From positions 1 through 64,000 of the forward strand of contig JABLUY010000100.1 of assembly GCA_013306675.1 (NCBI GenBank): a stretch of 64,000 bases of DNA, given 5' to 3'. How positions within the stretch are numbered: the stretch's first letter is position 1; each line of letters begins with the position of its first letter. Source of the stretch: Thraustochytrium sp. TN22 (lineage: Eukaryota > Sar > Bigyra > Thraustochytrida > Thraustochytriidae). The notes under the pieces are model-generated. The model saw nothing but the letters and a program-made list of their open reading frames with translations. It made no database searches and was not told the DNA's origin. This document shows, piece after piece, positions 1-64,000 of the stretch. The position numbers and the translations under genes are program-made.

Positions 1-935
1 ATGAGATGGACCGCTGGCCCATGCTTTCAGAGGCTGCCGGACGGGAGAAGGAAACAAGGAACTTACCCCAGCGTCGCCAGCGTGCACTTGCCGCTCGCCA
101 GCGCTCGCGCCAGCGCTTCAGCGCCCGCGGAGCGGATCCTGTTCCACCGAAGGCTGCGTTTTGGCAAGTTGCCTCGTCAGCTGGACATTGTCCTCCAGGC
201 CAGGCCAGGCCAGGCCAGGCCAGCCTGCACGTGTCGTTCAAGAGCCTGGTGGCTGGCTTCTACAAGCAGGCCTGCCGTGCCAGGCGAGCCGGCCGCACCC
301 ATGCATAATCATCACATGAGATGGACCGCCTGCCCGTGATCTCAGAAGCTGCCGGGCGGGAGAAGGAAACAAGGAACTCACGAAAGCGTCGTCAGCGTGC
401 ACTGACCGCTCTCCAGCGCTCGCGCAAGCGCTTTAGCACCCGAGCTGCCAATCTCGTTGCTTTCAAGGCTGCGTTTTGGCAAGGCGCGCAGTCAGCTTGA
501 CATGATCCTCCAGGCCATACCAGGCCAAGCCAGGCCTAGCCAGGCCTGCCTGCACGTATCCTCCACGAGCCCGGGAACTGGCTGCTACGAAGCAAATTTG
601 CCGTGCCTGACGAGCTGGCGCCCATGCGTAATCGTTACATGAGATGGACCGCGGGCCCGTGCTTTCAAAGTCTGCCGGACGGGACAAGGAAACGAGGAAC
701 TCACTACAGCGTCGTCAGCGTGCACTGGCCGCTCTCCAGCGCTCGCGCCAGCGCTTCAGCGCCCGCGTCGCCGATGTTGTTGCCTTCAAGGCTGCGTTTT
801 GGCAAGGCGCGTCGTCAGCTTGACATGATCCTCCAGGCCAGGCCAGGCCAGGCCTGCCTGCACGTGTCGTCCAAGAGCCCGGTGGCTGGCTGCTACGAAG
901 CAGGCCTGCCGTGCCTGACGAGCTGGCCGCGCTCA
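1..935. repeat. Tandem repeat of about 318 bp, three copies
   Basis: Three successive units start at 1, 316 and 639 with the shared sequence ATGAGATGGACCG, followed by a conserved stretch around GCCGGACGGGAGAAGGAAAC. The first two units are 315 and 323 bp. The third fades near 935. Each unit also carries short AGGCC runs (for example 196-221) and a GCTGCGTTTTGGCAAG segment. Open frames cross the copies but differ between them and none looks coding. The array is cut by the window's left edge, so more copies may lie upstream. Confidence 0.85.
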
Positions 936-2310
936 TGTGGACACGCCTTGCAGGCCGCCGCGGACCGACCCATCCGAAGCCATCGCGCGCTGAGACACGT
1001 TCCCGACCACAACCTACTCGAGCTCCGTTGCGCCATTCTTGATCTTGCGGATGGCCTTCTCCACGATTGCGCGCACCCGGTCGTCCATCATGCAAAATTC
1101 CGCTGCTGAAGGCGGGCAGCTTAGCGGTGCCCGCACGTCAGGAACGCGTTTGCGCGCTTGTTGATCGACAACCTTGCGCACGAGCACACAATGTTCCTTA
1201 ACTCCCGCGGCGCTCGGCCCGGCTGCTCCCGATGTTGCCCGCGCAGAGCAGCGCGCCCTCGAGCCGCGCCGCGTCGCGCCGCGCTGTGCCGCGCGCGAAG
1301 GCGTCGCCTTGCTTCTTGCTTTGCGAGTTTGCTGGTGGCGCTGGCCGTGGCGCGCGGTCGCGCGCGCGCCGGTCGGCTCGGCTCACTCTCGGCCGCACGC
1401 GGCACTTGCCAGACCAGCTGCAGCAAGGGCGCGCTGGAAAACACAGGTTGACTGGAACTTGAAGCGCGCCGCGCGGCAGCGTCGGGTGCGCGACGCTGCG
1501 CGTGAGGGGACCCGCCGCGCGCGCCAGGCGCTGCTTTGCCGACTGAGCAGCAGCTGACAGAGCCTGACGCGCGCGGGCGAGCCTCGCGAGGGGAGCAGGC
1601 CGGCGCCTCGGACGGGCGGCCCTCTGCGGCCGGCGCCGCTCTCACTCTCAGGCCGAGCGAGCCAGGTTGCGGCACTTGCACGCACGCGCTCGGGCCGGCC
1701 GGCGGCGCAGTGGACAGTGCTAGCTAGCTAGCTAGCTCGCTGCACGCGCGGGGCCGCTCACGCGGCTGGACTTGGCGGCTGGGCGCTCCCGCGGCCTCGG
1801 GCCGCACGGCGTAGTCAGACCGTCCGGCCGCCGCCTTCGCGAGCCGGGACAAGAACCGTCGGGACAGCCAGGCAGGTGCAGGAAGGTTCAGGCAGGTGCA
1901 GGAAGGTGGTTGCAGTGGTGCACGCAGGTGCAGGCGGTGCAGGCGGCCGCGTGCAGCTCTTCTTCAGCCAGGACAGCGGCCAGCGAAAGGTCGACTTTCG
2001 CGCTTGAAAGTGTTGTCTCCCGCCTGGCCAGGCTGTGCAGTGTGCACCCCAGCCGGGTAGGGTCTGGTTGGGGCTAGCAAGCGCTAGCAGTGTGCATAAT
2101 TAGGTGGGTGCGTGCTCGCGCGGATCTGTGTTCTCACGGCCAAGCACTCTGATTCCGATTCACGTCGATTATAAGTCAAGAGTGCGTGCCAGTGGAGTAG
2201 TATACCAGATCAAGGGGCTCTGACGCTGAGTGCTGTGTGGCTGCTTGGTTGGTTGCTTGTAAGTTATCCGAGTCCCGTCTGGCGCCAGCGCGCAGCAGCA
2301 GGCAGCAGCC
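936..2310. other. GC-rich region without a supported gene
   Basis: Very GC-rich DNA between the satellite and the EGF-like gene. A minus-strand frame at 1014-1091 begins ATGATGGACGAC and gives 25 residues with a basic helix-like look, but is too short to call. A (GCTA)n run lies at 1719-1737 and an imperfect GCAGG minisatellite at about 1870-1935. The last 200 bases are less GC-rich and presumably hold the promoter and 5' UTR of the gene at 2311. Confidence 0.5.
1719..1737. repeat. (GCTA)n microsatellite
   Basis: About five GCTA units in a row. Similar GCTA runs occur at 20137-20163 and 60041-60052, each outside genes. Confidence 0.8.
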
Positions 2311-3672
2311 ATGTTCTCGAAAACGGCGGCGTGCGTGCTGGCGGCGCTGATGCTCGAGGCCGCGGCGAGCAACGCGCAGACGCCATCAGCAAGCCCCACG
2401 ACCCCGCACCCGACGACCACGCAGCTGTTCCCTATGAGCGAGGCGTGCTCGCTCACGGGCGAGACCATTCCCTCCCACGTGGACGGTCAGCAGATTCCCA
2501 CCAAGGAGTGCGACTCGAGCTTCCTGGCAGTGGACGCCTTCCACCACGAGGCTTGCAACTTCCGTGCTTTCGACTACGACGACGTGAATCTCTTCAGCAC
2601 AGGCAACAAGGGCTACGAGAGGCAGCACTCGGCCTTTAAATGCACGAGCACGCCCATCAAGCCTCTCCGGTACAAGGACTCAACCAACAATCTATTCTCG
2701 GACACGGACATTTGGACGTACTGCGCGGAGCAGTGCATCAACATCACGCTGGAGGACAACGGCTTTCAATGCAATAGCGTCTGGATGGACTATGTGGCTA
2801 GTGACGACCACTGGAACTGCTCCCCGCTGGTGTGCGTGGGGCCGGACCAGGCCGCGGAGGCGACAGCCCTGTGGCCGGTCCCGGAGTACCAGGACGTCTC
2901 GTTCGACTACCACCGCAGCTTCTGGATGAACAACATGACCGAGTGCAAGGCCGCGATCCTGGACGGCGGCTATGTGCCGCCAGAGCCGGACGAGACCTCG
3001 GTGAATCCTTGGGCGGACTACCCGGCAGACGGCATTTGCAAAGAGGCAGAGGTGCTGGCGGCGGTGGCGCAGGCGCGCTGCGGCGGCCTCATCGGCTGCG
3101 ACGTCTCCATCGTCTCGGGCGACTTGGGCGCTGGCGCCGGCGCGGAGGCGCGCCGCCAGCTGCAGCAACAAGCGGACGGCGACGTGGTCTTCCAGGTTTC
3201 TTTCGTGGTGGACGGCGAGACGCTCGCCGGCGTGCAGGCCCAGCTGGACACACTCGAGGCCGAGCTCTCGGCGGCGCTCAACACCACGGTCCAACTGCGC
3301 GGCGCCGAAACGCCCGAGATCTCCATCGACGTGCTCTTCGACGTGAATGCGGACTCGGAGAGCATCGCCGCGCGCGTCGCGAGCATCGATGCCACCATCG
3401 CCACCATCCTCGCCGAGCTCTCCCTGGACGCCTCCGACGTGCAGCGCACAGACGTGGACTTTTGCTGCAACCGTGACTGCAGCGGACGGGGCACGTGCGA
3501 CGCGGGCACTGGCGAGTGCGTCTGTGAAGGCGAATTCCTCGGTGCTAACTGCGAGCGCGAGTGCGCTTGTGAGAATGGGGGCTACTGCAAGGAGCGCATG
3601 TGCCGCTGCTCGTGGCCCTATTACGGTGAGACCTGCGAGCTCGCCGCCGGGTGCGCGTGCTCCTCTCCGTGA
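2311..3672 (+). CDS. Secreted cysteine-rich protein with C-terminal EGF-like repeats
   Basis: This 453-residue protein starts at an ATG followed by a hydrophobic signal peptide of about 22 residues (KTAACVLAALMLEAAASNA), then a Thr/Pro-rich stretch. The middle is rich in paired cysteines and Asn-x-Ser/Thr sites, as expected for an extracellular glycoprotein. Residues about 386-445 hold two to three EGF-like units (CSGRGTCDAGTGECVC and CACENGGYCKERMCRC). Residues about 290-380 are an Ala/Glu-rich, probably helical segment. There is no transmembrane helix or clear GPI signal after the EGF repeats, so secretion or attachment to a surface layer is most likely. I do not recognise the family of the N-terminal half, and the function is unknown. 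Confidence 0.8.
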   Translation: MFSKTAACVLAALMLEAAASNAQTPSASPTTPHPTTTQLFPMSEACSLTGETIPSHVDGQQIPTKECDSSFLAVDAFHHEACNFRAFDYDDVNLFSTGNKGYERQHSAFKCTSTPIKPLRYKDSTNNLFSDTDIWTYCAEQCINITLEDNGFQCNSVWMDYVASDDHWNCSPLVCVGPDQAAEATALWPVPEYQDVSFDYHRSFWMNNMTECKAAILDGGYVPPEPDETSVNPWADYPADGICKEAEVLAAVAQARCGGLIGCDVSIVSGDLGAGAGAEARRQLQQQADGDVVFQVSFVVDGETLAGVQAQLDTLEAELSAALNTTVQLRGAETPEISIDVLFDVNADSESIAARVASIDATIATILAELSLDASDVQRTDVDFCCNRDCSGRGTCDAGTGECVCEGEFLGANCERECACENGGYCKERMCRCSWPYYGETCELAAGCACSSP

Positions 3673-3747
3673 CAATGAGATTCTTGCAACATATGCCTAA
3701 AACGTTTTGAAGAGGGCGAGCGACAGTCAGGTCAAGTCAGGCCATTG

Positions 3748-3776
3748 GTTAGGTGAGGTTAGGTTAGGTTAGGTCA
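3748..3776 (+). repeat. Short TTAGG-like run
   Basis: Between the EGF-like gene and the next gene the sequence reads TTAGGTGAGG followed by three TTAGG units and TTAGGTCAGG. It resembles an arthropod-type telomere repeat but is only about 29 bp and surrounded by other GTCAGG-type words, so it is probably a simple repeat. Confidence 0.5.
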
Positions 3777-3821
3777 GGCTCAGCTAGGCCAGGCAAGGTC
3801 AGTCGCGTGGCAGCGCGAGCC

Positions 3822-4350
3822 ATGTCATGGGCGACGGGCAGCAAGGATGCTGCGGGCAAAAACCCCGTCGTTCCCTACGTCTCTGACTCCGAGGACGAGC
3901 ATGAGGACACGGTCGATGCTGAATCCGGTGACGCTAGCGCAGACGAGGACGAGGACCTGGTTGGCAACTTCATCGCGGATAACATTGAGCTCAGCGGTGC
4001 CGCCACAGCGCTCGAGAACACCTATTTCGAGGTGGGTGACAGCGATGGTTCGTACGAGGCGGTGGCGGATGGCCTGAAGAAGATGAACTGGCCAAAGCTC
4101 GTCACGGCTGCGGCCTGGAAGGCGAGTGAGGAGGGCGAGCCGCCCGCAGACCTCAAGCCTACCCTGGAGAAGCACGGCGACACCGCCATCTTCGAGTCCA
4201 TCGTGGATCAGATTTCTGACCTCGACGACGCCTTTGAGGCACTCAAGTCAGACCCAAACCGTGTCGCGGAGGCCTACGAGAAGCTCTTCGAAAAGGCGAA
4301 GGATGACACCGACTATGGGGAGTGGGCATATTCCATGGGCGTGGGTGAGC

Positions 4351-4398
<48 letters not shown>

Positions 4399-4583
4399 TA
4401 CTCCACGTGGTGGCCGAAAGTAACTGTGCCGAGCGAGGCGACACGCCAGTGATGGTATCACCACCCAACGCCCTCGATGCGGTGGAAGGCGGCGCGCGCG
4501 CCGCACAGCAGGCGGTGGACCAAGTGCTGCAGGACGCGGGCTTCTGGAAGAAGATTTTCCGCGGACGGTGGCCTCGTTCATAA
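3822..4583 (+). CDS. Acidic hypothetical protein
   Basis: The first ATG in frame is at 3822 (MSWATGSKDAAG), giving 253 residues. The frame is open a few codons further upstream, but without an ATG. The protein is strongly acidic, with SDSEDEHED near the N-terminus and a run of eight Asp-Glu repeats at about residue 178-194, encoded by a GAGGAC microsatellite. A helical segment around VDQISDLDDAFEALKSDPNR separates them, and the C-terminus (FWKKIFRGRW) is basic and amphipathic. No signal peptide or membrane segment is seen. Codon third positions are G/C rich, as in the neighbours. I do not recognise the family. The transposon inserted 20 bases beyond the stop codon, so the native 3' UTR is probably displaced. 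Confidence 0.7.
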
Positions 4584-4607
4584 GCCTGCTTCACCATTAA
4601 AAATTAA

Positions 4608-4629
4608 TAGGCCATCTCCCCCTCAAGTG
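4608..4629 (+). repeat. Left terminal inverted repeat
   Basis: 22 bp, preceded by TTAA at 4604-4607. It pairs with the right end with three mismatches. Confidence 0.85.
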
Positions 4630-5139
4630 GTCCAAAACAGGCCTCAGAACGGGCGCGCCCTGGCATACATCGACTCTTGTGCGAAACGTCTCGCCTCATC
4701 CGGGCGTGCGGGGGGCAGAGGACACGGAGGAGGCCCTCTGGCGCCTTCTTCCTCGGTTGACGGCGGCATGGTCGGCGAGAACGAGGCATCCAAAGTCGCC
4801 ACTCGCAGAAGCGGCTGGAGGCGACGGAGAGCTGCGACAGGCCACGCCAGTCCGTGGGGAGCCTCGGGCAGGCCCCGGGCACCTTCTAGAACCATTCTTG
4901 ATGGCTGGGAAGCGCGGGAAGGAAGCGTTGAGTGTCGATCCGGGTGATGCGCGCGATGAGATGTGGATGCGACGGGGAGGGGGAGACCAACCGGGGGGGT
5001 GCGGCGCGGTCAGGCCTGCTTCAAGCGGCAGGAACGTGCGAAAGCTCACACTGCGCGCAGTTCCGTGGCTTTTCAAGCCTCAAGGACGTCGAGCATGCTC
5101 TAGGAGAAGTGATACGTTCATGAGTACAAGCGTTTACTC

Positions 5140-8100
5140 TCAGTTGGCGACCTGATGCCTCTTCCTAGCAGCATTGAAGGCGCTCTTGAGCTGCAGGTCG
5201 GTAAGGCTCTTGCCATTCACGCCGACGAGGTCGACGAACCTCGTCCTGATCTCTGTCACCACGTCGCGTGGCTTCAGCTTCTTGGTCGGGTCGCCAAGCA
5301 CGAGGGAGTCGAGGAGGGCGTGCACCTCCTCCGGTACGTTGCTCTTGCGTCCGCGCTGGCCACCTGCAGGTTTGTTCCCGTCCACCAACCCAGTTCCGGC
5401 ATTCTTTCCCTCCATGACGAGGGCCGAGATCTTCGTCTGGATTTCGCCAACGCTTGGTACCGAGTAGGGCAGGTTCCCAGCCATGAGCCGCTCACGCATC
5501 TGCGCCGGGCCCTTCTTCGCAGTTGTGTTGACGACGCCCTCGTTGAACATTGCAGCGATCTGCTCCGCATACTTGTTAGCGTAGTCGACGCCGTACTGCT
5601 TACCATTCGGAGGCCGTCGGGCCCAGCCTTGCAGGCGTGGTGTTGTGGGCGTGTTCGCTGCGAGATCGTACTCCTCCATATGGGCGTGGCCAGAGCGGGT
5701 TGTGAGGGAGTTTATCTCATGGGCAGCACAGCGAAGAGCAAACGCCACGAGATCGACTCGCGCGGCAGTCTGTTGGCCTGCACCCGAGGCGCCTGTCCGT
5801 CGCTGCCGCGTTGCGTCACGTGGGCCAACGAGAGCGCGCAGGTTGGACCACCGGTCAACCCTCACGCCCATGAGCTGGCCCTCGAACGTCTGACTTGTCC
5901 CGCCGTACGTATATGTATCCTGTGCATAGGTCTGCTGACGACTGGACTCGTCATCAGATTCGTCGTCGGCTTCATCTTCAGTGTCCTCGCTGTCGTCCGC
6001 AATGTCGCGTAAAACGACCTGGTCTGGCTCGTCCTGGCCTTCCAGCACGAAGTCGACTTCTGCATCGATGCCTGGTGTGTCCGCGCGGCTTTCGTGGTGG
6101 TTCAGGTCCTCGTTTCCGAGCAGGTCCTCGTCTATCTCCAGGTCCTCGTTGCTTGCCAGGTCCTCCAGGTCCTCGTCGCCCTCCACATCTTTGTCGTTCG
6201 GGCTGCCGTCGCCGTCGTGAGCCTCCACAGCCAAGGGAGGATCCTGCCGACCATCACCCGATTCATCATCGCTGGTGGTGATGGTGAGCTTCGTCCTATA
6301 GTACCAGTCATCCTTCATCTTGCCCGCGCCCAGGATGAAGGTGCATGTGGCTACACTTCCAATGCCGGAGTACGAGAGGAAGCTGAAGGCGAACTTGCGG
6401 CGCTCCTCGATAGCGGTTCGTACATCCAGGACAGTGGTCATGGCGGGGCCATCCAGGGAGGGGAAGAAGACGTCGTTGCACCTGACCATGCCGTGTCGCA
6501 TCATGGCATCCTTGGTAGACTTGATGAGGCCGTAAATCTCGTTTTGTCTGCCCAAGTCCATCTGGACGAGCTGCACCGCACAGTTTTGCATGCCCTGGCG
6601 CCACGCGAGCGCCGCTGCAAGACCTCGAGGCGTTGCGATGGCGCGGATGCGGTTGCGGCATGAGGTGTGCATAAACTTCATCACGTGGCGCATGGCGTTT
6701 GCGAAGTGCGCGTCCAGGCTTGACTTGCCATCCTGCGTCTCGGTGTGGATGTATCGAATGACCTTCACGGCACTTCGAGTATTGATGAGGGAGATGAAGA
6801 TGGGCAGAGCTATGGTGGAGTAGCAACCTGCGTTGTCGCTCTGCAGCACAACCTCTCGAATGTCAGGGAGATGCACTTTTATCCACTCGAGCATGGCCTC
6901 GATCATGGCTGCCACAGCAAGCACGTTCTGCAGGTTGTCGCCATCCAGGATCTGATCCACGTAGACGTTGATGCGCTCCACGTCGGGCTCCAGCAGCACG
7001 CCGTCATCATCTTTACGCTGGACCATGCAAGGCCGGTAAAACGTGATGAGAGCACCATGCCAGCTGCAGCCACGCTTGCCAAAGTGCTGTTGCGTCGTTT
7101 CGCGCGAGGAGAGGCTGTTGAACTTCATCTTCCAGTCCATGATGACAATCGCGCGAGAGCAGTCGCCCGCGCGCGCGCGGCACCGCAGGTCATCGTCGAT
7201 GGCTTCGATGGCGATCTGTTGTTGCGCAACTCGCATTCGGTGACCCTGGTAGAGGACGAACTTGTGCTCGATGTCGTCGAGCACGGTCAAGGCATCGTCA
7301 CCACGCTCCTGTACATACCGAGGCTCATCACGACCCATCTCCTTGGTCACAGCGTCGCGCAGCTCTTGCAACATGAAGAATGGAAAGTTGCAGGGCGCAC
7401 AAACGCCGGTGCGAGCTGGAACCGTGTCATCGCGCTTGAGAAGCCCAAAGGCGATGTCGTGCGTAGGAACGAAGTCTGAGCCGCCCATCTGCGTGTGAGC
7501 GTCGAGCTGCACCTTGAGGAAATTGATGGCGACCTCCAGGTGTGTGCTGAGTGACTCTTTCTCCGCGGGGTGCTCCGAGAAGTCATCAATGATGCTCTGA
7601 AGGCGCTCGCGCTGGTCGTTGATTAGCCTGCCGTTCACGTGGTCGACAGCCGCCAGAAGCTTCTCGCCCTTCGCGTACAGCTTTTTCATCACTCTGTAGA
7701 AGCTTGCCCTGGAAATTTTTGCCCGGTCGTTGCTCTCGGCCCACGTGCAATATTCCTTATGCAGGACGTTCTCGGGCTTCTTGCGGACAAGGACGGGCAA
7801 CTCGACCGTCTCGCCTGGGGAGAGGCGCACGTCCTTCGTGCCCCAGGACATGGTGCCGACATTCTCTGCCGACAGCATGAAGCGGACAGCGTCGCGTGCT
7901 GTGTCTTCATCGAAGCTCACCAGCCTGCGCTCAGCCGCGGCCAAGACTTCGCCCTTGGCGCAAACGAGGTAGTCCTCTTGCGCCCTTTGCCGGGACTTCC
8001 CGCCAAGGGTCACCTTCTTTGCCTTGCGCAGGTCCTCCAGCGTCTTCTTTGCGACGCCTTTCACGAGCAACGCCCGCGCGGTACGGCCTTGAATTGAGCC

Positions 8101-8679
8101 TTTCGGCGCTGTCCTGATGACCGTGGTTGTCGCCTCGATCAGGTTGCGCAGCTCGCGTGACTTCTCGCCGACGCCAGCGAGCTTCTCGCCAACAAGCGTC
8201 TGAATCATGCCCGTGTTTCCAGGATACATGAGCTCCGTCATTCGCACGGTCGCGGTCAAGACGTCGCTGACCAACGCTCGCACCCGTGAGTCGTCCTCCG
8301 GCAGCTCTCCCGCCTCACGGTCCTTCTTGCTGGGCAGCTTCTTGCGTGAGCTCTCTCCAAACCCAAAGGCTGCAAGAAGGTCCGGAATGTCCTTGATGAG
8401 ACGATCCTCCTTGCCCCTCTCCTTCGCTTTGTCCTCCAGCTCCTCGCTCGGCGCCGCGTCTGCCTTGATCGCCTGGGAAGCCTCGAGCGCAGCGCCACGA
8501 TGACGCTTCGCCCGCGGTGGCATCTGCAGGATCTTGCGCTTGCCAGGCTGTCCACCAGGTTTGCGCCCGCCTCTATGATGCAGCGTGCCACCGCTGTCGT
8601 CGCCCTCGCTCGCGCCGTCCCGCGCCTCGTCGTTGCCCTTGTCTCCGCCTTCACATGCTGATGCAGATGAGCCATCCAT
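5140..8679 (-). CDS. DDE-like transposase of the TTAA transposon
   Basis: This is an uninterrupted 1179-residue frame starting at an ATG at 8679. The first 100 residues are charged, with a basic patch at about 38-61 (GRKPGGQPGKRKILQ, PPRAKRHR) suitable for nuclear import or DNA contact. The centre has three spaced acidic motifs typical of an RNase H-fold nuclease: MDWKMKF with D515, LQSDNAGCY with D615, and HTETQDGKSSLDAHFA with E647 or D656. Two Cys pairs near 427-430 (CAPC) may bind metal. Residues about 840-960 are a long Asp/Glu-rich stretch. The C-terminus has a PSVGEIQTKISALV segment and a helical, basic end (GRKSNVPEEVHALLDSLV onward). From memory, SDNAGCY followed by QxGK also marks uncharacterised zinc-finger proteins in some animals and oomycetes. 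The assignment of the catalytic triad is inference. Confidence 0.8.
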   Translation of the reverse strand: MDGSSASACEGGDKGNDEARDGASEGDDSGGTLHHRGGRKPGGQPGKRKILQMPPRAKRHRGAALEASQAIKADAAPSEELEDKAKERGKEDRLIKDIPDLLAAFGFGESSRKKLPSKKDREAGELPEDDSRVRALVSDVLTATVRMTELMYPGNTGMIQTLVGEKLAGVGEKSRELRNLIEATTTVIRTAPKGSIQGRTARALLVKGVAKKTLEDLRKAKKVTLGGKSRQRAQEDYLVCAKGEVLAAAERRLVSFDEDTARDAVRFMLSAENVGTMSWGTKDVRLSPGETVELPVLVRKKPENVLHKEYCTWAESNDRAKISRASFYRVMKKLYAKGEKLLAAVDHVNGRLINDQRERLQSIIDDFSEHPAEKESLSTHLEVAINFLKVQLDAHTQMGGSDFVPTHDIAFGLLKRDDTVPARTGVCAPCNFPFFMLQELRDAVTKEMGRDEPRYVQERGDDALTVLDDIEHKFVLYQGHRMRVAQQQIAIEAIDDDLRCRARAGDCSRAIVIMDWKMKFNSLSSRETTQQHFGKRGCSWHGALITFYRPCMVQRKDDDGVLLEPDVERINVYVDQILDGDNLQNVLAVAAMIEAMLEWIKVHLPDIREVVLQSDNAGCYSTIALPIFISLINTRSAVKVIRYIHTETQDGKSSLDAHFANAMRHVMKFMHTSCRNRIRAIATPRGLAAALAWRQGMQNCAVQLVQMDLGRQNEIYGLIKSTKDAMMRHGMVRCNDVFFPSLDGPAMTTVLDVRTAIEERRKFAFSFLSYSGIGSVATCTFILGAGKMKDDWYYRTKLTITTSDDESGDGRQDPPLAVEAHDGDGSPNDKDVEGDEDLEDLASNEDLEIDEDLLGNEDLNHHESRADTPGIDAEVDFVLEGQDEPDQVVLRDIADDSEDTEDEADDESDDESSRQQTYAQDTYTYGGTSQTFEGQLMGVRVDRWSNLRALVGPRDATRQRRTGASGAGQQTAARVDLVAFALRCAAHEINSLTTRSGHAHMEEYDLAANTPTTPRLQGWARRPPNGKQYGVDYANKYAEQIAAMFNEGVVNTTAKKGPAQMRERLMAGNLPYSVPSVGEIQTKISALVMEGKNAGTGLVDGNKPAGGQRGRKSNVPEEVHALLDSLVLGDPTKKLKPRDVVTEIRTRFVDLVGVNGKSLTDLQLKSAFNAARKRHQVAN

Positions 8680-8988
8680 GGTGGGGCGCCCCGCCTCCTA
8701 GAGCGCAGCCCAGCGCCTGAAACGCCGTCTGCAAGCTCCCAGGGGAGCCCCTAGCGCCTCCAGCGCGTGGCGCCGCCGTCGCGCGCCTCTAATCCGGTCT
8801 GCTCGACACCGCGCTCGAGCCCGTCACCAGCATGCTCAAGTCGCCCGATCTCAACGACCAAGCCAGCTACGTCCAAGCAACTTGGTGGGCGAAATCCTGG
8901 CCGGGTCGGCTTCCCTACGCACGCCCAGGCGAGCAGAAAGCCATCGCACGAGAATCGATAATTCGATTTTCCGCCCGTTTTGGTGGTA

Positions 8989-9010
8989 CACTTAAGGGTG
9001 AGATGTCCTA
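8989..9010 (-). repeat. Right terminal inverted repeat
   Basis: 22 bp, followed by TTAA at 9011-9014. Its reverse complement matches the left end at 19 of 22 positions. Confidence 0.85.
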
Positions 9011-9044
9011 TTAAACGAAGCCAAGTCAGTCAGTCAGTCTTGCC

Positions 9045-10418
9045 ATGGTTGATGGCGGCCTCGCGCCGCTGGCTCTGCGCGTCTCTGCCGTCAGAGCGTC
9101 AAGGCATGGCGTCTTCGGGGACGGTGTGAAGCAGTCCATCGTCGTGTACCACCCGTCCGCACCAGACTATGCGAACGCGTTCAGGCCGAGTGGTCCGATC
9201 GTACTGCCGTTCCCAGACAATCCGCTACGCGTTGTGGTGGATATGAAAGGCAACTGGGACTCGGGCAGAGTGGCGGTGCTTCCGCTGCTGCATGCGCTGA
9301 GCCTCGTCGAGCATCTCGAGTTCAGCTCGATGCCGCAGCAGATCGTGGACGCGCTCTGCTCACACCTGGCTACCGGCGGCTTCACGCTGAGCGCGACCGT
9401 CTCCTTTGGCCCTGGCTTGGTGGCTCGGCTTCGGCCTGGCAGCGCCGATGCGACGGGAGAAGATGAGCCCATGCTGCGGCTGCGCGCGGCGCCTTCCCCG
9501 CACTTGGCGATTGCGGAGGCGGCGCGGCGCTTCGCCGCGTCCGCGATCGTGGCGCCGCGCTTTAGTTTGCCGCCCTTGAGCGCCGAGACCATTGAGCTGC
9601 GGGGCAGTGGCGCCGCTCTGGTGGACGAGACCATCAACCGATCCCAGGTCCGGCACGTGGTGTGCGACGAAGAGTCCTTTGCGCACCTCGCCTGGCGGCT
9701 CACCAGAGTGGTGAGTTGGACCGTGTACGCAAGTAGCGTCGCCGGCCTCAAGGCAGGTGTCTCGAAGCTCGTGAGCGTCATCCATGAGACTGCAGAGACC
9801 GCGCTCGAGCCTCTCAACATGCCTGCGCGCTCGCTGCTCGTCCGTTTATCTGGCTGGACGTCCAAGGCGGCGGCCGAAGCCGACGGGACGCTGGCCGACC
9901 TGCACGCATGCATGACGGAGCTCTACTGCGCACTGCCGCTCCTGGTCACCACACACGTGTCCGCCTCGGCCTCCTCTGCCCTCGCCGAGTGGCTCAGGCC
10001 CCCGAGACTTCCCGTGGCGGTGCTACTCATGAACGAGCTGAACGGGGAGCTCGCGCTCCAAGAGTCTCGAGCCACCTGGGGGGCGCGCGCAAAGCCCTTC
10101 GTGACGCTTGAGGAGAAGCGGGCCGCAGTACCGAGTGCCGAGGCCTGGCTGGCCGGCGGCCGCGGCCCCCCCTGCTTCAACGACGTGCGCGCGCTGCAGT
10201 CCGAGCTCCGCGAGGCCCGGGCCTCCGGGCACGCCAAGCATGTGTCAGGCCTCGCGCTCAAGCTCGCCGTGGCCTCCTTTTCCTACGCAACGATCCTGAT
10301 CCATGCTGCGGAACTCGCGCAGCGGAAACGCGGCCGTGGCCGCCGCGCCGAGGAGGGCGACGAGGACATGGACAGCGAATACCGCGCATGGGCGGGCGGC
10401 CGCCAGCGCCTCTTTTGA
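9045..10418 (+). CDS. Hypothetical protein, 457 residues
   Basis: The ATG at 9045 lies in a good context (TTGCCATGG), 31 bases beyond the transposon's right target site. The protein is soluble-looking, without signal peptide or membrane helices. It has alternating strand/helix segments in the first half (VVYHPSAPDYANAF, LRVVVDMKGNWDSGRV, LLHALSLVEHLEF) and Ala/Leu-rich helices in the second half. The C-terminus has a basic cluster (QRKRGRGRR) followed by an acidic one (EEGDEDMDSEY), which could be a nuclear localisation signal. The pattern of short strands with leucines is slightly reminiscent of leucine-rich repeat or F-box proteins, but no repeat can be aligned. Third-position G/C bias supports coding. 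I do not recognise the function. Confidence 0.7.
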   Translation: MVDGGLAPLALRVSAVRASRHGVFGDGVKQSIVVYHPSAPDYANAFRPSGPIVLPFPDNPLRVVVDMKGNWDSGRVAVLPLLHALSLVEHLEFSSMPQQIVDALCSHLATGGFTLSATVSFGPGLVARLRPGSADATGEDEPMLRLRAAPSPHLAIAEAARRFAASAIVAPRFSLPPLSAETIELRGSGAALVDETINRSQVRHVVCDEESFAHLAWRLTRVVSWTVYASSVAGLKAGVSKLVSVIHETAETALEPLNMPARSLLVRLSGWTSKAAAEADGTLADLHACMTELYCALPLLVTTHVSASASSALAEWLRPPRLPVAVLLMNELNGELALQESRATWGARAKPFVTLEEKRAAVPSAEAWLAGGRGPPCFNDVRALQSELREARASGHAKHVSGLALKLAVASFSYATILIHAAELAQRKRGRGRRAEEGDEDMDSEYRAWAGGRQRLF

Positions 10419-10510
10419 TCAGCCTGCCGGCTCCCCCTCTCTTCTTTTTTTCCACATAAAATGCAAGTCAGGTTTTTGTAGCATAGACGAGCCGAGCGAG
10501 ACCAGCCAGC

Positions 10511-10972
10511 ATGGCGACGGCGACAGCTTGGACTCTCGGCAGGCACGCGCTCCTGGCGCTCCTGGCGCTCTCGGCGCTCGGCTTGGCGAACGGCACCGAA
10601 ATCACGACCCGCCCGGACGACAGCACCTCGCTCGCGGTGCAGTCCGACATCATCCTGCGCCCCGATGACAACACCACAGAGGTCGGCAACAGTGCCGGCA
10701 ACTTCCTAGGCCACAACGTGCGCGTCACGGACGACTACATTTACACGCACGCCGCCGATTACTACGTCAAGGTCTGGCGGCTAACCTACAGGCGCGGCCG
10801 GGAGGAGGACTCGGAGGACCCGGCAGGGAGGCCCGGAGGGGCGCGAGGAATTGAAGGGGGCAAGGACGGGGATCAGGTTCACGGTTTACGGAAAGTTATG
10901 GTCAAGGCGCGAGGCTGCCGCGAGGGCGAGGCAGCCGGGGCTCGGGGGAGACGAGCAGCTGCAGAGAGGTAG
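10511..10972 (+). CDS. Small putative secreted protein
   Basis: The frame starts at an ATG and gives 153 residues. Residues 1-28 form a clear signal peptide (RHALLALLALSALGLANG). They are followed by a repeated motif, TRPDDST and LRPDDNTT, with potential N-glycosylation sites. From about residue 97 the sequence turns into an Arg/Gly/Glu-rich tail of poorer codon quality. A CTAACCTACAG, which looks like a branch point plus acceptor, sits at the transition near 10791. The real 3' part may therefore be spliced differently, or the gene may be decayed. No family is recognised. The N-terminal 95 residues are the better-supported part. Confidence 0.45.
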   Translation: MATATAWTLGRHALLALLALSALGLANGTEITTRPDDSTSLAVQSDIILRPDDNTTEVGNSAGNFLGHNVRVTDDYIYTHAADYYVKVWRLTYRRGREEDSEDPAGRPGGARGIEGGKDGDQVHGLRKVMVKARGCREGEAAGARGRRAAAER

Positions 10973-11377
10973 ATACGAGCCGCATGCGCGGCGGTAAAGA
11001 AGCATAATCAACTAGGGTGCGGAGTGCGTGCAGCGAGCGAAGCTGCCGGGATAGGGGGACCAGGGCTGCGAGCGATGAGCGAGACCGTCCCGGTCTGGAT
11101 GACGAAGCAGGTCTGGATCGTTGCACATGCCGAGACCACCCAGGTCTTGGCCATTGCACATGCAATGTACGTCAGGTGACCACGCCCAGGCTGAGGCCAT
11201 CCCAGCCTGGCCCACTAGGTCGTCTCGGGTCTTGGCCATCGTACAGTCTCGCCTCTTGGCGTATTGACAGCGAGCGTCGCGCTTGGTTCGCTTCTATCGT
11301 ACGTGCTTCGAGTCGCCGCATCGCGCTTGGGCGCCATCAGCACTCCACACCAAGGGCGCCGCCTCCTTCCTTTACAG
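10973..11377. other. Intergenic region with short repeats
   Basis: No gene is supported. It contains a repeated TTGCACATGC (about 11119 and 11153), a repeated CAGGTCT word and an inverted repeat, CCAGGCTG at 11186-11193 pairing with CAGCCTGG at 11203-11210. It is the 3' side of the IMP1-like gene. Confidence 0.5.
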
Positions 11378-11827
11378 TTAGTGCACGGGGCCAATGTCGG
11401 AGAGCGGCCAGAGACGGAAAAAGACGCGGCCCTTGATGAGCCCGAGGGGGACCGGGCCATAGGCGCGCGAGTCTGTAGAGTTGCGTGGGTTGTCGCCCTC
11501 GAGCCACACGCGGCCCTTGGGTACCCGCACGACGCGGTCGCGCTCATACGGGTATCGCTTCGCGACGCGCACGCGCTCGCCGGCCAGCCCCTTGACGCGC
11601 TTGCACACGGTCTGCCTCGGGTTGGTGGGCGACTGTGCAATCACCACGTCTCCCTTATTGATGTCCAGCCTCTGCGGCGCGATGCGGTCCACGAGCACGA
11701 TATCGCCGGCGCTGGAAAAGGTCGGCAGCATCGACGGCCCCACGCACATGGTCACCTCGAACACGTACGTGTTCACCACGTACAAGAAGGACCCAAACTT
11801 GACCAGCTTCCACGCATTCTGCATCAT
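11378..11827 (-). CDS. Mitochondrial inner membrane protease subunit 1 (IMP1-like signal peptidase)
   Basis: The ATG at 11827 gives 149 residues, normal for this family. An open Arg-rich extension upstream has no ATG. The protein is an S26-type serine protease of the inner mitochondrial membrane that cleaves sorting signals from proteins facing the intermembrane space. The N-terminal hydrophobic segment (about 9-25) leads directly to the catalytic serine in VGPSMLPTF (Ser32). The general-base lysine lies in CKRVKGLAGE (Lys76). The conserved C-terminal box runs from GRVWLEGDNPRNSTDSRAYG to PLGLIKGRVFF. The residues expected for activity are present. It is head to head with the EF-hand/calpain-like gene, with 348 bases between the two start codons. 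Imp1 is preferred over Imp2 because of NSTDSRAYGPV, but this rests on memory of the families. Confidence 0.9.
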   Translation of the reverse strand: MMQNAWKLVKFGSFLYVVNTYVFEVTMCVGPSMLPTFSSAGDIVLVDRIAPQRLDINKGDVVIAQSPTNPRQTVCKRVKGLAGERVRVAKRYPYERDRVVRVPKGRVWLEGDNPRNSTDSRAYGPVPLGLIKGRVFFRLWPLSDIGPVH

Positions 11828-12175
11828 GCTTGCGTCGCCGCCGCCCCGCCGCCGCCGCCGCCGCCGCCGCCGCTCGCGCGTGCTCAGAAGAAGCAAGCCT
11901 CGATGGTGCGAGTCTGACGGTCTGCGCGCTCTGCACCAAGGGGCCTAAGCCGCGAGGCGCCGCGGCCGGGCACCTCCGCGGCCCAACGGGTCGCCTCCTC
12001 CGAGTCCTCCTACTACTACTCTGGTATGGTATGGGGTGCTACGACGCGGAGGACGTGTCCTGCGAGCCCGACGGCGAACGACAGCGTCAATGCCGCTTTG
12101 CGGCCTTTGAGAGTACGCCGCAGGCCCAAGTGCGGCGCTCCAGGCCGGCAAGCCTGCCGTGCCAGGGCCGCCCTC

Positions 12176-14675
12176 ATGGGCAACGCGGGCGGGGCGCTGC
12201 AGGGCCGCGCCCAGCTCGTGCCGAGCGCAAGGCGCTTCACGCTCTGTACGTATGTGGTGCTTGCGACGACACGACGAAGGAGGACGAGGAGACTGACGAA
12301 GTAGGGCGTACTGCTGCTACTGCTGCTGCTGTTGCTGTTGTTGTTGCTGCTGCTGCTGCTGCTGCTGTTGCTGCTGTTGCTGCTGCTGCTGCTGTTGCTG
12401 CTTCTGCTGCAGGTCTCAAGCGCGACGTGGACCGCGTTCGAGAGCGACATCGCGAGTGCGGATCACCGCTCGCGCTCGATGTCGCCAAGCTAGCCTTCGT
12501 GGCAGAGCTTCAGGACCAGGTACGTGCTCACGGGGCTCCGTTCGGAGGCCGGAGGCAGGGCCAGCGCTTGCTGACGGTGACGTGCCGGACGGACAGGAGG
12601 CCAAGAGCTTCTTCAAGGTGCTTGACACGGAACAACGCGGCCTCATCGATGCCTGCGAAGCACTGGCGCTGATTGCGCTCGTGTCCAGCATGACGCACGA
12701 GGAGAAGCTGGCCTTTGTGTACGGTGTGTTTGACTTTGGCGGCCGCGGCTCGCTGACCCTTGACGAAGTGGTCATTCTACTGCACGCGGTCAGCTCCGGC
12801 GCCCACAAGCTGGACGCGGCCGTGCCGTGCCCCGCGCTGGAGGACGTCGAGGTGCTCGTCAAGCGAACCTTTGCGCGCGTCGGCAAGACCATCGACGAGG
12901 AGGTCGCCGCGGAGGAGCTTGAGATCTTCTGCCGCCTCAACACGGGCGTCGCCAACGTTCTGCAGTACATCTCCGGCGCCGCGCAGCTAGGCCGTGTGGC
13001 GCCGGGCCAGCGCTGGCGCGACGCAGACTTTGACGACTTGGAGTGCGTGCTCTATGGCCGCGACGCTCCAACGCAGGACGCCGCCGGCCTCGACGACGGC
13101 CGCCCCTTCGGCAGCTGCAGCAACTTCACCTGGCGCGAGCCGCCACCAGACTACGTCGTGATTTTGCCGGACGGCGTGGTCGCCTCGCGCGTGTGCCCTG
13201 GTGTGAATTTTAATCGCGCCGTCTGCGACGCGCTCTCGGTCTGCGCGACGCGGCCTAAGCTGCTGCAGGCCCTCTTCGCAATGACTGGCCAGGAAGGCGC
13301 CGGCCGCTTCACGCTGCGCCTCTTTCACGCCGGCGCCTGGGCCCTCGTCTCGGTGGATGAGCGTCTCCTGTGCTCTCGTGCGGACTCTTGCGCGGCGTGC
13401 GCCTCGCACGCCCGCCCCTTTGCGGGCTTTTGCCACGCCGTCGACCACGCTGGCGAGGTTTGGATGCACCTCGTGGAGAAGGCGCTCGCCAAACTCCTCG
13501 GGTCCTTTTCCGCGCTCGCCTGCCTCTCCACGCTCGATGTGCTGGAGATGCTCACTGGCGGCGTCAGCGCCCTGGAATCCATCAGGACCAACTCCGTAGA
13601 GGCCTTCAAGATTCTGCGCCGCGGGGCTGGCCAGGGCGTCCTGGGCCTTGTGCGCCGCTCCGGGCCAGCGCCCGGTGCGCACCTGCGAAAGGCAGAGCGC
13701 GCCGGGGCCAAGGGTATCGTGCCTGGCGCGCTCTATGCCGTGCACGCGGTGCGTCCTACCGAGCTGCAGCTTCGCATCCCGGCCGTCGCACGTCGCGCCC
13801 ACGCCTATCACAACACTCTCTCCAAGTCTGAAAACGCAGCCTCAACTGAGCCGCCAGAGCCGCAGGAGGAGCAACCAAACGAGGAGCGCAGCGAGTCGGA
13901 GCAGGAGGAGCATCAGCCGAAACGACCAGTCGAAGGGCTCTTCACGATGCCGCTCGAAGACGCGCTCGCCATCTTTCACGAGGCCGTGGCATGCCACATC
14001 TTCGAGCTGGAGCGCTGGGCTACGCGCGTGGTGCGCGCGAGCATGGTGGCCGGCGGCCTGCTCAACGCGCCTGCCTGGGCCAACAATGACCAGCATTGCC
14101 TGGAGGTGCGCACCGAGAGCGCCACGGTGTCCGTGACCGTGTACCAGGGCGAGGTGTCGCGCGGCGCCTCGGCCTGCGCCATCTTGGCGCACGACTTTGG
14201 CAACGCGCAGGACGGCGACCAGGTCGTGCCGGCGACCATGCTGCGTAGGGGTGCGCTCCAAGGACCCGGCGCGCTGCGTGACCTCAACAAACACTCCGCT
14301 ACTCTCGAGGTCACGCTGCCCCGCGGCAAGTACGTCATTCTCGTCCTCGACGAGCGCGTGGGCCAGCGCATTGACTACGCCCTGCTTGTCCACTGCAAGC
14401 GCATTCCAGATCTCGCCACGGGAGACACGTTTGCCTTTTGGGCGCATGATGACCTCGACTGGCAGGATGCCGACGCCGCCCGCGACGACGCACTCGCCGC
14501 TGGCGCCGCAGACAAGCTCTCGCAGGGCCAAGTCGAGGCGCTCTGCAAGACGCGTCCGCTCGCCTCGCCAGACCGCGACAGCCCCTTGCACGCTCTGCTT
14601 GCCCACCTACACTGTCTCGCCGCACAGCGAGTGCTCGACCGCAGTCAGGCTCTCCTCGGCGCAAGCCCATTGTAG
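12176..14675 (+). CDS. EF-hand/calpain-like protein, probably N-myristoylated and catalytically inactive
   Basis: My model has three exons: 12176-12245, 12413-12519 and 12597-14675 (751 residues). The donors are GTACGTATG and GTACGTGCT, the acceptors are CTGCTGCAG and CGGACAG, and phases agree. Exon 1 begins MGNAGGALQG, a good myristoylation signal. Two EF-hand loops follow, DTEQRGLIDACE (about 68-79) and DFGGRGSLTLDE. Residues about 230-440 resemble the calpain protease core (FTLRLFHAGAWALVSVDERL, VEKALAKLLGSFSAL, LEMLTGG). The active site is degenerate: the QGxxGDC motif is not recognisable although a Cys remains near 269, and the GHAY histidine motif reads GALY near 435. The C-terminal part (LEVTLPRGKYVILVLDERVG) resembles the calpain beta-sandwich domain. 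A membrane-anchored, calcium-responsive, non-proteolytic role is inferred. The first exon is the least certain part. Confidence 0.7.
12310..12411. repeat. CTG/GTT trinucleotide repeat inside a predicted intron
   Basis: About 100 bases of CTG units with interspersed TTG and GTT fill the 3' half of the first predicted intron of the calpain-like gene and run directly into its acceptor (TTCTGCTGCAG). Read as protein it gives only an Ala/Val run. Confidence 0.8.
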
Positions 14676-15353
14676 TTGGAGCATGTCGTCGAGCTGCGGC
14701 TGCAACATTCGAGGCCTTGGGGAGGAAGCGCGTGTTGTCATTCGCGCGTGTAGTCATTCGCGCGTGTAGTCATTCTAATGAAAACAGAACTGTGTGAGGG
14801 CCTTGGTCTTGCACTACTGAAATAGCGCGGAGTGGAGCGCCATCTCATCGCCTTTCTTCATGCCAAAGCTGCCTCGGTGATGCTGCCACACCACCTCCAA
14901 GGGCACCGGAAGACCTCGGGTAGTTCGTCCGTAAGCAGTACATCGTTAGCACAAATGTACTGCGCTAGCCTACCGCACGGAGCTCATCAACCGGCGCTCT
15001 CCGAGTCACAGTCGTCGTACGTCGTGATTGGTCGTCTCCTCCCCGGGGCACAGAGCCAGCGGCACGTGCCCGTCGCTTTGTCGAAGAACCTCCTACTCTC
15101 CAGCCATGCCAAGAATCATGCCATGCCCGGCCCAAGCTCCGAGCTCGCAGGCCTGGGCGGCGCCCGGGTCCTCCACCAGAGCCCTGACCCCGAGCTCGAC
15201 GTCCTCCGCCGAGTCGCCGTCCTCGCCGTCGGCGGCGAAGGCGGCCGCGTGGAACTTGAACTTCTCCGAGTCCGAGTCGCTGACAAAGTAAAAAAAAAGA
15301 GTCAAAGTCGCGCGCGCAGGCAGGCAAGCAAAGACCGAACGACGCGCGCAGCG
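14676..15353. other. Intergenic region with a 16 bp tandem repeat and a possible minus-strand exon
   Basis: At 14738-14775 the unit TCATTCGCGCGTGTAG occurs two and a half times. On the minus strand 15093-15279 reads as coding-like sequence (SDSDSEKFKFHAAAFAADGE onward to a TAG). It is preceded by TTTTTTTTACTTTGTCAG, a strong acceptor, but no donor exon is possible without overlapping the SNARE-like gene. I regard it as an unresolved exon or gene remnant. Confidence 0.4.
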
Positions 15354-15983
15354 ATGGAGAGCGCGGGCGCGGGCGCGGGCGCGGCGGCGGCGGCGGCAGC
15401 GGCAGCGGGTTCCGCGGCGGGCAGCGATGGCGGCGAGGCGGCGGCGCTGGGGCTGGGCCCCGAGGCGCAGCGCGCGGAGGCGCTGACGGCGGCGCTGGAG
15501 GCGGCGGTGCGCGGCGAGGACAAGCGCGCCGCGCAGGAGGCCGTGCGCGAGTGCGAGGCGGCGCTCAAGGGCGCCGAGGTGGAGGTGCGCACGGCGGACC
15601 TGGGCGCCGAGGCCAAGGACAAGGCCAGGGCCTGGCTGCGCGCGCGCAAGGCGCGCCTGCAGGCCGCGCAGCGCGACCTGCTGCTGGGCGGCGCGGGCGC
15701 CGGCCAGCGCGACGGCGCCGCCACGCAGGCCTTCAAGGACCGCCAGATGGCCGTCACGCAGCGCGCTGAAGGCCAGACTGAGACGCTCGCGCAGTCGCTG
15801 CGCACGCTGCGCGAGACCGAGGACCAGGCCGGCGGCATCCTCTTCTCGCTCGCCAAGCAGAAGGAGACCATCGCTTCGGCCTCAGAAAAGGTCGGCCAGG
15901 CCGAGGCGGACATGGCCTACTCGGACCGCCTGCTCAACAACATGAAGTCCTGGTGGCGCATTGGCTCCATCCAGAAGAAGTAA
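15354..15983 (+). CDS. Qb-SNARE-like protein without a membrane anchor
   Basis: The ATG at 15354 gives 209 residues. After an Ala/Gly-rich start (residues 1-45) comes a helical segment, VRECEAALKGAEVEVRTADL onward, patterned like the N-terminal domain of Vti1/NPSN SNAREs. Residues about 140-198 form a heptad-rich SNARE-like helix, with ETLAQSLRTLRETEDQAG, then LFSLAKQKETIASASEKVGQ, then DMAYSDRLLNNMKSWW. SNAREs drive vesicle fusion by four-helix bundling. Vti1 and NPSN proteins end in a transmembrane helix. This one stops at IGSIQKK, more like SNAP-25/SNAP-29 proteins, which are attached in other ways. The stop overlaps an AAGTAAGA word that would make a good donor, but no downstream exon encoding a membrane helix was found. 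The neighbouring macro-domain gene is convergent. Confidence 0.6.
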   Translation: MESAGAGAGAAAAAAAAAGSAAGSDGGEAAALGLGPEAQRAEALTAALEAAVRGEDKRAAQEAVRECEAALKGAEVEVRTADLGAEAKDKARAWLRARKARLQAAQRDLLLGGAGAGQRDGAATQAFKDRQMAVTQRAEGQTETLAQSLRTLRETEDQAGGILFSLAKQKETIASASEKVGQAEADMAYSDRLLNNMKSWWRIGSIQKK

Positions 15984-16100
15984 GAACGTCGCCGTCAGCG
16001 TCGTCGGCCGCTGGCCCTCGGCGTGCCGCCGCGATGCTGCTCCGCCAGCCACCAGGCCAGGTCGTAGAACCATGTACACAACTGTCAGTTCCTTTTCAGC

Positions 16101-16832
16101 TTACATCAGGCCGGCCTTGGCAAGCACCTGCTCGCACGGGAGATTCACGACGATACGGAGCAGGCCGTGTCCTGGCACGGGCCGCTCGCCCAGCACATGC
16201 GCGAGAACTTGGGCCGACTGCAGCAGCGAGAAGCCTCGAGCGCCGCTTCCAAGCAGCGGCAAGTCCATCACCACCTCTCTCGCTCCCGCTCCGCCACCAC
16301 GTGCCTGGAAGCCGAGCTGCAGCGCGCACTCAAAGGCCGCGTGCAGCAACGAATTAGCGTCCATGCTGTTCGCGAACGGGACGGCCACGTGCACCAGAGC
16401 ATCCACGCCAAGGTCGGCGAGACGGCCCGGCGCGCTAGAGCGCACGGCCGCCCCGACCTTGAGCGGCACGGCGTGCCGGCGTAGCTCCTCGCGGAGGGCC
16501 GCGCCGCCCATGGCGTGCACGCAGCCGTCCACGGACTGCGCAGGGTACACCATGTTCGGCCCGGCCTCCATGCCGCCCCAAGCCGACGTGAGCTGCTGCT
16601 CTGCGCGTGGCACAGGGCCTCCCCTCGGAAAGTACGCGCACCGCGTGCCCTCAAGCAGCTCGTTGGCCGGGTTCACCAGCACGCGGTCCGCGCCTCGGCG
16701 CTCCGGCGCGCGGCTCACGACGTCCTCCACGCGCCAAACCTGCACCCTTTTATCCGCGCAGCTGGCCAACATTCTCCAGCCCGCGGCGGCTGCGCTGGCC
16801 GTGGCCGCGGCGCTGGTCGTGGCCGCCGCCAT
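16101..16832 (-). CDS. Macro-domain protein
   Basis: The first ATG in frame is at 16832, giving 243 residues. An Ala-rich extension upstream lacks an ATG. After an Ala-rich leader the protein shows the macro-domain pattern: VLVNPANELLEG (VNxAN motif), a Gly-containing loop at SVDGCVHAMGGAALREEL, a strand at LGVDALVHVAVP, and the late DLPLLGSGARGFSLLQSA (P-x-x-G-S-G-x-x-G loop). Macro domains bind or hydrolyse ADP-ribose and its derivatives. The acidic and asparagine positions of the VNPANE loop are retained. An insertion between VNPANE and VDGCVHA carries an additional segment (about 40 residues) that I do not recognise. It may act in ADP-ribose signalling or metabolite repair. Its 5' side faces the amino-acid transporter gene. 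Confidence 0.75.
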   Translation of the reverse strand: MAAATTSAAATASAAAAGWRMLASCADKRVQVWRVEDVVSRAPERRGADRVLVNPANELLEGTRCAYFPRGGPVPRAEQQLTSAWGGMEAGPNMVYPAQSVDGCVHAMGGAALREELRRHAVPLKVGAAVRSSAPGRLADLGVDALVHVAVPFANSMDANSLLHAAFECALQLGFQARGGGAGAREVVMDLPLLGSGARGFSLLQSAQVLAHVLGERPVPGHGLLRIVVNLPCEQVLAKAGLM

Positions 16833-17438
16833 GTCCTCTCCGCCGCGCCGCAGCCACGTTGGCGGGCCAGCCGCGGCCGCGGCCACAGCTCGAGCGTTCT
16901 CGCGCTGCGCCTCGCCGTCCGTCGTCCAGGCGGCTGGCTCTAGCTAGCTCCAGTAGCTCTCGCTCTACTAGCAGCTCGAGCTGGAGCGAGCGCAGCGCCG
17001 CGCGCGGCGCCCGAGCGCCCGAGCGCTCGCCCGCCGCCGCGCGCCGCGCGCAGCCGCGCGCAGCCGCGCAGTTCCAGGTTTGAAGTTTGAAAACGCGGCC
17101 GCGCCGCCCGTGCAGCCGCAGCGCAGCGCGAGAGGCAGGTCCCTAACTAACTCCGCTCCCGGCGGCGGCGCGGCTCGCGGCTCGGTCGCGCGAGGGCGGC
17201 GCGAGGGCGGCGCGGGGCAGCCAGCCGCTGCGCGTGCCGCGCTCGCCGCGCTGCGCTCGCTGCGCTGCGGCTGCGCTGCGCGGGCGACAAAAGCTGGGCT
17301 GGGCGAGTCAGGGACGCGCCGCGTCGGCGGGTGGCAGCGCGCGGCTCTCGTTGTCGCTTGCGCACGTCTTCTTCTTCTTCTTCTTCTTCTTCAGGCACCG
17401 CCAGGCAGGCAGGCGTAGAAGCGCGGCAGGCAGGCAGG
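16833..17438. promoter_or_regulatory. Divergent intergenic region, possible bidirectional promoter
   Basis: It separates the start codons of the macro-domain gene (minus) and the transporter gene (plus). It is very GC-rich, with a CTAGCTAGCTC word near 16940 and a TCT repeat at 17367-17392 followed by TTCAG at 17390-17394. The pyrimidine tract and AG could be the acceptor of a 5' UTR intron, but no donor was established. Confidence 0.35.
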
Positions 17439-18857
17439 ATGAGCAACGACTGGGCGGCGTCGCCGCGGTCGGAGCGCGATGCGCTGCAGCTCATGTCGCA
17501 GTCGCTGCACATGCAGTCGCCAGGACTGCACGTGGCGCGCCGGCTGTCGAGGTCCTTCACGGGCGAGATGCGGTCGTCGGAGGACGGCGACAGCCTGCTG
17601 GCGCCACTGTCGCCGCTCAGCCCGCTGGACGCGGGCGCCGACCCGGAAGAGGGCGAGGGCGGGCCGGCCATCAAGTCGACGCTGATGCAGGCCACCTTCA
17701 ACGGCGTCAACGTGCTGGCCGGCGTCGGCATCCTCTCGCTGCCATTCGCCTTCCGCCAGACCGGGTGGGCGGTTGGCTGCGTCTTCCTCGCATACCTGTG
17801 CGCCATGACCAACTACACCGGCAAGCTCATCGGGCGCTGCATGGGCCAGGACAAGCGCATCCGCACGTACGGCGACCTGGGCAGCGCGGCCTACGGCACG
17901 GCGGGCCGCCGCCTCATTACCATGGTATTTTGCATCGAGCTCATGGCCGCCATGTCCATGCTCGTCACGCTCATGGGCGACAACCTGGCCAAGCTGTTGG
18001 GCGGCAAGAAGGACGTGCTGTACACGGCCTGCGTGCTGGTCGTCCTGCCCACGTGCTGGACGCGCCGCCTGGACCTGCTCTCGCACCTCAGCTTCCTCGG
18101 CATCCTCAGCACGCTCATGCTACTGGTGGCCGTCATCGAGGTCGGCGCCTCGTCGCCGGCCGGCCTGCCGGACGGCGGCAGCTTCCGCGACGTGCACTGG
18201 GCCGACTTTGCCGCCAGCGGCGACCTGCGCCGCTTCCCGTACGCCATCGGCTTGCAGACGGTCGGCTTCGCGGGCCACGCCGTCTTTCCCTCGATTTACG
18301 ACTCGCTGCAGACCAAGGAGGACTTCCCGCGCGTCATTGACCAGGCCTACGCCTTCACGTCGGTGCTGTACATGGTCATGGGCGTCGTCGGCTATCTGCT
18401 CTTCACCTCGCACACTCAGGAGGAGCTCACGCTCAACCTGATCGACGTGCGCGGCGGCGACGCCGTCGTGCTGGCCACCGTGACGGCCATCATCGTCAGC
18501 CCCTTCACCAAGTTCGCGCTCACGCTGCACCCGCTCAGCGTCATCGCGCAGGAGAAGATCTTCGGCCCCAACACCACGCTGCCATACTGGAAGCACGCGC
18601 TGCTGCGCACCGTGCTGGCGCTCCTCGCGCTCCTCATCGCGATCGGCCTACCGTCCTTCGCCAGCATCTGCGCCTTCGTCGGCGCCTTTTGCTCCTTTGT
18701 CGTCTCCCTCATCTTCCCCGTGCTCTGCTACCTCAAGCTTTTCCCCACGGCCGGCCTCCACCGGGCCTGGCTCTTCTTTCTCGTCGCGGTCAACTCCGTG
18801 CTCTGTGTCGTTGGCACCGTCGCTGTCTTCTTCCCCCCGCCCCCGGACGAGCTTTGA
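17439..18857 (+). CDS. AVT1-like vacuolar amino-acid transporter (AAAP family)
   Basis: The ATG at 17439 gives 472 residues. The frame is open upstream without an ATG. A cytosolic N-terminal tail of about 80 residues, rich in Ser and acidic residues, precedes the first helix, KSTLMQATFNGVNVLAGVG. This is the conserved start of the amino acid/auxin permease fold (N-x-x-xG-x-G-I-L-S-LPFA). About eleven hydrophobic segments follow, including AVGCVFLAYLCAMTNYTGKL, VFCIELMAAMSMLVTLMG, YMVMGVVGYLLFTSHTQEEL and a C-terminal helix at FFLVAVNSVLCVVGTVAVFF. AVT1-type proteins exchange neutral amino acids with protons across the vacuole or lysosome membrane. Length and topology fit the family. Substrate and membrane cannot be deduced from sequence. 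Confidence 0.88.
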   Translation: MSNDWAASPRSERDALQLMSQSLHMQSPGLHVARRLSRSFTGEMRSSEDGDSLLAPLSPLSPLDAGADPEEGEGGPAIKSTLMQATFNGVNVLAGVGILSLPFAFRQTGWAVGCVFLAYLCAMTNYTGKLIGRCMGQDKRIRTYGDLGSAAYGTAGRRLITMVFCIELMAAMSMLVTLMGDNLAKLLGGKKDVLYTACVLVVLPTCWTRRLDLLSHLSFLGILSTLMLLVAVIEVGASSPAGLPDGGSFRDVHWADFAASGDLRRFPYAIGLQTVGFAGHAVFPSIYDSLQTKEDFPRVIDQAYAFTSVLYMVMGVVGYLLFTSHTQEELTLNLIDVRGGDAVVLATVTAIIVSPFTKFALTLHPLSVIAQEKIFGPNTTLPYWKHALLRTVLALLALLIAIGLPSFASICAFVGAFCSFVVSLIFPVLCYLKLFPTAGLHRAWLFFLVAVNSVLCVVGTVAVFFPPPPDEL

Positions 18858-19307
18858 TACACTCTGCGAAGCGCACCAAGAAGATGTCACAACTTGAACT
18901 TGTCAGGAGAATGGAAATGTAGTAGAAAATGGCCGGGCTCCGGGCTAGCTTGAGACCACCCTGGGGCTGCGCTCGACGGCCTGGCTTGCTTCGGGGCTGT
19001 GCACGCCTTTCTTTCAACTAAAGATTGCTCTCGTCCTCTCCGCTACTTACTGCTGGACGTCGCTGCTCGCCGCCGTCCGCCTTGTTGCTTTGCTCTCTCA
19101 GGCTGTCTGTGCTCAAGTCGGGCTGCACGACGCTGCCCTGAGCGTCCAGACCGCCAACAACTCCACGTCCGACGAGCCGAGCGCGCACGAGCAGGCAGGC
19201 GGAGCGGGCAGCGCGGCCCGGCCGGGCAGGCAGCGGGCGGTCCGGTCCGGTGCGCGAGCAGGCCCCGGCCCCGGCCGAGGGCTTCGGGAGCGAGGCGGAC
19301 GCCCACC
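18858..19307. other. Intergenic region upstream of SDHAF3
   Basis: No gene is supported. The first part is less GC-rich and holds the transporter's 3' end. The last 150 bases are GC-rich and contain GGCAGGCGG words before the SDHAF3 start. Confidence 0.4.
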
Positions 19308-19813
19308 ATGGCGCCGCCGCCGGCCAACCCCGCGGCGCTGCAGCTGTACAGGACCATCCTGCGGCTCCACAGGCAGAAGCTTCCGCACAACATGCGCCAG
19401 TTGGGCGACTCCTACGTCAAGTAAGTCGGACGGAGCCAGACCGAGGCAAGTCGCAGCACGAGGCTAAACAACCGGGGTGTCGAGCGCGACAGGAAGGAGT
19501 TCAAGGACCACAAGAACGCAAAGCCGGACTTTGTCATGGCCTTTATGTCGGAGTGGCAAAAGTACGCCGAGATGCTCGCCATGCAGCGCAGCGACGGCGA
19601 CACCCGCGTAAGTCCCTGATGTGCAGTTCCATAGCTGCTGCTCCTGCTGCTGCTACAGAGACGACTGACAGGAGGGGCTGGCCTTGGGGCGTACAACGCA
19701 CGCACGCACAGTTCGGCTTCGACCTGGATGAGGAGACCATCGCAAACATGAACGAGGATCAACGTGCCAGCCTCGAACGTCTGCGCCAGGAGGCCACCAA
19801 CTTCAAGCGCTGA
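19308..19813 (+). CDS. SDHAF3: Succinate dehydrogenase assembly factor 3 (SDHAF3/ACN9), three exons
   Basis: The exons are 19308-19420, 19493-19607 and 19712-19813, giving 109 residues. The donors are GTAAGTCGG and GTAAGTCCC, the acceptors end GCGCGACAG and GCACGCACAG, and the introns are 72 and 104 bases. The protein has the LYR motif (LQLYRTILRLHRQKLP) at residues 11-26, then LGDSYVKKEFKDHKNAKPDF and a C-terminal FGFDLDEETI and EDQRASLERLRQEA. This is the full ACN9 pattern at the usual length. SDHAF3 is a small mitochondrial matrix protein that helps mature the iron-sulfur subunit of succinate dehydrogenase. Both introns are confirmed by exact continuity of the family pattern. It is one of the few clearly spliced genes here. 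Confidence 0.92.
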
Positions 19814-20636
19814 GTATGCTGGTGCAAGCAAGCAAGTTAGACAGAACGAGGCGCATGGGCAGAGGAGGAAAAAAAGTGGCGCGAGTCCTTTTACGCGCGC
19901 ATGCAACAAGCACGGCAAGCCCAAGGCCCGTGACGTCTTCTTCTGGCACCCTCAAGTCCCCTCGTAGTAGAACCCTGCACCGCAAGTCCCGCTCCACTTC
20001 ACGCTTTCCGCTCGCCTCAATGCGCTGCCTCTTGTTCTCCCCGCATTCGCTCTCCACGCTCTTGTCGCGTACGATCCTCTGCCCGTGCAGCGCCTGTAAC
20101 TATCTCCGGCACGCCGTGCAGCTCGCTCGCCAGCCAGCTAGCTAGCTAGCTAGCTAGCTAGCTCCCTTGATCGCGCCCTGGAGCTCCGAGCGAGCGCTCG
20201 CGGCGGCGAATCCGGGGAGACGTTGATAGCGCAGTGGCGCGGCGCGGCGCAAGTGGAGGCGCGCACTTGCGCGGCGGCAGCGGCACTTGGCGGGTGACCG
20301 TTTCCCAGTGTGGCGCGGCACTGCGCGGCTTCCCCCTCGCGCCCGGCGGCGGCGGCGGCGGCGCGGCAGATCGCAGCGCGGCGGGCCAGCGGCGGCGGCG
20401 GCGGCGGGCGGCGCGGCGCGGCGCGGCGCGGCGCGACGCGACGCGACGCGGCGGCGTGGGTCGCTCGGCGGCGGCTGCGGCCCGCTGCGGCCCGGGGCGG
20501 CCGGGCTGGGGATCGATCCGGGCGCCTCCATCCATCGCGCGCTCGAGGCCGCCTCCGCACGGCGTCCGCCTAGGTCGCGCTCGGGCGACGGCGCGCGGCG
20601 GCGGGCGCGGCGGCGGGCGCTGGAGCGAGCGGCACG
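19814..20636. other. Intergenic region with GCTA repeat and very GC-rich core
   Basis: A (GCTA)n run lies at 20137-20163. From 20330 to 20630 the sequence is almost pure G/C with GGCGGC and GCGGC runs, and open frames occur in all directions merely because stops are rare. It probably includes the promoter and 5' UTR of the PP2A gene. Confidence 0.5.
20137..20163. repeat. (GCTA)n microsatellite
   Basis: Nearly seven GCTA units between SDHAF3 and the PP2A scaffold gene. Confidence 0.85.
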
Positions 20637-22484
20637 ATGAGCGTGTCCGCGCTCTCGCTGCTGCGCGAGGAGTTTGAGGACGAGGAGGTGGCCGCCAAGA
20701 GGAGGGCCGCGGAGAAGCTGGACGTGGTGGCGCGCGCGCTCGGGCCGGAGCGCACGCGCGCGGAGCTGGTGCCGTGGCTGCTGGACAACCTGCAGCAAGA
20801 GGACGAGATTCTGTATATTTTCGCGCGCAAGTGCGCGGAGCTGCACGCCCTGGTGGGCGAGGCGGACCAGGCGGAGTGCCTGGTGCCGCTGCTGGAGGCG
20901 TTGCTGGGCGTGGAGGAGACCTTCGTGCGCGAGGCGGCGACGGAATGCGGGCGCAAGCTGGTGGCGGACCTCAAGGGCGCGGGGCCCAAGGGCAAGGTCC
21001 TGGAGGCGATGCTGCGCTTGGGCAAGGGCGAGTGGTTCACGGCGCGCATGTCGGCCTGCTCGCTCTGCGGCGTCATGATGCAGGCCGGCCTGGGCGCCGA
21101 GGACAAGGCCCAGCTGAGCGAGCTCTACTTCTCGCTCTGCAAGGACGAGACGCCCATGGTCCGCCGCGCCGCGGCGCGCGAGCTGCCCAGCGTGCTCGAG
21201 GCGCTCGAGCCGGACGCCGTGGTGGCCGAGGTCATGCCAGTCTTCGCCAAGCTCGTGGCCGACCCGCAGGAATCCGTGTCCATGAACTGGATCGCAAACA
21301 TTGGGGTGCTCTCGGCGCGCCTGGGCCCCGAGCTGAGCGAGGGGCATTGCCTGCCCCTCATCAAGCAGTACTGCACCGACAGGTCATGGCGGGTGCGCTA
21401 CACCATCGCGCAGTGCTTCGACAAGCTCTGCACCAGCTTGGCGCCGCCCGTCGTCGCCGAGGTCCTCCTCCCGCTCTTTTGTGAGCTGCTCCGCGACCCC
21501 GAGGGCGAGGTGCGCGGCGCCGCCTCGGAGCACCTCGTCGCCGTCGCCTGCGCAGTCCCGCCCGACGCCTTTTGCGCCGAAGTCGTCCCGGTCATGAGCG
21601 GCCTCGTCGAGATGGACGTGCAGCGCTCCGTGCGCCTCAACATCAGCAAGGCCTCGGTCGACCGCGCGCTCCTCAAGGCCCTCGGCCGCGACCGCGTCGC
21701 ACAGAACCTGCAGCCCATGTGGGAGACCTTCCTCAAGGACGCCGCCAGCGTCTGTGCGCCCGAGATGCGCCTCGTCGTCCTCGACAACCTCGACGCCATC
21801 ATTGACATCCTCGGCGCCGACGTTGTCGCCAAGGACTGGGGCGCCTTGCTCTCCTCCCTTTTCGAGTCCTCCAAGCTCCACAACAGCGGCGACGGCTCTG
21901 GCGGCGGTTCCAGCTCCATGCTCAACCAAAGCATGGGCGGCGCCGGCGGCCCTTCCGGCGAGGAGATCGAGTACCCGCACTGGCGCATGCGCAAGGCCAT
22001 CCTCAACGTCATCGGCAACCTCGCCGGCCACGGCACCGGCGACGCGGCTGTCCAGACCTTTGTCGTCAACATTTGGTCCGCCAGCCTCGCCGACGAGGTC
22101 TACGAGGTGCGTGCCACGGCTGCTGCCCTCCTCGGCGACTTTTGCCAGCCTGGCTCCGCCGTCGGCGCCAACACCGTCACCACCCTTTTCGTCCCGCGTC
22201 TCAACGACTTCTTCAAGCAGGCCAAGTCCCGCTACGCGCATCGTATCATCTTCGCCGCCGCCGCTGCGCAGCTCGCCCGCTTCCCTGGCCTCGCTGAGCC
22301 CTGCATCGCCAACCTCGAGAAGTGCCTCGACGACAAGGTCCCCAATGTCCGCCTCGCCACCCTCGAGGCCCTCGCCAACGTTGCGGACCCCGCCGTCAAG
22401 GACCGCCTCGCCAAGAAGATTGCTTCTCTCACCTCCGACCCGGATTCCGACGTTGCCTTTGCGGCTCGCGCCCTGCCCAGCTAG
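20637..22484 (+). CDS. Protein phosphatase 2A scaffold subunit A (HEAT-repeat, PR65)
   Basis: The ATG at 20637 gives 615 residues, close to the usual 590 or so. The whole protein is built of about fifteen HEAT repeats of roughly 39 residues. Clear examples are TRAELVPWLLDNLQQEDEIL, DEVYEVRATAAALLGDFCQP and KVPNVRLATLEALANVADP. The early EEVAAKRRAAEKLDVVARAL and the central CTDRSWRVRYTIAQCFDKL are characteristic of the PP2A A subunit. It is the rigid scaffold that holds the catalytic C subunit and a regulatory B subunit, acting in the cytosol and nucleus. One Gly/Ser/Met-rich loop (SGDGSGGGSSSMLNQSMGGA) near residue 420-440 is an insertion compared with animal and plant forms. There are no introns. 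Confidence 0.95.
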   Translation: MSVSALSLLREEFEDEEVAAKRRAAEKLDVVARALGPERTRAELVPWLLDNLQQEDEILYIFARKCAELHALVGEADQAECLVPLLEALLGVEETFVREAATECGRKLVADLKGAGPKGKVLEAMLRLGKGEWFTARMSACSLCGVMMQAGLGAEDKAQLSELYFSLCKDETPMVRRAAARELPSVLEALEPDAVVAEVMPVFAKLVADPQESVSMNWIANIGVLSARLGPELSEGHCLPLIKQYCTDRSWRVRYTIAQCFDKLCTSLAPPVVAEVLLPLFCELLRDPEGEVRGAASEHLVAVACAVPPDAFCAEVVPVMSGLVEMDVQRSVRLNISKASVDRALLKALGRDRVAQNLQPMWETFLKDAASVCAPEMRLVVLDNLDAIIDILGADVVAKDWGALLSSLFESSKLHNSGDGSGGGSSSMLNQSMGGAGGPSGEEIEYPHWRMRKAILNVIGNLAGHGTGDAAVQTFVVNIWSASLADEVYEVRATAAALLGDFCQPGSAVGANTVTTLFVPRLNDFFKQAKSRYAHRIIFAAAAAQLARFPGLAEPCIANLEKCLDDKVPNVRLATLEALANVADPAVKDRLAKKIASLTSDPDSDVAFAARALPS

Positions 22485-23053
22485 TATAGCTCCAGCGTAG
22501 TCAATGATAAAAACCTGTGAGAGACACCGCCTTGTGACCAAGTACAAGCTGTCCTCAGAACATGCGACAGTGAGTCGCGTATGGGACTGCCAGTGAAGTC
22601 GAGCGCCGCATGGAACACACAAGACGGCGGCCACGGACGTGTCAAACAGAAGAGGATACCAGGATTTGAAAACAGAAGTTGGAAACGCCCCCCTCCTGCC
22701 ATCGGAAGATGAAGGAGCACTGCCAGACAACTTTGAAAAGGAATCAATGAGATCAATGCCCACCTCCTGCCATCGGAACAAAAAGGAGACGACAGCAACG
22801 AAAAAAAAGCAAGGCTGTGTCCATCCCGCAAAATCTTCATGAAGTCGACGTCATGAAGCAGCGACGCTTCTTCGGGGCGCTTGCGGACTTGATGCGTCAA
22901 GGGAAGAGCTAGGTATCTCTCACAGCCTTTCCTTTGCGCCTTGTTCAAAGCTCGGTGAGTCACGCTGGCGGCTGAGGCGGCGAGCAGCCAGAGGCGAGCA
23001 GCAAGTCGTGGCACCACGCGCCGCCTGGGCCAAGAGTGGCGGCGCAGCTGTTC
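22485..23053. other. Intergenic region, lower GC
   Basis: It is noticeably more A/T-rich than its neighbours. The words CTCCTGCCATCGGAA and AAGGAG recur at about 22694 and 22767. No coding signal is convincing. Confidence 0.4.
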
Positions 23054-23692
23054 ATGGGAAGCGCTCTTCAAGCTCTAGCTAGTCTCAAGAAGACAATGAG
23101 AGACAGTCGCGGAGAACCGCAAAAGAAGCAGAATCAAATCGGGGGAAACGATGTGAAAATGTTGTGGAGTTGTTTTGCTTGCATCGAAGCAAACGATTAC
23201 CAAAGAACAAAGTTTGGGACCGGAAGTGTCGTGTCCGAAACGGAACTGTTGCACGAGTTATCGCTGCTGGAGTTGCTGGCGGGAGCAGAGCTATTCGCCG
23301 ACGCCTGCGACAGAACAGTACAGCGTGGAACGAACTCTGAAAATGAAGTACCGCCGCTTGAGGTGGAGCTGGCCCTGGAGAAGCGGCGGCTCCGACCGGA
23401 GGCCAAGCTCTCGGACCGCAGCGAGCGGATGCGGCGCCATCGCAGGCCAGCGGGAGCGGAAGCCTCGCTGCTGGCGCTGCTGGCGCTGCTGAAAGAGCTA
23501 GAGCCGCTGTCCCTGCGGCAGCCCTCATCGCTGTTGTTCGCGCTGCCAGAGTCACTGAAGGACGTGCTTCCGTTGGATGCCGTGCTCTCAGAGCCGCCCG
23601 AGCCGCGCAAGCTGCGCAAAAGCCTGACTCCGAGGCGGTTCGGCGCCATCGCCTTTTGCACGATCGATCACGCTCGCCGCCTTGTTAGCTAA
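23054..23692 (+). CDS. Doubtful hypothetical frame
   Basis: An ATG-started frame of 212 residues. From about residue 75 onward the codons are G/C-ending and the composition is Leu/Glu/Arg-rich (ASLLALLALLKELEPLSLRQ, LLFALPESLKDVLPLDAVL), which looks helical. The first 60 residues look non-coding. The opposite strand has an overlapping Ser-rich frame (23197-23649). No family is recognised and the frame could be chance or one exon of a larger gene. Confidence 0.25.
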   Translation: MGSALQALASLKKTMRDSRGEPQKKQNQIGGNDVKMLWSCFACIEANDYQRTKFGTGSVVSETELLHELSLLELLAGAELFADACDRTVQRGTNSENEVPPLEVELALEKRRLRPEAKLSDRSERMRRHRRPAGAEASLLALLALLKELEPLSLRQPSSLLFALPESLKDVLPLDAVLSEPPEPRKLRKSLTPRRFGAIAFCTIDHARRLVS

Positions 23693-25756
23693 GCGTATCC
23701 TCTGCAGCAGAAGTCGTATCCAGGACTTGGGGAATTGCCGGCGCCCGCACCGTGGCGCTCATACTACGTGGCACGTGCAACTGCGCCCCAGCGGCAGGAC
23801 CAAAGGTCGTTGCAGGTCAGGGCGTGCGCCTACTTTGCCTGCGTCTGCGCGAGTCTGCGGCCTGCTTCAACTTCTGGAGCGCTTTCAAGTTCACGGAGTG
23901 GCCATCTCGCGCGGACATGGATGTGTGCTTTCGTGTTCCTGCGCGGACTGTCGTGAGAGTTGGCAGTGATCAAGCCATCAGCACAGCGCTCGCGGCTCGC
24001 CACTCGGCCTGTGCCTGCGCCGCAGGGCCAGGACGAAAGGCAAATAACTAGTTAGCGCCGCGGCCGGCGCTGAGCGCAAGTCAAACAAGAGAAGTTTCTG
24101 AGTTAATAATCTCAAGCTGCTTGCTGCCCAATCTGCTTCTTGCTCGGAGGCCAGGCTAGCCGTAGCCTTGACGAGCTGTCATAATAGCACAAGTCGACGT
24201 GCGAGAATGAGCGAGACTGACGAAGCTCCCGAAGCTCAGAGAGACCGACCTTGCCTCTTCGCCCGACAATGCCAGCGACGTCGGGCTCGCGCCAACTCGC
24301 AGAGCGCGCGCACTGCGCAGGGCCAAAGACCGTGCTCCGCTCCCGTACGCCACGCAACGCCCACGCCTGGCTGCCCTGCACATTACTGCAGCTGAGTCCA
24401 GCGGCAGCCATCCCGTCTGAACGCTCTGGGCCTCGCCGTCGCTCTGCCCGCACCAGTGGCAGGAAGTCGCCTCCCTTCCGGATCGTCGTCGGCGATTGCT
24501 CGGGCGCGACGCCGAGGCCGGCATCAGTCCGCACGCCGGGGTCGAGCTCGAGCCCTCGCGTCCGAGCCTCCGTCTTCGCGCCTAGCCTCGCGCTCTTGAG
24601 TGCTCAGGCTCGAGCTCTCAGCTCGCGTCGACCACGACTGCCTCGTCGGTCGATGCCATGCCGTGCAGTGCTCCTCCTCCGAGTCCTCTGGCACGCCCAG
24701 GTGCTCCTCCGCCTCGTGGTGGACCGCGCAGTGGTCCTCCCCCTCGGGCCTTGTCGGCGGCTTTGCGGCACGGGCCGGCCCCGCGATCCTGCGGCCCGCC
24801 GCGCCAAGTCGCGCGCGCAGCCTCCGGCATGGCGCCGAGCGGCGCTGCGCTGCGCTGCGCAGCCGGGCAGCGCTTGGAGTTTGATGAACGACGACATGAT
24901 GATGGTCTCGATTTGGTTTGCACGAAATTTGAATTTGAAAACCAACGCGAGCTTCAAGGTTGCCAAGGCGCAGTCCCGCCAAATGCCGCCCAGCCGCGCG
25001 GAATTGTGCCGCGCGCGGCCAGCGGCGAGCGGCGGCATCCGCCCGCGCGCGGCCGGCCGCCGCCCGCGCGGCGCGGCCCGGCGGCGGCCGGCTGGCTGGA
25101 GGATGGATGGAGCGCGGGATGCGCGGGCTGGATGGAGTCGAGATGGAGGCGCGGAGCCCAGGCGCGGCCGGCCAGAACCGTATCAGGCAGGCACTGGCGG
25201 GCACTGCGCGGGCGGCGAGCGGCGGCGGAGCGGCGGGCGGCGGCAGCGGCAGCCACAGCGGCGCGCGCGCGCGCTTCCAGGTGAGCCGCCGGTGCAAGGG
25301 CCGACGCAGGCGGGAGGGATCTCGGCCTCGCGACCTGCGCGACCTGCGAGCTGGCCTGCGAGGCGCTGCGAGGCGCAGCGGGCAAGTCGGCGCGGCGCGG
25401 CGCGTGCGCGAGGCGAACGGGCAGCCACTGGCAGGACAGGCACGCGGGTGAAGTGCAGACCAGACCAGACCAGACCAGACGCGGGCCGTCCCAAATCGTG
25501 AACCGGCGACGTCGAAGCGTCGACGTGTTGAAGAGAGGACATCATCGCTAGGCCTTGAGGCAGGGCAGCCGCAGCCGCAGCCACGGCCACAGCAGAAGCG
25601 TGGCGCGCGCCACCTGGCCTCACTTTGCCAGTCATATTGACAGTCAGACCCGGAGTGAGCCGCGCCCGTAGGCAAAAAGTCGGCGGATTGATCCAAGGAG
25701 CGACCGGACCAAGCGAGCGCGAAAGCGAGCAAGGCGAAGCTAGCAAGTAAGCTAGA
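23693..25756. other. Long region without a supported gene, upstream of the fusion gene
   Basis: About 2 kb. The first third is of moderate GC content with no coding periodicity that I can see. From 24540 to 25300 it is extremely GC-rich, and open frames occur by chance. A short tandem (CAGAC)5 lies at 25456-25480. The last 250 bases, with AAAAGTCGGCGGATTGATCC, are the likely promoter and 5' UTR of the G6PDH-hexokinase gene. Confidence 0.45.
25456..25480. repeat. (CAGAC)5 microsatellite
   Basis: Five perfect 5-base units. Confidence 0.85.
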
Positions 25757-28700
25757 ATGCAGAACCCAAACGCCGAGCCCGAGACGGCGGCGCCGCCTCA
25801 GCACACGGGTGAGACGGGCGAGGAGGAGGACCTTTTCGAGGACGAAATGGCCGTCGGCATCGTGGTGGTGGGCGCCACGGGCCCCACGGCGATCAAGCGC
25901 ACGCTGCCAGCGCTCTTCCGACTGTACTGCACCGATACGCTGCCGGACGTGCGTGTGGTGTGCGCCGACGAGACGGAGCAATCCACCGAAAGCTTTCGCA
26001 AGCACCTGCGGCCCCTGCTGGGCGCCGGCGATCTGGACGGCTTTCTGGACAAGTGCGTCTACGTGTGCGGCAACGCGCTGCAGGACGATGTGGCCGAGAG
26101 GGTGGCACAGGAGCTGGAGGGCTTCGCCAACATCATGGTATACCTGAACGCGCTGCAGCTCGATGAAAGCTTCGACCCCAAGCCGCTGGCTAGCCGCCTG
26201 CGCGCCATCAACCAGAAGCGCGCCGGCAGTTGGGTGCAGCGCCAGGCCAACAAGCTGCGCCTGCACCGCAAGAAGTCCGCCGGCTGGCTGCGCTGCGTCG
26301 TGGAGAAGCCGCGGCACTTTGACCTGCGCTCCGCCGAGCACCTCACGCGCAAGCTCAAGGAGGCCTTCGAGGGCGAGGAGAACATCTTCCGCCTCGACCA
26401 CTTCGTCGGCAAGGAGATGGTGCAGAACATTGTCGCCGTGCGTTTCGCGAACCGCTTCCTCGAGCCCGCCTGGAACCGCGAGAACATCAACGCCGTCGTC
26501 ATCAGCTGCCGCGAGACGCAACTGGTTGACAACGCCGCGATCTTCGACCGCTTCGGCATCATCCGCGACATGCTCGTGGACCACCTGACGCACATGATGG
26601 CGCTCATCGCCATGGAGGCGCCCGCAAACCTGACCGACGGCCAGAGCGTGCATGACGAGGTCGTCAAGGTGTTGCGCTGCGTCGAGCCGGCCAAGCTCGA
26701 GGATACCGTCCTCGGCCAGTACAAGGGCTACATGGACCAGGAGGGCGCCGACCCGGACTCCAAGACGCCGACCTTTGCGCTCTGCGTCATGTACATTGAC
26801 AACGACCGCTGGCGCGGCGTGCCCTTCATCCTCAAGGCCGGCAAGGGCATGTACGAGCGCCGCACCGACGTGCGCGTCCAGTTCAAGGCGCCCGAGTACG
26901 AGCTCTTCCCGCCCAGCCGCGGCGGCGGCCCGCTCAACGAGCTCGTCATCCGCGTGCAGCCCAACTCCGACATTTACATGAAGATGATGCGTAAGGCGCC
27001 CGGTCTCAAGCTCAGTGTGGCCGCCACCAAGCTCAGCCTCATCGGCGGCGAGCCCTCGCGCAATTTCGACATCGTCGACCGCCCGGCCGCGGGCATGCGC
27101 CACGCCAACTCGCAGACCAACCTCGCCAGCGTCGCCTCGCGCCCGATCGAGCAAAGCCTGCGCAGTTTCACCGGCTCCGGCGACGACAACGACGCTGGCG
27201 CCGGCGCCGGCGCCGGCGGCCGCTTCACCGGCGCGCGCAGCGCCTCGGTCACCGAGTTCCCCGTCTTCAACGCCTACACGCCCGACGCCTATGAGCGCCT
27301 CATCTACGACGTCTTCGCGGGCGACAAGTCCTCCTTCACGCGCGGCGATGAGGTCGAGGCCATCTGGGCCGCCTTCGACCAGCTCCTCCACGACATCGAC
27401 TCTGGCGACTCCTTCGACGGCGTCGACATCCACCAGTACGTGGTCGGCAGCCGCGGCCCCTCGGCCGCCTACGCGCTCATGTCGCACGCCGGCTTCCAGG
27501 GCTACAAGCTCGAGTCCGAGCTCCTCGGCTTCAAGCCGCGCACCGTCTTCCAGGACTTCACCGAGAAGTTCTCCATCACCGGCTCCCAGATGGAGACCAT
27601 CGCCGGCGACTTTCTCCGCGAGATGCGCAAGGGCCTGCGCGGCGAGGAGTCCTCCTGCCGCATGCTCCCCAGCTTCGTCACCGAGATGCCCTCCAGCCGC
27701 GAGAAGGGCGTCTTCTATGCGCTCGACCTCGGCGGCACCAACTTCCGCGTCTCTCGCTTCAGCTTCGATGGCCTCGGCAACGCCAGCAACACCGACGAGC
27801 GCAAGTACACCGTGCCGGACTCCAAGATGACCGGCACCGCCGAGGACCTCTTCGACTTCCTTGCCGAGTGCGTCGCCTCGCTCGACACCGAGGTCGGCGA
27901 CGGCGGCGCCCGCAACAACTACTACGGCTTCACCTTCTCCTTTCCCACGCTCCAGACCGCCATTGACCGCGGGACCCTCATCAGCTGGACCAAGGGCTTC
28001 TCCACCGAGGGCGTCGTCGACCACGACGTCGTCGAGCTCCTGCGCGACGCCTTCCAGCGCCGCGGCTTTGACGGCGAGATTACCGCCCTTGTCAACGACA
28101 CCGTCGGCACCCTCGTCTCCGCCGCTTACGTCGACCCGACCACCAAGATCGGTGTCATCCTCGGCACCGGTACCAACGCCGCCTACGTAGAGCGTGTCGA
28201 CAACATCACCAAGCTCGACGAGGATCACCGCATGCGCGGCGGCGACATGGTCATCAACATCGAGTGGGGCAACTTCTCCGCCGGTTCCAACATGCTCCCG
28301 CTCTCCGAGGTGGACATTGAGATCGACGAGCACTCACGCAACAAGGGCCAGCAGCCCTTCGAGAAGATGATCTCCGGCATGTACCTGGGAGAGCTCGCTC
28401 GCCTCATCCTCAAGCGCATGTTCGACGCCGGCGAGATCTGGGCCTCTGCAAGCGTCCCGAGCCTCATCCACCAGCGCGACTCCTTCCCTACGCGCTACCT
28501 CTCCGACATCGAGTACGACCTTTCGGACGACCTCGCCGTCGTCCGCCACGTCGAGGAGACCTACGGTATCAAGGGCTCCTCGCTCGAGGACCGCATCAAG
28601 CTCAAGGAGGTCTCCGGCATGGTCATCCAGCGCGCCGCCCGCCTCACCGCCGCCGCCATCGCGGCGGTCGCTCGCCAGATGGGTTCCAACGTCGTCACCG

Positions 28701-28870
28701 TCGGCATTGACGGCTCCGTCTTCGAGCACCACCCCTCCTTCCGCCTGCGTCTCATGCAGGGCCTCGGTGAGCTCGCCATCGAGGCCAAGGTCATGCTCGC
28801 CCGCGATGGCTCTGGCCAGGGCGCCGCGCTCATCTCGCACGGCGCCCTCATCGCCCGCGAGAGGCTCTGA
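25757..28870 (+). CDS. Glucose-6-phosphate 1-dehydrogenase fused to hexokinase
   Basis: This is one unbroken 1037-residue frame from the ATG at 25757. Residues about 33-545 are a G6PDH. They show the nucleotide-binding GATGPTAIKRTLPALF, substrate-binding VEKP, the catalytic-histidine motif RLDHFVGKEMVQN (about 210-222), RFANRFLEPAWNRENI, FDRFGIIRDMLVDHL and the late YTPDAYERLIYDVFAGD. Residues about 590-1035 are a hexokinase: MLPSFVTEMP, phosphate-1 loop ALDLGGTNFRV (about 653-663), the sugar-binding segment FSFPTLQTA, catalytic Asp in NDTVGTL (about 781), and GTGTNAAYVE. Both halves look complete. The chain would phosphorylate glucose and oxidise the product, feeding the oxidative pentose phosphate pathway with NADPH in the cytosol, since no targeting peptide is seen. 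The usual GDLA of the cofactor site is GPTA here. A low-complexity insert of about 70 residues lies before YTPDAY. Activity of each half is inferred. Confidence 0.93.
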   Translation: MQNPNAEPETAAPPQHTGETGEEEDLFEDEMAVGIVVVGATGPTAIKRTLPALFRLYCTDTLPDVRVVCADETEQSTESFRKHLRPLLGAGDLDGFLDKCVYVCGNALQDDVAERVAQELEGFANIMVYLNALQLDESFDPKPLASRLRAINQKRAGSWVQRQANKLRLHRKKSAGWLRCVVEKPRHFDLRSAEHLTRKLKEAFEGEENIFRLDHFVGKEMVQNIVAVRFANRFLEPAWNRENINAVVISCRETQLVDNAAIFDRFGIIRDMLVDHLTHMMALIAMEAPANLTDGQSVHDEVVKVLRCVEPAKLEDTVLGQYKGYMDQEGADPDSKTPTFALCVMYIDNDRWRGVPFILKAGKGMYERRTDVRVQFKAPEYELFPPSRGGGPLNELVIRVQPNSDIYMKMMRKAPGLKLSVAATKLSLIGGEPSRNFDIVDRPAAGMRHANSQTNLASVASRPIEQSLRSFTGSGDDNDAGAGAGAGGRFTGARSASVTEFPVFNAYTPDAYERLIYDVFAGDKSSFTRGDEVEAIWAAFDQLLHDIDSGDSFDGVDIHQYVVGSRGPSAAYALMSHAGFQGYKLESELLGFKPRTVFQDFTEKFSITGSQMETIAGDFLREMRKGLRGEESSCRMLPSFVTEMPSSREKGVFYALDLGGTNFRVSRFSFDGLGNASNTDERKYTVPDSKMTGTAEDLFDFLAECVASLDTEVGDGGARNNYYGFTFSFPTLQTAIDRGTLISWTKGFSTEGVVDHDVVELLRDAFQRRGFDGEITALVNDTVGTLVSAAYVDPTTKIGVILGTGTNAAYVERVDNITKLDEDHRMRGGDMVINIEWGNFSAGSNMLPLSEVDIEIDEHSRNKGQQPFEKMISGMYLGELARLILKRMFDAGEIWASASVPSLIHQRDSFPTRYLSDIEYDLSDDLAVVRHVEETYGIKGSSLEDRIKLKEVSGMVIQRAARLTAAAIAAVARQMGSNVVTVGIDGSVFEHHPSFRLRLMQGLGELAIEAKVMLARDGSGQGAALISHGALIARERL

Positions 28871-29444
28871 TTGGGGACATCCGCATCGCCGCGTCGGCCT
28901 CTTCCCCCTTCCATTCCTTTTCATTTGCATTCATTCCTTCATTCTCCATCTTTTATGCCTTTTTTACTTTGGTGCTTACTTGACGTTGTGTACCTGGTAC
29001 CCATCGTCATCTCCATGCTGTGCAGGACCGCGTCCACCGACCCCCTGCAGTGCAGCCTGCAAAATTGAACCAAAAAAGAGATGAGGCCTTGCAAACCGAG
29101 GGCCGGCCCCTCGCGTGCCGGATTGCAAGGGGGCGAGTGACCAATCTGAGACTCCGTGGCACTCGGCGGCACCGTGACTCGTCCCCTGGGCCTGCTCAGC
29201 TAGCTTGCTCCTGCTCGTGGCCGCAGCGCCGCCGCGGTCGTCGCCGCAGACCACGAACAGCTAGAGCTCCTTCTTGGCGCGGCGGCAGTGCGGCGGCGGC
29301 GGGCGGCGGCGGCGGCGGCGGCGGGCCTCGGACGCGCGGCGCGCCCTCCCCCCCCCCTCCGTTGCTCCTTCGCTCCTTCCGCGCGCGGCAAAGCAAGGCA
29401 AGGCGAGGCGGGCGGCATCGGGGTTGCTAACCATCTGCAGCAGC
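28871..29444. other. Intergenic region; possible 5' UTR intron of UBA2
   Basis: The first 200 bases are the A/T-richer 3' flank of the fusion gene. The last part is GC-rich and ends TTGCTAACCATCTGCAG just before the UBA2 start. This resembles a branch point plus acceptor, so an intron may lie in the 5' UTR. Confidence 0.4.
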
Positions 29445-31454
29445 ATGAGCGCCGCGCAGGTGGCCGGGCGCTACGCGCACCTGGAGCGGTGCCTGGGCGA
29501 GGAGGTCTTCGCCCAGGTGCGCGCCAGCCGCGTGCTGGTGGTGGGCTCGGGCGGCATCGGCGTGGAGGTGCTCAAGAACCTGGTCATGTCAGGCTTCGGC
29601 GACATCGAGATCGTGGATCTGGACACCATCGACGTGTCGAACCTGAACCGGCAGTTCCTTTTCCGCAGCAAACACGTGGGCATGTCCAAGAGCGAGGTGG
29701 CGCGTGAGGTGGCGCTCCAATTCAACCCGGACTGCAAGGTGACCGCGCACCACGGAAACGTCAAGGAGGAGCGCTTCGGCGTGCAGTTCATCAAGACCTT
29801 CGATCTGGTCATCAATGCGCTGGACAACATCGGCGCGCGTCAGCACGTAAACCGCCTGTGCCTGGCCGCCGGCAAGCCGCTCATCGACGCCGGCACGCAG
29901 GGCTACCTGGGCCAGACTAGCCTGCACGTGGGCCGTGAGACGGCCTGCTTCGACTGCGAACCCAAGACGGAGAACACCAAGACCTTTGCTATTTGCACAA
30001 TCCGCAGCACGCCGGACAAGCCTGTGCACTGCATCGTGTGGGCCAAGGAGCTCTTCAAGCTCATGTTTGGCAACGCAGAGGAGTCCATGCTAAGCGGCAC
30101 GGAGCCAGACGAGCCGAGCGCCAGCGAGGAGGAGGACGCCGCGGCTGCCGACGGCGAGGGCGAGGGCGGCGCGGCGGAGGGGGCCAAGGACGCGGCCGGC
30201 GCGGGTGCCGATGCTGCTGTCGCGCAGGAAGAAAAGGCCAAGGAGGAGGAGATCCGCTCGCAGATCGTCGAGGCCGTCGCGTCGCGGCCCGCCGGCGACG
30301 ACCTTGACAACGAGGAGGCCTTGCGTGCCTACGCGCGCCGTGTCTTCGACGCCGTCTTCGACCACGAGATTCGCTTCAAGCTCAAGCTGCGTAACGGCTA
30401 CAAGGGCGCCAACAAGCGGCCCGCCCCGCTCACGTTCGACGGCGCAATGGCAGAGGACACGGACGCCTCAGGGACCTCTTCCACGACCGGCCTCAAGGAC
30501 CAGCGCATCATGACGCTGCGCGAGTGCACCGACATGTTCGTGGACAGCGTCAAGGAGCTCTTGGGCCCTGCGCGCCGCGCCACGCTCGGCGACATGGTCT
30601 TTGACAAGGACGACGCCCTCACGCTGCGCTTCGTCACGGCGGCCTCCAACCTGCGCTCGCAGTGCTTCAACATCGAGCGCAAGAGCCTCTGGGACACCAA
30701 GGGCATCGCTGGCAACATTGTGCACGCCATCGCCACCACCAACGCCATCGTCGCCGGCCTGCAGACGCTCGAGGCTATTAAGATCCTCGCGGCGCTCAAG
30801 CGCGCGGCAGTGGCCAACACCGGCTGGCAGCCCATTCCCATGGAGAAGAAGGCCGACGGCAGCGAGGCGCCGCGCGTCACCGCCAACAGCACCGCCGTCT
30901 GGGTGTCGCGCGAGCCGGCGGCCAAGTTTTACTTGCTGCAGGCCACCAAGCCGCAGCCGCCCAACCCCAAGTGCTTTTCCTGCGGCAATGCGCTCGTCAC
31001 GCTCTCCGTGGACACCGCCACCTTCACACTCGGCGACCTTGTGGACCGCGTGCTCAAGGGCCGCCTTGGTGTCAACGTGCCCTGCCTCATGTTGGACGCC
31101 TCCGAGCTCTACGCCGAGGGCGACGGTCTCGAGGACGACGAGCTCGAGTTCTTTGAGAAGAACAAGCCCAAGGCCCTGGCCGACTGCCCTGCCGGCGGCG
31201 TCAAGGAGGGCACCATCCTCGACGTCGAAGACTTCTCCCAAAACATGAAGTTCAAGATGCTCGTTCAGCACAAGACCTATGACGAGGAGAAGAACCCGGA
31301 TCTCTTCGAGATCGGTGGCGAAGCGCCCGTCGCCGACGCCGAGGCAGGGCCCGCGCCCACGGAAACCGACCAGCCGGCCGCCGCTGCCGCGGACGACGAT
31401 GACGTCGAGCTCGAGGTTGTGGACGGCAACGGCGACAAGGGCGACGAAGTCGGC

Positions 31455-31491
<37 letters not shown>

Positions 31492-31652
31492 AGATTGAGA
31501 TCATCGACGCCGCGCCGGGCGCCGGCGACGAGGCCGCCTCCAAGAAGCGGCGACGCGACGAGAAGGAGAAGGACCACGACTCCGAGAGCTCCAAGCGTTC
31601 CAAGCCGGACGACAAGGTGGAGGATGCCGAGGGCGCTATTTGTCTCGAGTAA
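29445..31652 (+). CDS. UBA2: SUMO-activating enzyme subunit 2 (UBA2/SAE2)
   Basis: The ATG at 29445 gives 735 residues. The frame is open upstream without an ATG. The adenylation domain shows VLVVGSGGIGVEVLKNL (30-46), DLDTIDVSNLNRQFLF (58-73) and NALDNIGARQHVN. The catalytic cysteine is Cys184 in AICTIRSTPDKPVHCIVWAK. Zinc-binding pairs are C168-FD-C171 and CFSC at about 510-513. A ubiquitin-fold domain follows. With an SAE1-type partner the enzyme activates SUMO in the nucleus and hands it to UBC9. The C-terminal tail is very acidic, with two SUMO-interacting-motif-like cores (DVELEVVDG and DEIEIIDAA) and a basic nuclear signal (SKKRRRDEKEK). A linker of about 60 residues, rich in Glu and Ala, splits the catalytic Cys domain. 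The next gene downstream is convergent, 149 bases away. Confidence 0.95.
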
Positions 31653-31801
31653 GGTGGGCTGGCATGGGCTGGCACGAGCCAACGATGTTCTTGCTGACAA
31701 TTGACACGAGGGAGTGGTTCCAAGTTCATCTTGCTAACAACTGACATGAGAGAACTTCTAGCTACCCCTTGCTCTCCGTTCCGTCTGTGCATGTGTATGC
31801 T

Positions 31802-33808
31802 TTACATATGACCCTCGGGGGTATGCGCCACCGTCAGGTCATCCGATGGCATCGCCGGGGCGGCAGCGACCTCGCCGCGGAGCTTTTCGAGCTGCGAGTG
31901 CGCCATTTGCGCGCGAAGCAACGCCACGTGCTCCTCGAGCGCCTCAATATGAGATTGCATGGCGGCCTCCTTGCGCCGGTTTCGCCGCTTCGTGCGCTTC
32001 CCGCGGCGTGCGTGGAGCGGCGAACTTGAAGAGAGCGCGACCGCTGTCTGCGGGGACCGCGAGGACCGCGGCGACCGCATCGACCGCGGCGACACGCCCA
32101 CGTGCCTGCGGCCCGGGCTAGCCGGCCCGGTGCGACCACTTGCGAGCTCCGCCTGCACGTCGGCGCCCTCGCGAGCGCTGCCCATCGACGCCCCGCCCAG
32201 GTCTGCGCGCTGCAGCAGCTGACGTACGCGGTGCACAGGGCAGGTCAGGGCGGCCTTGAGTACGGGGTCCTCCTGCGCCGCAAGGCGTGCCTCGGCGTCG
32301 CGCACAAGGCGGGCGGTCTCGCGCTGGACCGCGTCCGCGAAAACATCCGCCTCCCCCGCGGCGCTCGCAGCGCTGGCCAGGACCGCCTGCGCGCGCGCCG
32401 GGCTCTCGCTCGCATACGCGAGCCAGCACCGCGAGAGCTCCGCGTCCTGGGCGCCCGTGCCCGAGTAGTGCGAGAGCCGCGGGATGGCGAGCGCGGCATC
32501 CGCCGACACGGGCTGCCAAGGCGGCGTGGACGCCTGCAGCGTGCGCAGGTCGCGTTCCTGATGGCCCACCTGAACGCGCCACCACTCCTTGCCGCCCTGG
32601 CTGCTGTCCAGGGCTGCGCGGTGCGCGCTCGCGGCGGCGGCGAGCACCTCGCGGTCGCGCGGCAGGGGCCAGGGCGTTCGTTTCTCCTGCTCCTGCTGGC
32701 CCTCCAGCTGTGGGTTCGCATCGTTTTGGTTCTCCTCGTCACCTGCCCCGCCGTCGTCGCCACGGCGTGCAGGGTCTGGCGGCGCCTCCGCATCGTAGGA
32801 GGCCAACGTCTGGTCGAGGCGGTCGAGGCGCGTACAGAGCCTATCGCGGCGAGTCAGGAGGCGCGCTCGCTCGCGCTCGCGCTCGCGCATGGCCGCGTCC
32901 TCGGCGGCGAACGCGAGCCAGTTCGTCTGGATGCCGCGCTGCGCCTCCAGGAGCGCCTCGTAGCGCTCGTGCGTGGACGAGAAGCCCGCGTCCACCATGC
33001 GGTTGTGCGCCTCGCGCGACAGCTCGTCGTAGAGCCGGTGCAGGGCCCGGAGGTCCTCGGCGCCCTCTTCGGCCTTCTCGTGCGCCGCATCCTGCTGGTC
33101 GTCGCGCACCTCGTGATTCACGCCGGAGCCCTCTTCGTCGTCTTCGACCGGCTCGAAGTCCGCGTCGTCGATGCTCGCGCTATCGACCGCGTGGGCCTCG
33201 GAGCGGCGGCGCGCCATGCTCCGCACGCGGCGGCCGTGCGCAGCGCCTGCCGCGGCCGCCGCGGCCGTTGCGGTCGTTGCGTTCGCGCGCCAGGCGCGCT
33301 GGATGGCGCGCGCCGACCTGTTTTGGACCTTTTCCTCCCAGGCGAGCAGCTTGGCCGGGCTCAGCTGGCGCATCATGGCGAGCTCGAGCTGGCGGCGCTG
33401 GATGCGCTCGTGGCGCGCGAGGCGCTCGCGCTCGGCCTGCTTGCTGGGCTGCTGGCGCAGCACGAGCCGCACCTGTATGGCTCCCACATCGCGCCACTGC
33501 TGCGCGGCCTCCTCCTCTCCCTCGACGAGCGGCACGAGCACGCTGCCGTAGCCCGCGACGCGCACGCGCAGCTCCCCGCGTCCCGCGCCTGCCTGCGCCA
33601 CTTCGTCCCACCCGAGCGGCCTCTCCAGCCTCCACCTCACGTCGCCCACGGGCTCTCGCACGGGGTCGAGGGCCTCCACCTCCTCGCGCACGCGCGGTCC
33701 CTCCTCGCCCGGCCCCCGCCCGCCCGCCGCCACGGCCACGCGCGCGCGCGGCACCTTGTCGCCGCCCGCGAGCCCGCGCGCCGCGAGGCCCGCGACGACC
33801 CACTCCAT
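31802..33808 (-). CDS. IQ-motif coiled-coil protein with a B9/C2-like N-terminus
   Basis: The ATG at 33808 gives 668 residues. The first 120 residues include RPLGWDEVA (64-72) and VAGYGSVLVP (84-93) followed by a strand at GAIQVRLVLR, resembling the second half of B9 domains found in transition-zone proteins of cilia. The match is only by eye. An IQ motif, SARAIQRAWRAN (165-176), suggests calmodulin binding. Long charged helices follow (RERERERARLLTRRDRLCTR and others), with a basic cluster near the end (RRGKRTKRRNRRKE) and a last coiled coil (HIEALEEHVALLRAQMAHSQ). It is head to head with GCP3, 422 bases between starts. A centrosomal or ciliary role is plausible but inferred. Confidence 0.65.
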   Translation of the reverse strand: MEWVVAGLAARGLAGGDKVPRARVAVAAGGRGPGEEGPRVREEVEALDPVREPVGDVRWRLERPLGWDEVAQAGAGRGELRVRVAGYGSVLVPLVEGEEEAAQQWRDVGAIQVRLVLRQQPSKQAERERLARHERIQRRQLELAMMRQLSPAKLLAWEEKVQNRSARAIQRAWRANATTATAAAAAAGAAHGRRVRSMARRRSEAHAVDSASIDDADFEPVEDDEEGSGVNHEVRDDQQDAAHEKAEEGAEDLRALHRLYDELSREAHNRMVDAGFSSTHERYEALLEAQRGIQTNWLAFAAEDAAMRERERERARLLTRRDRLCTRLDRLDQTLASYDAEAPPDPARRGDDGGAGDEENQNDANPQLEGQQEQEKRTPWPLPRDREVLAAAASAHRAALDSSQGGKEWWRVQVGHQERDLRTLQASTPPWQPVSADAALAIPRLSHYSGTGAQDAELSRCWLAYASESPARAQAVLASAASAAGEADVFADAVQRETARLVRDAEARLAAQEDPVLKAALTCPVHRVRQLLQRADLGGASMGSAREGADVQAELASGRTGPASPGRRHVGVSPRSMRSPRSSRSPQTAVALSSSSPLHARRGKRTKRRNRRKEAAMQSHIEALEEHVALLRAQMAHSQLEKLRGEVAAAPAMPSDDLTVAHTPEGHM

Positions 33809-34230
33809 GCCGCCGCCGCCTCGCGCCGCGTGCGCGCCGCGCCGGCGGGCCGGCGCCCTGGCGCCCTGGCGCCCGCGCCGCGCCGCCGTCCGCGCGCCGC
33901 CCGCCGCTCGCGCCGCGCGCGGCGCGCCGCCGCCGGTTGGGCTTCTGCCGCGCCTGTTTTTCGAATTTTGAACGCGGGTTCGAGCTCGCCATCCTGATGC
34001 GCGAAGGAGAAGGAGGAGAGCCCAACCATCGACGGCCGCGCGCGGCCAGACCTCGAACCCCGCGCGGCGCTTGCGGCGGCGGCGGCGCGCGCGCGGTCCC
34101 TGCGCGGTCCCTGCGCGCTCCTCGCTCCGCGGCCCGCGCCCGCGCAGCGCGCGGCGGCGTTTGCGGCGGCGTTGGCGGCGGCGGCGTGGGCGTGGCGGCG
34201 GTTAGCGGCGCGTACGAGCGCGCGGGCGCG
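33809..34230. promoter_or_regulatory. Divergent intergenic region between the IQ/B9-like gene and GCP3
   Basis: 422 bases separate two start codons that point away from each other. The region is extremely GC-rich except for TTTTTCGAATTTTGAACGCG near 33957, which may be core promoter sequence. Bidirectional promoter activity is inferred only from layout. Confidence 0.4.
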
Positions 34231-37074
34231 ATGCAGCAGGCGCAGCCGCGCGGAGAGGCCGGCGGCGAGGGCGTGCGCGTGGCGAGGCTGCTGGGCGAGC
34301 TCGTGGACCGCGTGGCGCCTGCGGCGGCCGCGGTCGAGGGCCGCCGCGAGGACCTGCTCAGGTACTGCGCGCGCCTGGCGGGGAGCAGGCTGGGCTCCGA
34401 CAAGGAGCAGCAGGAGCCGAACGAGGACCTCGCGGCGGCTGGGCGCCTGCAGGACGAGGCGCTGCGCGTGGTGCGCCGCCTCGAGGTGGCGCGCAGGGAC
34501 CCGACCGTCGCGGAGCAGTGCGATGAGCTTGTGCTGCTGCTGCTGGGCGGCGGCGGCGGCGGCGGCGGGAAACACCAGCAGGGCCAGCGGCGCGGGGCCG
34601 CGCCGGCCCTGCGCCGGCCGGACCGCGTCGTCAAGCTGCTGTGCGACCTGAGCGGGACGGGCGGCCGCGAGCGCGGCGGGCTGGTGACCTCGCTGGCGCC
34701 GCTCATGACGGGGCGCGGCCGCGGCAAGGCCGGGGATGCGGGCCCTGTGGAGGAGGACGCCGGCTACGACCAGGCGATGCTGGAGTCCCTGGTGCAGCCG
34801 TCGGGGCGGTGGCTGGAGCCCGCGCGGCGACCAGATGGCGGCGCGAGCGAGGCGACGCGCGCCGCCGAGGCCGAGCGGCGGCGCGAGGAGGCCCGAGCCT
34901 GGGAGACCGAGGCGCTCCTGGTCCGCGACGTGCTCTTCGCGCTGCAGGGCATCGACGGCCACCTGATCAAGTTCAGCCCGGAGTGCGACGCCTACTCGCT
35001 GTCGCCGCTCGTGACGCTGCCGCGCGCGCAGCGCAATCTGGCGCTGCAGCTGTGCGAGCTGGGCTGGCTGTACAAGCGGCTGGCGCTCTTTGTGGAGCAG
35101 ACGGTGCGCGAGGAGGCGCTGGGCCTTGTGGCCCAGAGCTTCGCGAGCGCGCTGCAGAACGAGCTGACCGAGTACTTCCGACTGATTGCCATTTTGGAGG
35201 CGCAGCTGGACGACCAGGCCGACGCGGGCGAGGACGGCGGGCCGGGCGCCGCCGCGCGCGGCCTCACGCTGCGGCAGCTGCTGGTGTGGTCCCAGGAGCC
35301 GCTGCGGAGGTTGCGGCTCATGGCAGAGATGGCGGACGGGGCGCGCGGCCTGCACGGCGGCGCGCTGGCGTCCGCAGTCTACATGCACTCGATGCACGGC
35401 GACCCATTTGTGTCGACGCTGGTGGACTCCTTCATGCAGCAGGTGTCGGCGCCCATCTTCGAGAGCATCCGGCTCTGGGTCACGCACGGCGAGCTGGCCG
35501 ACGTGTGCGACGAGTTCTTCGTGTCGGCGGACTCGAGCGTATCGGAGGACCGGCTGTGGTTCGACAAGTACAGGATGAACTCGACGATGATCCCGGCCTT
35601 CATCGGGCGCTCGCTGGCGCGCAAGATCCTGCTCGTAGGCAAGTCCATCAACTTCATGCGCGTGTGCTGCCGCGGGGCGCGCAGCGACGACGCCGAGGTC
35701 AGCGGCGCGCGCGTAGCCGAGGCGGCGGCTGCGGCGGGCACGGGCGAGGCGGCCGAGATGGCCACCTCGGCGGCTGCTGCCTCGGCGCGCGAGCAGCAGA
35801 AGCAGCGGCGTGGCGCGGCGGCCTCCACGGCGGCGGCCGAGAGCGTGGCGGACCAGCGCACGGTGGAGCTGATCCGCGCGGTGGACCGCGCCGCGGACGA
35901 CACAAACCGGCGGCTGCGCACCATCCTCTTTGAGGACTACAACCTGCTCATGCACCTGCGCGCCATCAAGGCGTACCTCTTGCTGGGCCAGGGCGACACG
36001 ATTCAGTCGCTCATGGAGCACCTGAGCTCGCAGCTGAACCTGCCGGCCTCGCAGGTCTTTAGGCACCAGCTTCTGGCGCAGCTGTCGTCGGCGGTGCGCG
36101 CCACGAACGCGAGTCAGGACTCGGACGAGGTGCTGGAGCGCCTGGACGTCCTGCTGCTGGAGCCTTCGCCGGGCGACAGCGGCTGGGACATCTTCGTGCT
36201 GGACTACCACGCGGACCCGCCGGTCAACACGGTGCTGTCGGAGTCGGCCATGAGCCGGTACCGCGAGGTGTTCACCTTTCTGTGGCGCCTCAAGCGCGTC
36301 GAGTTCGCGCTCTCGGATGCATGGAAGCGCGAGATGAACGCCAAGGGCGTGGCACGCGAGCTTCCGGGCGAGCTGAGCGGCGTGCTGCACCGCTTCCAGC
36401 TGCTGCGCCATGAGTTGGGTCACCTCGTGGCGAATCTCATGAGCTACATCATGAGCGAGGTGCTGGAGAAGTGCTGGCGGCGCCTCGAGGCGGACCTGGC
36501 CACGGCCGCCGACCTGGACGAGGTCATCGCGGCGCACGAGGTGTACCTGCACAGCGTCCTTAAGCTCGCGCTCATTGCGCCCTCGGGCGCCGAGGACGCG
36601 CCGCCCACCGCCGAGTCCGGCCTGGGCGCCGCCGACCTGTCGCCGACCACGCCGGAGCCGGCGTCGTCCGACGCACAAGCGCTGCGCCACGGGCTGCAGT
36701 GCGTGCTGGACCTCATTTTGCGCTTCAGCAACGTGCACCGCAGGCTGTACGCCTCCGTCATGGAGCTTGCGCACAAGCTCCAGGTCACGCGCCTGCACAT
36801 GGTGGAGCGCACGCGCCAGGGCAAGTGGGCGATTGACCGCGACTCGGCGGAGGCGGCCAGCGCGGCCGCGGCGCAGGGCGCGCTCGTGGACCCGGCCGAG
36901 GTGATGAAGGAGCACCACAAGCTCTCTGAGGAATACAACCGCCAGATCATCGTGCTGGCCAGGGACTTTAAGGCGAACTACCGGGCGCTGCTCGCCGGCC
37001 TCGAAAGCGCCTCCTCCGAGGACCTGCGCTACCTGCGTTTCCGCCTCGACTTTAATGGTTTCTACTCGGATTGA
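34231..37074 (+). CDS. TUBGCP3: Gamma-tubulin complex component 3 (GCP3/Spc98)
   Basis: The ATG at 34231 gives 947 residues, normal for GCP3. Open sequence further upstream has no ATG and is antisense to the neighbouring gene. The N-terminal part is helical and variable, with a Leu/Gly run at about 106-118. The first grip motif starts at LLVRDVLFALQGIDGHLIKF, followed by LVTLPRAQRNLALQLCELGW and RGLTLRQLLVWSQEPLRRLR. The second grip region includes RTILFEDYNLLMHLRAIKAY, LLLGQGDTIQSLMEHL and WDIFVLDYHADPPVNTVLSE, all typical of GCP3. It forms lateral pairs with GCP2 and binds gamma-tubulin, nucleating microtubules at the spindle pole or basal body. An Ala/Ser-rich insert (about 490-540) interrupts the second half. 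The downstream ankyrin gene is convergent. Confidence 0.94.
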   Translation: MQQAQPRGEAGGEGVRVARLLGELVDRVAPAAAAVEGRREDLLRYCARLAGSRLGSDKEQQEPNEDLAAAGRLQDEALRVVRRLEVARRDPTVAEQCDELVLLLLGGGGGGGGKHQQGQRRGAAPALRRPDRVVKLLCDLSGTGGRERGGLVTSLAPLMTGRGRGKAGDAGPVEEDAGYDQAMLESLVQPSGRWLEPARRPDGGASEATRAAEAERRREEARAWETEALLVRDVLFALQGIDGHLIKFSPECDAYSLSPLVTLPRAQRNLALQLCELGWLYKRLALFVEQTVREEALGLVAQSFASALQNELTEYFRLIAILEAQLDDQADAGEDGGPGAAARGLTLRQLLVWSQEPLRRLRLMAEMADGARGLHGGALASAVYMHSMHGDPFVSTLVDSFMQQVSAPIFESIRLWVTHGELADVCDEFFVSADSSVSEDRLWFDKYRMNSTMIPAFIGRSLARKILLVGKSINFMRVCCRGARSDDAEVSGARVAEAAAAAGTGEAAEMATSAAAASAREQQKQRRGAAASTAAAESVADQRTVELIRAVDRAADDTNRRLRTILFEDYNLLMHLRAIKAYLLLGQGDTIQSLMEHLSSQLNLPASQVFRHQLLAQLSSAVRATNASQDSDEVLERLDVLLLEPSPGDSGWDIFVLDYHADPPVNTVLSESAMSRYREVFTFLWRLKRVEFALSDAWKREMNAKGVARELPGELSGVLHRFQLLRHELGHLVANLMSYIMSEVLEKCWRRLEADLATAADLDEVIAAHEVYLHSVLKLALIAPSGAEDAPPTAESGLGAADLSPTTPEPASSDAQALRHGLQCVLDLILRFSNVHRRLYASVMELAHKLQVTRLHMVERTRQGKWAIDRDSAEAASAAAAQGALVDPAEVMKEHHKLSEEYNRQIIVLARDFKANYRALLAGLESASSEDLRYLRFRLDFNGFYSD

Positions 37075-37284
37075 AATCTTCCATGTGTGGGCCTAGCGAG
37101 AGCGAGAGCGAGAGCGAGAGCGAGAGCCAAGGAACAAACCAAAAGGAGGGTGCAGGGAAGGGAAAAGTGGTGGTATAATCTAACGAAGGTAGGGTAGCTC
37201 TCTGTTGGCTCACGCGGGCTTGTCATCATAGTGTGCTTGTGTTGCCGCGGGTGCCTCTCTACTTGTTGTTTGTGTTTCCATAAG

Positions 37285-38232
37285 TTACTCGCGACACTCC
37301 TCCGGCTCTGTCCCGTCCTGGAGCAAGGTCTGACTTGCCGTGAGCGCAAGCATGCATGCGTTGTCCTGGGAGCCATCTGGCATCGCCGCCGTCAGCGTGA
37401 GCCAGCCCAGCTCGGTGAGCAGGCGAAGGCAGTGCACAAGGTTGCCGCGGCCGCGGCCGACCGGAACGACCTCGTTGCCGAAGGCCAGCGTGGTGACGTA
37501 GGCGGCCAGGCCGAGCGGTAGGCGGCGGTGGTCCGCGAGGTGACAGAGCGAGGGCAAGGCCGCGGCGGCGCGGGCCCGCGCCCAGTCGCGCAGCAGCGAG
37601 GCCTGCTTGCGGGCATGGAGCGGCGCCGAGAAGTAGCTCAGACGCAGGCGCTGCGTGGTGCTGCGCTGCAGCAGCAGGCGCAGCACGTCTTGATGCTCGC
37701 GCATGGCGGCCATGGCGAGCGCCGACACGCGCATGCGGTTCCTGGCCGCGAGGTCCAGGTCGCTGCGCGAGAGCAGCGCGCGCACGCAGGCCGCGCGGTT
37801 CTCGAAGGAGGCGAACATGAGCGGCGTCCAGCCGATGGCGTTCGCCTTGTTCACGTCGAGCCCCGGCTGCAGCACGAGCAAGTGCACGATGGCGGCGTGG
37901 CCGCGCGAGCAGGCCACGAGCAGCGCCGTGGCGCCGTCCACGATGCTGACCGCGTTCAGCTCTAGCCCTGGCGCGCGCAGCAGCGCCGCCACGGCGCCCA
38001 GCTGCCCGCGGTCCGCCGCGCGCATGAGCGCCGTCCACCCCAGGTTATCCCTCCTGTTGAGCAGCTCGGGGCTCTGCGCGCACAGCGCCTGCACGGCCTC
38101 CGCGTCGCCCCTCTGCGCCGCCATCATGAGCGCCGTCACGCCGTGGTCCAGCGACGACCTGCGCCTTGCGCGCCTCGCCCTCTCCGCCAGCGGCGCCGCC
38201 TCGCCGCGCGCGAGCGCCGCCAGCGCCGCCAT
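37285..38232 (-). CDS. Ankyrin-repeat protein
   Basis: The chosen ATG at 38232 gives 315 residues. An ATG further upstream (MQESTQQRR) would add a low-complexity Arg/Ala-rich leader and is less likely. Residues about 35-180 contain four ankyrin repeats: GVTALMMAAQRGDAEAVQAL, GWTALMRAADRGQLGAVAAL, GATALLVACSRGHAAIVHLL and GWTPLMFASFENRAACVRAL. A degenerate fifth follows. The C-terminal 130 residues (PLGLAAYVTTLAFGNEVVPV and LTELGWLTLTAAMPDGSQDN) are not repeats and not recognised. There is no signal peptide or membrane segment. Ankyrin repeats bind proteins; the partner is unknown. It is convergent with GCP3, 210 bases apart. Confidence 0.8.
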   Translation of the reverse strand: MAALAALARGEAAPLAERARRARRRSSLDHGVTALMMAAQRGDAEAVQALCAQSPELLNRRDNLGWTALMRAADRGQLGAVAALLRAPGLELNAVSIVDGATALLVACSRGHAAIVHLLVLQPGLDVNKANAIGWTPLMFASFENRAACVRALLSRSDLDLAARNRMRVSALAMAAMREHQDVLRLLLQRSTTQRLRLSYFSAPLHARKQASLLRDWARARAAAALPSLCHLADHRRLPLGLAAYVTTLAFGNEVVPVGRGRGNLVHCLRLLTELGWLTLTAAMPDGSQDNACMLALTASQTLLQDGTEPEECRE

Positions 38233-38902
38233 GCCTTCTTGCCGCCTTGCGCCTTGCGCCTCAACGTCTCCGCAGACTTTTCCGCGTGGCTGTCGGCCGC
38301 CTTCGCGCCGCGCCGCGCTCCTCGCCGCGCCTCGCCGCGCCGCGCCTCGCCGCGCCTCGCCTGGCCTCGCGCCTCGCCGCGCCTTCGCGCCGCCGCCGCG
38401 CGCTCCGGTTCTGCCTCCCGCGCGGCTGCCGGCGCGTGCGCGAGGCCGCCGTTGCTGCGTGCTTTCCTGCATTGCATCTCCTCTCCTCTCCTCATCTCCC
38501 CATCCCATCTCATCTCCTCCCGTCTCCGCTCGCGCGTCTCGCAGCCGGCCCGGCCCGTCGGCTCGGCCCGCGCGCTCGCCCAGCCGCCGGGCTCGCTCCG
38601 GCGCCGCCGCCGCGCAGCATGGCCTCGCGCAGCATGGCTTGCGCGGGAGGGCGTCGAGATGGGACGCCGTGCGGTGGGACGACATGCGCGAGGGCGACGA
38701 TGGTGAAGGCCCCCCCCGGCGGGGTCGCCGTCGTCTCCGTGGAGCTCGTCGACTCAGCTGCGTGCGCTCTTCTCGCCGACGGAACCGGCGTAATGGCCAT
38801 GAGGTCCTCGAAGAGGATCGGAGCGTTGAAAGTGCCGGTGCCGTGCGTCTCAGGCTCGCGTGGAAGGGCAGCGCCGCTGTCGTTGATCCATGACATGAGC
38901 TC
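38233..38902. other. GC-rich region with conflicting coding signals
   Basis: CGCCTCGC-type repeats lie at 38300-38400. From about 38640 to 38900 there are open frames on both strands, none dominant. A minus-strand stretch after GGTGTCTCTCAG (acceptor-like, ending at 38955) gives coding-like sequence (HELMSWINDSGAALPREPET). It may be an exon of an unresolved minus-strand gene. Confidence 0.35.
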
Positions 38903-39349
38903 GTGCGATGCGCCATTGGCACAGAGGTTGAGGCCGCCTGCACTGGTGCTGAGAGACACCACAATGACACCATCCTGCCGGCCGAGGACGCCAAGCCTAA
39001 GAAGGACGCCAAGGACGCCAAGGACGCCATGGACGCCAAGGCAAAGAAGGACAACGACACCAAGGAGAGCGGCACCAAGAAGGATGACGACGACGACGAC
39101 GACGACGACGACGCCAAGACAAAGGCTAAGACGAAGACGAAGGAGATCGACGACAAGAAGAAGAAGGAGGAGGATGCCAAGGACAAGCGATCACCAAGCG
39201 CCAAGTCGAAGCGGCATGAGCGTGACGACAGTGGCGACGACAGCGATGGCGAGAGCGGCAGCGGCAGCGACAGCGACGGCAGGCGGAAGAAGACGCAAAC
39301 GAAGAACAAACGGAAGAAGCAGAAGAAGACGCACGGCGGCGAAAGCTAA
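38903..39349 (+). CDS. Lys/Asp-rich low-complexity protein, 5' end unresolved
   Basis: The frame encodes about 148 residues to a TAA at 39347-39349 but has no ATG near its start, so the beginning is probably supplied by an upstream exon. It starts with TEVEAACTGAERHHND, then repeats of KKDAKDAKDAMD, a ten-Asp run at about 39085-39115, KTKAKTKTKEIDDKKKKEE and a Ser/Asp block (DDSGDDSDGESGSGSDSD), ending KKQKKTHGGES. Lysine is almost always AAG and aspartate GAC, as in real genes here. Such proteins are usually nuclear or nucleolar. The other strand has a competing signal: a minus-strand exon-like stretch ends at CAG/GTTAGC near 39349. If that is right, this region would be its intron. Confidence 0.4.
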   Translation: MRCAIGTEVEAACTGAERHHNDTILPAEDAKPKKDAKDAKDAMDAKAKKDNDTKESGTKKDDDDDDDDDDAKTKAKTKTKEIDDKKKKEEDAKDKRSPSAKSKRHERDDSGDDSDGESGSGSDSDGRRKKTQTKNKRKKQKKTHGGES

Positions 39350-40826
39350 CCTGTCTGTGGTGTTTGGTATGGCAACGATCTCGTAGGCGAGGAAAAGCGA
39401 GGATGCGGCGCTGAGTGCTGTCTTGGTGGCGACTGTCCTGCGCGAATAGTCCTTGAGATGATGCACGGCCGTGACGGCGTCAACGCAGCCGACGGTCAGC
39501 ACGGTGCACAGCATGAAGAGTAGCGCGCGACCAACAACAAGGCACCTCCCGGCGGCCGGACGGCGCTGCGCTGCGCGGCGGCGCCGCGGCGCGAGCGAGG
39601 GGAGGGCTGGGCGAGCGCGGAGACGCAGGCTGCTGTCCGAGGACGGCGCCCGAGTAAAGAGCGCGGAGACGCGCGAGGCGAGGAGGCCAGCGGCTGACAG
39701 AGCGCCGCGACAGTGGGACGAAGACGGGGATGGGCCGCAATGGAAGAAATGCAAGTGCAATGTCGTCACCGTCTGCGGTCGGCTTCGTCATGCTCATGAC
39801 GTGCTGCACTCGCCTCCGAGGCGCGATGCCAGTGTGGCCGTCGTGGTCGCTACTTCATGACACTCACCCCGGCAGAGGCAGTGGCCAAGTTGGGTTCAAC
39901 TAGTACTACTAGGCCTAGCAGCCCCAGACCGGCCTGGAAGTCATCAGCGTCGGTTGCGAACGCTTCGTGCATGGCATCTTCTGCCCCAAGGCCGCGTCTC
40001 CTCGAGCGCTGGCAGCGAGGCTCGCAGCGCTTCGTCCGTGGCCGCCAGCCGGCCTTCCAGCCAGCCAGCCAGCCAGTCTGCCGGTCAGGTCGACGCTCGC
40101 GTCCATCCTCGACGCTGAGCGGCTGAGATATCATCACGGGCTGCGCCTCGTCACGCGTTACGCCTTGCACGGCGCGGCGCTTCGACAACTCCTCGCCTCG
40201 CCTCGCCTCGCCTCGCCGGGCTTGCCACGGTTGGCGTCGCGGCGTCCGGCCGGTCGTCCTTGTGCTCGTCCTCGTCCTCGTCCTGTCCTGGTCCTCGTCC
40301 TCGCTGCGCCAGAACTAGCCCTCCTCGGCTGTTGCGTCTGTTGCGTCGGTTAAGATAGTCAGGTGCCGGCCGCAGCCCGCGGCGGAGCGCGTGGCGGCGC
40401 GCCGGCCGGTCGCCGGCCGGCCTGTGTCGCGTCCTCGCGTCTCGGCACGTTGTCTGCTGTGTCGTGGGCGGCGTGCTCATGGCCTCGCTCGCAGCTTCGC
40501 TCGACCTGCGTTGACGCATCTCGCAGCACCGCAGCAGGACACAGCATACGCAGCACAGCGCGGCGCGGCGCAGCTTCGTGGCACCGTGACGGCGCCTCTC
40601 TGTTTCCGCCCGGCTGGCGAAGGCTGGCTAGCGGCAGCGAGTGAGGAGATCGATTGCGCAGAGCCACCGCGCGCAGTGCGTCAGGCACAACTTGAAGGGG
40701 AACTCGCACTCGCCTTCGAGGCCCAAGGCCCAAGTGACGGCTCGCAGCCGTGCACCGGTAGACCCGAAACGAAAGGATCCTCCCTCGCCGTCTCGCGGGC
40801 TCGCTGGCAGCGCCTTGAAGGACACC
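39350..40826. other. Region without a firm gene; possible minus-strand exon at 39350-39530
   Basis: On the minus strand 39350-39530 reads as membrane-like coding sequence (LLFMLCTVLTVGCVDAV, SSLFLAYEIVAIPNTTD) ending at a donor-like CAG/GTTAGC. Its other exons could not be fixed. The rest contains CTCGC repeats (40192-40217), TCGTCC repeats (40262-40300) and CCAG repeats (40060-40075). The end is the 5' flank of the membrane-protein gene at 40827. Confidence 0.35.
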
Positions 40827-42368
40827 ATGGACCGCGGGCAGCACCTGCACGAGACGCTGCGGCTGGACACGCTGTCCAAGACCGGACGCATCCGGTACAT
40901 GATGCTGTCTGCGGTTGGGCTGGCGCTGGCGCTGGTAGCCGGGCTTACCGGCCCGCAGGCGTACCAGGAGAAGACCCCGACCGGCGAGTACGGCACGAAC
41001 TTCAACCTGGCGGAGCAGACCTTCTCGCACGGGTGGGAGTTCGTGGTGAACGAGTTCTCGAACGAGTTCGGCCTGCTCTTCGTGCCCAAGCCGAAATCGG
41101 ACGACCTCACGGACCGCACCTTTGTGCGGGACCTGCACCTGAATGTAGAGCTGGTTGGCACCTCGGAGGCCGGCGAGTCGGAGCGCCTGGTCAACGAGAC
41201 GGTCGTGCGTCGGGTGCACTGTGCCAACCGTGGCGGCAAGGCGGAGTGCGACGAGGTGCTCGTCTTCTGGGACTCCTTTCTGCAGTTCCGCCTGTACACG
41301 TGGAACGTGAGCATCGCCAAGGTCTCCTCCAGCGAGGCGGAGTGGCTGGAGTCCGTGGACTTCTTCTTCCGCTACGAAAATTTGGACTTTGCCGTCTTCC
41401 AGCTGCGCGTCAACTATATCTGCTTCGGCGTCTCGATCGCGGCGCTCGCGCTCTGGTACCTGGTGTGCAAGCACGACTCGCGCCGTGCCGCGTCGCGCAC
41501 CGAGCCAGGCCAGGACCTGGAGGTCCCAAGCATGGCCCTCAGCGACCGCCGCTGCGGCGGATGCTGCGGCGGATGCTGCAGGTGCTGCTGCGGCCCCTTC
41601 CGCACGCCGACGCAAAGGTGGATCTGCGCGCTCATCATCGGCGTCTGCATGTACAACCAGCCGTTCCTCGCCTGCCAGTACATGGACAACGACACCCTCC
41701 GCGCTTTCTTCATCCTGCTTTCGGTCGTCATGCAGCTGGCTTTCTTCGCCATCCTCATGGTCTTTTGGCTCGAGGTCTTCGCCTCCATGTACACCTCGCC
41801 GCCCTACTCGTACCTCTTCCACGCGCCCAAGATCGCCTTTGGCGTCGTCTTTTGGGTCTCCACCAGCGTCGTCTATTGCATCACTTCCTACACGCGCAAC
41901 TTCTCCTACCTTCGCGACTGGAGTGAGGACGACGACCTCTTGGTGGCTGTGGCTGCCATCGGCTACGCGCTCGGCGCCGTCTACGCACTCTGGATCTCCT
42001 TCGAGATCTTTTGCGCTCTCGGCCACCTCATGCGTCTCAAGGGCATCACCATGAAGCTCATCTTCGTGGGCCACCTCTGGCGCATCGTGGCCGTCGTCAT
42101 CGGGCTCTTCGCCGGCTTCATTGCCTTCCAGGACGTTCGCTTCACGCACTATTACTACTTCTTCCAGCTCCTCTTCACCATCTACGTGCTCGAGGTCATC
42201 TATCTCTACCAGCCCGTCGCCTACACGGCCATGAACCCGGGCTCCTCGCACAAGGGCCTGCCGGAGTCTGGCCTTGAGCTCAAGCGCCAGGCTGTCCTCC
42301 CGAGCGACCGCGAGCGGGCGCAGACCCGGCCGGACGGCCAGACCGAGATTTCGCTCGCCGAGATTTGA
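40827..42368 (+). CDS. Wntless/TMEM181-like seven-helix membrane protein
   Basis: The ATG at 40827 in a good context (GACACCATGG) gives 513 residues. Open sequence upstream lacks an ATG. A first hydrophobic helix (MMLSAVGLALALVAGL) is followed by about 170 lumenal residues with strand-rich sequence and two cysteines (VHCANRGGKAEC), resembling the GOLD-like domain of Wntless and TMEM181 proteins. Then come a helix (YICFGVSIAALALWYLVC), a cytosolic Cys cluster (CGGCCGGCCRCCC) that could be palmitoylated, and six more helices, with MYNQPFLACQY after the next one. The tail is hydrophilic. In animals these proteins carry cargo or act as receptor-like proteins in the secretory pathway. Here the function is only inferred from topology and weak similarity. 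Confidence 0.65.
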   Translation: MDRGQHLHETLRLDTLSKTGRIRYMMLSAVGLALALVAGLTGPQAYQEKTPTGEYGTNFNLAEQTFSHGWEFVVNEFSNEFGLLFVPKPKSDDLTDRTFVRDLHLNVELVGTSEAGESERLVNETVVRRVHCANRGGKAECDEVLVFWDSFLQFRLYTWNVSIAKVSSSEAEWLESVDFFFRYENLDFAVFQLRVNYICFGVSIAALALWYLVCKHDSRRAASRTEPGQDLEVPSMALSDRRCGGCCGGCCRCCCGPFRTPTQRWICALIIGVCMYNQPFLACQYMDNDTLRAFFILLSVVMQLAFFAILMVFWLEVFASMYTSPPYSYLFHAPKIAFGVVFWVSTSVVYCITSYTRNFSYLRDWSEDDDLLVAVAAIGYALGAVYALWISFEIFCALGHLMRLKGITMKLIFVGHLWRIVAVVIGLFAGFIAFQDVRFTHYYYFFQLLFTIYVLEVIYLYQPVAYTAMNPGSSHKGLPESGLELKRQAVLPSDRERAQTRPDGQTEISLAEI

Positions 42369-42582
42369 TCGAGCCGCGCTCAGCTCAGGCTCAGGCTAAG
42401 GCCAAGGCCCAGGCTGTGTCGAGTTTTTTTCCGCAGCGAGTCTGCATTGCCCGTAAAGTTGCGCCGGGACAAAAGAGCATGCACACATGCACGCAACGAG
42501 AGAGCCATGTAACATGTATCTTATCGAACTGGGTCACGGAGCGTGAGCGAACCTATTGCGCCCCGCACACCTCGCCCTTCAC

Positions 42583-43221
42583 TCAGACGCTGAGCGGGTA
42601 GTGCTCCACGCGCACGTCGAGATCCTCGACCGAGGTGGCCATCTCCGGGAAGATCGCGTTCATGACAATGAACTCGCTGCTCCCGCTTTCAATCATGTCG
42701 GCCGACCGCCCAACAAAGTCGCGTAGCTCGCCCTCCTTGACAAAGCCCGCCTTGGCGGCCACGCGCCCGCTCGCCTCGTTCGCCTTGTCGTGTAAGAGCT
42801 GCACACGCGTGCAGCCAAACTCCTCCCAGCACAGATGCAGCAGCACGCGCGTCATCGCCGTGGCGAGGCCCTTGCCCGTTTCGCTCGTCCGCACCCAGTA
42901 CCCCACCTCCACAGCGCGCGGCGACGGTACGCGGCGCAGCAGAGCGCAGCTCGCCACCAGTCGATCCCCCGCGAAAACTGAGTAGATCATGTCCCCCGCG
43001 TCCGCAAAGTACGCTTGCTGCGCCGACGCCAGCCGCTGCTGCTGCTTCTCCACGCTCATGGCGTCTGGACTCGAAGCCCACTCCATCGTCTTGCGGAACT
43101 CCTCCAGGCTCTCGTGCATCACCTCCACCGCCGCGACGGCGTGCTGCGGCCCCGCCGGGACCAGCCTCAGCTCGCGCTCTCCGAGCCGGAAGCGCACGAG
43201 GCTAATTCTCCTCTTCGTCAT
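42583..43221 (-). CDS. GNAT-family N-acetyltransferase (RimJ/RimL type)
   Basis: The first plausible ATG is at 43221 (MTKRRISLVRF), giving 212 residues. The open frame upstream is Arg-rich and lacks a good start. The fold signature is clear: a substrate strand (LRLVPAGPQHAVAAVEVMHE), a central strand (VEVGYWVRTSETGKGLATAM) with the acetyl-CoA pyrophosphate-binding GKGLA, then GCTRVQLLHDKANEASGRVA and AKAGFVKEGELRDF. This order is typical of ribosomal-protein or aminoglycoside-like acetyltransferases that acetylate an amine from acetyl-CoA. The acceptor is unknown. It is soluble and probably cytosolic, and its 3' end is convergent with the membrane-protein gene. Confidence 0.85.
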   Translation of the reverse strand: MTKRRISLVRFRLGERELRLVPAGPQHAVAAVEVMHESLEEFRKTMEWASSPDAMSVEKQQQRLASAQQAYFADAGDMIYSVFAGDRLVASCALLRRVPSPRAVEVGYWVRTSETGKGLATAMTRVLLHLCWEEFGCTRVQLLHDKANEASGRVAAKAGFVKEGELRDFVGRSADMIESGSSEFIVMNAIFPEMATSVEDLDVRVEHYPLSV

Positions 43222-44341
43222 CTTGCGCTCTCGCTGCGCTCCCGCTGCGCTGCGGCCACCTCTTGCCGGTCTGCTGCTCCCTGCTGCTGCTGGTGTACGG
43301 GTGGTACCAGGACGCGACGCCACGCCAGCGCGACTGGACGGTCTTGTCCCCGCTGCGCGCTCGAGCAACCTTCTCCGTCGCTGAAAGTCAAAGGAACGAG
43401 CGCGGATCGAAGGACCCACGATTCGGCCGTGGCCTGCTTGACTGTGAGCTCGACTCGGATGGCCGGCGTTGCCGAGACCGAAACCTCTGTCACATCTGAG
43501 GCGTTGATTAAAAATTCTCTTGCTCGTTGCGGGTACCACCAGTACCACCACATCACTTCTCCGCCATCCTCTCCGCCCGCGACGTTCGCCAGCCTGCGCT
43601 CGTGTCAGCCTTCGCCAGCCTCTCTCATGTCTTCCAGGACCTCGTCGCCACCCCTGCCTCTGCCCGGCGGCAAGTTGGCAACTTCACATCAAGAAGGCGT
43701 CAATCCCTGTCAGGAGTGAGATCAGGCAGGCATGACGCCATCGATCGCATCTTGTCCTCCTGCTAGCTAGCCTGCTCTGCTTGGCGCACGCAAGATCTTC
43801 GCAAGCTCCTGCAGGCCGTCCAGGACGACGGGGCCTCGGAGTCTGGCGAGTCCGCGGCCTGCGTGCCGGCCGAGTCGCGCTCCAAGCCCTCCTCCTCCTC
43901 CTCCTCCTCGCTCTTGCCCTCCTCGGCGCTCTTGACCGCCGTTGACTTGACTCTCCATTACATGACCTTGGGTCAAGGTTTGCGAGCAGGCGCTCCGTCG
44001 CAGACCTCCAACGTCGCCGCAACCCTGGCGCCGTCGCGCTGAGCCGCGCGGCGCGAGGGAGGCGGGGAGGCCGGCGCCGCGCCTGCCGCCGCCCGCGCGC
44101 CGGAGCCGGCCCGCGAGGTTGTCGGGGCGGGACGCGCGGCGCGGGGGGCAGAACCCGAAGTCCGTCTCGTCTCGTCTCGTCTCGTCTCGTCTCGTCTCGA
44201 CGAGGACGCGCGCGACGCGCGGCCGGTCTCGCTCGCGCGGCGGAGCTCGCGGCGGCCTGTGCGGGCGCGGCTCGCTCGTCGCGACGTGACGTGGCGTGAC
44301 GTGTCGTGTCGTGGCCCGCTCGCGGCCAGAGGCTTGGCGAG
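43222..44341. promoter_or_regulatory. Divergent intergenic region with a GTCTC pentanucleotide repeat
   Basis: 1.1 kb between two divergent starts. A (GTCTC)7 tract lies at 44164-44199. CTC runs occur near 43890. No coding signal was convincing. Promoters for both neighbours must lie here. Confidence 0.4.
44164..44199. repeat. (GTCTC)7 microsatellite
   Basis: Seven nearly perfect 5-base units, about 140 bases upstream of the GMC oxidoreductase start. Confidence 0.9.
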
Positions 44342-46114
44342 ATGGCAGGCCGCGTGCGCAAGGTCGCGGACTACGTCGTGCTGGGCGCCGGGTCGGCAGG
44401 CTGCGTGGTGGCGAACAGGCTGTCGGCGGGCGGGCGCAACAGCGTGGCGCTCGTGGAGGCCGGCAGGTCCGATGTGGGGCGGCTGGACTCGTGGACCATC
44501 CAGATGCCGGCAGCGCTCACGTACAGCATCGCGGACGAGAGGTACAACTGGGACTACTGGACGACGCCGCAGCCAGGCCTGGGCGGCCGAAGCGTGCACC
44601 AGCCGCGAGGCCGCGTGCTGGGCGGCTCATCGAGCATCAATGCCATGGTGTACGCGCGCGGCCACCCGCTCGACTTTGAGCGCTGGAACAAGGACGAGGG
44701 CGTCGAGGGCTGGGGCTACGCGGATGTGCTGCCGTACTTCAAGCGCGCGCAGGCGTTCCGGAGCCTGGACCCGGCCAGCGCGTCGGACCCGAGCCCGTAT
44801 CGCGGCTACGAAGGCCCGCTCAAGGTGACCAACTACGAGACCGCGCCGAGCCGCACCAACGTGCTCTTCAACGTGCTCGAGGAGGCCGGCGCCGAGGCGG
44901 GTTACCGCCTCACCAAGGACGGCAACGGCTACCTGCAGGAAGGCTTCGGGCCCTTTGACATGACCATCGACCCGAGCACCGGCAAGCGCTGCTCCGCGGC
45001 CGCCGCCTACCTGCACCCGGCGCTTGCCGACCCGGCGCGCAAGGGCAGCCTCACGGTGCACACCGAGTCCCAGGTACGCCGCGTCATTTTCGAGCGGCCC
45101 GAGGGTGCGGCTCCGCGCGCGGTCGGCGTCGAGTGCGAGGACCTGCGCACCGGCGAGACCTTTGAAGTGCGCGCCAACAAGGAGGTCATCCTCAGCATGG
45201 GCGCCGTGGGCTCCGCCCAGACGCTCATGCTGTCCGGCGTGGGCGACCACGAGCACCTCGCCCAAGTCGGCGTCAAGGACCTCATCCACCACAATCCGGA
45301 GGTGGGCGCCAACCTCCAGGACCACCTCGAGGTCTACCTGCAGTACCTCTGCGAGCAGCCCGTCGGCCTGTACCCCGTGGCGGCTTGGACCTGGCGCTAT
45401 GCGCACAAGCGCATCGCCGTGGGCCTGGAATGGTTTTTGCGTGGGACCGGCATCTGCGCTTCGAACCAGTTCGAAACCGGCGCCTTCATCCGCAGCGACA
45501 AGGGCGTCGAGCACCCGGACATTCAGTACCACTTTATCCCGGGTTGCGTCGTGGGCCAGCTCGACTTTCTGCCGCACCACGGCTTCCAGATCCACGTCGG
45601 CACGCTGCGGCCCGAGGCGCGGGGGTCGATCCGCCTCGCCAGCGCCGACCCCAAGGCCAAGCCGCTCATCGACCCCAACTTCCTTGGCACCGACCGCGAC
45701 CTTAGCGACATGCGCAAGGCGGTGCGCCTCGCCGACGAGGTCGTGCAGCAGCCTGCCTTTCGCGCCTACAAGGGCAAGCGCCTCGCGCCGGACGCCGCCC
45801 TCGACACCGTCAACGTGTCCAAGGAGACCGACGACCTCATCGACACATGGGTGCGCGAGTCCTCGCACAGCGCCTACCACCTCTCCTGTACCTGTGCCAT
45901 GGGCCGCGTCGTCGACTCGCACGGATCCGTGCTCGGCGTCGACGCGCTGCGCGTCGTCGACGCCTCCGTCTTCCCTTCCATCACCAGTGGCAATCTCAAC
46001 AGCCCCACCATCATGCTCGCCGAGAAGATGTCCGCGCATATCTTGGGCGACGAGCTGCCGCCGGACGCGCAGGACTTTTGGGTCCACCCGGACTGGCAGA
46101 CTGCCCAGCGTTGA
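44342..46114 (+). CDS. GMC oxidoreductase (choline dehydrogenase-like flavoprotein)
   Basis: The ATG at 44342 gives 590 residues, the usual size. The FAD dinucleotide fold opens the protein: YVVLGAGSAGCVVANRLS (11-28) with VALVEAG. GMC signature 1 is PRGRVLGGSSSINAMVYARG and signature 2 is GAVGSAQTLMLSGVGD. The C-terminal active-site region has the catalytic histidine in SAYHLSCTCAMG and the second site in NLNSPTIMLAEK (Asn). These enzymes oxidise alcohols such as choline, glucose or long-chain alcohols with FAD. Choline dehydrogenase and fatty-alcohol oxidase are both possible, and the YHLSCTCAMG form is nearest to choline-dehydrogenase-like members. No obvious targeting peptide precedes the FAD fold, so mitochondrial location cannot be claimed. 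Confidence 0.92.
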   Translation: MAGRVRKVADYVVLGAGSAGCVVANRLSAGGRNSVALVEAGRSDVGRLDSWTIQMPAALTYSIADERYNWDYWTTPQPGLGGRSVHQPRGRVLGGSSSINAMVYARGHPLDFERWNKDEGVEGWGYADVLPYFKRAQAFRSLDPASASDPSPYRGYEGPLKVTNYETAPSRTNVLFNVLEEAGAEAGYRLTKDGNGYLQEGFGPFDMTIDPSTGKRCSAAAAYLHPALADPARKGSLTVHTESQVRRVIFERPEGAAPRAVGVECEDLRTGETFEVRANKEVILSMGAVGSAQTLMLSGVGDHEHLAQVGVKDLIHHNPEVGANLQDHLEVYLQYLCEQPVGLYPVAAWTWRYAHKRIAVGLEWFLRGTGICASNQFETGAFIRSDKGVEHPDIQYHFIPGCVVGQLDFLPHHGFQIHVGTLRPEARGSIRLASADPKAKPLIDPNFLGTDRDLSDMRKAVRLADEVVQQPAFRAYKGKRLAPDAALDTVNVSKETDDLIDTWVRESSHSAYHLSCTCAMGRVVDSHGSVLGVDALRVVDASVFPSITSGNLNSPTIMLAEKMSAHILGDELPPDAQDFWVHPDWQTAQR

Positions 46115-46312
46115 CAGACAGACAGTGGCATCCGACCGAACCCGGCGAGCTGGATCTCATCCTCGGACAGCCTTGCGAGCCACGTCTGGCCCCTCCTGAC
46201 GGTGCTGGCTTGCAAAGCGCGACCTCGAGCGATGGACGAACTGGACTACACTTCCTGCCGTCGTAGTCAAACGTAACGTTTAGTGAAGACACTCTGTTTT
46301 TGATGGACTACT

Positions 46313-49300
46313 TCAGCCGCTTTCCTCCTCCATCTCATAGCACGTGCGCCCGTCCTTATTAGTGATCTTGTCGTTCGCACCCGCGCGCCGCAGCATAAAG
46401 AAGATGCGCTTGTGGTCGTATGCCTTGGCAAAGTGCATTGCCGTCTGGCCCGTCATGTTCTGCGCATCCAAGTTTACGCCTCGGTCAAGCAAAAGCTGCA
46501 CGTAGTCGTCGTGCCCGTTCTGTACGGCGACGTGCAGCAAGGTGTTCTCGCAGTCGTCGACCAGATCGAGGGACAGCGGGCTGGGGTCGCCGTCCACGAG
46601 TATGGTTGCGCCGTTGGGGTCCTCCCCCTGGGCGCCCGTGGGCGCCTCGAAGACCTTGATACCATTGATGAACGCGAGAAAGTCGTCGGTGCGATGCCAC
46701 CGGCAGCGTGAGAATACCGGGTGCACGAGTGGCCGGTCTTTGCGGCGCCGCAGCTTCGCCCGGAAGAGGCTGGCGTCCGGGTCGTCGTCGTCGTCGAGCC
46801 CGAGAATCTTTCGCATTCGAAGCTTCCAGCGCATGAGATAGTGTACAGAGCCCAGCGCGGCGGAGACCTCCTTGTCGCGGTGCACCTTGTCCAGCTCATA
46901 GCGCAATAGCCAGAGTGCGAACCAGGCGGCCTCCACGGCAGGCGTGGACTCTGGAGCAGCCTGCGCCCTCTTGAGCAGGTGTGCCACGTGCGCAAGCCTC
47001 TCGCGATGAGTGGCGATCTGGGCCACGAGGGCCGGCGTGGTGGCCTTGCCATCCAGGTCGCGAATGGCCTCTTGGGCATGCGGCTCCTCGGCCACCCACA
47101 GGTTGCGCAGGCGCGCCAGCGAAAGGTCGGCGTCCTTCAAGACGCCCGACTTGCGCGCCACGGCCGCCAGGCCCGCCTCGCCGCGCTCCCAGAGCGCCGC
47201 GGAGAAGGCGCCGTGCGCGAAGCAAGCGTCCACGAAGTCCTCGCGCTGCACGGTCTCCGCGTTGGTGCCACGACGCAGCGCATCTTGATGGACTTCCTCG
47301 ACGCCCAGCTTGCTCAGGCCCGGGTTCAGGGCACGCAGCGCCGTCACAAACTGCGCCGTGGTCAGAATGCCCTCCAAGCCCACGTCCGCCGCTTTGAAGA
47401 GCGCGTCGAGGCGCGCTCGCGCGCGCGCCTTGGCGGCCGCCCATTGCTCTAGCACGGGCTCCAGCATGTCTTCGACGGGTAGGACTTCGACGACGCTGCC
47501 GCCGCGCGGGGCGCCCTTGGGCAGCACCAGCGCCTTCGGGTTTACATGCAGCTCAAAGGCCAGGGTCCCGCACACCTGTGTCCAAAGCGCAGTGCGCTCC
47601 GTGGAAGCCAGCGCCTGAAGCGCGCGTGGAAAGCACTCCTCAGCGTTGACCAGGTCGACGTACAGGCGGCCGCTCTCCTTCTCCTCGAAGGCCCCTTGCG
47701 GGGTGTCCTCGGGGCCTGGCGCCAAGACCACCTCCACGAAATGCTCCAAGAACCTGGCGTCTGTCTCATCCAGCGGGTTCGGCGCGCCCTCCACGTGCGC
47801 GCCCAGCCCGAGCAGCCTGCCGAAGACGACGCCCAACACGCATTCCTCATGCGTGCAGGCGGAGACCGTGTCCAGAAAGTCCACAAGCTTGGTCTCCGCC
47901 ATCTTGGGGAGGCCGTACTTGTGCGAAAAGTACTCGTAGACGCACTCGCGGTACGCGGCAGGGCCGCCATCGAGCGCCTTGCCGGGCTCCGCCAAGATGG
48001 CCATCATGAGCCGCCGCGCCGCCTTGAGCGCGATGCGCCTGGGCTGGTACCCGTTGGGCAGCGTGGAAAGTAGTGGGACGAACTCGCGCGGCACGTGCGG
48101 GTTCGTCTTGTCTTGCGCCGGCTTGCGCTTTGTGGTCCAGCCCCCCTTGGCGAAGACCCAGCGCCGTCGCGAGTCGCCCGTGGGGTCCGCCTGCAGGGCC
48201 AGGTCGGCGGCGTCCACCTGCACGCGGGCGTCGCGCGTGCGCACGTGGAAGTGCTTGCTCGTGCCAGCCTGTTTGGAGCGCAACTCCAGCGAGCGCATGT
48301 CGTCCACGAGGCGGTCCAGGATGCCGTGCGCCTCGTTCAAGACGCTCCTGCGCCGCTCATTCTCCTTGCGCTCCTCCTCCTGTCGCTGGCGCACAAGGGC
48401 ATCCTTGCGTCGGCCGCGCTGCTGCGGCGACGTGGGTGACCCGGTGCTTAACGTGCGGGTCAGCGCACCAGCGCTTGCACTCATGAGCGCCTTGGTGGTG
48501 TCCCGCGCTAGCTTGACGGAGGGCGACCGAACACGCTTGGTACCCCCGCCGCCCACGCCGCCCACGCCGCCTGCGCCGCCCACGCCGCCGCCCAGCCCGA
48601 CTTGCCTGGCCGGCGCGAAGACGCGGACCAGCTCCTGCTGCAGCTCGCGGTGCCGCTCGAGCGCCTCGTCGAGGTCCTTTTGCAGGCGCTCGCGGTCGGC
48701 GGCCGCCGACGCGCCCTCGTGCGAGTGCGTCTCCTCCACCTGGTGCGCGAGATTGAGGATGTTACGCACCATGCGCCGGTTCACGAGCGCGATTGTCTTG
48801 CGCTTGACCTTGGCGTCCGTCTGCTCCAGCGTCTTGATGTCGGCCTCTCGCACCTTGATCTTCATCTTCTGGTAGTTGAGCCGCGAGTCCGTCGTGCGCA
48901 GCTCGCCCTCGAGCCGCGCGATCTCCGCGCGCGCTTCTTTGGTCTGTTGCGACACCAGCGCGTCGTGCCGCACAAGCATTTCGCGCAGACGCTCGTTGAG
49001 CCCTGTGCGTGTCTCCTGCAGCGCCTCGCGGCGGGCGCGGCACTTGAGCAGGTGCGCGCGTCGCCGCGCGCCCAGGTCTCGCAAGAGCTGCAGCAGCAGC
49101 GCCCACAGGTTGCCCAGGGTCTCGCCACCGTGCCGGTCTGAGGCGCGCGCTTTGCGCACGAGGTCCTCCATGCATAGCGTCAGCACGGTGAGCACCTCCC
49201 CGAACTGAATGTTGGGAGTCTCCGCTCGCACGCCCTGCATGCTCGCCTCCAGCCACGCGCGCAGTGCCGGCGGCACGCCGTCCCGCTCCATGTCAATTCC

Positions 49301-50014
49301 GGGTACGCGGCGGTGCTGCACGCTATGCTTTTGCACGCGCGGACTGGGCACGCGTGGCGCACTGGGTACGAGTTGGTGCGCCGGTGGTCTGCGGGGCAAC
49401 ACGTTCTCCGGGATTGGTACCGCCTCGCGCCTCTCCGCTGCCTGATTGCTTTGCGCGCTACCGCCGAGTCCAGGTCCGGGAGGCGACTCAAGTTCGTCGC
49501 CTGCTTCCGTATCGGTCATCCACGCATCATCCGCAATGAGGGCGCGCGCCTGGTCGAGCGCCTCGCGCTCAAGCTCGGCGACCCGCTGCAGCACGCGGCG
49601 GTCGAAGGCAGCCTTGACGGAGCCCATGAGCTGCGCCACGGCGGGGAGGCTCTCCATGAGCGCCAGCCACGCATTGCTGGCGACCTCGACGCGGTCCAGG
49701 GCCTCCTTGGCGCCGCCTTCTTTCCTGACCGCCCACAGGCGCGACTCCAAGTAGCCTTCAATATCCGCGAGCTTCTCCGGGCGCAGCGTCTGCAGGACTG
49801 CCTTGTGCGCCGAGACCTCCAGCCTCCCGCGATCCACCGCTGCCAGCTGGCTCCACTCCTTGCCGAGGCTGCGCCCCGTGCGCGACGCCTTGCGCGCGGC
49901 GGCCTCGCGCACGTCGTTCTCCAGCAGCGCCTCACGCTCATCGTCGGCGCGCTCTTCGAGGCGGTCCGCCGCGGCCCGCAGCGCCTCCTCGCCGACCTCG
50001 CCGCGCCCGAGCAT
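46313..50014 (-). CDS. Large coiled-coil protein with EF-hand-like segment and C-terminal ankyrin repeats
   Basis: The ATG at 50014 (MLGRGEVGEEALR) gives 1233 residues. The open frame upstream overlaps the divergent neighbour and is disfavoured. Residues about 1-150 and 290-480 are charged helices with heptad character (LEGELRTTDSRLNYQKMKIK). A Gly/Val-rich linker (about 488-505) and a Ser/Arg-rich part follow. A helical domain (ECVYEYFSHKYGLPKMAETK) comes next. Near 872-897 an EF-hand-like unit (LFKAADVGLEGILTTAQFV) appears without a full calcium loop. Residues about 1145-1225 have three ankyrin repeats (NTLLHVAVQNGHDDYVQLLL, GQTAMHFAKAYDHKRIFFML and a final NKDGRTCYEM). This mix is common among flagellar axoneme proteins, but the family is not identified and the role is inferred. 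Confidence 0.75.
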   Translation of the reverse strand: MLGRGEVGEEALRAAADRLEERADDEREALLENDVREAAARKASRTGRSLGKEWSQLAAVDRGRLEVSAHKAVLQTLRPEKLADIEGYLESRLWAVRKEGGAKEALDRVEVASNAWLALMESLPAVAQLMGSVKAAFDRRVLQRVAELEREALDQARALIADDAWMTDTEAGDELESPPGPGLGGSAQSNQAAERREAVPIPENVLPRRPPAHQLVPSAPRVPSPRVQKHSVQHRRVPGIDMERDGVPPALRAWLEASMQGVRAETPNIQFGEVLTVLTLCMEDLVRKARASDRHGGETLGNLWALLLQLLRDLGARRRAHLLKCRARREALQETRTGLNERLREMLVRHDALVSQQTKEARAEIARLEGELRTTDSRLNYQKMKIKVREADIKTLEQTDAKVKRKTIALVNRRMVRNILNLAHQVEETHSHEGASAAADRERLQKDLDEALERHRELQQELVRVFAPARQVGLGGGVGGAGGVGGVGGGGTKRVRSPSVKLARDTTKALMSASAGALTRTLSTGSPTSPQQRGRRKDALVRQRQEEERKENERRRSVLNEAHGILDRLVDDMRSLELRSKQAGTSKHFHVRTRDARVQVDAADLALQADPTGDSRRRWVFAKGGWTTKRKPAQDKTNPHVPREFVPLLSTLPNGYQPRRIALKAARRLMMAILAEPGKALDGGPAAYRECVYEYFSHKYGLPKMAETKLVDFLDTVSACTHEECVLGVVFGRLLGLGAHVEGAPNPLDETDARFLEHFVEVVLAPGPEDTPQGAFEEKESGRLYVDLVNAEECFPRALQALASTERTALWTQVCGTLAFELHVNPKALVLPKGAPRGGSVVEVLPVEDMLEPVLEQWAAAKARARARLDALFKAADVGLEGILTTAQFVTALRALNPGLSKLGVEEVHQDALRRGTNAETVQREDFVDACFAHGAFSAALWERGEAGLAAVARKSGVLKDADLSLARLRNLWVAEEPHAQEAIRDLDGKATTPALVAQIATHRERLAHVAHLLKRAQAAPESTPAVEAAWFALWLLRYELDKVHRDKEVSAALGSVHYLMRWKLRMRKILGLDDDDDPDASLFRAKLRRRKDRPLVHPVFSRCRWHRTDDFLAFINGIKVFEAPTGAQGEDPNGATILVDGDPSPLSLDLVDDCENTLLHVAVQNGHDDYVQLLLDRGVNLDAQNMTGQTAMHFAKAYDHKRIFFMLRRAGANDKITNKDGRTCYEMEEESG

Positions 50015-50330
50015 GCTGCGCGCTCGGGCTCGCGCGAGCGCCGCCGCCCAAGCGCGCCCAAGCGCGGCGGAGAACCTGGTTTTCCCTCTCTCTTTGCTGC
50101 CTGCGACAGCGAAAAAGCGAACCTCTGCGAGGGGCCACCTCCGAGCGCCACTCAGCCCTCGAAACGGTCGCGCTCCGCAGCCTGAGCACAAGCCAAGCCA
50201 AGCCAAGCAATGCGAAGCGAGCGACACGAACTCGACAAGGCAGCCAGAGCGCAGCGCAGGCCCGTACGCGCCTTGGAGGCTGCTCGCGACGGAGCCCAGG
50301 GCGACCAAGGGCCGCCGCGCGCGGGGATCC
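50015..50330. promoter_or_regulatory. Short divergent region, possible bidirectional promoter
   Basis: 316 bases separate two divergent start codons. AAGCCAAGCC repeats occur near 50190-50208. Shared transcription control is inferred from layout. Confidence 0.4.
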
Positions 50331-51359
50331 ATGGGCGGGCCGACGCGCACGCGGCCTGCTTCGGCGGGACCGTCGCGGCTCGAGAAGCTTCAAGACGAGG
50401 ACGACGCTGCCTGCTTGGCGACCACGACGAGGACGAAGACGACGCGGCCGAGGAGCGCGGCTACGCGGCGAGGCGCACGGGAGTCCAAAAGTGCAGCCGC
50501 GGCGGCCGGAGGAGGCGCCGCGGCCGTGCGGGCAAGACGCAAGCGCGTGAGACCGCGCACAGCACCGCCGAGGCGCGCCACGGGAAATGGCGTGGCGAGC
50601 GTGGACGACTGGCAGGCGGCGCTGCGCAAGCACGGCCTACTGGAGGACCCGCTGGGCAGCGAGCGCCGCGATCCGCCGCCCGTGTCGCAAAAGTACCTGG
50701 TGCAGGAGGCACGACGCCGGCGCGAGTCGAATCACAAGCTATTGGACGACATCCGGAATGAGCAAGCGCAGTACGAGCGTGCGTGCACGCAGCGCATGAG
50801 CGAGGCGTCTCGGTGGGCGCACCACCTTGGGCTCCGGAAGAAGTTCAACCCCATTTTCATTCGCACGAACGCGACCGAGGGCGCCCCGGGCACGGTGGGC
50901 CGCGTCTTCGGCTACATGGGCGAGCTGCGCTGCGAGGTCGTGGCCAAGGAGGACAGCCAGAGCTGCATCGTCTCGTGCGCCCTCTTCGACAGGGAGCACG
51001 CGCGCCTGCGCGCCATGTATGAGCGCTGTCTGGCAGACGAGCACGAGCGCGCCGCCGCGCTCGTCCTGGTGGACGAGCCCATCGCGCAGCCGCAAGAGGC
51101 AACGCGCGCCATGCCGTCGTCCCCGCTTCGGTCTCGTGGGCGGCGGCGATCCTCGGTCCCTACGGCGCTCTCCCCATTGCGCAGCGGGGCTAAGTCCCCG
51201 CTCATGAGCGACTTTGAGCGCCGCCTTTCATCGCAGGAGCGCTGTGAGTCGGACGAGGTCACCTGCGAGCTTGAGGCCGTCTTGGCCGCGACACGCGAGC
51301 TCGAAGCGCATCTGCGTCGTCAGCGCAAGCTTTTGCGTGACCACGGTTGGAACTTATGA
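50331..51359 (+). CDS. Putative cytoskeletal protein with RPASAG N-terminus
   Basis: The ATG at 50331 gives 342 residues. The N-terminus MGGPTRTRPASAGPSRLEKL has the RPxSAG motif often seen at the start of flagellar and microtubule-associated proteins in protists. MGG could also be myristoylated. A basic, Arg/Ala-rich linker leads to a helical region (YLVQEARRRRESNHKLLDDI, NEQAQYERACTQRMSEASRW) and a compact segment with GRVFGYMGELRCEVVAKEDS, where strands alternate. The C-terminus is again basic and Ser-rich, then helical (CELEAVLAATRELEAHLRRQ). No enzyme motif is present. It shares a 316-base divergent upstream region with the large coiled-coil/ankyrin gene, which fits a common structure, but this is inference. 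Confidence 0.7.
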   Translation: MGGPTRTRPASAGPSRLEKLQDEDDAACLATTTRTKTTRPRSAATRRGARESKSAAAAAGGGAAAVRARRKRVRPRTAPPRRATGNGVASVDDWQAALRKHGLLEDPLGSERRDPPPVSQKYLVQEARRRRESNHKLLDDIRNEQAQYERACTQRMSEASRWAHHLGLRKKFNPIFIRTNATEGAPGTVGRVFGYMGELRCEVVAKEDSQSCIVSCALFDREHARLRAMYERCLADEHERAAALVLVDEPIAQPQEATRAMPSSPLRSRGRRRSSVPTALSPLRSGAKSPLMSDFERRLSSQERCESDEVTCELEAVLAATRELEAHLRRQRKLLRDHGWNL

Positions 51360-51924
51360 CTTGCGCAGAGCAACTTTACCACCGTGACTTTCGCCATGCG
51401 TGCGTGAAAAAAATTCAACATGCACTGCCGTCACTAGGCTACAAGCAACCGCGGCGCTTCCTTTCGAGTTTTGATGAAGACACAGAGTAGTACAGCTCGT
51501 TCCCTAATAGGATCTCTCCGGTCCCGGGCTTGCAGCGCACAGCAACGGCAGGCGGGGGCCGCGACCACAAGAACTTTTTTTTAAACAATAAATGGCAACA
51601 ACACTGCAACGCGAGATCGGTCCAGAGCATCCCTCATTCTGATGCAGAAACTTTGGCCTCGCCTTTCGCGCAGCCAACTTCAAGTTCTGTTGTGCGGCCT
51701 CGCGTTCCGCAGGTTCTCAGGGTTCCAGGAGATCGAAGCAGCCTTCGAGCCGGTCGGTGCTCCAACCTGGCGACGGCAACAGTCCGCATTGCCCGCGTCT
51801 CGCCAGCCGTCGCCTTTGCGCGCGCAGCTCCGGCGCTAGCCTCTCCGCTCTCGCAGACGCCTTCTCCCGCCCGCCCGCCCGTCGGCTGTGCAGACCGCGC
51901 CGGAGGTGGACCCCGGTCGAGACC
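51360..51924. other. Intergenic region upstream of the PDI-type gene
   Basis: The first half is A/T-richer (AAAAAAATTCAAC, TTTTTTTTAAACAATAAATGG) and probably contains the polyadenylation region of the upstream gene. The second half is the GC-rich 5' flank of the PDI-type gene. No gene is supported. Confidence 0.45.
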
Positions 51925-52658
51925 ATGGTGCGGACGTTGGCCGTGGTGCTCCTGGCGGCGCTCGCGCTCGCGGCGCCGGCGCTGGCGGACGACGTGAAGC
52001 AGCTGACGCCGGCGAACTTTGACGAGGTTGTGGTGGACTCGGGCAAGAACACCTTCGTGAAGTTCTTCGCGCCGTGGTGGTGAGTTTGTGTGCTGGGTGA
52101 ACTTGTCGACGACGACGACGATGACGACGACCACGACGGCGGCGGGGACGACGACGCTGATGACCCTTGAGACGGAGACGGAGTGGAGACTGACGCGTTC
52201 TGCACGATCCTCGCAGCGGCCACTGCAAGCGCATGGCGCCGGATTACGTGAAGCTTGCGACGGAGTTCAAGGACTCGGCGTCGGTCACCATCGCCGAGGT
52301 GGACTGCACGCAGCACCAGAGCCTCTGCACGGATCACGGCGTGCAGGGCTTCCCGACGCTCAAGGTTTTCAAGGGCTCCAAGGAGAGTGAAAAGTATGAG
52401 AAGGGCCGCAGTCTGGATCAGATGCGCTCGTACATCAAGGCGAACCTCGACAAGGGCTGCCAGGTCTCGAACCTGAGCAGCTGCTCCGAGAAGGAGGCCG
52501 ACTACTACGCCAAGTGGCTCGCCAAGGGCGCCGATGCTGTCTCTTCCGAGATGGAGCGCCTTCAGGGCATGACCTCCAAGACCATGACCGCCGACCTCAA
52601 GAAGTGGCTCATGGCTCGCATCAACATCCTCAAGCAGGTCGTTGCGTCCTCCGCCTGA
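51925..52658 (+). CDS. Protein disulfide isomerase-type ER protein: one thioredoxin domain plus D domain, two exons
   Basis: The exons are 51925-52079 and 52217-52658 (198 residues). The intron of 137 bases runs GTGAGTTTG to CTCGCAG with a CTGAC branch-like motif. Residues 1-22 are a signal peptide ending APALA. The thioredoxin domain begins VKQLTPANFDEVVVDSGKNT and carries FFAPWCGHCKRMAP with the CGHC active site at 52-55. The intron interrupts the first active-site Cys codon. GFPTLKVFKG holds the cis-proline. The last 50 residues (YYAKWLAKGADAVSSEMERL and TADLKKWLMARINILKQVV) are a helical D domain as in ERp29 and plant PDIL2. There is no KDEL-type ending. It should form or isomerise disulfides in the secretory pathway. 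It lacks the second thioredoxin domain of full PDI. Confidence 0.92.
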
Positions 52659-53273
52659 TGAGCCAAAGGTGCGCGCGCGCGCTGTGCAATCAATCCTGGG
52701 TCTCTCTGTGCCGCGCTGGTCAGATTTCCCTTCGATAGACGACCGGCCTGGCTTGGCCTGGCGATCGCTTGGCGGATAGGCAGGCAAGCAGGCAGGCAAG
52801 CAGGCAGGCAGGCAAGCAAGCAGGCAGGAAGGAAGGAGGAGGCCGTGAGCCTCCACTTCTCTTTCGCACCATTTATCTTTTTCTCTTTTTACGCGATGAG
52901 CTTGGCACCTTGTTGCACCCCAAGCACCCCGTGACGGTCGGTCGCTCACAGCCAAGTGGCGTTCGGTAGCTCACAGTCAGCAGTTTGTTTTCCACAGCCC
53001 CCGCCAGCCTGCTTGAAGCGGATGTTTCTCTTGATGAAGATGCCGTGGATGCTTTCTTCGCCTTGCTTCCGAGTCCCAGCATCGCGTCCGAAAGGGCGTC
53101 CGGGACGCGTCCGCGACGGTCCGGAAGGGCGTCGAGGTGGCGGCGGCGGCGCAGACGACGAAGAGCGCGCGCGCGGCGGCGGCGGCGCGCGGCGCGGGCG
53201 GCGGCGCGCGCGGGCGGCGGCGGCGCGGGGTACGGCGGGCGCGCCTTGGCGCGCCTTGGCGGCACGCGGCAAA
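52659..53273. other. Intergenic region with CAGG/CAAG microsatellite
   Basis: A CAGGCAAG-type simple repeat lies at 52778-52837. The rest is A/T-richer at first, then a very GC-rich stretch before SRP54. The open frame continuing upstream from SRP54 begins at an ATG near 52956 but has poor coding character and is not included. Confidence 0.5.
52778..52837. repeat. CAGG/CAAG tetranucleotide microsatellite
   Basis: About fifteen tetranucleotide units, mostly CAGG with interspersed CAAG and final GAAGG. Confidence 0.85.
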
Positions 53274-54893
53274 ATGGTGCTCCAGGAGCTGGGCGCGAAG
53301 ATCAATGGGGCGCTGAGCAAGCTGAGCGCGGCCTCGGAGGTGGACGAGGAGGCGGTGGACGGCGCGCTCAAGGAGATCAGCGCGGCGCTGCTCATGTCGG
53401 ACGTGAACGTGCGCACGGTGGCGGAGATGCGGACCAACATCAAGCGCGAGATCATGCAGGACGACGTGCGCGCAGGGTCGACCAACAAGGTGCGGCAGAT
53501 CCGCAACGCCGTCTTCAGCGAGCTGGTGCGGCTGCTGTCGCCCGACGTGGAGGCGTACAAGCCGGTGAAGGGGCGCGCGAACGTGTTCATGTTCGTGGGT
53601 CTGCAGGGCTCGGGCAAGACGACGTCGATCGCCAAGTTCGCCAACTACTGGGCGCGCAAGGGCTGGAAGACGGCCATGGTGTGCTGCGACACCTTCCGCG
53701 CCGGCGCGCTGGACCAGATGAAGCAGAACGCGCTCAAGCTGCGCATCCCGTACTTTGGCAACCCGCTGGAGGCGGACCCGGTGCGCCTGGCCGAGGAGGG
53801 CACGGCCCACTTCCGCGCGGAGGGCTACGAGATTATCCTGGTGGACACGTCGGGCCGGCACCAGCAGGAGGCGGAGCTCTTCGAGGAGATGGAGCAGGTG
53901 ATGGACGTGGTGGAGCCGGACGAGGTCATCTTCGTCATGGACTCCACCATCGGCCAGGCCGTGGCGGACCAGGCGACCGCCTTCAAGGAGAGCGTCCCGG
54001 TCGGCTCGGTCATCATCACCAAGCTGGATGGCCATGCCAAGGGCGGCGGTGCGCTGTCGGCCGTGGCGGCCACCAACGCGCCCATCACCTTCATCGGCAC
54101 GGGCGAGCATTTTGACGAGCTCGAGCGCTTCGACGCGCGCTCCTTCGTGAGCCGCCTCATGGGCCTCGGCGACATGCGCGGGTTCATGGAGAAGCTCGCG
54201 GACACCAACGCGCTTGAGAAGTCCCCTGAGATGATGGAGCGCCTGCAAAAGGGCCAGTTCACGCTGCGCGACCTTCGTGACCAGTTCAAGACCATTCTCA
54301 GCATGGGCAGCCTGGGCCAGCTCGTGAGCATGATCCCCGGCCTCTCGCAGATGATGCAGGGCCAGGACGCCGGCGCGGCGCAGAAGAGCATCGAGGGCTT
54401 TATGAACTGTTTCGACTCCATGACCGAGGACGAGCTCGATGGCATCTACCGCTCGCGCGTGCCGGACCCGAAACAGCCCGGCAAGTACACCTTCATCTAC
54501 GAGAAGCAGCTCTCCGAGTCGCGCATGCGCCGCATCGCGCGCGGCTCCGGCGTCCCGCTGCAGCGCCTCTACCTGCTTATCCAGCAGCACAAGCAGTTCG
54601 AGTCCATGGTTGGCAAGCTAGGCAAGAAGGGCCTCATGAACGACCAGCGCATGCAGCAGCAGATGCAGCGCAACCCGGGCCAGCTCATGCAGCAGCTCCA
54701 GAGCTCCATGGACCCGCGCATGCTCCAGCAGCTCGGCGGCATGGGCAACATGATGGAAATGTTCAAGGGCCTCACCGAGGGCGGCGGCATGGCCGACATG
54801 ATGAAGCAGATGGGCCTCGGCGGCGCCCCCCCTGGCGGCATGGGTGGCGGCATGGGCGGCGCGCGCGGCGGTCGGGGCGGCCGCAGGCGCTAG
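53274..54893 (+). CDS. SRP54: Signal recognition particle 54 kDa subunit (SRP54)
   Basis: The ATG at 53274 (MVLQELGAKINGALSKLSAA) matches the usual start and gives 539 residues. The N domain is helical. The GTPase domain has GLQGSGKTTSIAKFANYW (109-126), DTFRAGALDQMKQNA, DTSGRHQQEAELFEEM and TKLDGHAKGGGALSAV, followed by PITFIGTGEHFDELERFD. These are the full set of SRP GTPase motifs in their eukaryotic form. The M domain at the C-terminus is rich in methionine (MQQQMQRNPGQLMQQL, MGNMMEMF) and binds signal sequences and SRP RNA. The tail ends in Gly/Met/Arg repeats (PPGGMGGGMGGARGGRGGRR). SRP54 targets ribosomes to the ER receptor. The MLH1 gene is convergent, 268 bases away. Confidence 0.97.
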   Translation: MVLQELGAKINGALSKLSAASEVDEEAVDGALKEISAALLMSDVNVRTVAEMRTNIKREIMQDDVRAGSTNKVRQIRNAVFSELVRLLSPDVEAYKPVKGRANVFMFVGLQGSGKTTSIAKFANYWARKGWKTAMVCCDTFRAGALDQMKQNALKLRIPYFGNPLEADPVRLAEEGTAHFRAEGYEIILVDTSGRHQQEAELFEEMEQVMDVVEPDEVIFVMDSTIGQAVADQATAFKESVPVGSVIITKLDGHAKGGGALSAVAATNAPITFIGTGEHFDELERFDARSFVSRLMGLGDMRGFMEKLADTNALEKSPEMMERLQKGQFTLRDLRDQFKTILSMGSLGQLVSMIPGLSQMMQGQDAGAAQKSIEGFMNCFDSMTEDELDGIYRSRVPDPKQPGKYTFIYEKQLSESRMRRIARGSGVPLQRLYLLIQQHKQFESMVGKLGKKGLMNDQRMQQQMQRNPGQLMQQLQSSMDPRMLQQLGGMGNMMEMFKGLTEGGGMADMMKQMGLGGAPPGGMGGGMGGARGGRGGRRR

Positions 54894-55161
54894 TCGCGAG
54901 CCACGGCCGGTCCTCCCACCCCACGAAGCCAAGCAAGGGCGACGACAGCCAACAGACCGCTGGCAACCAACCTGATGAAGACAACAAGAACCGCCAAACG
55001 GCGGGCATGGCAACGCGAGCAGCGACTCGGAGTCACAGCCCGATCGATACCACAGCAGTGAAGTCAACCAGTTTTAGAGCAAAGGTTGGCCCGGCGTGTC
55101 GAGCGCCCTTGCCTCCCGAGGCTAAACACGTTTACTTACTGTTAGCTTACAATCCTCTTCG

Positions 55162-57729
55162 TCAGCACCGCTCGAAGATCTTATAGAGCTTCTCGAGCGC
55201 GGCAATCTTGCGAAAAATGCCGGCAGCCGGGTCGGCGTGCCGCTCGTTCGGCACGAGCCGTTTCATGTGCGGTAAGATGACGTTCTTGAAGATGTAGCGC
55301 CGGTCCGTGCGGTCGCGGCGCCACATGTCGTTCTCGTTGAAGGTGCGCCGCTGCTCGTCCGAGAGCGGGCCGAGGTCCGAGTAGAAGAGCGCCAGCTCCT
55401 CGGCCAGCGTTGCAAAGCACCCGCGCTCGTCGAACCATTCCACCTTGTCCATAATGCGCAGCAAGAAGACCAGCAGCGCCGCGGGCCGCGGCACGTGGCC
55501 CGGAATCACCTCCGGCAACGAGCGCACCGTCTTGGTTTCCGGGTCGATCGAGATGCGAAAGTACTCGTCCAGCATGCTGGCGCGCTCCGCGAGGAAGCTT
55601 GCTGCCTTGTCCGGATCAACCTCGCTCCCGGCGTTCTTGCCCGTTGCGCCGCGCGCCTCCAGCGCCGCACGGACCGCCTCGGCGATGGGCAGCGGCTTGT
55701 CCAGCACGATGCGCTCAAAGCGGCCGAACTTGCGCAGCACCTGCTGGTAGAAGAGCTCCTGCGTCAGCACGACCGCGTCCATCACGTAGAGGCCCGTGTT
55801 CACCTGGACCAGGCACAGGTTCTCGTCGACCCAGCCCACGAAGACGAGAGCGCGCAGCAACTTCTGCATGTTTTCGTGGGCACGGCCCTCGAACTCCGCC
55901 ACGAGACCTTGCACGCTCGCCAGTGAAAAGGCCTCCTCGGTCAGGTCGTCATTGAACTTGTGCGCGGGATGGATGCGCTCTGCGCTGGCGCCCACGACGG
56001 CCGGCGCTTGCGACGCACCGTCGTCCGCCTCGCCGTCCAGGTCGCTACTACTGCTCGCCCGCTGCCGTCGGGCTGTCTTGGCCGTTGCCTTGGCCGAGGA
56101 TGACGACGTCGCGCCCTCCTCGCCCTCGTCCGCCTCGCCGTCCGAGCGCGCGCGCTTCCGAGCGCTGGCGCTGGCGCTGCGCTGGCTCAAGAAGGCGTCC
56201 AGCCCGCTGGATCGGTGGTCGGTGCGCACGAGGCGCTCCGGCCGGTACGCCGGCTTCTTGGACGCGGACGTGAGGCGCGAGGCGGAGCTCACCACGCTGG
56301 CGGCGTCGTCCTGCAGGTCCGACGGCCGGCGCCGCACCTTGCGCAGGGGCGTCTGCGAGGCGCTGGCCACCGAGGCCGCGTCCGCGCCCGTCTGCACAGC
56401 GTCTGGCGCCGCGCCCGTGTCCGCGGCCTCTGTGTCGTCCTGGCCCTCGCTCGCGCCCACGGCGACCTCCTCGTCGTCTTCCTGGTCTTCCTGGTCGCCG
56501 TCCCTGCTGCGCTGCGAGGCGCCGACGCGCAGCGTCTGCTGCGTATAAAAGACGCGCGAGCTGTTGGCGTTGGCCAGCTTGTCGCGCAGGCCCTGCACGA
56601 TGCGGCCCACGACCAGGTCCTCATCCAAGAAGTGGACCTCGCGCTTGGTCGGGTGCACGTTGACGTCAATGCGCGGGGCTGGCAGCTCGATCGACAGATA
56701 CACGAACGGGAAGGTGCCCTTGGGCAAGAACTCCGCGTACACCGCCTCGATGGCGCGCTTGAGGCTCGAGCAGTGCACCAGACGATGGTTGATGAAGAAC
56801 ACATAGGTGCTCTTCTTGCGATTGTAGTTGGCGTTGGACACGTAACCATCGTAGGACCAGGCCGGCGCTGGCGCTGGCGCTGGCGCTGGCGCCACCTCGG
56901 CTGCCTCCGTCTCCGCATCCGCCGGCGCCGCGGCGGGCACGTCCTCGTTCCCGCAGTCCTCGCGAAGGTGGACCACCTCCTGGGCCACGTACGACCCGTA
57001 CACGGTGCGGATATTGTCCAGCTTGGAATCGGTCTCGCGCGTGTGCAGGTCCGGCGCCGTGCTGGGCAGCTTCTTGCACACGAAGCCAACGCCACGGTGC
57101 ACGGGCTTGCCGGCCTCCTGGTTCTCGCGCTTTTGCTCCTCGGACAGACCGCGGTGAATGGCGTACCTGGAAACCACGTCCAAGATGCGCGAGTACTCGT
57201 CGGCGGCGTTGCGCAGCGCGCGCTTGCGCGCCGGCACGTTGAAGAAGAGGTCGTCCACCAGCACCGTGGTGCCGACGACGCCGGCGAGCGGCCGCGGCGC
57301 CGCCTTCTTGCCCGGCGCCGGCGCCACGATCTTGCCGTCCGCATACACAGCGCGGTACGCCACGGGCTGGCCGGCCGTCTTGGACGTGATGGTGACACGT
57401 GCAACGTGCGAGATGCTCGCCAGAGCCTCGCCGCGGAAGCCGTAGGTGCCAATCTGCTCCAGGTCCTCAAACTCCTTCAGTTTGCTCGTGTAGAACCGCT
57501 CGCACACCACGGGCAGGTCAGCCAGCCCAATGCCCTTGCCATTGTCCTGGATGGACAGCTGCTTGAGCCCACCCGTGGCGGCCTTGACCGTCACGCTCGT
57601 CGCGCCGGCGTCGATCGAGTTCTCCAGCATCTCCTTGACGGCCGACACTGGCCTGTGGATCACCTCGCCTGCCGCGATGCGGTTCACCACCTCGTCGCTC
57701 AGCCGCGCGATGCTCGCGCCCGCCGCCAT
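55162..57729 (-). CDS. MLH1: DNA mismatch repair protein MLH1
   Basis: The ATG at 57729 gives 855 residues, somewhat longer than animal MLH1. The frame is open upstream but that part is not conserved. The GHKL ATPase is complete: VNRIAAGEVIHRPVSAVKEM, LENSIDAGAT with the catalytic Glu36, QDNGKGIG, and TYGFRGEALASISHV. VLVDDLFFNVPARKRALRNA is the next conserved block. A long Ser/Asp/Arg-rich linker (roughly 390-560) joins it to the C-terminal dimerisation domain (LRALVFVGWVDENLCLVQVN, YVMDAVVLTQELFYQQ). The protein ends YKIFERC; the terminal FERC is a hallmark of MLH1 and completes the endonuclease site of its PMS partner. It acts in nuclear mismatch repair and meiotic recombination. The linker is the main difference from other species. 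Confidence 0.96.
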   Translation of the reverse strand: MAAGASIARLSDEVVNRIAAGEVIHRPVSAVKEMLENSIDAGATSVTVKAATGGLKQLSIQDNGKGIGLADLPVVCERFYTSKLKEFEDLEQIGTYGFRGEALASISHVARVTITSKTAGQPVAYRAVYADGKIVAPAPGKKAAPRPLAGVVGTTVLVDDLFFNVPARKRALRNAADEYSRILDVVSRYAIHRGLSEEQKRENQEAGKPVHRGVGFVCKKLPSTAPDLHTRETDSKLDNIRTVYGSYVAQEVVHLREDCGNEDVPAAAPADAETEAAEVAPAPAPAPAPAWSYDGYVSNANYNRKKSTYVFFINHRLVHCSSLKRAIEAVYAEFLPKGTFPFVYLSIELPAPRIDVNVHPTKREVHFLDEDLVVGRIVQGLRDKLANANSSRVFYTQQTLRVGASQRSRDGDQEDQEDDEEVAVGASEGQDDTEAADTGAAPDAVQTGADAASVASASQTPLRKVRRRPSDLQDDAASVVSSASRLTSASKKPAYRPERLVRTDHRSSGLDAFLSQRSASASARKRARSDGEADEGEEGATSSSSAKATAKTARRQRASSSSDLDGEADDGASQAPAVVGASAERIHPAHKFNDDLTEEAFSLASVQGLVAEFEGRAHENMQKLLRALVFVGWVDENLCLVQVNTGLYVMDAVVLTQELFYQQVLRKFGRFERIVLDKPLPIAEAVRAALEARGATGKNAGSEVDPDKAASFLAERASMLDEYFRISIDPETKTVRSLPEVIPGHVPRPAALLVFLLRIMDKVEWFDERGCFATLAEELALFYSDLGPLSDEQRRTFNENDMWRRDRTDRRYIFKNVILPHMKRLVPNERHADPAAGIFRKIAALEKLYKIFERC

Positions 57730-58334
57730 GGCGGCCTCGCGCGGATCCGCGCGGATCCGGTCCGAGCGGGGCGAGCTGCGCGGATCCGCCCACGCCGCGC
57801 CTCGGCCCGCCGGGCCTGCGCGCGGGCCCGCGCGCCCGTTGCGCGCCGCCGCCCGCCACCGCGCGCGCGCGCGAGCGAGCGCTCCCGCGACGCGAGTTGA
57901 CTCGGAGGAGACTTTGATTTGGGTTTTGCGCGGCGGGCGGTGGTTAGGCTCGCTTGGACGCGGACCAGGACCTGCAAAAGGACGGCGAGCTGGCGAACAC
58001 GATGCGAAGCGAAGCAGCGCCAAAACGCAAAAGGGCGCTTTGGAGAGCACGAGCGAGGGCTCGAGCGAGCGCTTGACTTGAGAACGAGCTGGTCGCGGCC
58101 TCGTCTCGCGATTTGCGTGGCTCAACCATTCTCTTCTCTGTCTTCCTCTCTCCGCCTCTCTGTCGCCCACCCTTGGTCTCTCTCCTCTCCTCGTCTCTCC
58201 TCGTCGTTGCCTTTCTTCTCTCACTCTTCGTCTCTCTCTTCTCTCTTCATCCCTCTTTTCATCTCTCTCTCTCTCTCTCTTTGTCTGCGTCGTCCTTGTC
58301 GATGGAGCCCCCGTAGTGCTGGCGCGGTTCAACG
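57730..58334. other. Intergenic region upstream of MLH1
   Basis: It contains the MLH1 promoter side and the 3' end of the next gene. A TCTC-rich tract, with (TC)10 at 58262-58281 and many CTCTCTT words before it, is the only structure. Confidence 0.45.
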
Positions 58335-59804
58335 TCAGGCCTGGGTCTGAGAGCGCTCGGAGAGGCCCTGGAGGGCGTCGACGACGCGGTCAATGGCATC
58401 TTCGAGGTCATCGGCGGGGGTCTCGGGGACGGGGCTGGCCTCGAGCGCGGCGTAAGCCTCCTCCGCGAAGGCGCCGTCGATTCGGACGATGAGGGGGAGG
58501 TCAAAGTAGGACTCCTCGTCGCAAGCGATGAGGGCCTGCGCGACGTCATCGCAGCGCGTGAAGCCACCGAAGACGTTGACGAGGATGACCTTGACCTGGG
58601 GGTCGTCGCGCAGCAAGCGGACGGCGGTGCGCATGGCCTCGCCGGCGTCGACGCGGTGCGCGGTGCCGATGTTGACCATGGGGCCGGGCGTGACGCCGGC
58701 GTCGAAGAGCATGTCGCGAGTTGCCATGCCGAGGCCGCCGCCGTTGACGATGCAGCCCACCGGGCCTGGGAGTGGGATGAGGCCGAGACCGGCCTCGCGC
58801 GCCTCGCGCGCGGCCGGGTGCATGTCGTCGTTGGTGTCGACGGCGCGCGCGGTGAGCTCCCGCTGGCGGAAGGCGGCGGCGTCGTCGAGCTCCATGTGCA
58901 CCTCGAGGCAGGCGACGTCCTCCTGGTCGGGCTCGGCGCCGCTGTGCGTGGCCTTGACCTCGGCGAGCGAGTCCGTCTCAAGCAGGAGCGCGTCGGAGCC
59001 GATGAACATGCAGTAGAGGTACTCGATCTGCGCCTGGGCGGCCGGGACGTTCTCGCGCTTGAAGCCCATGGCCTCGGCCAGGAAGGAGGTCTGCGCTTCG
59101 GATGGCCCGTGGATGATGTCGATGGTGTCCGAGAGCACACGCACCTCCTCCTCCCGCGGCAGCGTCTTGACCTCGGTCGGGTCCGCGGCGCGCTGGTTCT
59201 CCTCGGCGCCGAGCTTGGCCGCCTCGGGCGTCTGCTGCTCTTCGGCACCAGGCTGCGCGGCGTCCGGTAGTCGCCAGGCGCGGATGCGCGGACCGGTCAG
59301 CTCCGCCTTGAGCTCGATGGAGAGCCCGAACCGCGTGCGCGGCCGCACGAGCTCCTCCAAGACCACCTTGGCCGGCGGCGCGGCCTGCTTCTTCTCCTGT
59401 CCGTCCCCGGCCTCGGCCTCGGGCGGTTCGAGCCACGCTTGGACGCGCTCCAGCACCTGGGCCGGGTCGTCCGACACGAGGGTCTCCTCGCCCTCGCGCG
59501 ACGCCCTGAAGCTCGCGCCCGGGTGGTCCGCGAGCACGTCGTCCAGGAAGCCCTGCGCCTCGTCGACCTTGGCGACCCAGGCCGTCCTCGGTGCGTTCAC
59601 GTTGTACCGCTGCATAAAGTCGCGGCTCACCAGGCCGTCCACCTGCAGGCCGCGCGTCTGGCCGGTCCCGGCGGCTGCGGCGGCCGCGCCGGCCTGCGTG
59701 CTCCACCGCGCCGAGGTGCCCTTGAGCGGCGCGACGCGCCAGCCCGAGGCTCTCGCCGCCGCCATGCGCAGCCGGCCCAGCCCGCTCCGCCACACGCTCA
59801 GCAT
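58335..59804 (-). CDS. Divergent succinyl-CoA ligase beta-like protein, probably mitochondrial
   Basis: The ATG at 59804 gives 489 residues. The first 40 residues are Arg/Ala/Ser-rich without acids (MLSVWRSGLGRLRMAAARAS), a good mitochondrial targeting sequence. The C-terminal third matches the ligase-CoA domain of succinyl-CoA synthetase beta: GPVGCIVNGGGLGMATRDML, then VRLLRDDPQVKVILVNVFGG and FTRCDDVAQALIA. In the ATP-grasp half, the EINP magnesium motif is not seen (LLLETDSLAEV instead), and the DVGGGA segment reads NIGTAHRVDAGE. An inserted acidic/Gln-rich segment (about 185-225) is unusual. The true enzyme makes ATP or GTP from succinyl-CoA. Here catalytic residues seem lost, so a regulatory or structural paralogue is more likely. 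This depends on alignment by eye. Confidence 0.75.
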   Translation of the reverse strand: MLSVWRSGLGRLRMAAARASGWRVAPLKGTSARWSTQAGAAAAAAGTGQTRGLQVDGLVSRDFMQRYNVNAPRTAWVAKVDEAQGFLDDVLADHPGASFRASREGEETLVSDDPAQVLERVQAWLEPPEAEAGDGQEKKQAAPPAKVVLEELVRPRTRFGLSIELKAELTGPRIRAWRLPDAAQPGAEEQQTPEAAKLGAEENQRAADPTEVKTLPREEEVRVLSDTIDIIHGPSEAQTSFLAEAMGFKRENVPAAQAQIEYLYCMFIGSDALLLETDSLAEVKATHSGAEPDQEDVACLEVHMELDDAAAFRQRELTARAVDTNDDMHPAAREAREAGLGLIPLPGPVGCIVNGGGLGMATRDMLFDAGVTPGPMVNIGTAHRVDAGEAMRTAVRLLRDDPQVKVILVNVFGGFTRCDDVAQALIACDEESYFDLPLIVRIDGAFAEEAYAALEASPVPETPADDLEDAIDRVVDALQGLSERSQTQA

Positions 59805-59941
59805 GGTGCCCGGCGCTCGCTCCGCTGCGTGCTCCGCTGCGTGCTCCGCGCCGCCCTCCGCCGCCCTGCCCCGCGCGCGCGCGGCCGCCCGAGTCGTAGG
59901 TTCGGGCTTTGCGTTTGCGCTTGGTCGGGGCGGGACGCTAC

Positions 59942-60371
59942 GGCGTACCTCGCCTCGGTGCAGCACCAGCACCTGCACCAGCACCAGCACTAGCAGCACG
60001 AGCACCAGCTCCTGCAGCGTCTCTTCTTCGTGCAGGCAAACTAGCTAGCTAGAGCCGTGGGAGCCCTCTCCAGGCTGTCTGCAGTGCTGGCAGCCTTGTG
60101 AGGAGGCCGCGGGGCAGAAAACGCAGCAGGGACTGCGCGGCTCTGCTTGTGCTTCGCTTCTTTGAAGTCACGCTTTTGGCGTACCTTGCCTCGGTGCAGC
60201 AGCGGCGGCGGCAGCAGCGGCAGCGGCAGCAGGTGTTCTCCGTCGTGCAGGCAAACTAGAGCCACGGGAGGCCACTTTGGGCCTACCTGCTGACAGCCTT
60301 GTGAGGAGGCCGCAGGGCAGAAAGCGCAGCAAGGGCCGTGCGGTTCTGCACGTGCTTCGCTTCTTCGACAT
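59942..60371. repeat. Imperfect tandem duplication of about 200-240 bp
   Basis: Copy one (59942-60178) and copy two (60179-60371) both start GGCGTACC-T-GCCTCGGTGCAGCA, pass through GTGCAGGCAAACTAG and GCAGCCTTGTGAGGAGGCCG or a close variant, and end TGCTTCGCTTCTT. The CAG-rich internal part differs in length (CAGCAC units in one, CAGCGG units in the other). Confidence 0.8.
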
Positions 60372-60394
60372 CATCGGACCGGCTTGCTCGACAA

Positions 60395-60439
60395 GCGCTT
60401 CGTGTGCAGGCGCTTCGTGTGCAGGCGCTTCGTGTGCAG
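60395..60439. repeat. 15 bp unit repeated three times
   Basis: GCGCTTCGTGTGCAG occurs at 60395, 60410 and 60425, the last with one change. Confidence 0.9.
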
Positions 60440-60638
60440 TCGTTCTGACTCTGACACGGCCTCATTCACTCATCTCACCACTCAAGGAGGACTCGGACTC
60501 GGAAAGAAGAAGAAAAGGTCACAAGGTCGACGTCTTGCGGCGGCTCACACTGCATCGATTCTTTATCAGAAAGGGAGGGCGAGGGCGAGAATACGTGTTC
60601 ATAGGGGACGAGGGCCAAGTAGCACCCATAGACCTCCA

Positions 60639-61457
60639 TCAAAGGGCAGGGCCGACCTGCGCCTTGCCGTCGATGCCCTGCAGAACCGAGGTGATGCGGC
60701 CGTCGGGCCCGTTCAGATACAACTTGGCAATGGTCTCGCAGGCGATGTACACAGGCGGCACGAACCAGAGCAGGTGCACAGGGACCTGCTGGCACATGTT
60801 GGCCAGTACGGGGAGCAGGCCGATGGTGAGCACAACGTAGGCCGCCACGGCGACGAGCGCGGCGACGAGCACCCAGCGGCGGTGCACCGTGCCTTGAGCG
60901 CTAGGCCAGGTAGCCACGAAGATGGCCGCGAGAGCGGCGATGTAGAGCGCAGCCGCGGCGTAGACGACGACGTTGGGCTCGATGCCGATCTCGCCCTCCT
61001 GTTGCAGCAGCGCCCCGATGACCACGTAGGCGGTGAGGAGCTGGCCGCGCGAGAAGAGAAAGAGCAAGACTCGGGGGTTGTCGTCCGCGCCAAAGGTCCT
61101 GATGTCATAGATGGTGGACAGCGCGCCGACGAACAAAAAGGCAAGCGAGAGCCCTGAGTCCCAGCTGATGGTCGTGCAGGAGTCCTCGCCCGGCTTGTAC
61201 ACATACCAATAGACGATCTGCGCGAAGGTGGACAGGTCCTCGTTCAGATGCTGCGTGACTGGGCGCTTGACCAAGGTGAGCAGGATGCCGAGCGCGCCGA
61301 AGGCGATCGACACGCTGCCCCAGAGGTACGGGTTGCGCGTGCCTGTGATATTTTCCTCGTCCACGGACGCGATCTTGGCGCCCACGCCCACGCCCCACGC
61401 CAGCTCCAGCAGCTGCAGCGCCTTGAACGCCAGCGCGAACCCCTTGCGCGCCGCCAT
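60639..61457 (-). CDS. Multipass membrane protein of unknown function
   Basis: The ATG at 61457 (MAARKGFALAFKALQLLELA) gives 272 residues. About seven hydrophobic segments are visible, among them LWGSVSIAFGALGILLTLV, SLAFLFVGALSTIYDIR, LLTAYVVIGALLQQEG, VVVYAAAALYIAALAAIFVA, VLVAALVAVAAYVVLTIGLL and VHLLWFVPPVYIACETIAKL. Loops are short. Charged loop residues include VDEENITGTRNPY and FGADDNPRVLL. No family signature is recognised. It is head to head with another multipass gene, 859 bases between starts, which may be coincidence. It has clear coding bias. Confidence 0.75.
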   Translation of the reverse strand: MAARKGFALAFKALQLLELAWGVGVGAKIASVDEENITGTRNPYLWGSVSIAFGALGILLTLVKRPVTQHLNEDLSTFAQIVYWYVYKPGEDSCTTISWDSGLSLAFLFVGALSTIYDIRTFGADDNPRVLLFLFSRGQLLTAYVVIGALLQQEGEIGIEPNVVVYAAAALYIAALAAIFVATWPSAQGTVHRRWVLVAALVAVAAYVVLTIGLLPVLANMCQQVPVHLLWFVPPVYIACETIAKLYLNGPDGRITSVLQGIDGKAQVGPAL

Positions 61458-62316
61458 GCTTGCCGCGCCGCGCGCAGGCGCTCCCGAGATTGCAGTGCCG
61501 GCGATTCCAGCTTTGCCTGCCTGCCTGCCTGCCTCCCTCCCTCCCTCCCTGACAGAAAGGGCACCAAAAGGCGGCACTGCAAGGCTGCGCGGCAAGGCTC
61601 CGAGTCGGAGCCTCCCTCGGCCAGCAGCTCGACGCAGCTCGAGTCGAAAGAGTGCATTCCAGCGCGTGCCACGTTCTGTGGCAGCAGGCTGTGGCACTGA
61701 CAGCAACACACCCGGTACCTTCGCATCCGTCGTCTCCGGGTGCGTACGCCCAACCAACCTCAGCTGTCGTCGGGTCGACCTCCAGACCGAGAGGAGGGTG
61801 ACGAGTGACGACAGCGACTTCAACGCCGCCAACTTCTGCTTCGAGCGAGAGAGGCCAAGCGCCACGCAGCGCGCAACCTGAGTCGGCGTGCCCGCCCGCC
61901 CGCTGCAATGGGCGAGCACAAGCTGCGCGGGTGGGTCCCTGTTTTCGGTACCGGTACCCGCACGCGCGCGGCGCCGCCGCGGCCCGGCCTGGCCGCCCCG
62001 GCCCCGCCCCGCCCAGCCCCGCGCGCGCGGCCTGGCCCGGCGGCCCGCGCGCGCCCCGCCGCGCGGGCCCGCCCGCGAGCCGCGGCGGCCGGCGCGGGCC
62101 GCGTGCGTGCACGTGCGCGGACGCACAGTCAACTCCATGTGCCATGTCCATCCGCTGCTTGCGCGCGCCAGGCGAGCAAACCCCGAAGAGCCGAGCGCGT
62201 GAGGCGGCGCGCGCGCGCGCGGCAGAGCTCGCAGCGGCGCGGCGAGGCCGGGCGTCGCGGCTGCTGCCCCCGGCCGTGCCCGACCGCGTCGCCTCGCCTG
62301 AAGGCGGACGGCAGCC
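61458..62316. promoter_or_regulatory. Divergent intergenic region between two membrane-protein genes
   Basis: A simple repeat (TGCC then TCCC units) lies at 61514-61550. From 61950 to 62280 the sequence is extremely GC-rich. Promoters for both neighbours should lie here. Confidence 0.4.
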
Positions 62317-63729
62317 ATGTCGGAGGAGGAGGCGGAGTCGTGGTCCGAGGACCAGCGGGGCGTGCTGGTGCTGCAGTACATGCTCATCGCCTTCCTGTGC
62401 GTCTCGGTGACCAGCCTGCTGTGGCTGGACCTGTCGGAGCGCTGCGGCGGCCACGGGAACGGCTGGCGCTCGTTCAAGGAGTTTCCAAGGGCGCACGCTG
62501 AGGATGGACTGCAGCCAGCCGACCCGGAGGAAGGCGACGAAGGCCTCGTGGTGGCCAAGCTCGCGGACAGCGGCCAGGGCGCTTCCTCGACGAGCGTGGC
62601 GGCGCCAGCTGGCCGGCGCCGGCGCAGGCCTGAGCTGAAGCGCATCATTACGAGCCCGCGCACGCCGCAGCGCATCCGCATCTTCGTCAAGGTGCTCATG
62701 GGGACCTGGGCCATCTTTGGCATCCTCGCGTCCGGCATCCTCATCGCCAACTTTCTGCGCTACGTGCAGGACAACGCGCTGCTGGAGTCCCACATCATCG
62801 AGATTGTCGAGGAGAATCGCGGCGTCTCCTCGGAAGACTCCGACTTTTTGATCGGGTCCTCCACCTTTCTCATCCCTGGCCCGCTCTTGTCCGAGGTGCT
62901 CGTCAATCACTTCTATGACGCCTCCGAGTTGGAGTCCTTCGAGCTCTACGGCATCGACTGGATTCAAACTGTGTGCTCGCAGTACGAGTGCCAGGGCGTA
63001 GACTTTTACCAAAGCGCGGGCGCCACCGATACGGGCTTCGAGATCATCTTCGTGGCGGCACCCTACGGCACCAACCCGACGCTCATGATCCTCCTGGTCG
63101 TGGCGCTCGTGGTCGACGCCTGGACATTTTCCGTTTATGCCTTCTTCGTCTGCGTGCGCTACCGCACCGTGGAGAACGAGAAGACGCGCCGTCCCGCCAT
63201 GGTGTGCGAGTTCTTTTTGGTCGCCTCCTCGCTCGCCCTCTTCGGAGTGCTCATCTACCTGGCGCTGGCGTACCCGATCGCCTACGACCACATCGCCTTC
63301 ATTCGCGAGATTAGAGACACCACCAACCTTGTCCCGGTCATCGCCAAGAGCAGCGCGCTGTTCACCGACGCCTATAAGTACGACTTGGTCTTTGAGGCCG
63401 TCACGGCCGAGCAAAAGCTCTGGTGCCCCACGACAGAGGCACGCACCACTCTCCTGAGCGACTACTCCATCGACTTTCTCACGAACAACTCCATGGCCGA
63501 CGCTATCAGCGACCACATCCTCACCGGCCCCTACGAAGATGCGGTGGCCGGCTGCAAGTACGTCGGTGGCATGCGCCACCGGTCCATTGTCAGCTACGCG
63601 TCCTACTGGGCGCCCGTCATTGACTTCATCCAGGACCAGGTTGTCAATCAGGGCGTGATCATCGACGGCCTGCTAATCGCCATGGACATTGTCGTCCTCG
63701 TCGCCTCGTACCTCTTCATCGTCGTGTAA
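62317..63729 (+). CDS. Multipass membrane protein with large lumenal loop, unknown function
   Basis: The ATG at 62317 gives 470 residues. The N-terminal acidic stretch (MSEEEAESWSEDQ) is followed by a helix (LVLQYMLIAFLCVSVTSLLW). A hydrophilic segment with a basic cluster (GRRRRRPELKR) leads to a second helix (VLMGTWAIFGILASGILIAN). A loop of about 100 residues with CSQYEC comes next. Two helices are at LMILLVVALVVDAWTFSVYA and FFLVASSLALFGVLIYLALA. A second loop of about 130 residues carries Cys pairs and an Asn glycosylation site (TNNSMAD). The last helix (GLLIAMDIVVLVASYLFIVV) ends the protein. The five helices with two extracytosolic loops recall tetraspan-like surface proteins, but no family is identified. 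Confidence 0.75.
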   Translation: MSEEEAESWSEDQRGVLVLQYMLIAFLCVSVTSLLWLDLSERCGGHGNGWRSFKEFPRAHAEDGLQPADPEEGDEGLVVAKLADSGQGASSTSVAAPAGRRRRRPELKRIITSPRTPQRIRIFVKVLMGTWAIFGILASGILIANFLRYVQDNALLESHIIEIVEENRGVSSEDSDFLIGSSTFLIPGPLLSEVLVNHFYDASELESFELYGIDWIQTVCSQYECQGVDFYQSAGATDTGFEIIFVAAPYGTNPTLMILLVVALVVDAWTFSVYAFFVCVRYRTVENEKTRRPAMVCEFFLVASSLALFGVLIYLALAYPIAYDHIAFIREIRDTTNLVPVIAKSSALFTDAYKYDLVFEAVTAEQKLWCPTTEARTTLLSDYSIDFLTNNSMADAISDHILTGPYEDAVAGCKYVGGMRHRSIVSYASYWAPVIDFIQDQVVNQGVIIDGLLIAMDIVVLVASYLFIVV

Positions 63730-64000
63730 TCAACGGCGCGACCTGGCTTGTCTCGTTCACAGCTGTCCGCATTCGCGGTCCGGGCGGCCTCGTGTCTTGA
63801 CAACATTCGACGTCGAGCGCAATTATAGGGCAGGATCATGTGTTTGTTTGTTTGTTTGTTCTTTCTTTCGAGAAGTTTGCTCTGGTAGGAAGATGATGAT
63901 ACCATGGTACTATAATATCGAGCGAGATGACGCTTGCTCCGTCTCCACGATGGCGCGCTCCGCCGAGATGACGCTTGCTCCGTCTCCAGGACGGCGCGCT
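63730..64000. other. 3' flank with TGTT run and 41 bp tandem repeat
   Basis: A (TGTT)5 run lies at 63841-63860. At 63923-64000 a 41 bp unit beginning CGAGATGACGCTTGCTCCGT is present twice. The second copy (from 63964) is cut by the window end. Confidence 0.7.
63923..64000. repeat. 41 bp tandem repeat, two copies visible
   Basis: Copies start at 63923 and 63964 with only a few differences, such as CCACGATGG in one and CCAGGACGG in the other. The array may continue past the window. Confidence 0.85.

Follow-up and report, generated by a model that had tools for sequence, protein, structure and literature searches.

Does a single reading frame in which a glucose-6-phosphate dehydrogenase (G6PDH) homologue precedes a hexokinase encode an enzyme that couples glucose phosphorylation to NADPH production, as a sequence-only reading of this locus had proposed? 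The gene (25757-28870, + strand) lies in a 64,000-nt window, the whole stretch of DNA analysed, which contains 0 N and has a G+C content of 66.7%. It runs from ATG to TGA in one frame without an intron and encodes 1037 amino acids. Pfam domains occur along the chain in the order G6PD_N (84.6 bits, cut-off 22.1), G6PD_C (265.9 bits, cut-off 27), Hexokinase_1 (211.3 bits) and Hexokinase_2 (238.3 bits), all exceeding their curated cut-offs, and the E-values of 5e-79 for G6PD_C and 1.1e-70 for Hexokinase_2 exclude chance matches. The motifs RLDHFVGKE, ALDLGGTNFRV and NDTVGTL, pointed out earlier, are all present. Between the end of the G6PDH alignment, at about residue 583, and the first aligned hexokinase residue, 599-604, lie about 14 residues. 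A codon-usage score derived from six further genes of the window and applied to segments of the fusion gene gave 0.52 to 0.90 bits per codon in the fusion frame across both halves and the junction, the remaining two forward frames scoring between -0.98 and -1.76; at the junction alone the values were 0.90 and, for the other forward frames, -1.76 and -1.48. Open reading frame, Pfam and codon use all agree with the earlier description of one unbroken frame holding G6PDH and then hexokinase, and the fusion is confirmed at the DNA level. The coordinates of its parts are collected in Table 1.

Around the fusion gene lie genes for SRP54, MLH1, a gamma-tubulin complex component, PP2A-A-like HEAT repeats, a UBA2-like SUMO E1, a Wntless-like membrane protein and a calpain-type protease, a set that indicates the nuclear genome of a eukaryote with many intron-less genes. 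The calpain-type cysteine protease domain (12594-14549, +) is preceded by a weak EF-hand-like match, and the Wntless-like transmembrane domain (40947-42365, +) is accompanied by a weak TMEM181 GOLD-like match, in a genome that is compact and intron-poor. A further frame (58338-59696, - strand) contains a CoA-ligase domain of the type found in succinyl-CoA ligase or ATP-citrate lyase and matches ATP-grasp weakly. An antisense open reading frame of 1269 codons (24524-28333, - strand) covers most of the fusion gene; it was rejected as a gene because the codon statistics of the reverse frames are below zero almost everywhere, and it is a by-product of high GC3.

Table 1. Features of the fusion gene, with positions in the 64,000-nt window and residue numbers of the encoded chain
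Feature	Position	Strand	Evidence
Whole fusion gene, no intron	25757..28870	+	ORF, Pfam, codon use
Acidic N-terminal extension, residues 1-33, low confidence, no obvious targeting peptide	25757..25855	+	Sequence; pLDDT about 45-51
G6PD_N Rossmann domain, residues 34-206, fold predicted intact, coenzyme motifs altered	25856..26374	+	Pfam 84.6 bits; pLDDT about 95 over much
Dinucleotide fingerprint GxxGDLA changed to GATGPTA, residues 39-45	25871..25891	+	Alignment
Glu72 replacing Arg72 (2'-phosphate ligand)	25970..25972	+	Alignment; role from PMC11448927, PMC8973466
YLALPP loop replaced, with 7-residue insertion, residues 124-150	26126..26206	+	Alignment
EKPxG changed to EKPRH, residues 183-187; Lys171, Pro172 kept	26303..26317	+	Alignment; role from PMC11448927
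G6PD_C domain with G6P pocket, residues 207-584	26375..27508	+	Pfam 265.9 bits; Foldseek best match human G6PD-G6P complex 2bhl
Substrate motif RLDHFVGKE, residues 212-220; Asp200, His201, Lys205 kept	26390..26416	+	Alignment
DMLVDH, residues 271-276; Asp258 and catalytic His263 kept	26567..26584	+	Alignment
Low-complexity Ala/Gly/Ser-rich insertion, 64 residues (437-500), predicted disordered, inside G6PD_C	27065..27256	+	Alignment, pLDDT
Junction between enzymes, about 14 residues	27509..27550	+	Alignment ends, Pfam, codon statistics
Hexokinase (Hexokinase_1 and Hexokinase_2), active-site residues kept	27551..28846	+	Pfam; alignment with human HK1

The hexokinase half contains both hexokinase domains (PF00349/PF03727) at full length and shares 42.7% identity with the catalytic C-terminal half of human HK1 across 417 residues. 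Alignment shows that HK1 residues Asp532, Thr536, Ser603, Lys621, Asn656, Asp657, Asn683, Glu708 and Glu742 are all conserved in the fusion, and the catalytic Asp (Asp781) and Lys746 are retained among the catalytic, sugar-binding and phosphate-loop residues checked. Only two of the positions checked differ, with Ser in place of Thr863 and Gln in place of Lys899 (human numbering). Given the roles of these HK1 residues (catalytic Asp, sugar ligands, ATP ligands), the C-terminal half is best taken as an active hexokinase (EC 2.7.1.1).

The G6PDH half has kept its substrate pocket. All ten G6P-binding and catalytic residues scored are unchanged (human Lys171, Pro172, Asp200, His201, Lys205, Glu239, Asp258, His263, Lys360 and Gln395). 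Two further changes, Arg246 to Asn at a position invariant in 164/164 references and Asn262 to Asp, may alter G6P binding itself. At the structural-NADP+ site Arg393, Tyr401, Lys403, Arg487 and Arg370 are kept, Lys366 and Arg357 are replaced by Arg and Lys, respectively, and Asp421 is lost. The conserved dimer-interface residue Lys407 is retained as Lys413. The 64-residue insertion follows the strand beside the structural-NADP region and contains RSAS- and RHANS-like stretches that are candidate phosphorylation sites.

The coenzyme site is altered. Six of eight coenzyme-site residues are lost (Asp42 to Pro, Leu43 to Thr, Arg72 to Glu, Tyr147 to Leu, Phe173 to Arg and Gly174 to His), position 147 sitting in a poorly aligning loop, and Leu43 and Gly174 are invariant in 164/164 references. 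The reference set of 166 comprised 164 G6PDHs from bacterial genomes, plasmids and viral-collection contigs together with the human and Crithidia enzymes from PDB matches; it is mostly bacterial, with human and Crithidia as the only eukaryotes apart from a T. cruzi alignment of the N-domain. At the same eight positions 140 of the 166 retain every residue, 21 lack one and 5 lack two, the maximum being two; these positions, like the ten G6P positions, were selected with the departures already in view. A fairer test than hand-picked residues is a leave-one-out count that takes in every column conserved in at least 95% of the 164 references. In the N-domain the fusion departs at 4/12 such columns (reference mean 0.22, maximum 2) and in the C-domain at 9/53 (mean 1.1, maximum 7). 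The C-domain is thus also more divergent than any reference, though not at the G6P ligands.

The replaced residues have defined roles in the human enzyme, where the adenine ribose and the bisphosphate are bound through backbone NH groups of Gly41 and Asp42 (PMC11448927), Arg72 lies at the coenzyme 2'-phosphate (PMC11448927, PMC8973466), Pro143 stacks onto the adenine (PMC8973466) and the EKPxG motif allows Lys171 to place both G6P and the nicotinamide ribose (PMC11448927). A proline at position 42 would have no main-chain NH to give to the coenzyme. The glycines and the alanine of GxxGxxA are retained, so some residual or changed dinucleotide binding is possible. The TIGR00871 zwf equivalog score is 350.6, under the cut-off of 400.6, a shortfall that the insertion may explain in part. 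The chain has the Pfam domains, the catalytic dyad and the G6P ligands of an NADP+ G6PDH and lacks the GxxGDLx fingerprint, Arg72 and EKPxG. Because these defining motifs are missing and the zwf score is below its cut-off, the chain is, on its residues, not classed as a functional NADP+ G6PDH (EC 1.1.1.49); it is placed in the G6PDH superfamily and the hexokinase family.

These observations bear on the proposed link to NADPH, for which the G6PDH half had been taken as a working dehydrogenase from its substrate motif and the altered coenzyme motifs had been overlooked. The fusion itself stands, but coupling of glucose phosphorylation to NADPH is weakened by the replacement of coenzyme-site residues alongside a complete set of G6P-site residues. 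A bifunctional enzyme, whose hexokinase would yield G6P for oxidation with NADP+ to give NADPH on the same chain, would be in keeping with the catalytic dyad, the G6P residues and a Rossmann fold predicted intact, and there are precedents for fusing other oxidative pentose phosphate steps, G6PD-6PGL and G6PD-6PGD (PMC3148214). We nevertheless consider it improbable in view of the substitutions at positions 42, 43, 72, 173 and 174 and the rewritten YLALPP loop, where no reference loses more than two of the eight residues.

Alternatively, the dehydrogenase half could be active with NAD+ or another coenzyme. In the alignment, the end of the second Rossmann strand reads Asp71-Glu72 in the fusion in place of Ala-Arg. 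Rossmann folds that use NAD+ usually have an acidic residue at this strand end, and the Asp-Glu pair would favour a free ribose 2'-hydroxyl; the Rossmann glycines are also retained. The loss of the otherwise invariant Leu43 and Gly174 argues against a switch of coenzyme, as does the broken EKPxG motif, the lysine of which the dual-specificity Leuconostoc enzyme uses in both its NAD+- and NADP+-bound forms (PMC11448927); we regard such an activity as distinctly unlikely.

To place these changes in a structural context we used an AlphaFold2 model built on 76 sequences, which follows the alignment and cannot alone show coenzyme binding or its absence. The model has a pLDDT of 80.7 and a pTM of 0.80, with the Rossmann domain mostly at pLDDT of about 95 and the lowest confidence at the termini, in the loop 161-170 and in residues 434-504, which hold the insertion. 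Foldseek comparison with the best human G6PD entries gave TM-scores, normalized by target length, of 0.86-0.88. The intact predicted fold argues against random decay. A gene in the course of losing its G6PDH half would fit the drift of R246 and other conserved C-domain positions, but this, like an assembly error joining two genes, is very improbable considering the unbroken frame, gene-like codon use throughout, a junction of only about 14 residues, the high confidence of the predicted fold and the retention of all scored G6P residues. A folded domain in which one pocket is kept and another selectively changed suggests repurposing more than decay.

We therefore tentatively favor, at a probability of roughly 45%, an active hexokinase that carries a G6P-binding pseudo-dehydrogenase as a regulatory domain. 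The C-terminal half would phosphorylate sugar with ATP, while the N-terminal half, a folded relative of G6PDH, would bind G6P and would bind NADP+ poorly at the catalytic site. By sensing or holding the product of the kinase, the N-terminal half could regulate the hexokinase. Both G6P binding and the loss of NADP+ catalysis are inferred here from residue roles. Somewhat more tentatively, a G6PDH may have been recruited as an allosteric sensor for the upstream enzyme, having lost its coenzyme site and kept its substrate pocket, so that it would report G6P, and perhaps also NADP+ at the structural site, to the hexokinase. Against a sensor speaks the conservation of the catalytic His263 and of Asp200, which a pure sensor need not have kept. 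The pseudo-G6PDH half could instead serve as a tether, forming hetero-oligomers with a separate catalytic G6PDH and bringing the hexokinase and its product to that enzyme. The retained dimer-interface lysine and most of the structural-NADP residues would suit this role, and G6PDHs show activity in dimeric and tetrameric form (PMC11448927), but the window holds no canonical G6PDH elsewhere; we judge such a tether unlikely. Should the regulatory reading hold, the chain would represent an independent route to product control of hexokinase through a fold unlike the mammalian one. Chains of this kind, annotated from domains alone, may be miscounted as NADPH producers in metabolic models.

No confirmed related fusion turned up among viral contigs, queried with both the full chain and the hexokinase half, or among genome contigs, for which the G6PDH half served as query. 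Plasmid records contained separate zwf and hexokinase genes only, and nowhere was 80% of the chain covered. In 160 loci from two alignment-led scans, which served as G6PDH references, no open reading frame matched the hexokinase half, and the 64,000-nt window holds no second G6PDH or hexokinase gene. The portions of the Schizochytrium literature consulted name G6PD and hexokinase separately and do not mention a fusion. The earlier expectation that no G6PDH-hexokinase fusion had been described is borne out across the 5.39 million open-access papers searched, on which alone novelty was judged, including a dedicated survey of eukaryotic G6PD fusions in which hexokinase appears only as the preceding enzyme (PMC3148214). 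The same fusion may exist unannounced in other protists.

According to that survey, G6PD has been fused to 6PGL three times independently and to 6PGD in Phaeodactylum; the known forms are H6PD (G6PD-6PGL), the apicomplexan 6PGL-G6PD, G6PD-6PGL of Giardia and Trichomonas, and the Phaeodactylum G6PD-6PGD, which corrects the earlier attribution of a G6PD-6PGL fusion to diatoms (PMC3148214). Like these, the present chain joins a G6PDH-family domain to an enzyme of the same route. In contrast, the partner here is the preceding enzyme, hexokinase, placed after the G6PDH half; the coenzyme site looks disabled, and the Pfam scan of the chain revealed no 6PGL or 6PGD domain. On the literature searched, what is new is the fusion of a G6PDH homologue to the upstream kinase, while G6PDH fused to 6PGL or 6PGD was known already.

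Compared with human G6PD and trypanosomatid G6PDH, the fusion shares the two-domain fold, the G6P pocket, the catalytic Asp-His dyad and most structural-NADP residues and differs in the fingerprint, Arg72, EKPxG, the YLALPP loop, the 64-residue insertion and the appended hexokinase. The C-terminal half aligns over nearly the full length of the 50-kDa hexokinases of yeast and plants, with active-site residues kept as checked against human HK1, and is distinguished from them by the G6PDH-like half of about 585 residues in front. A functional analogy may be drawn to the mammalian 100-kDa hexokinases, in which the N-terminal half binds G6P and regulates. Like hexokinases I-III, the fusion is a chain of about 100 kDa with a C-terminal catalytic hexokinase and a proposed G6P-binding N-terminal half. 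Its N-terminal half is a G6PDH homologue of unrelated fold and not a second hexokinase, and Pfam finds one hexokinase only, without tandem halves. The chain may work like a mammalian 100-kDa hexokinase but is not one.
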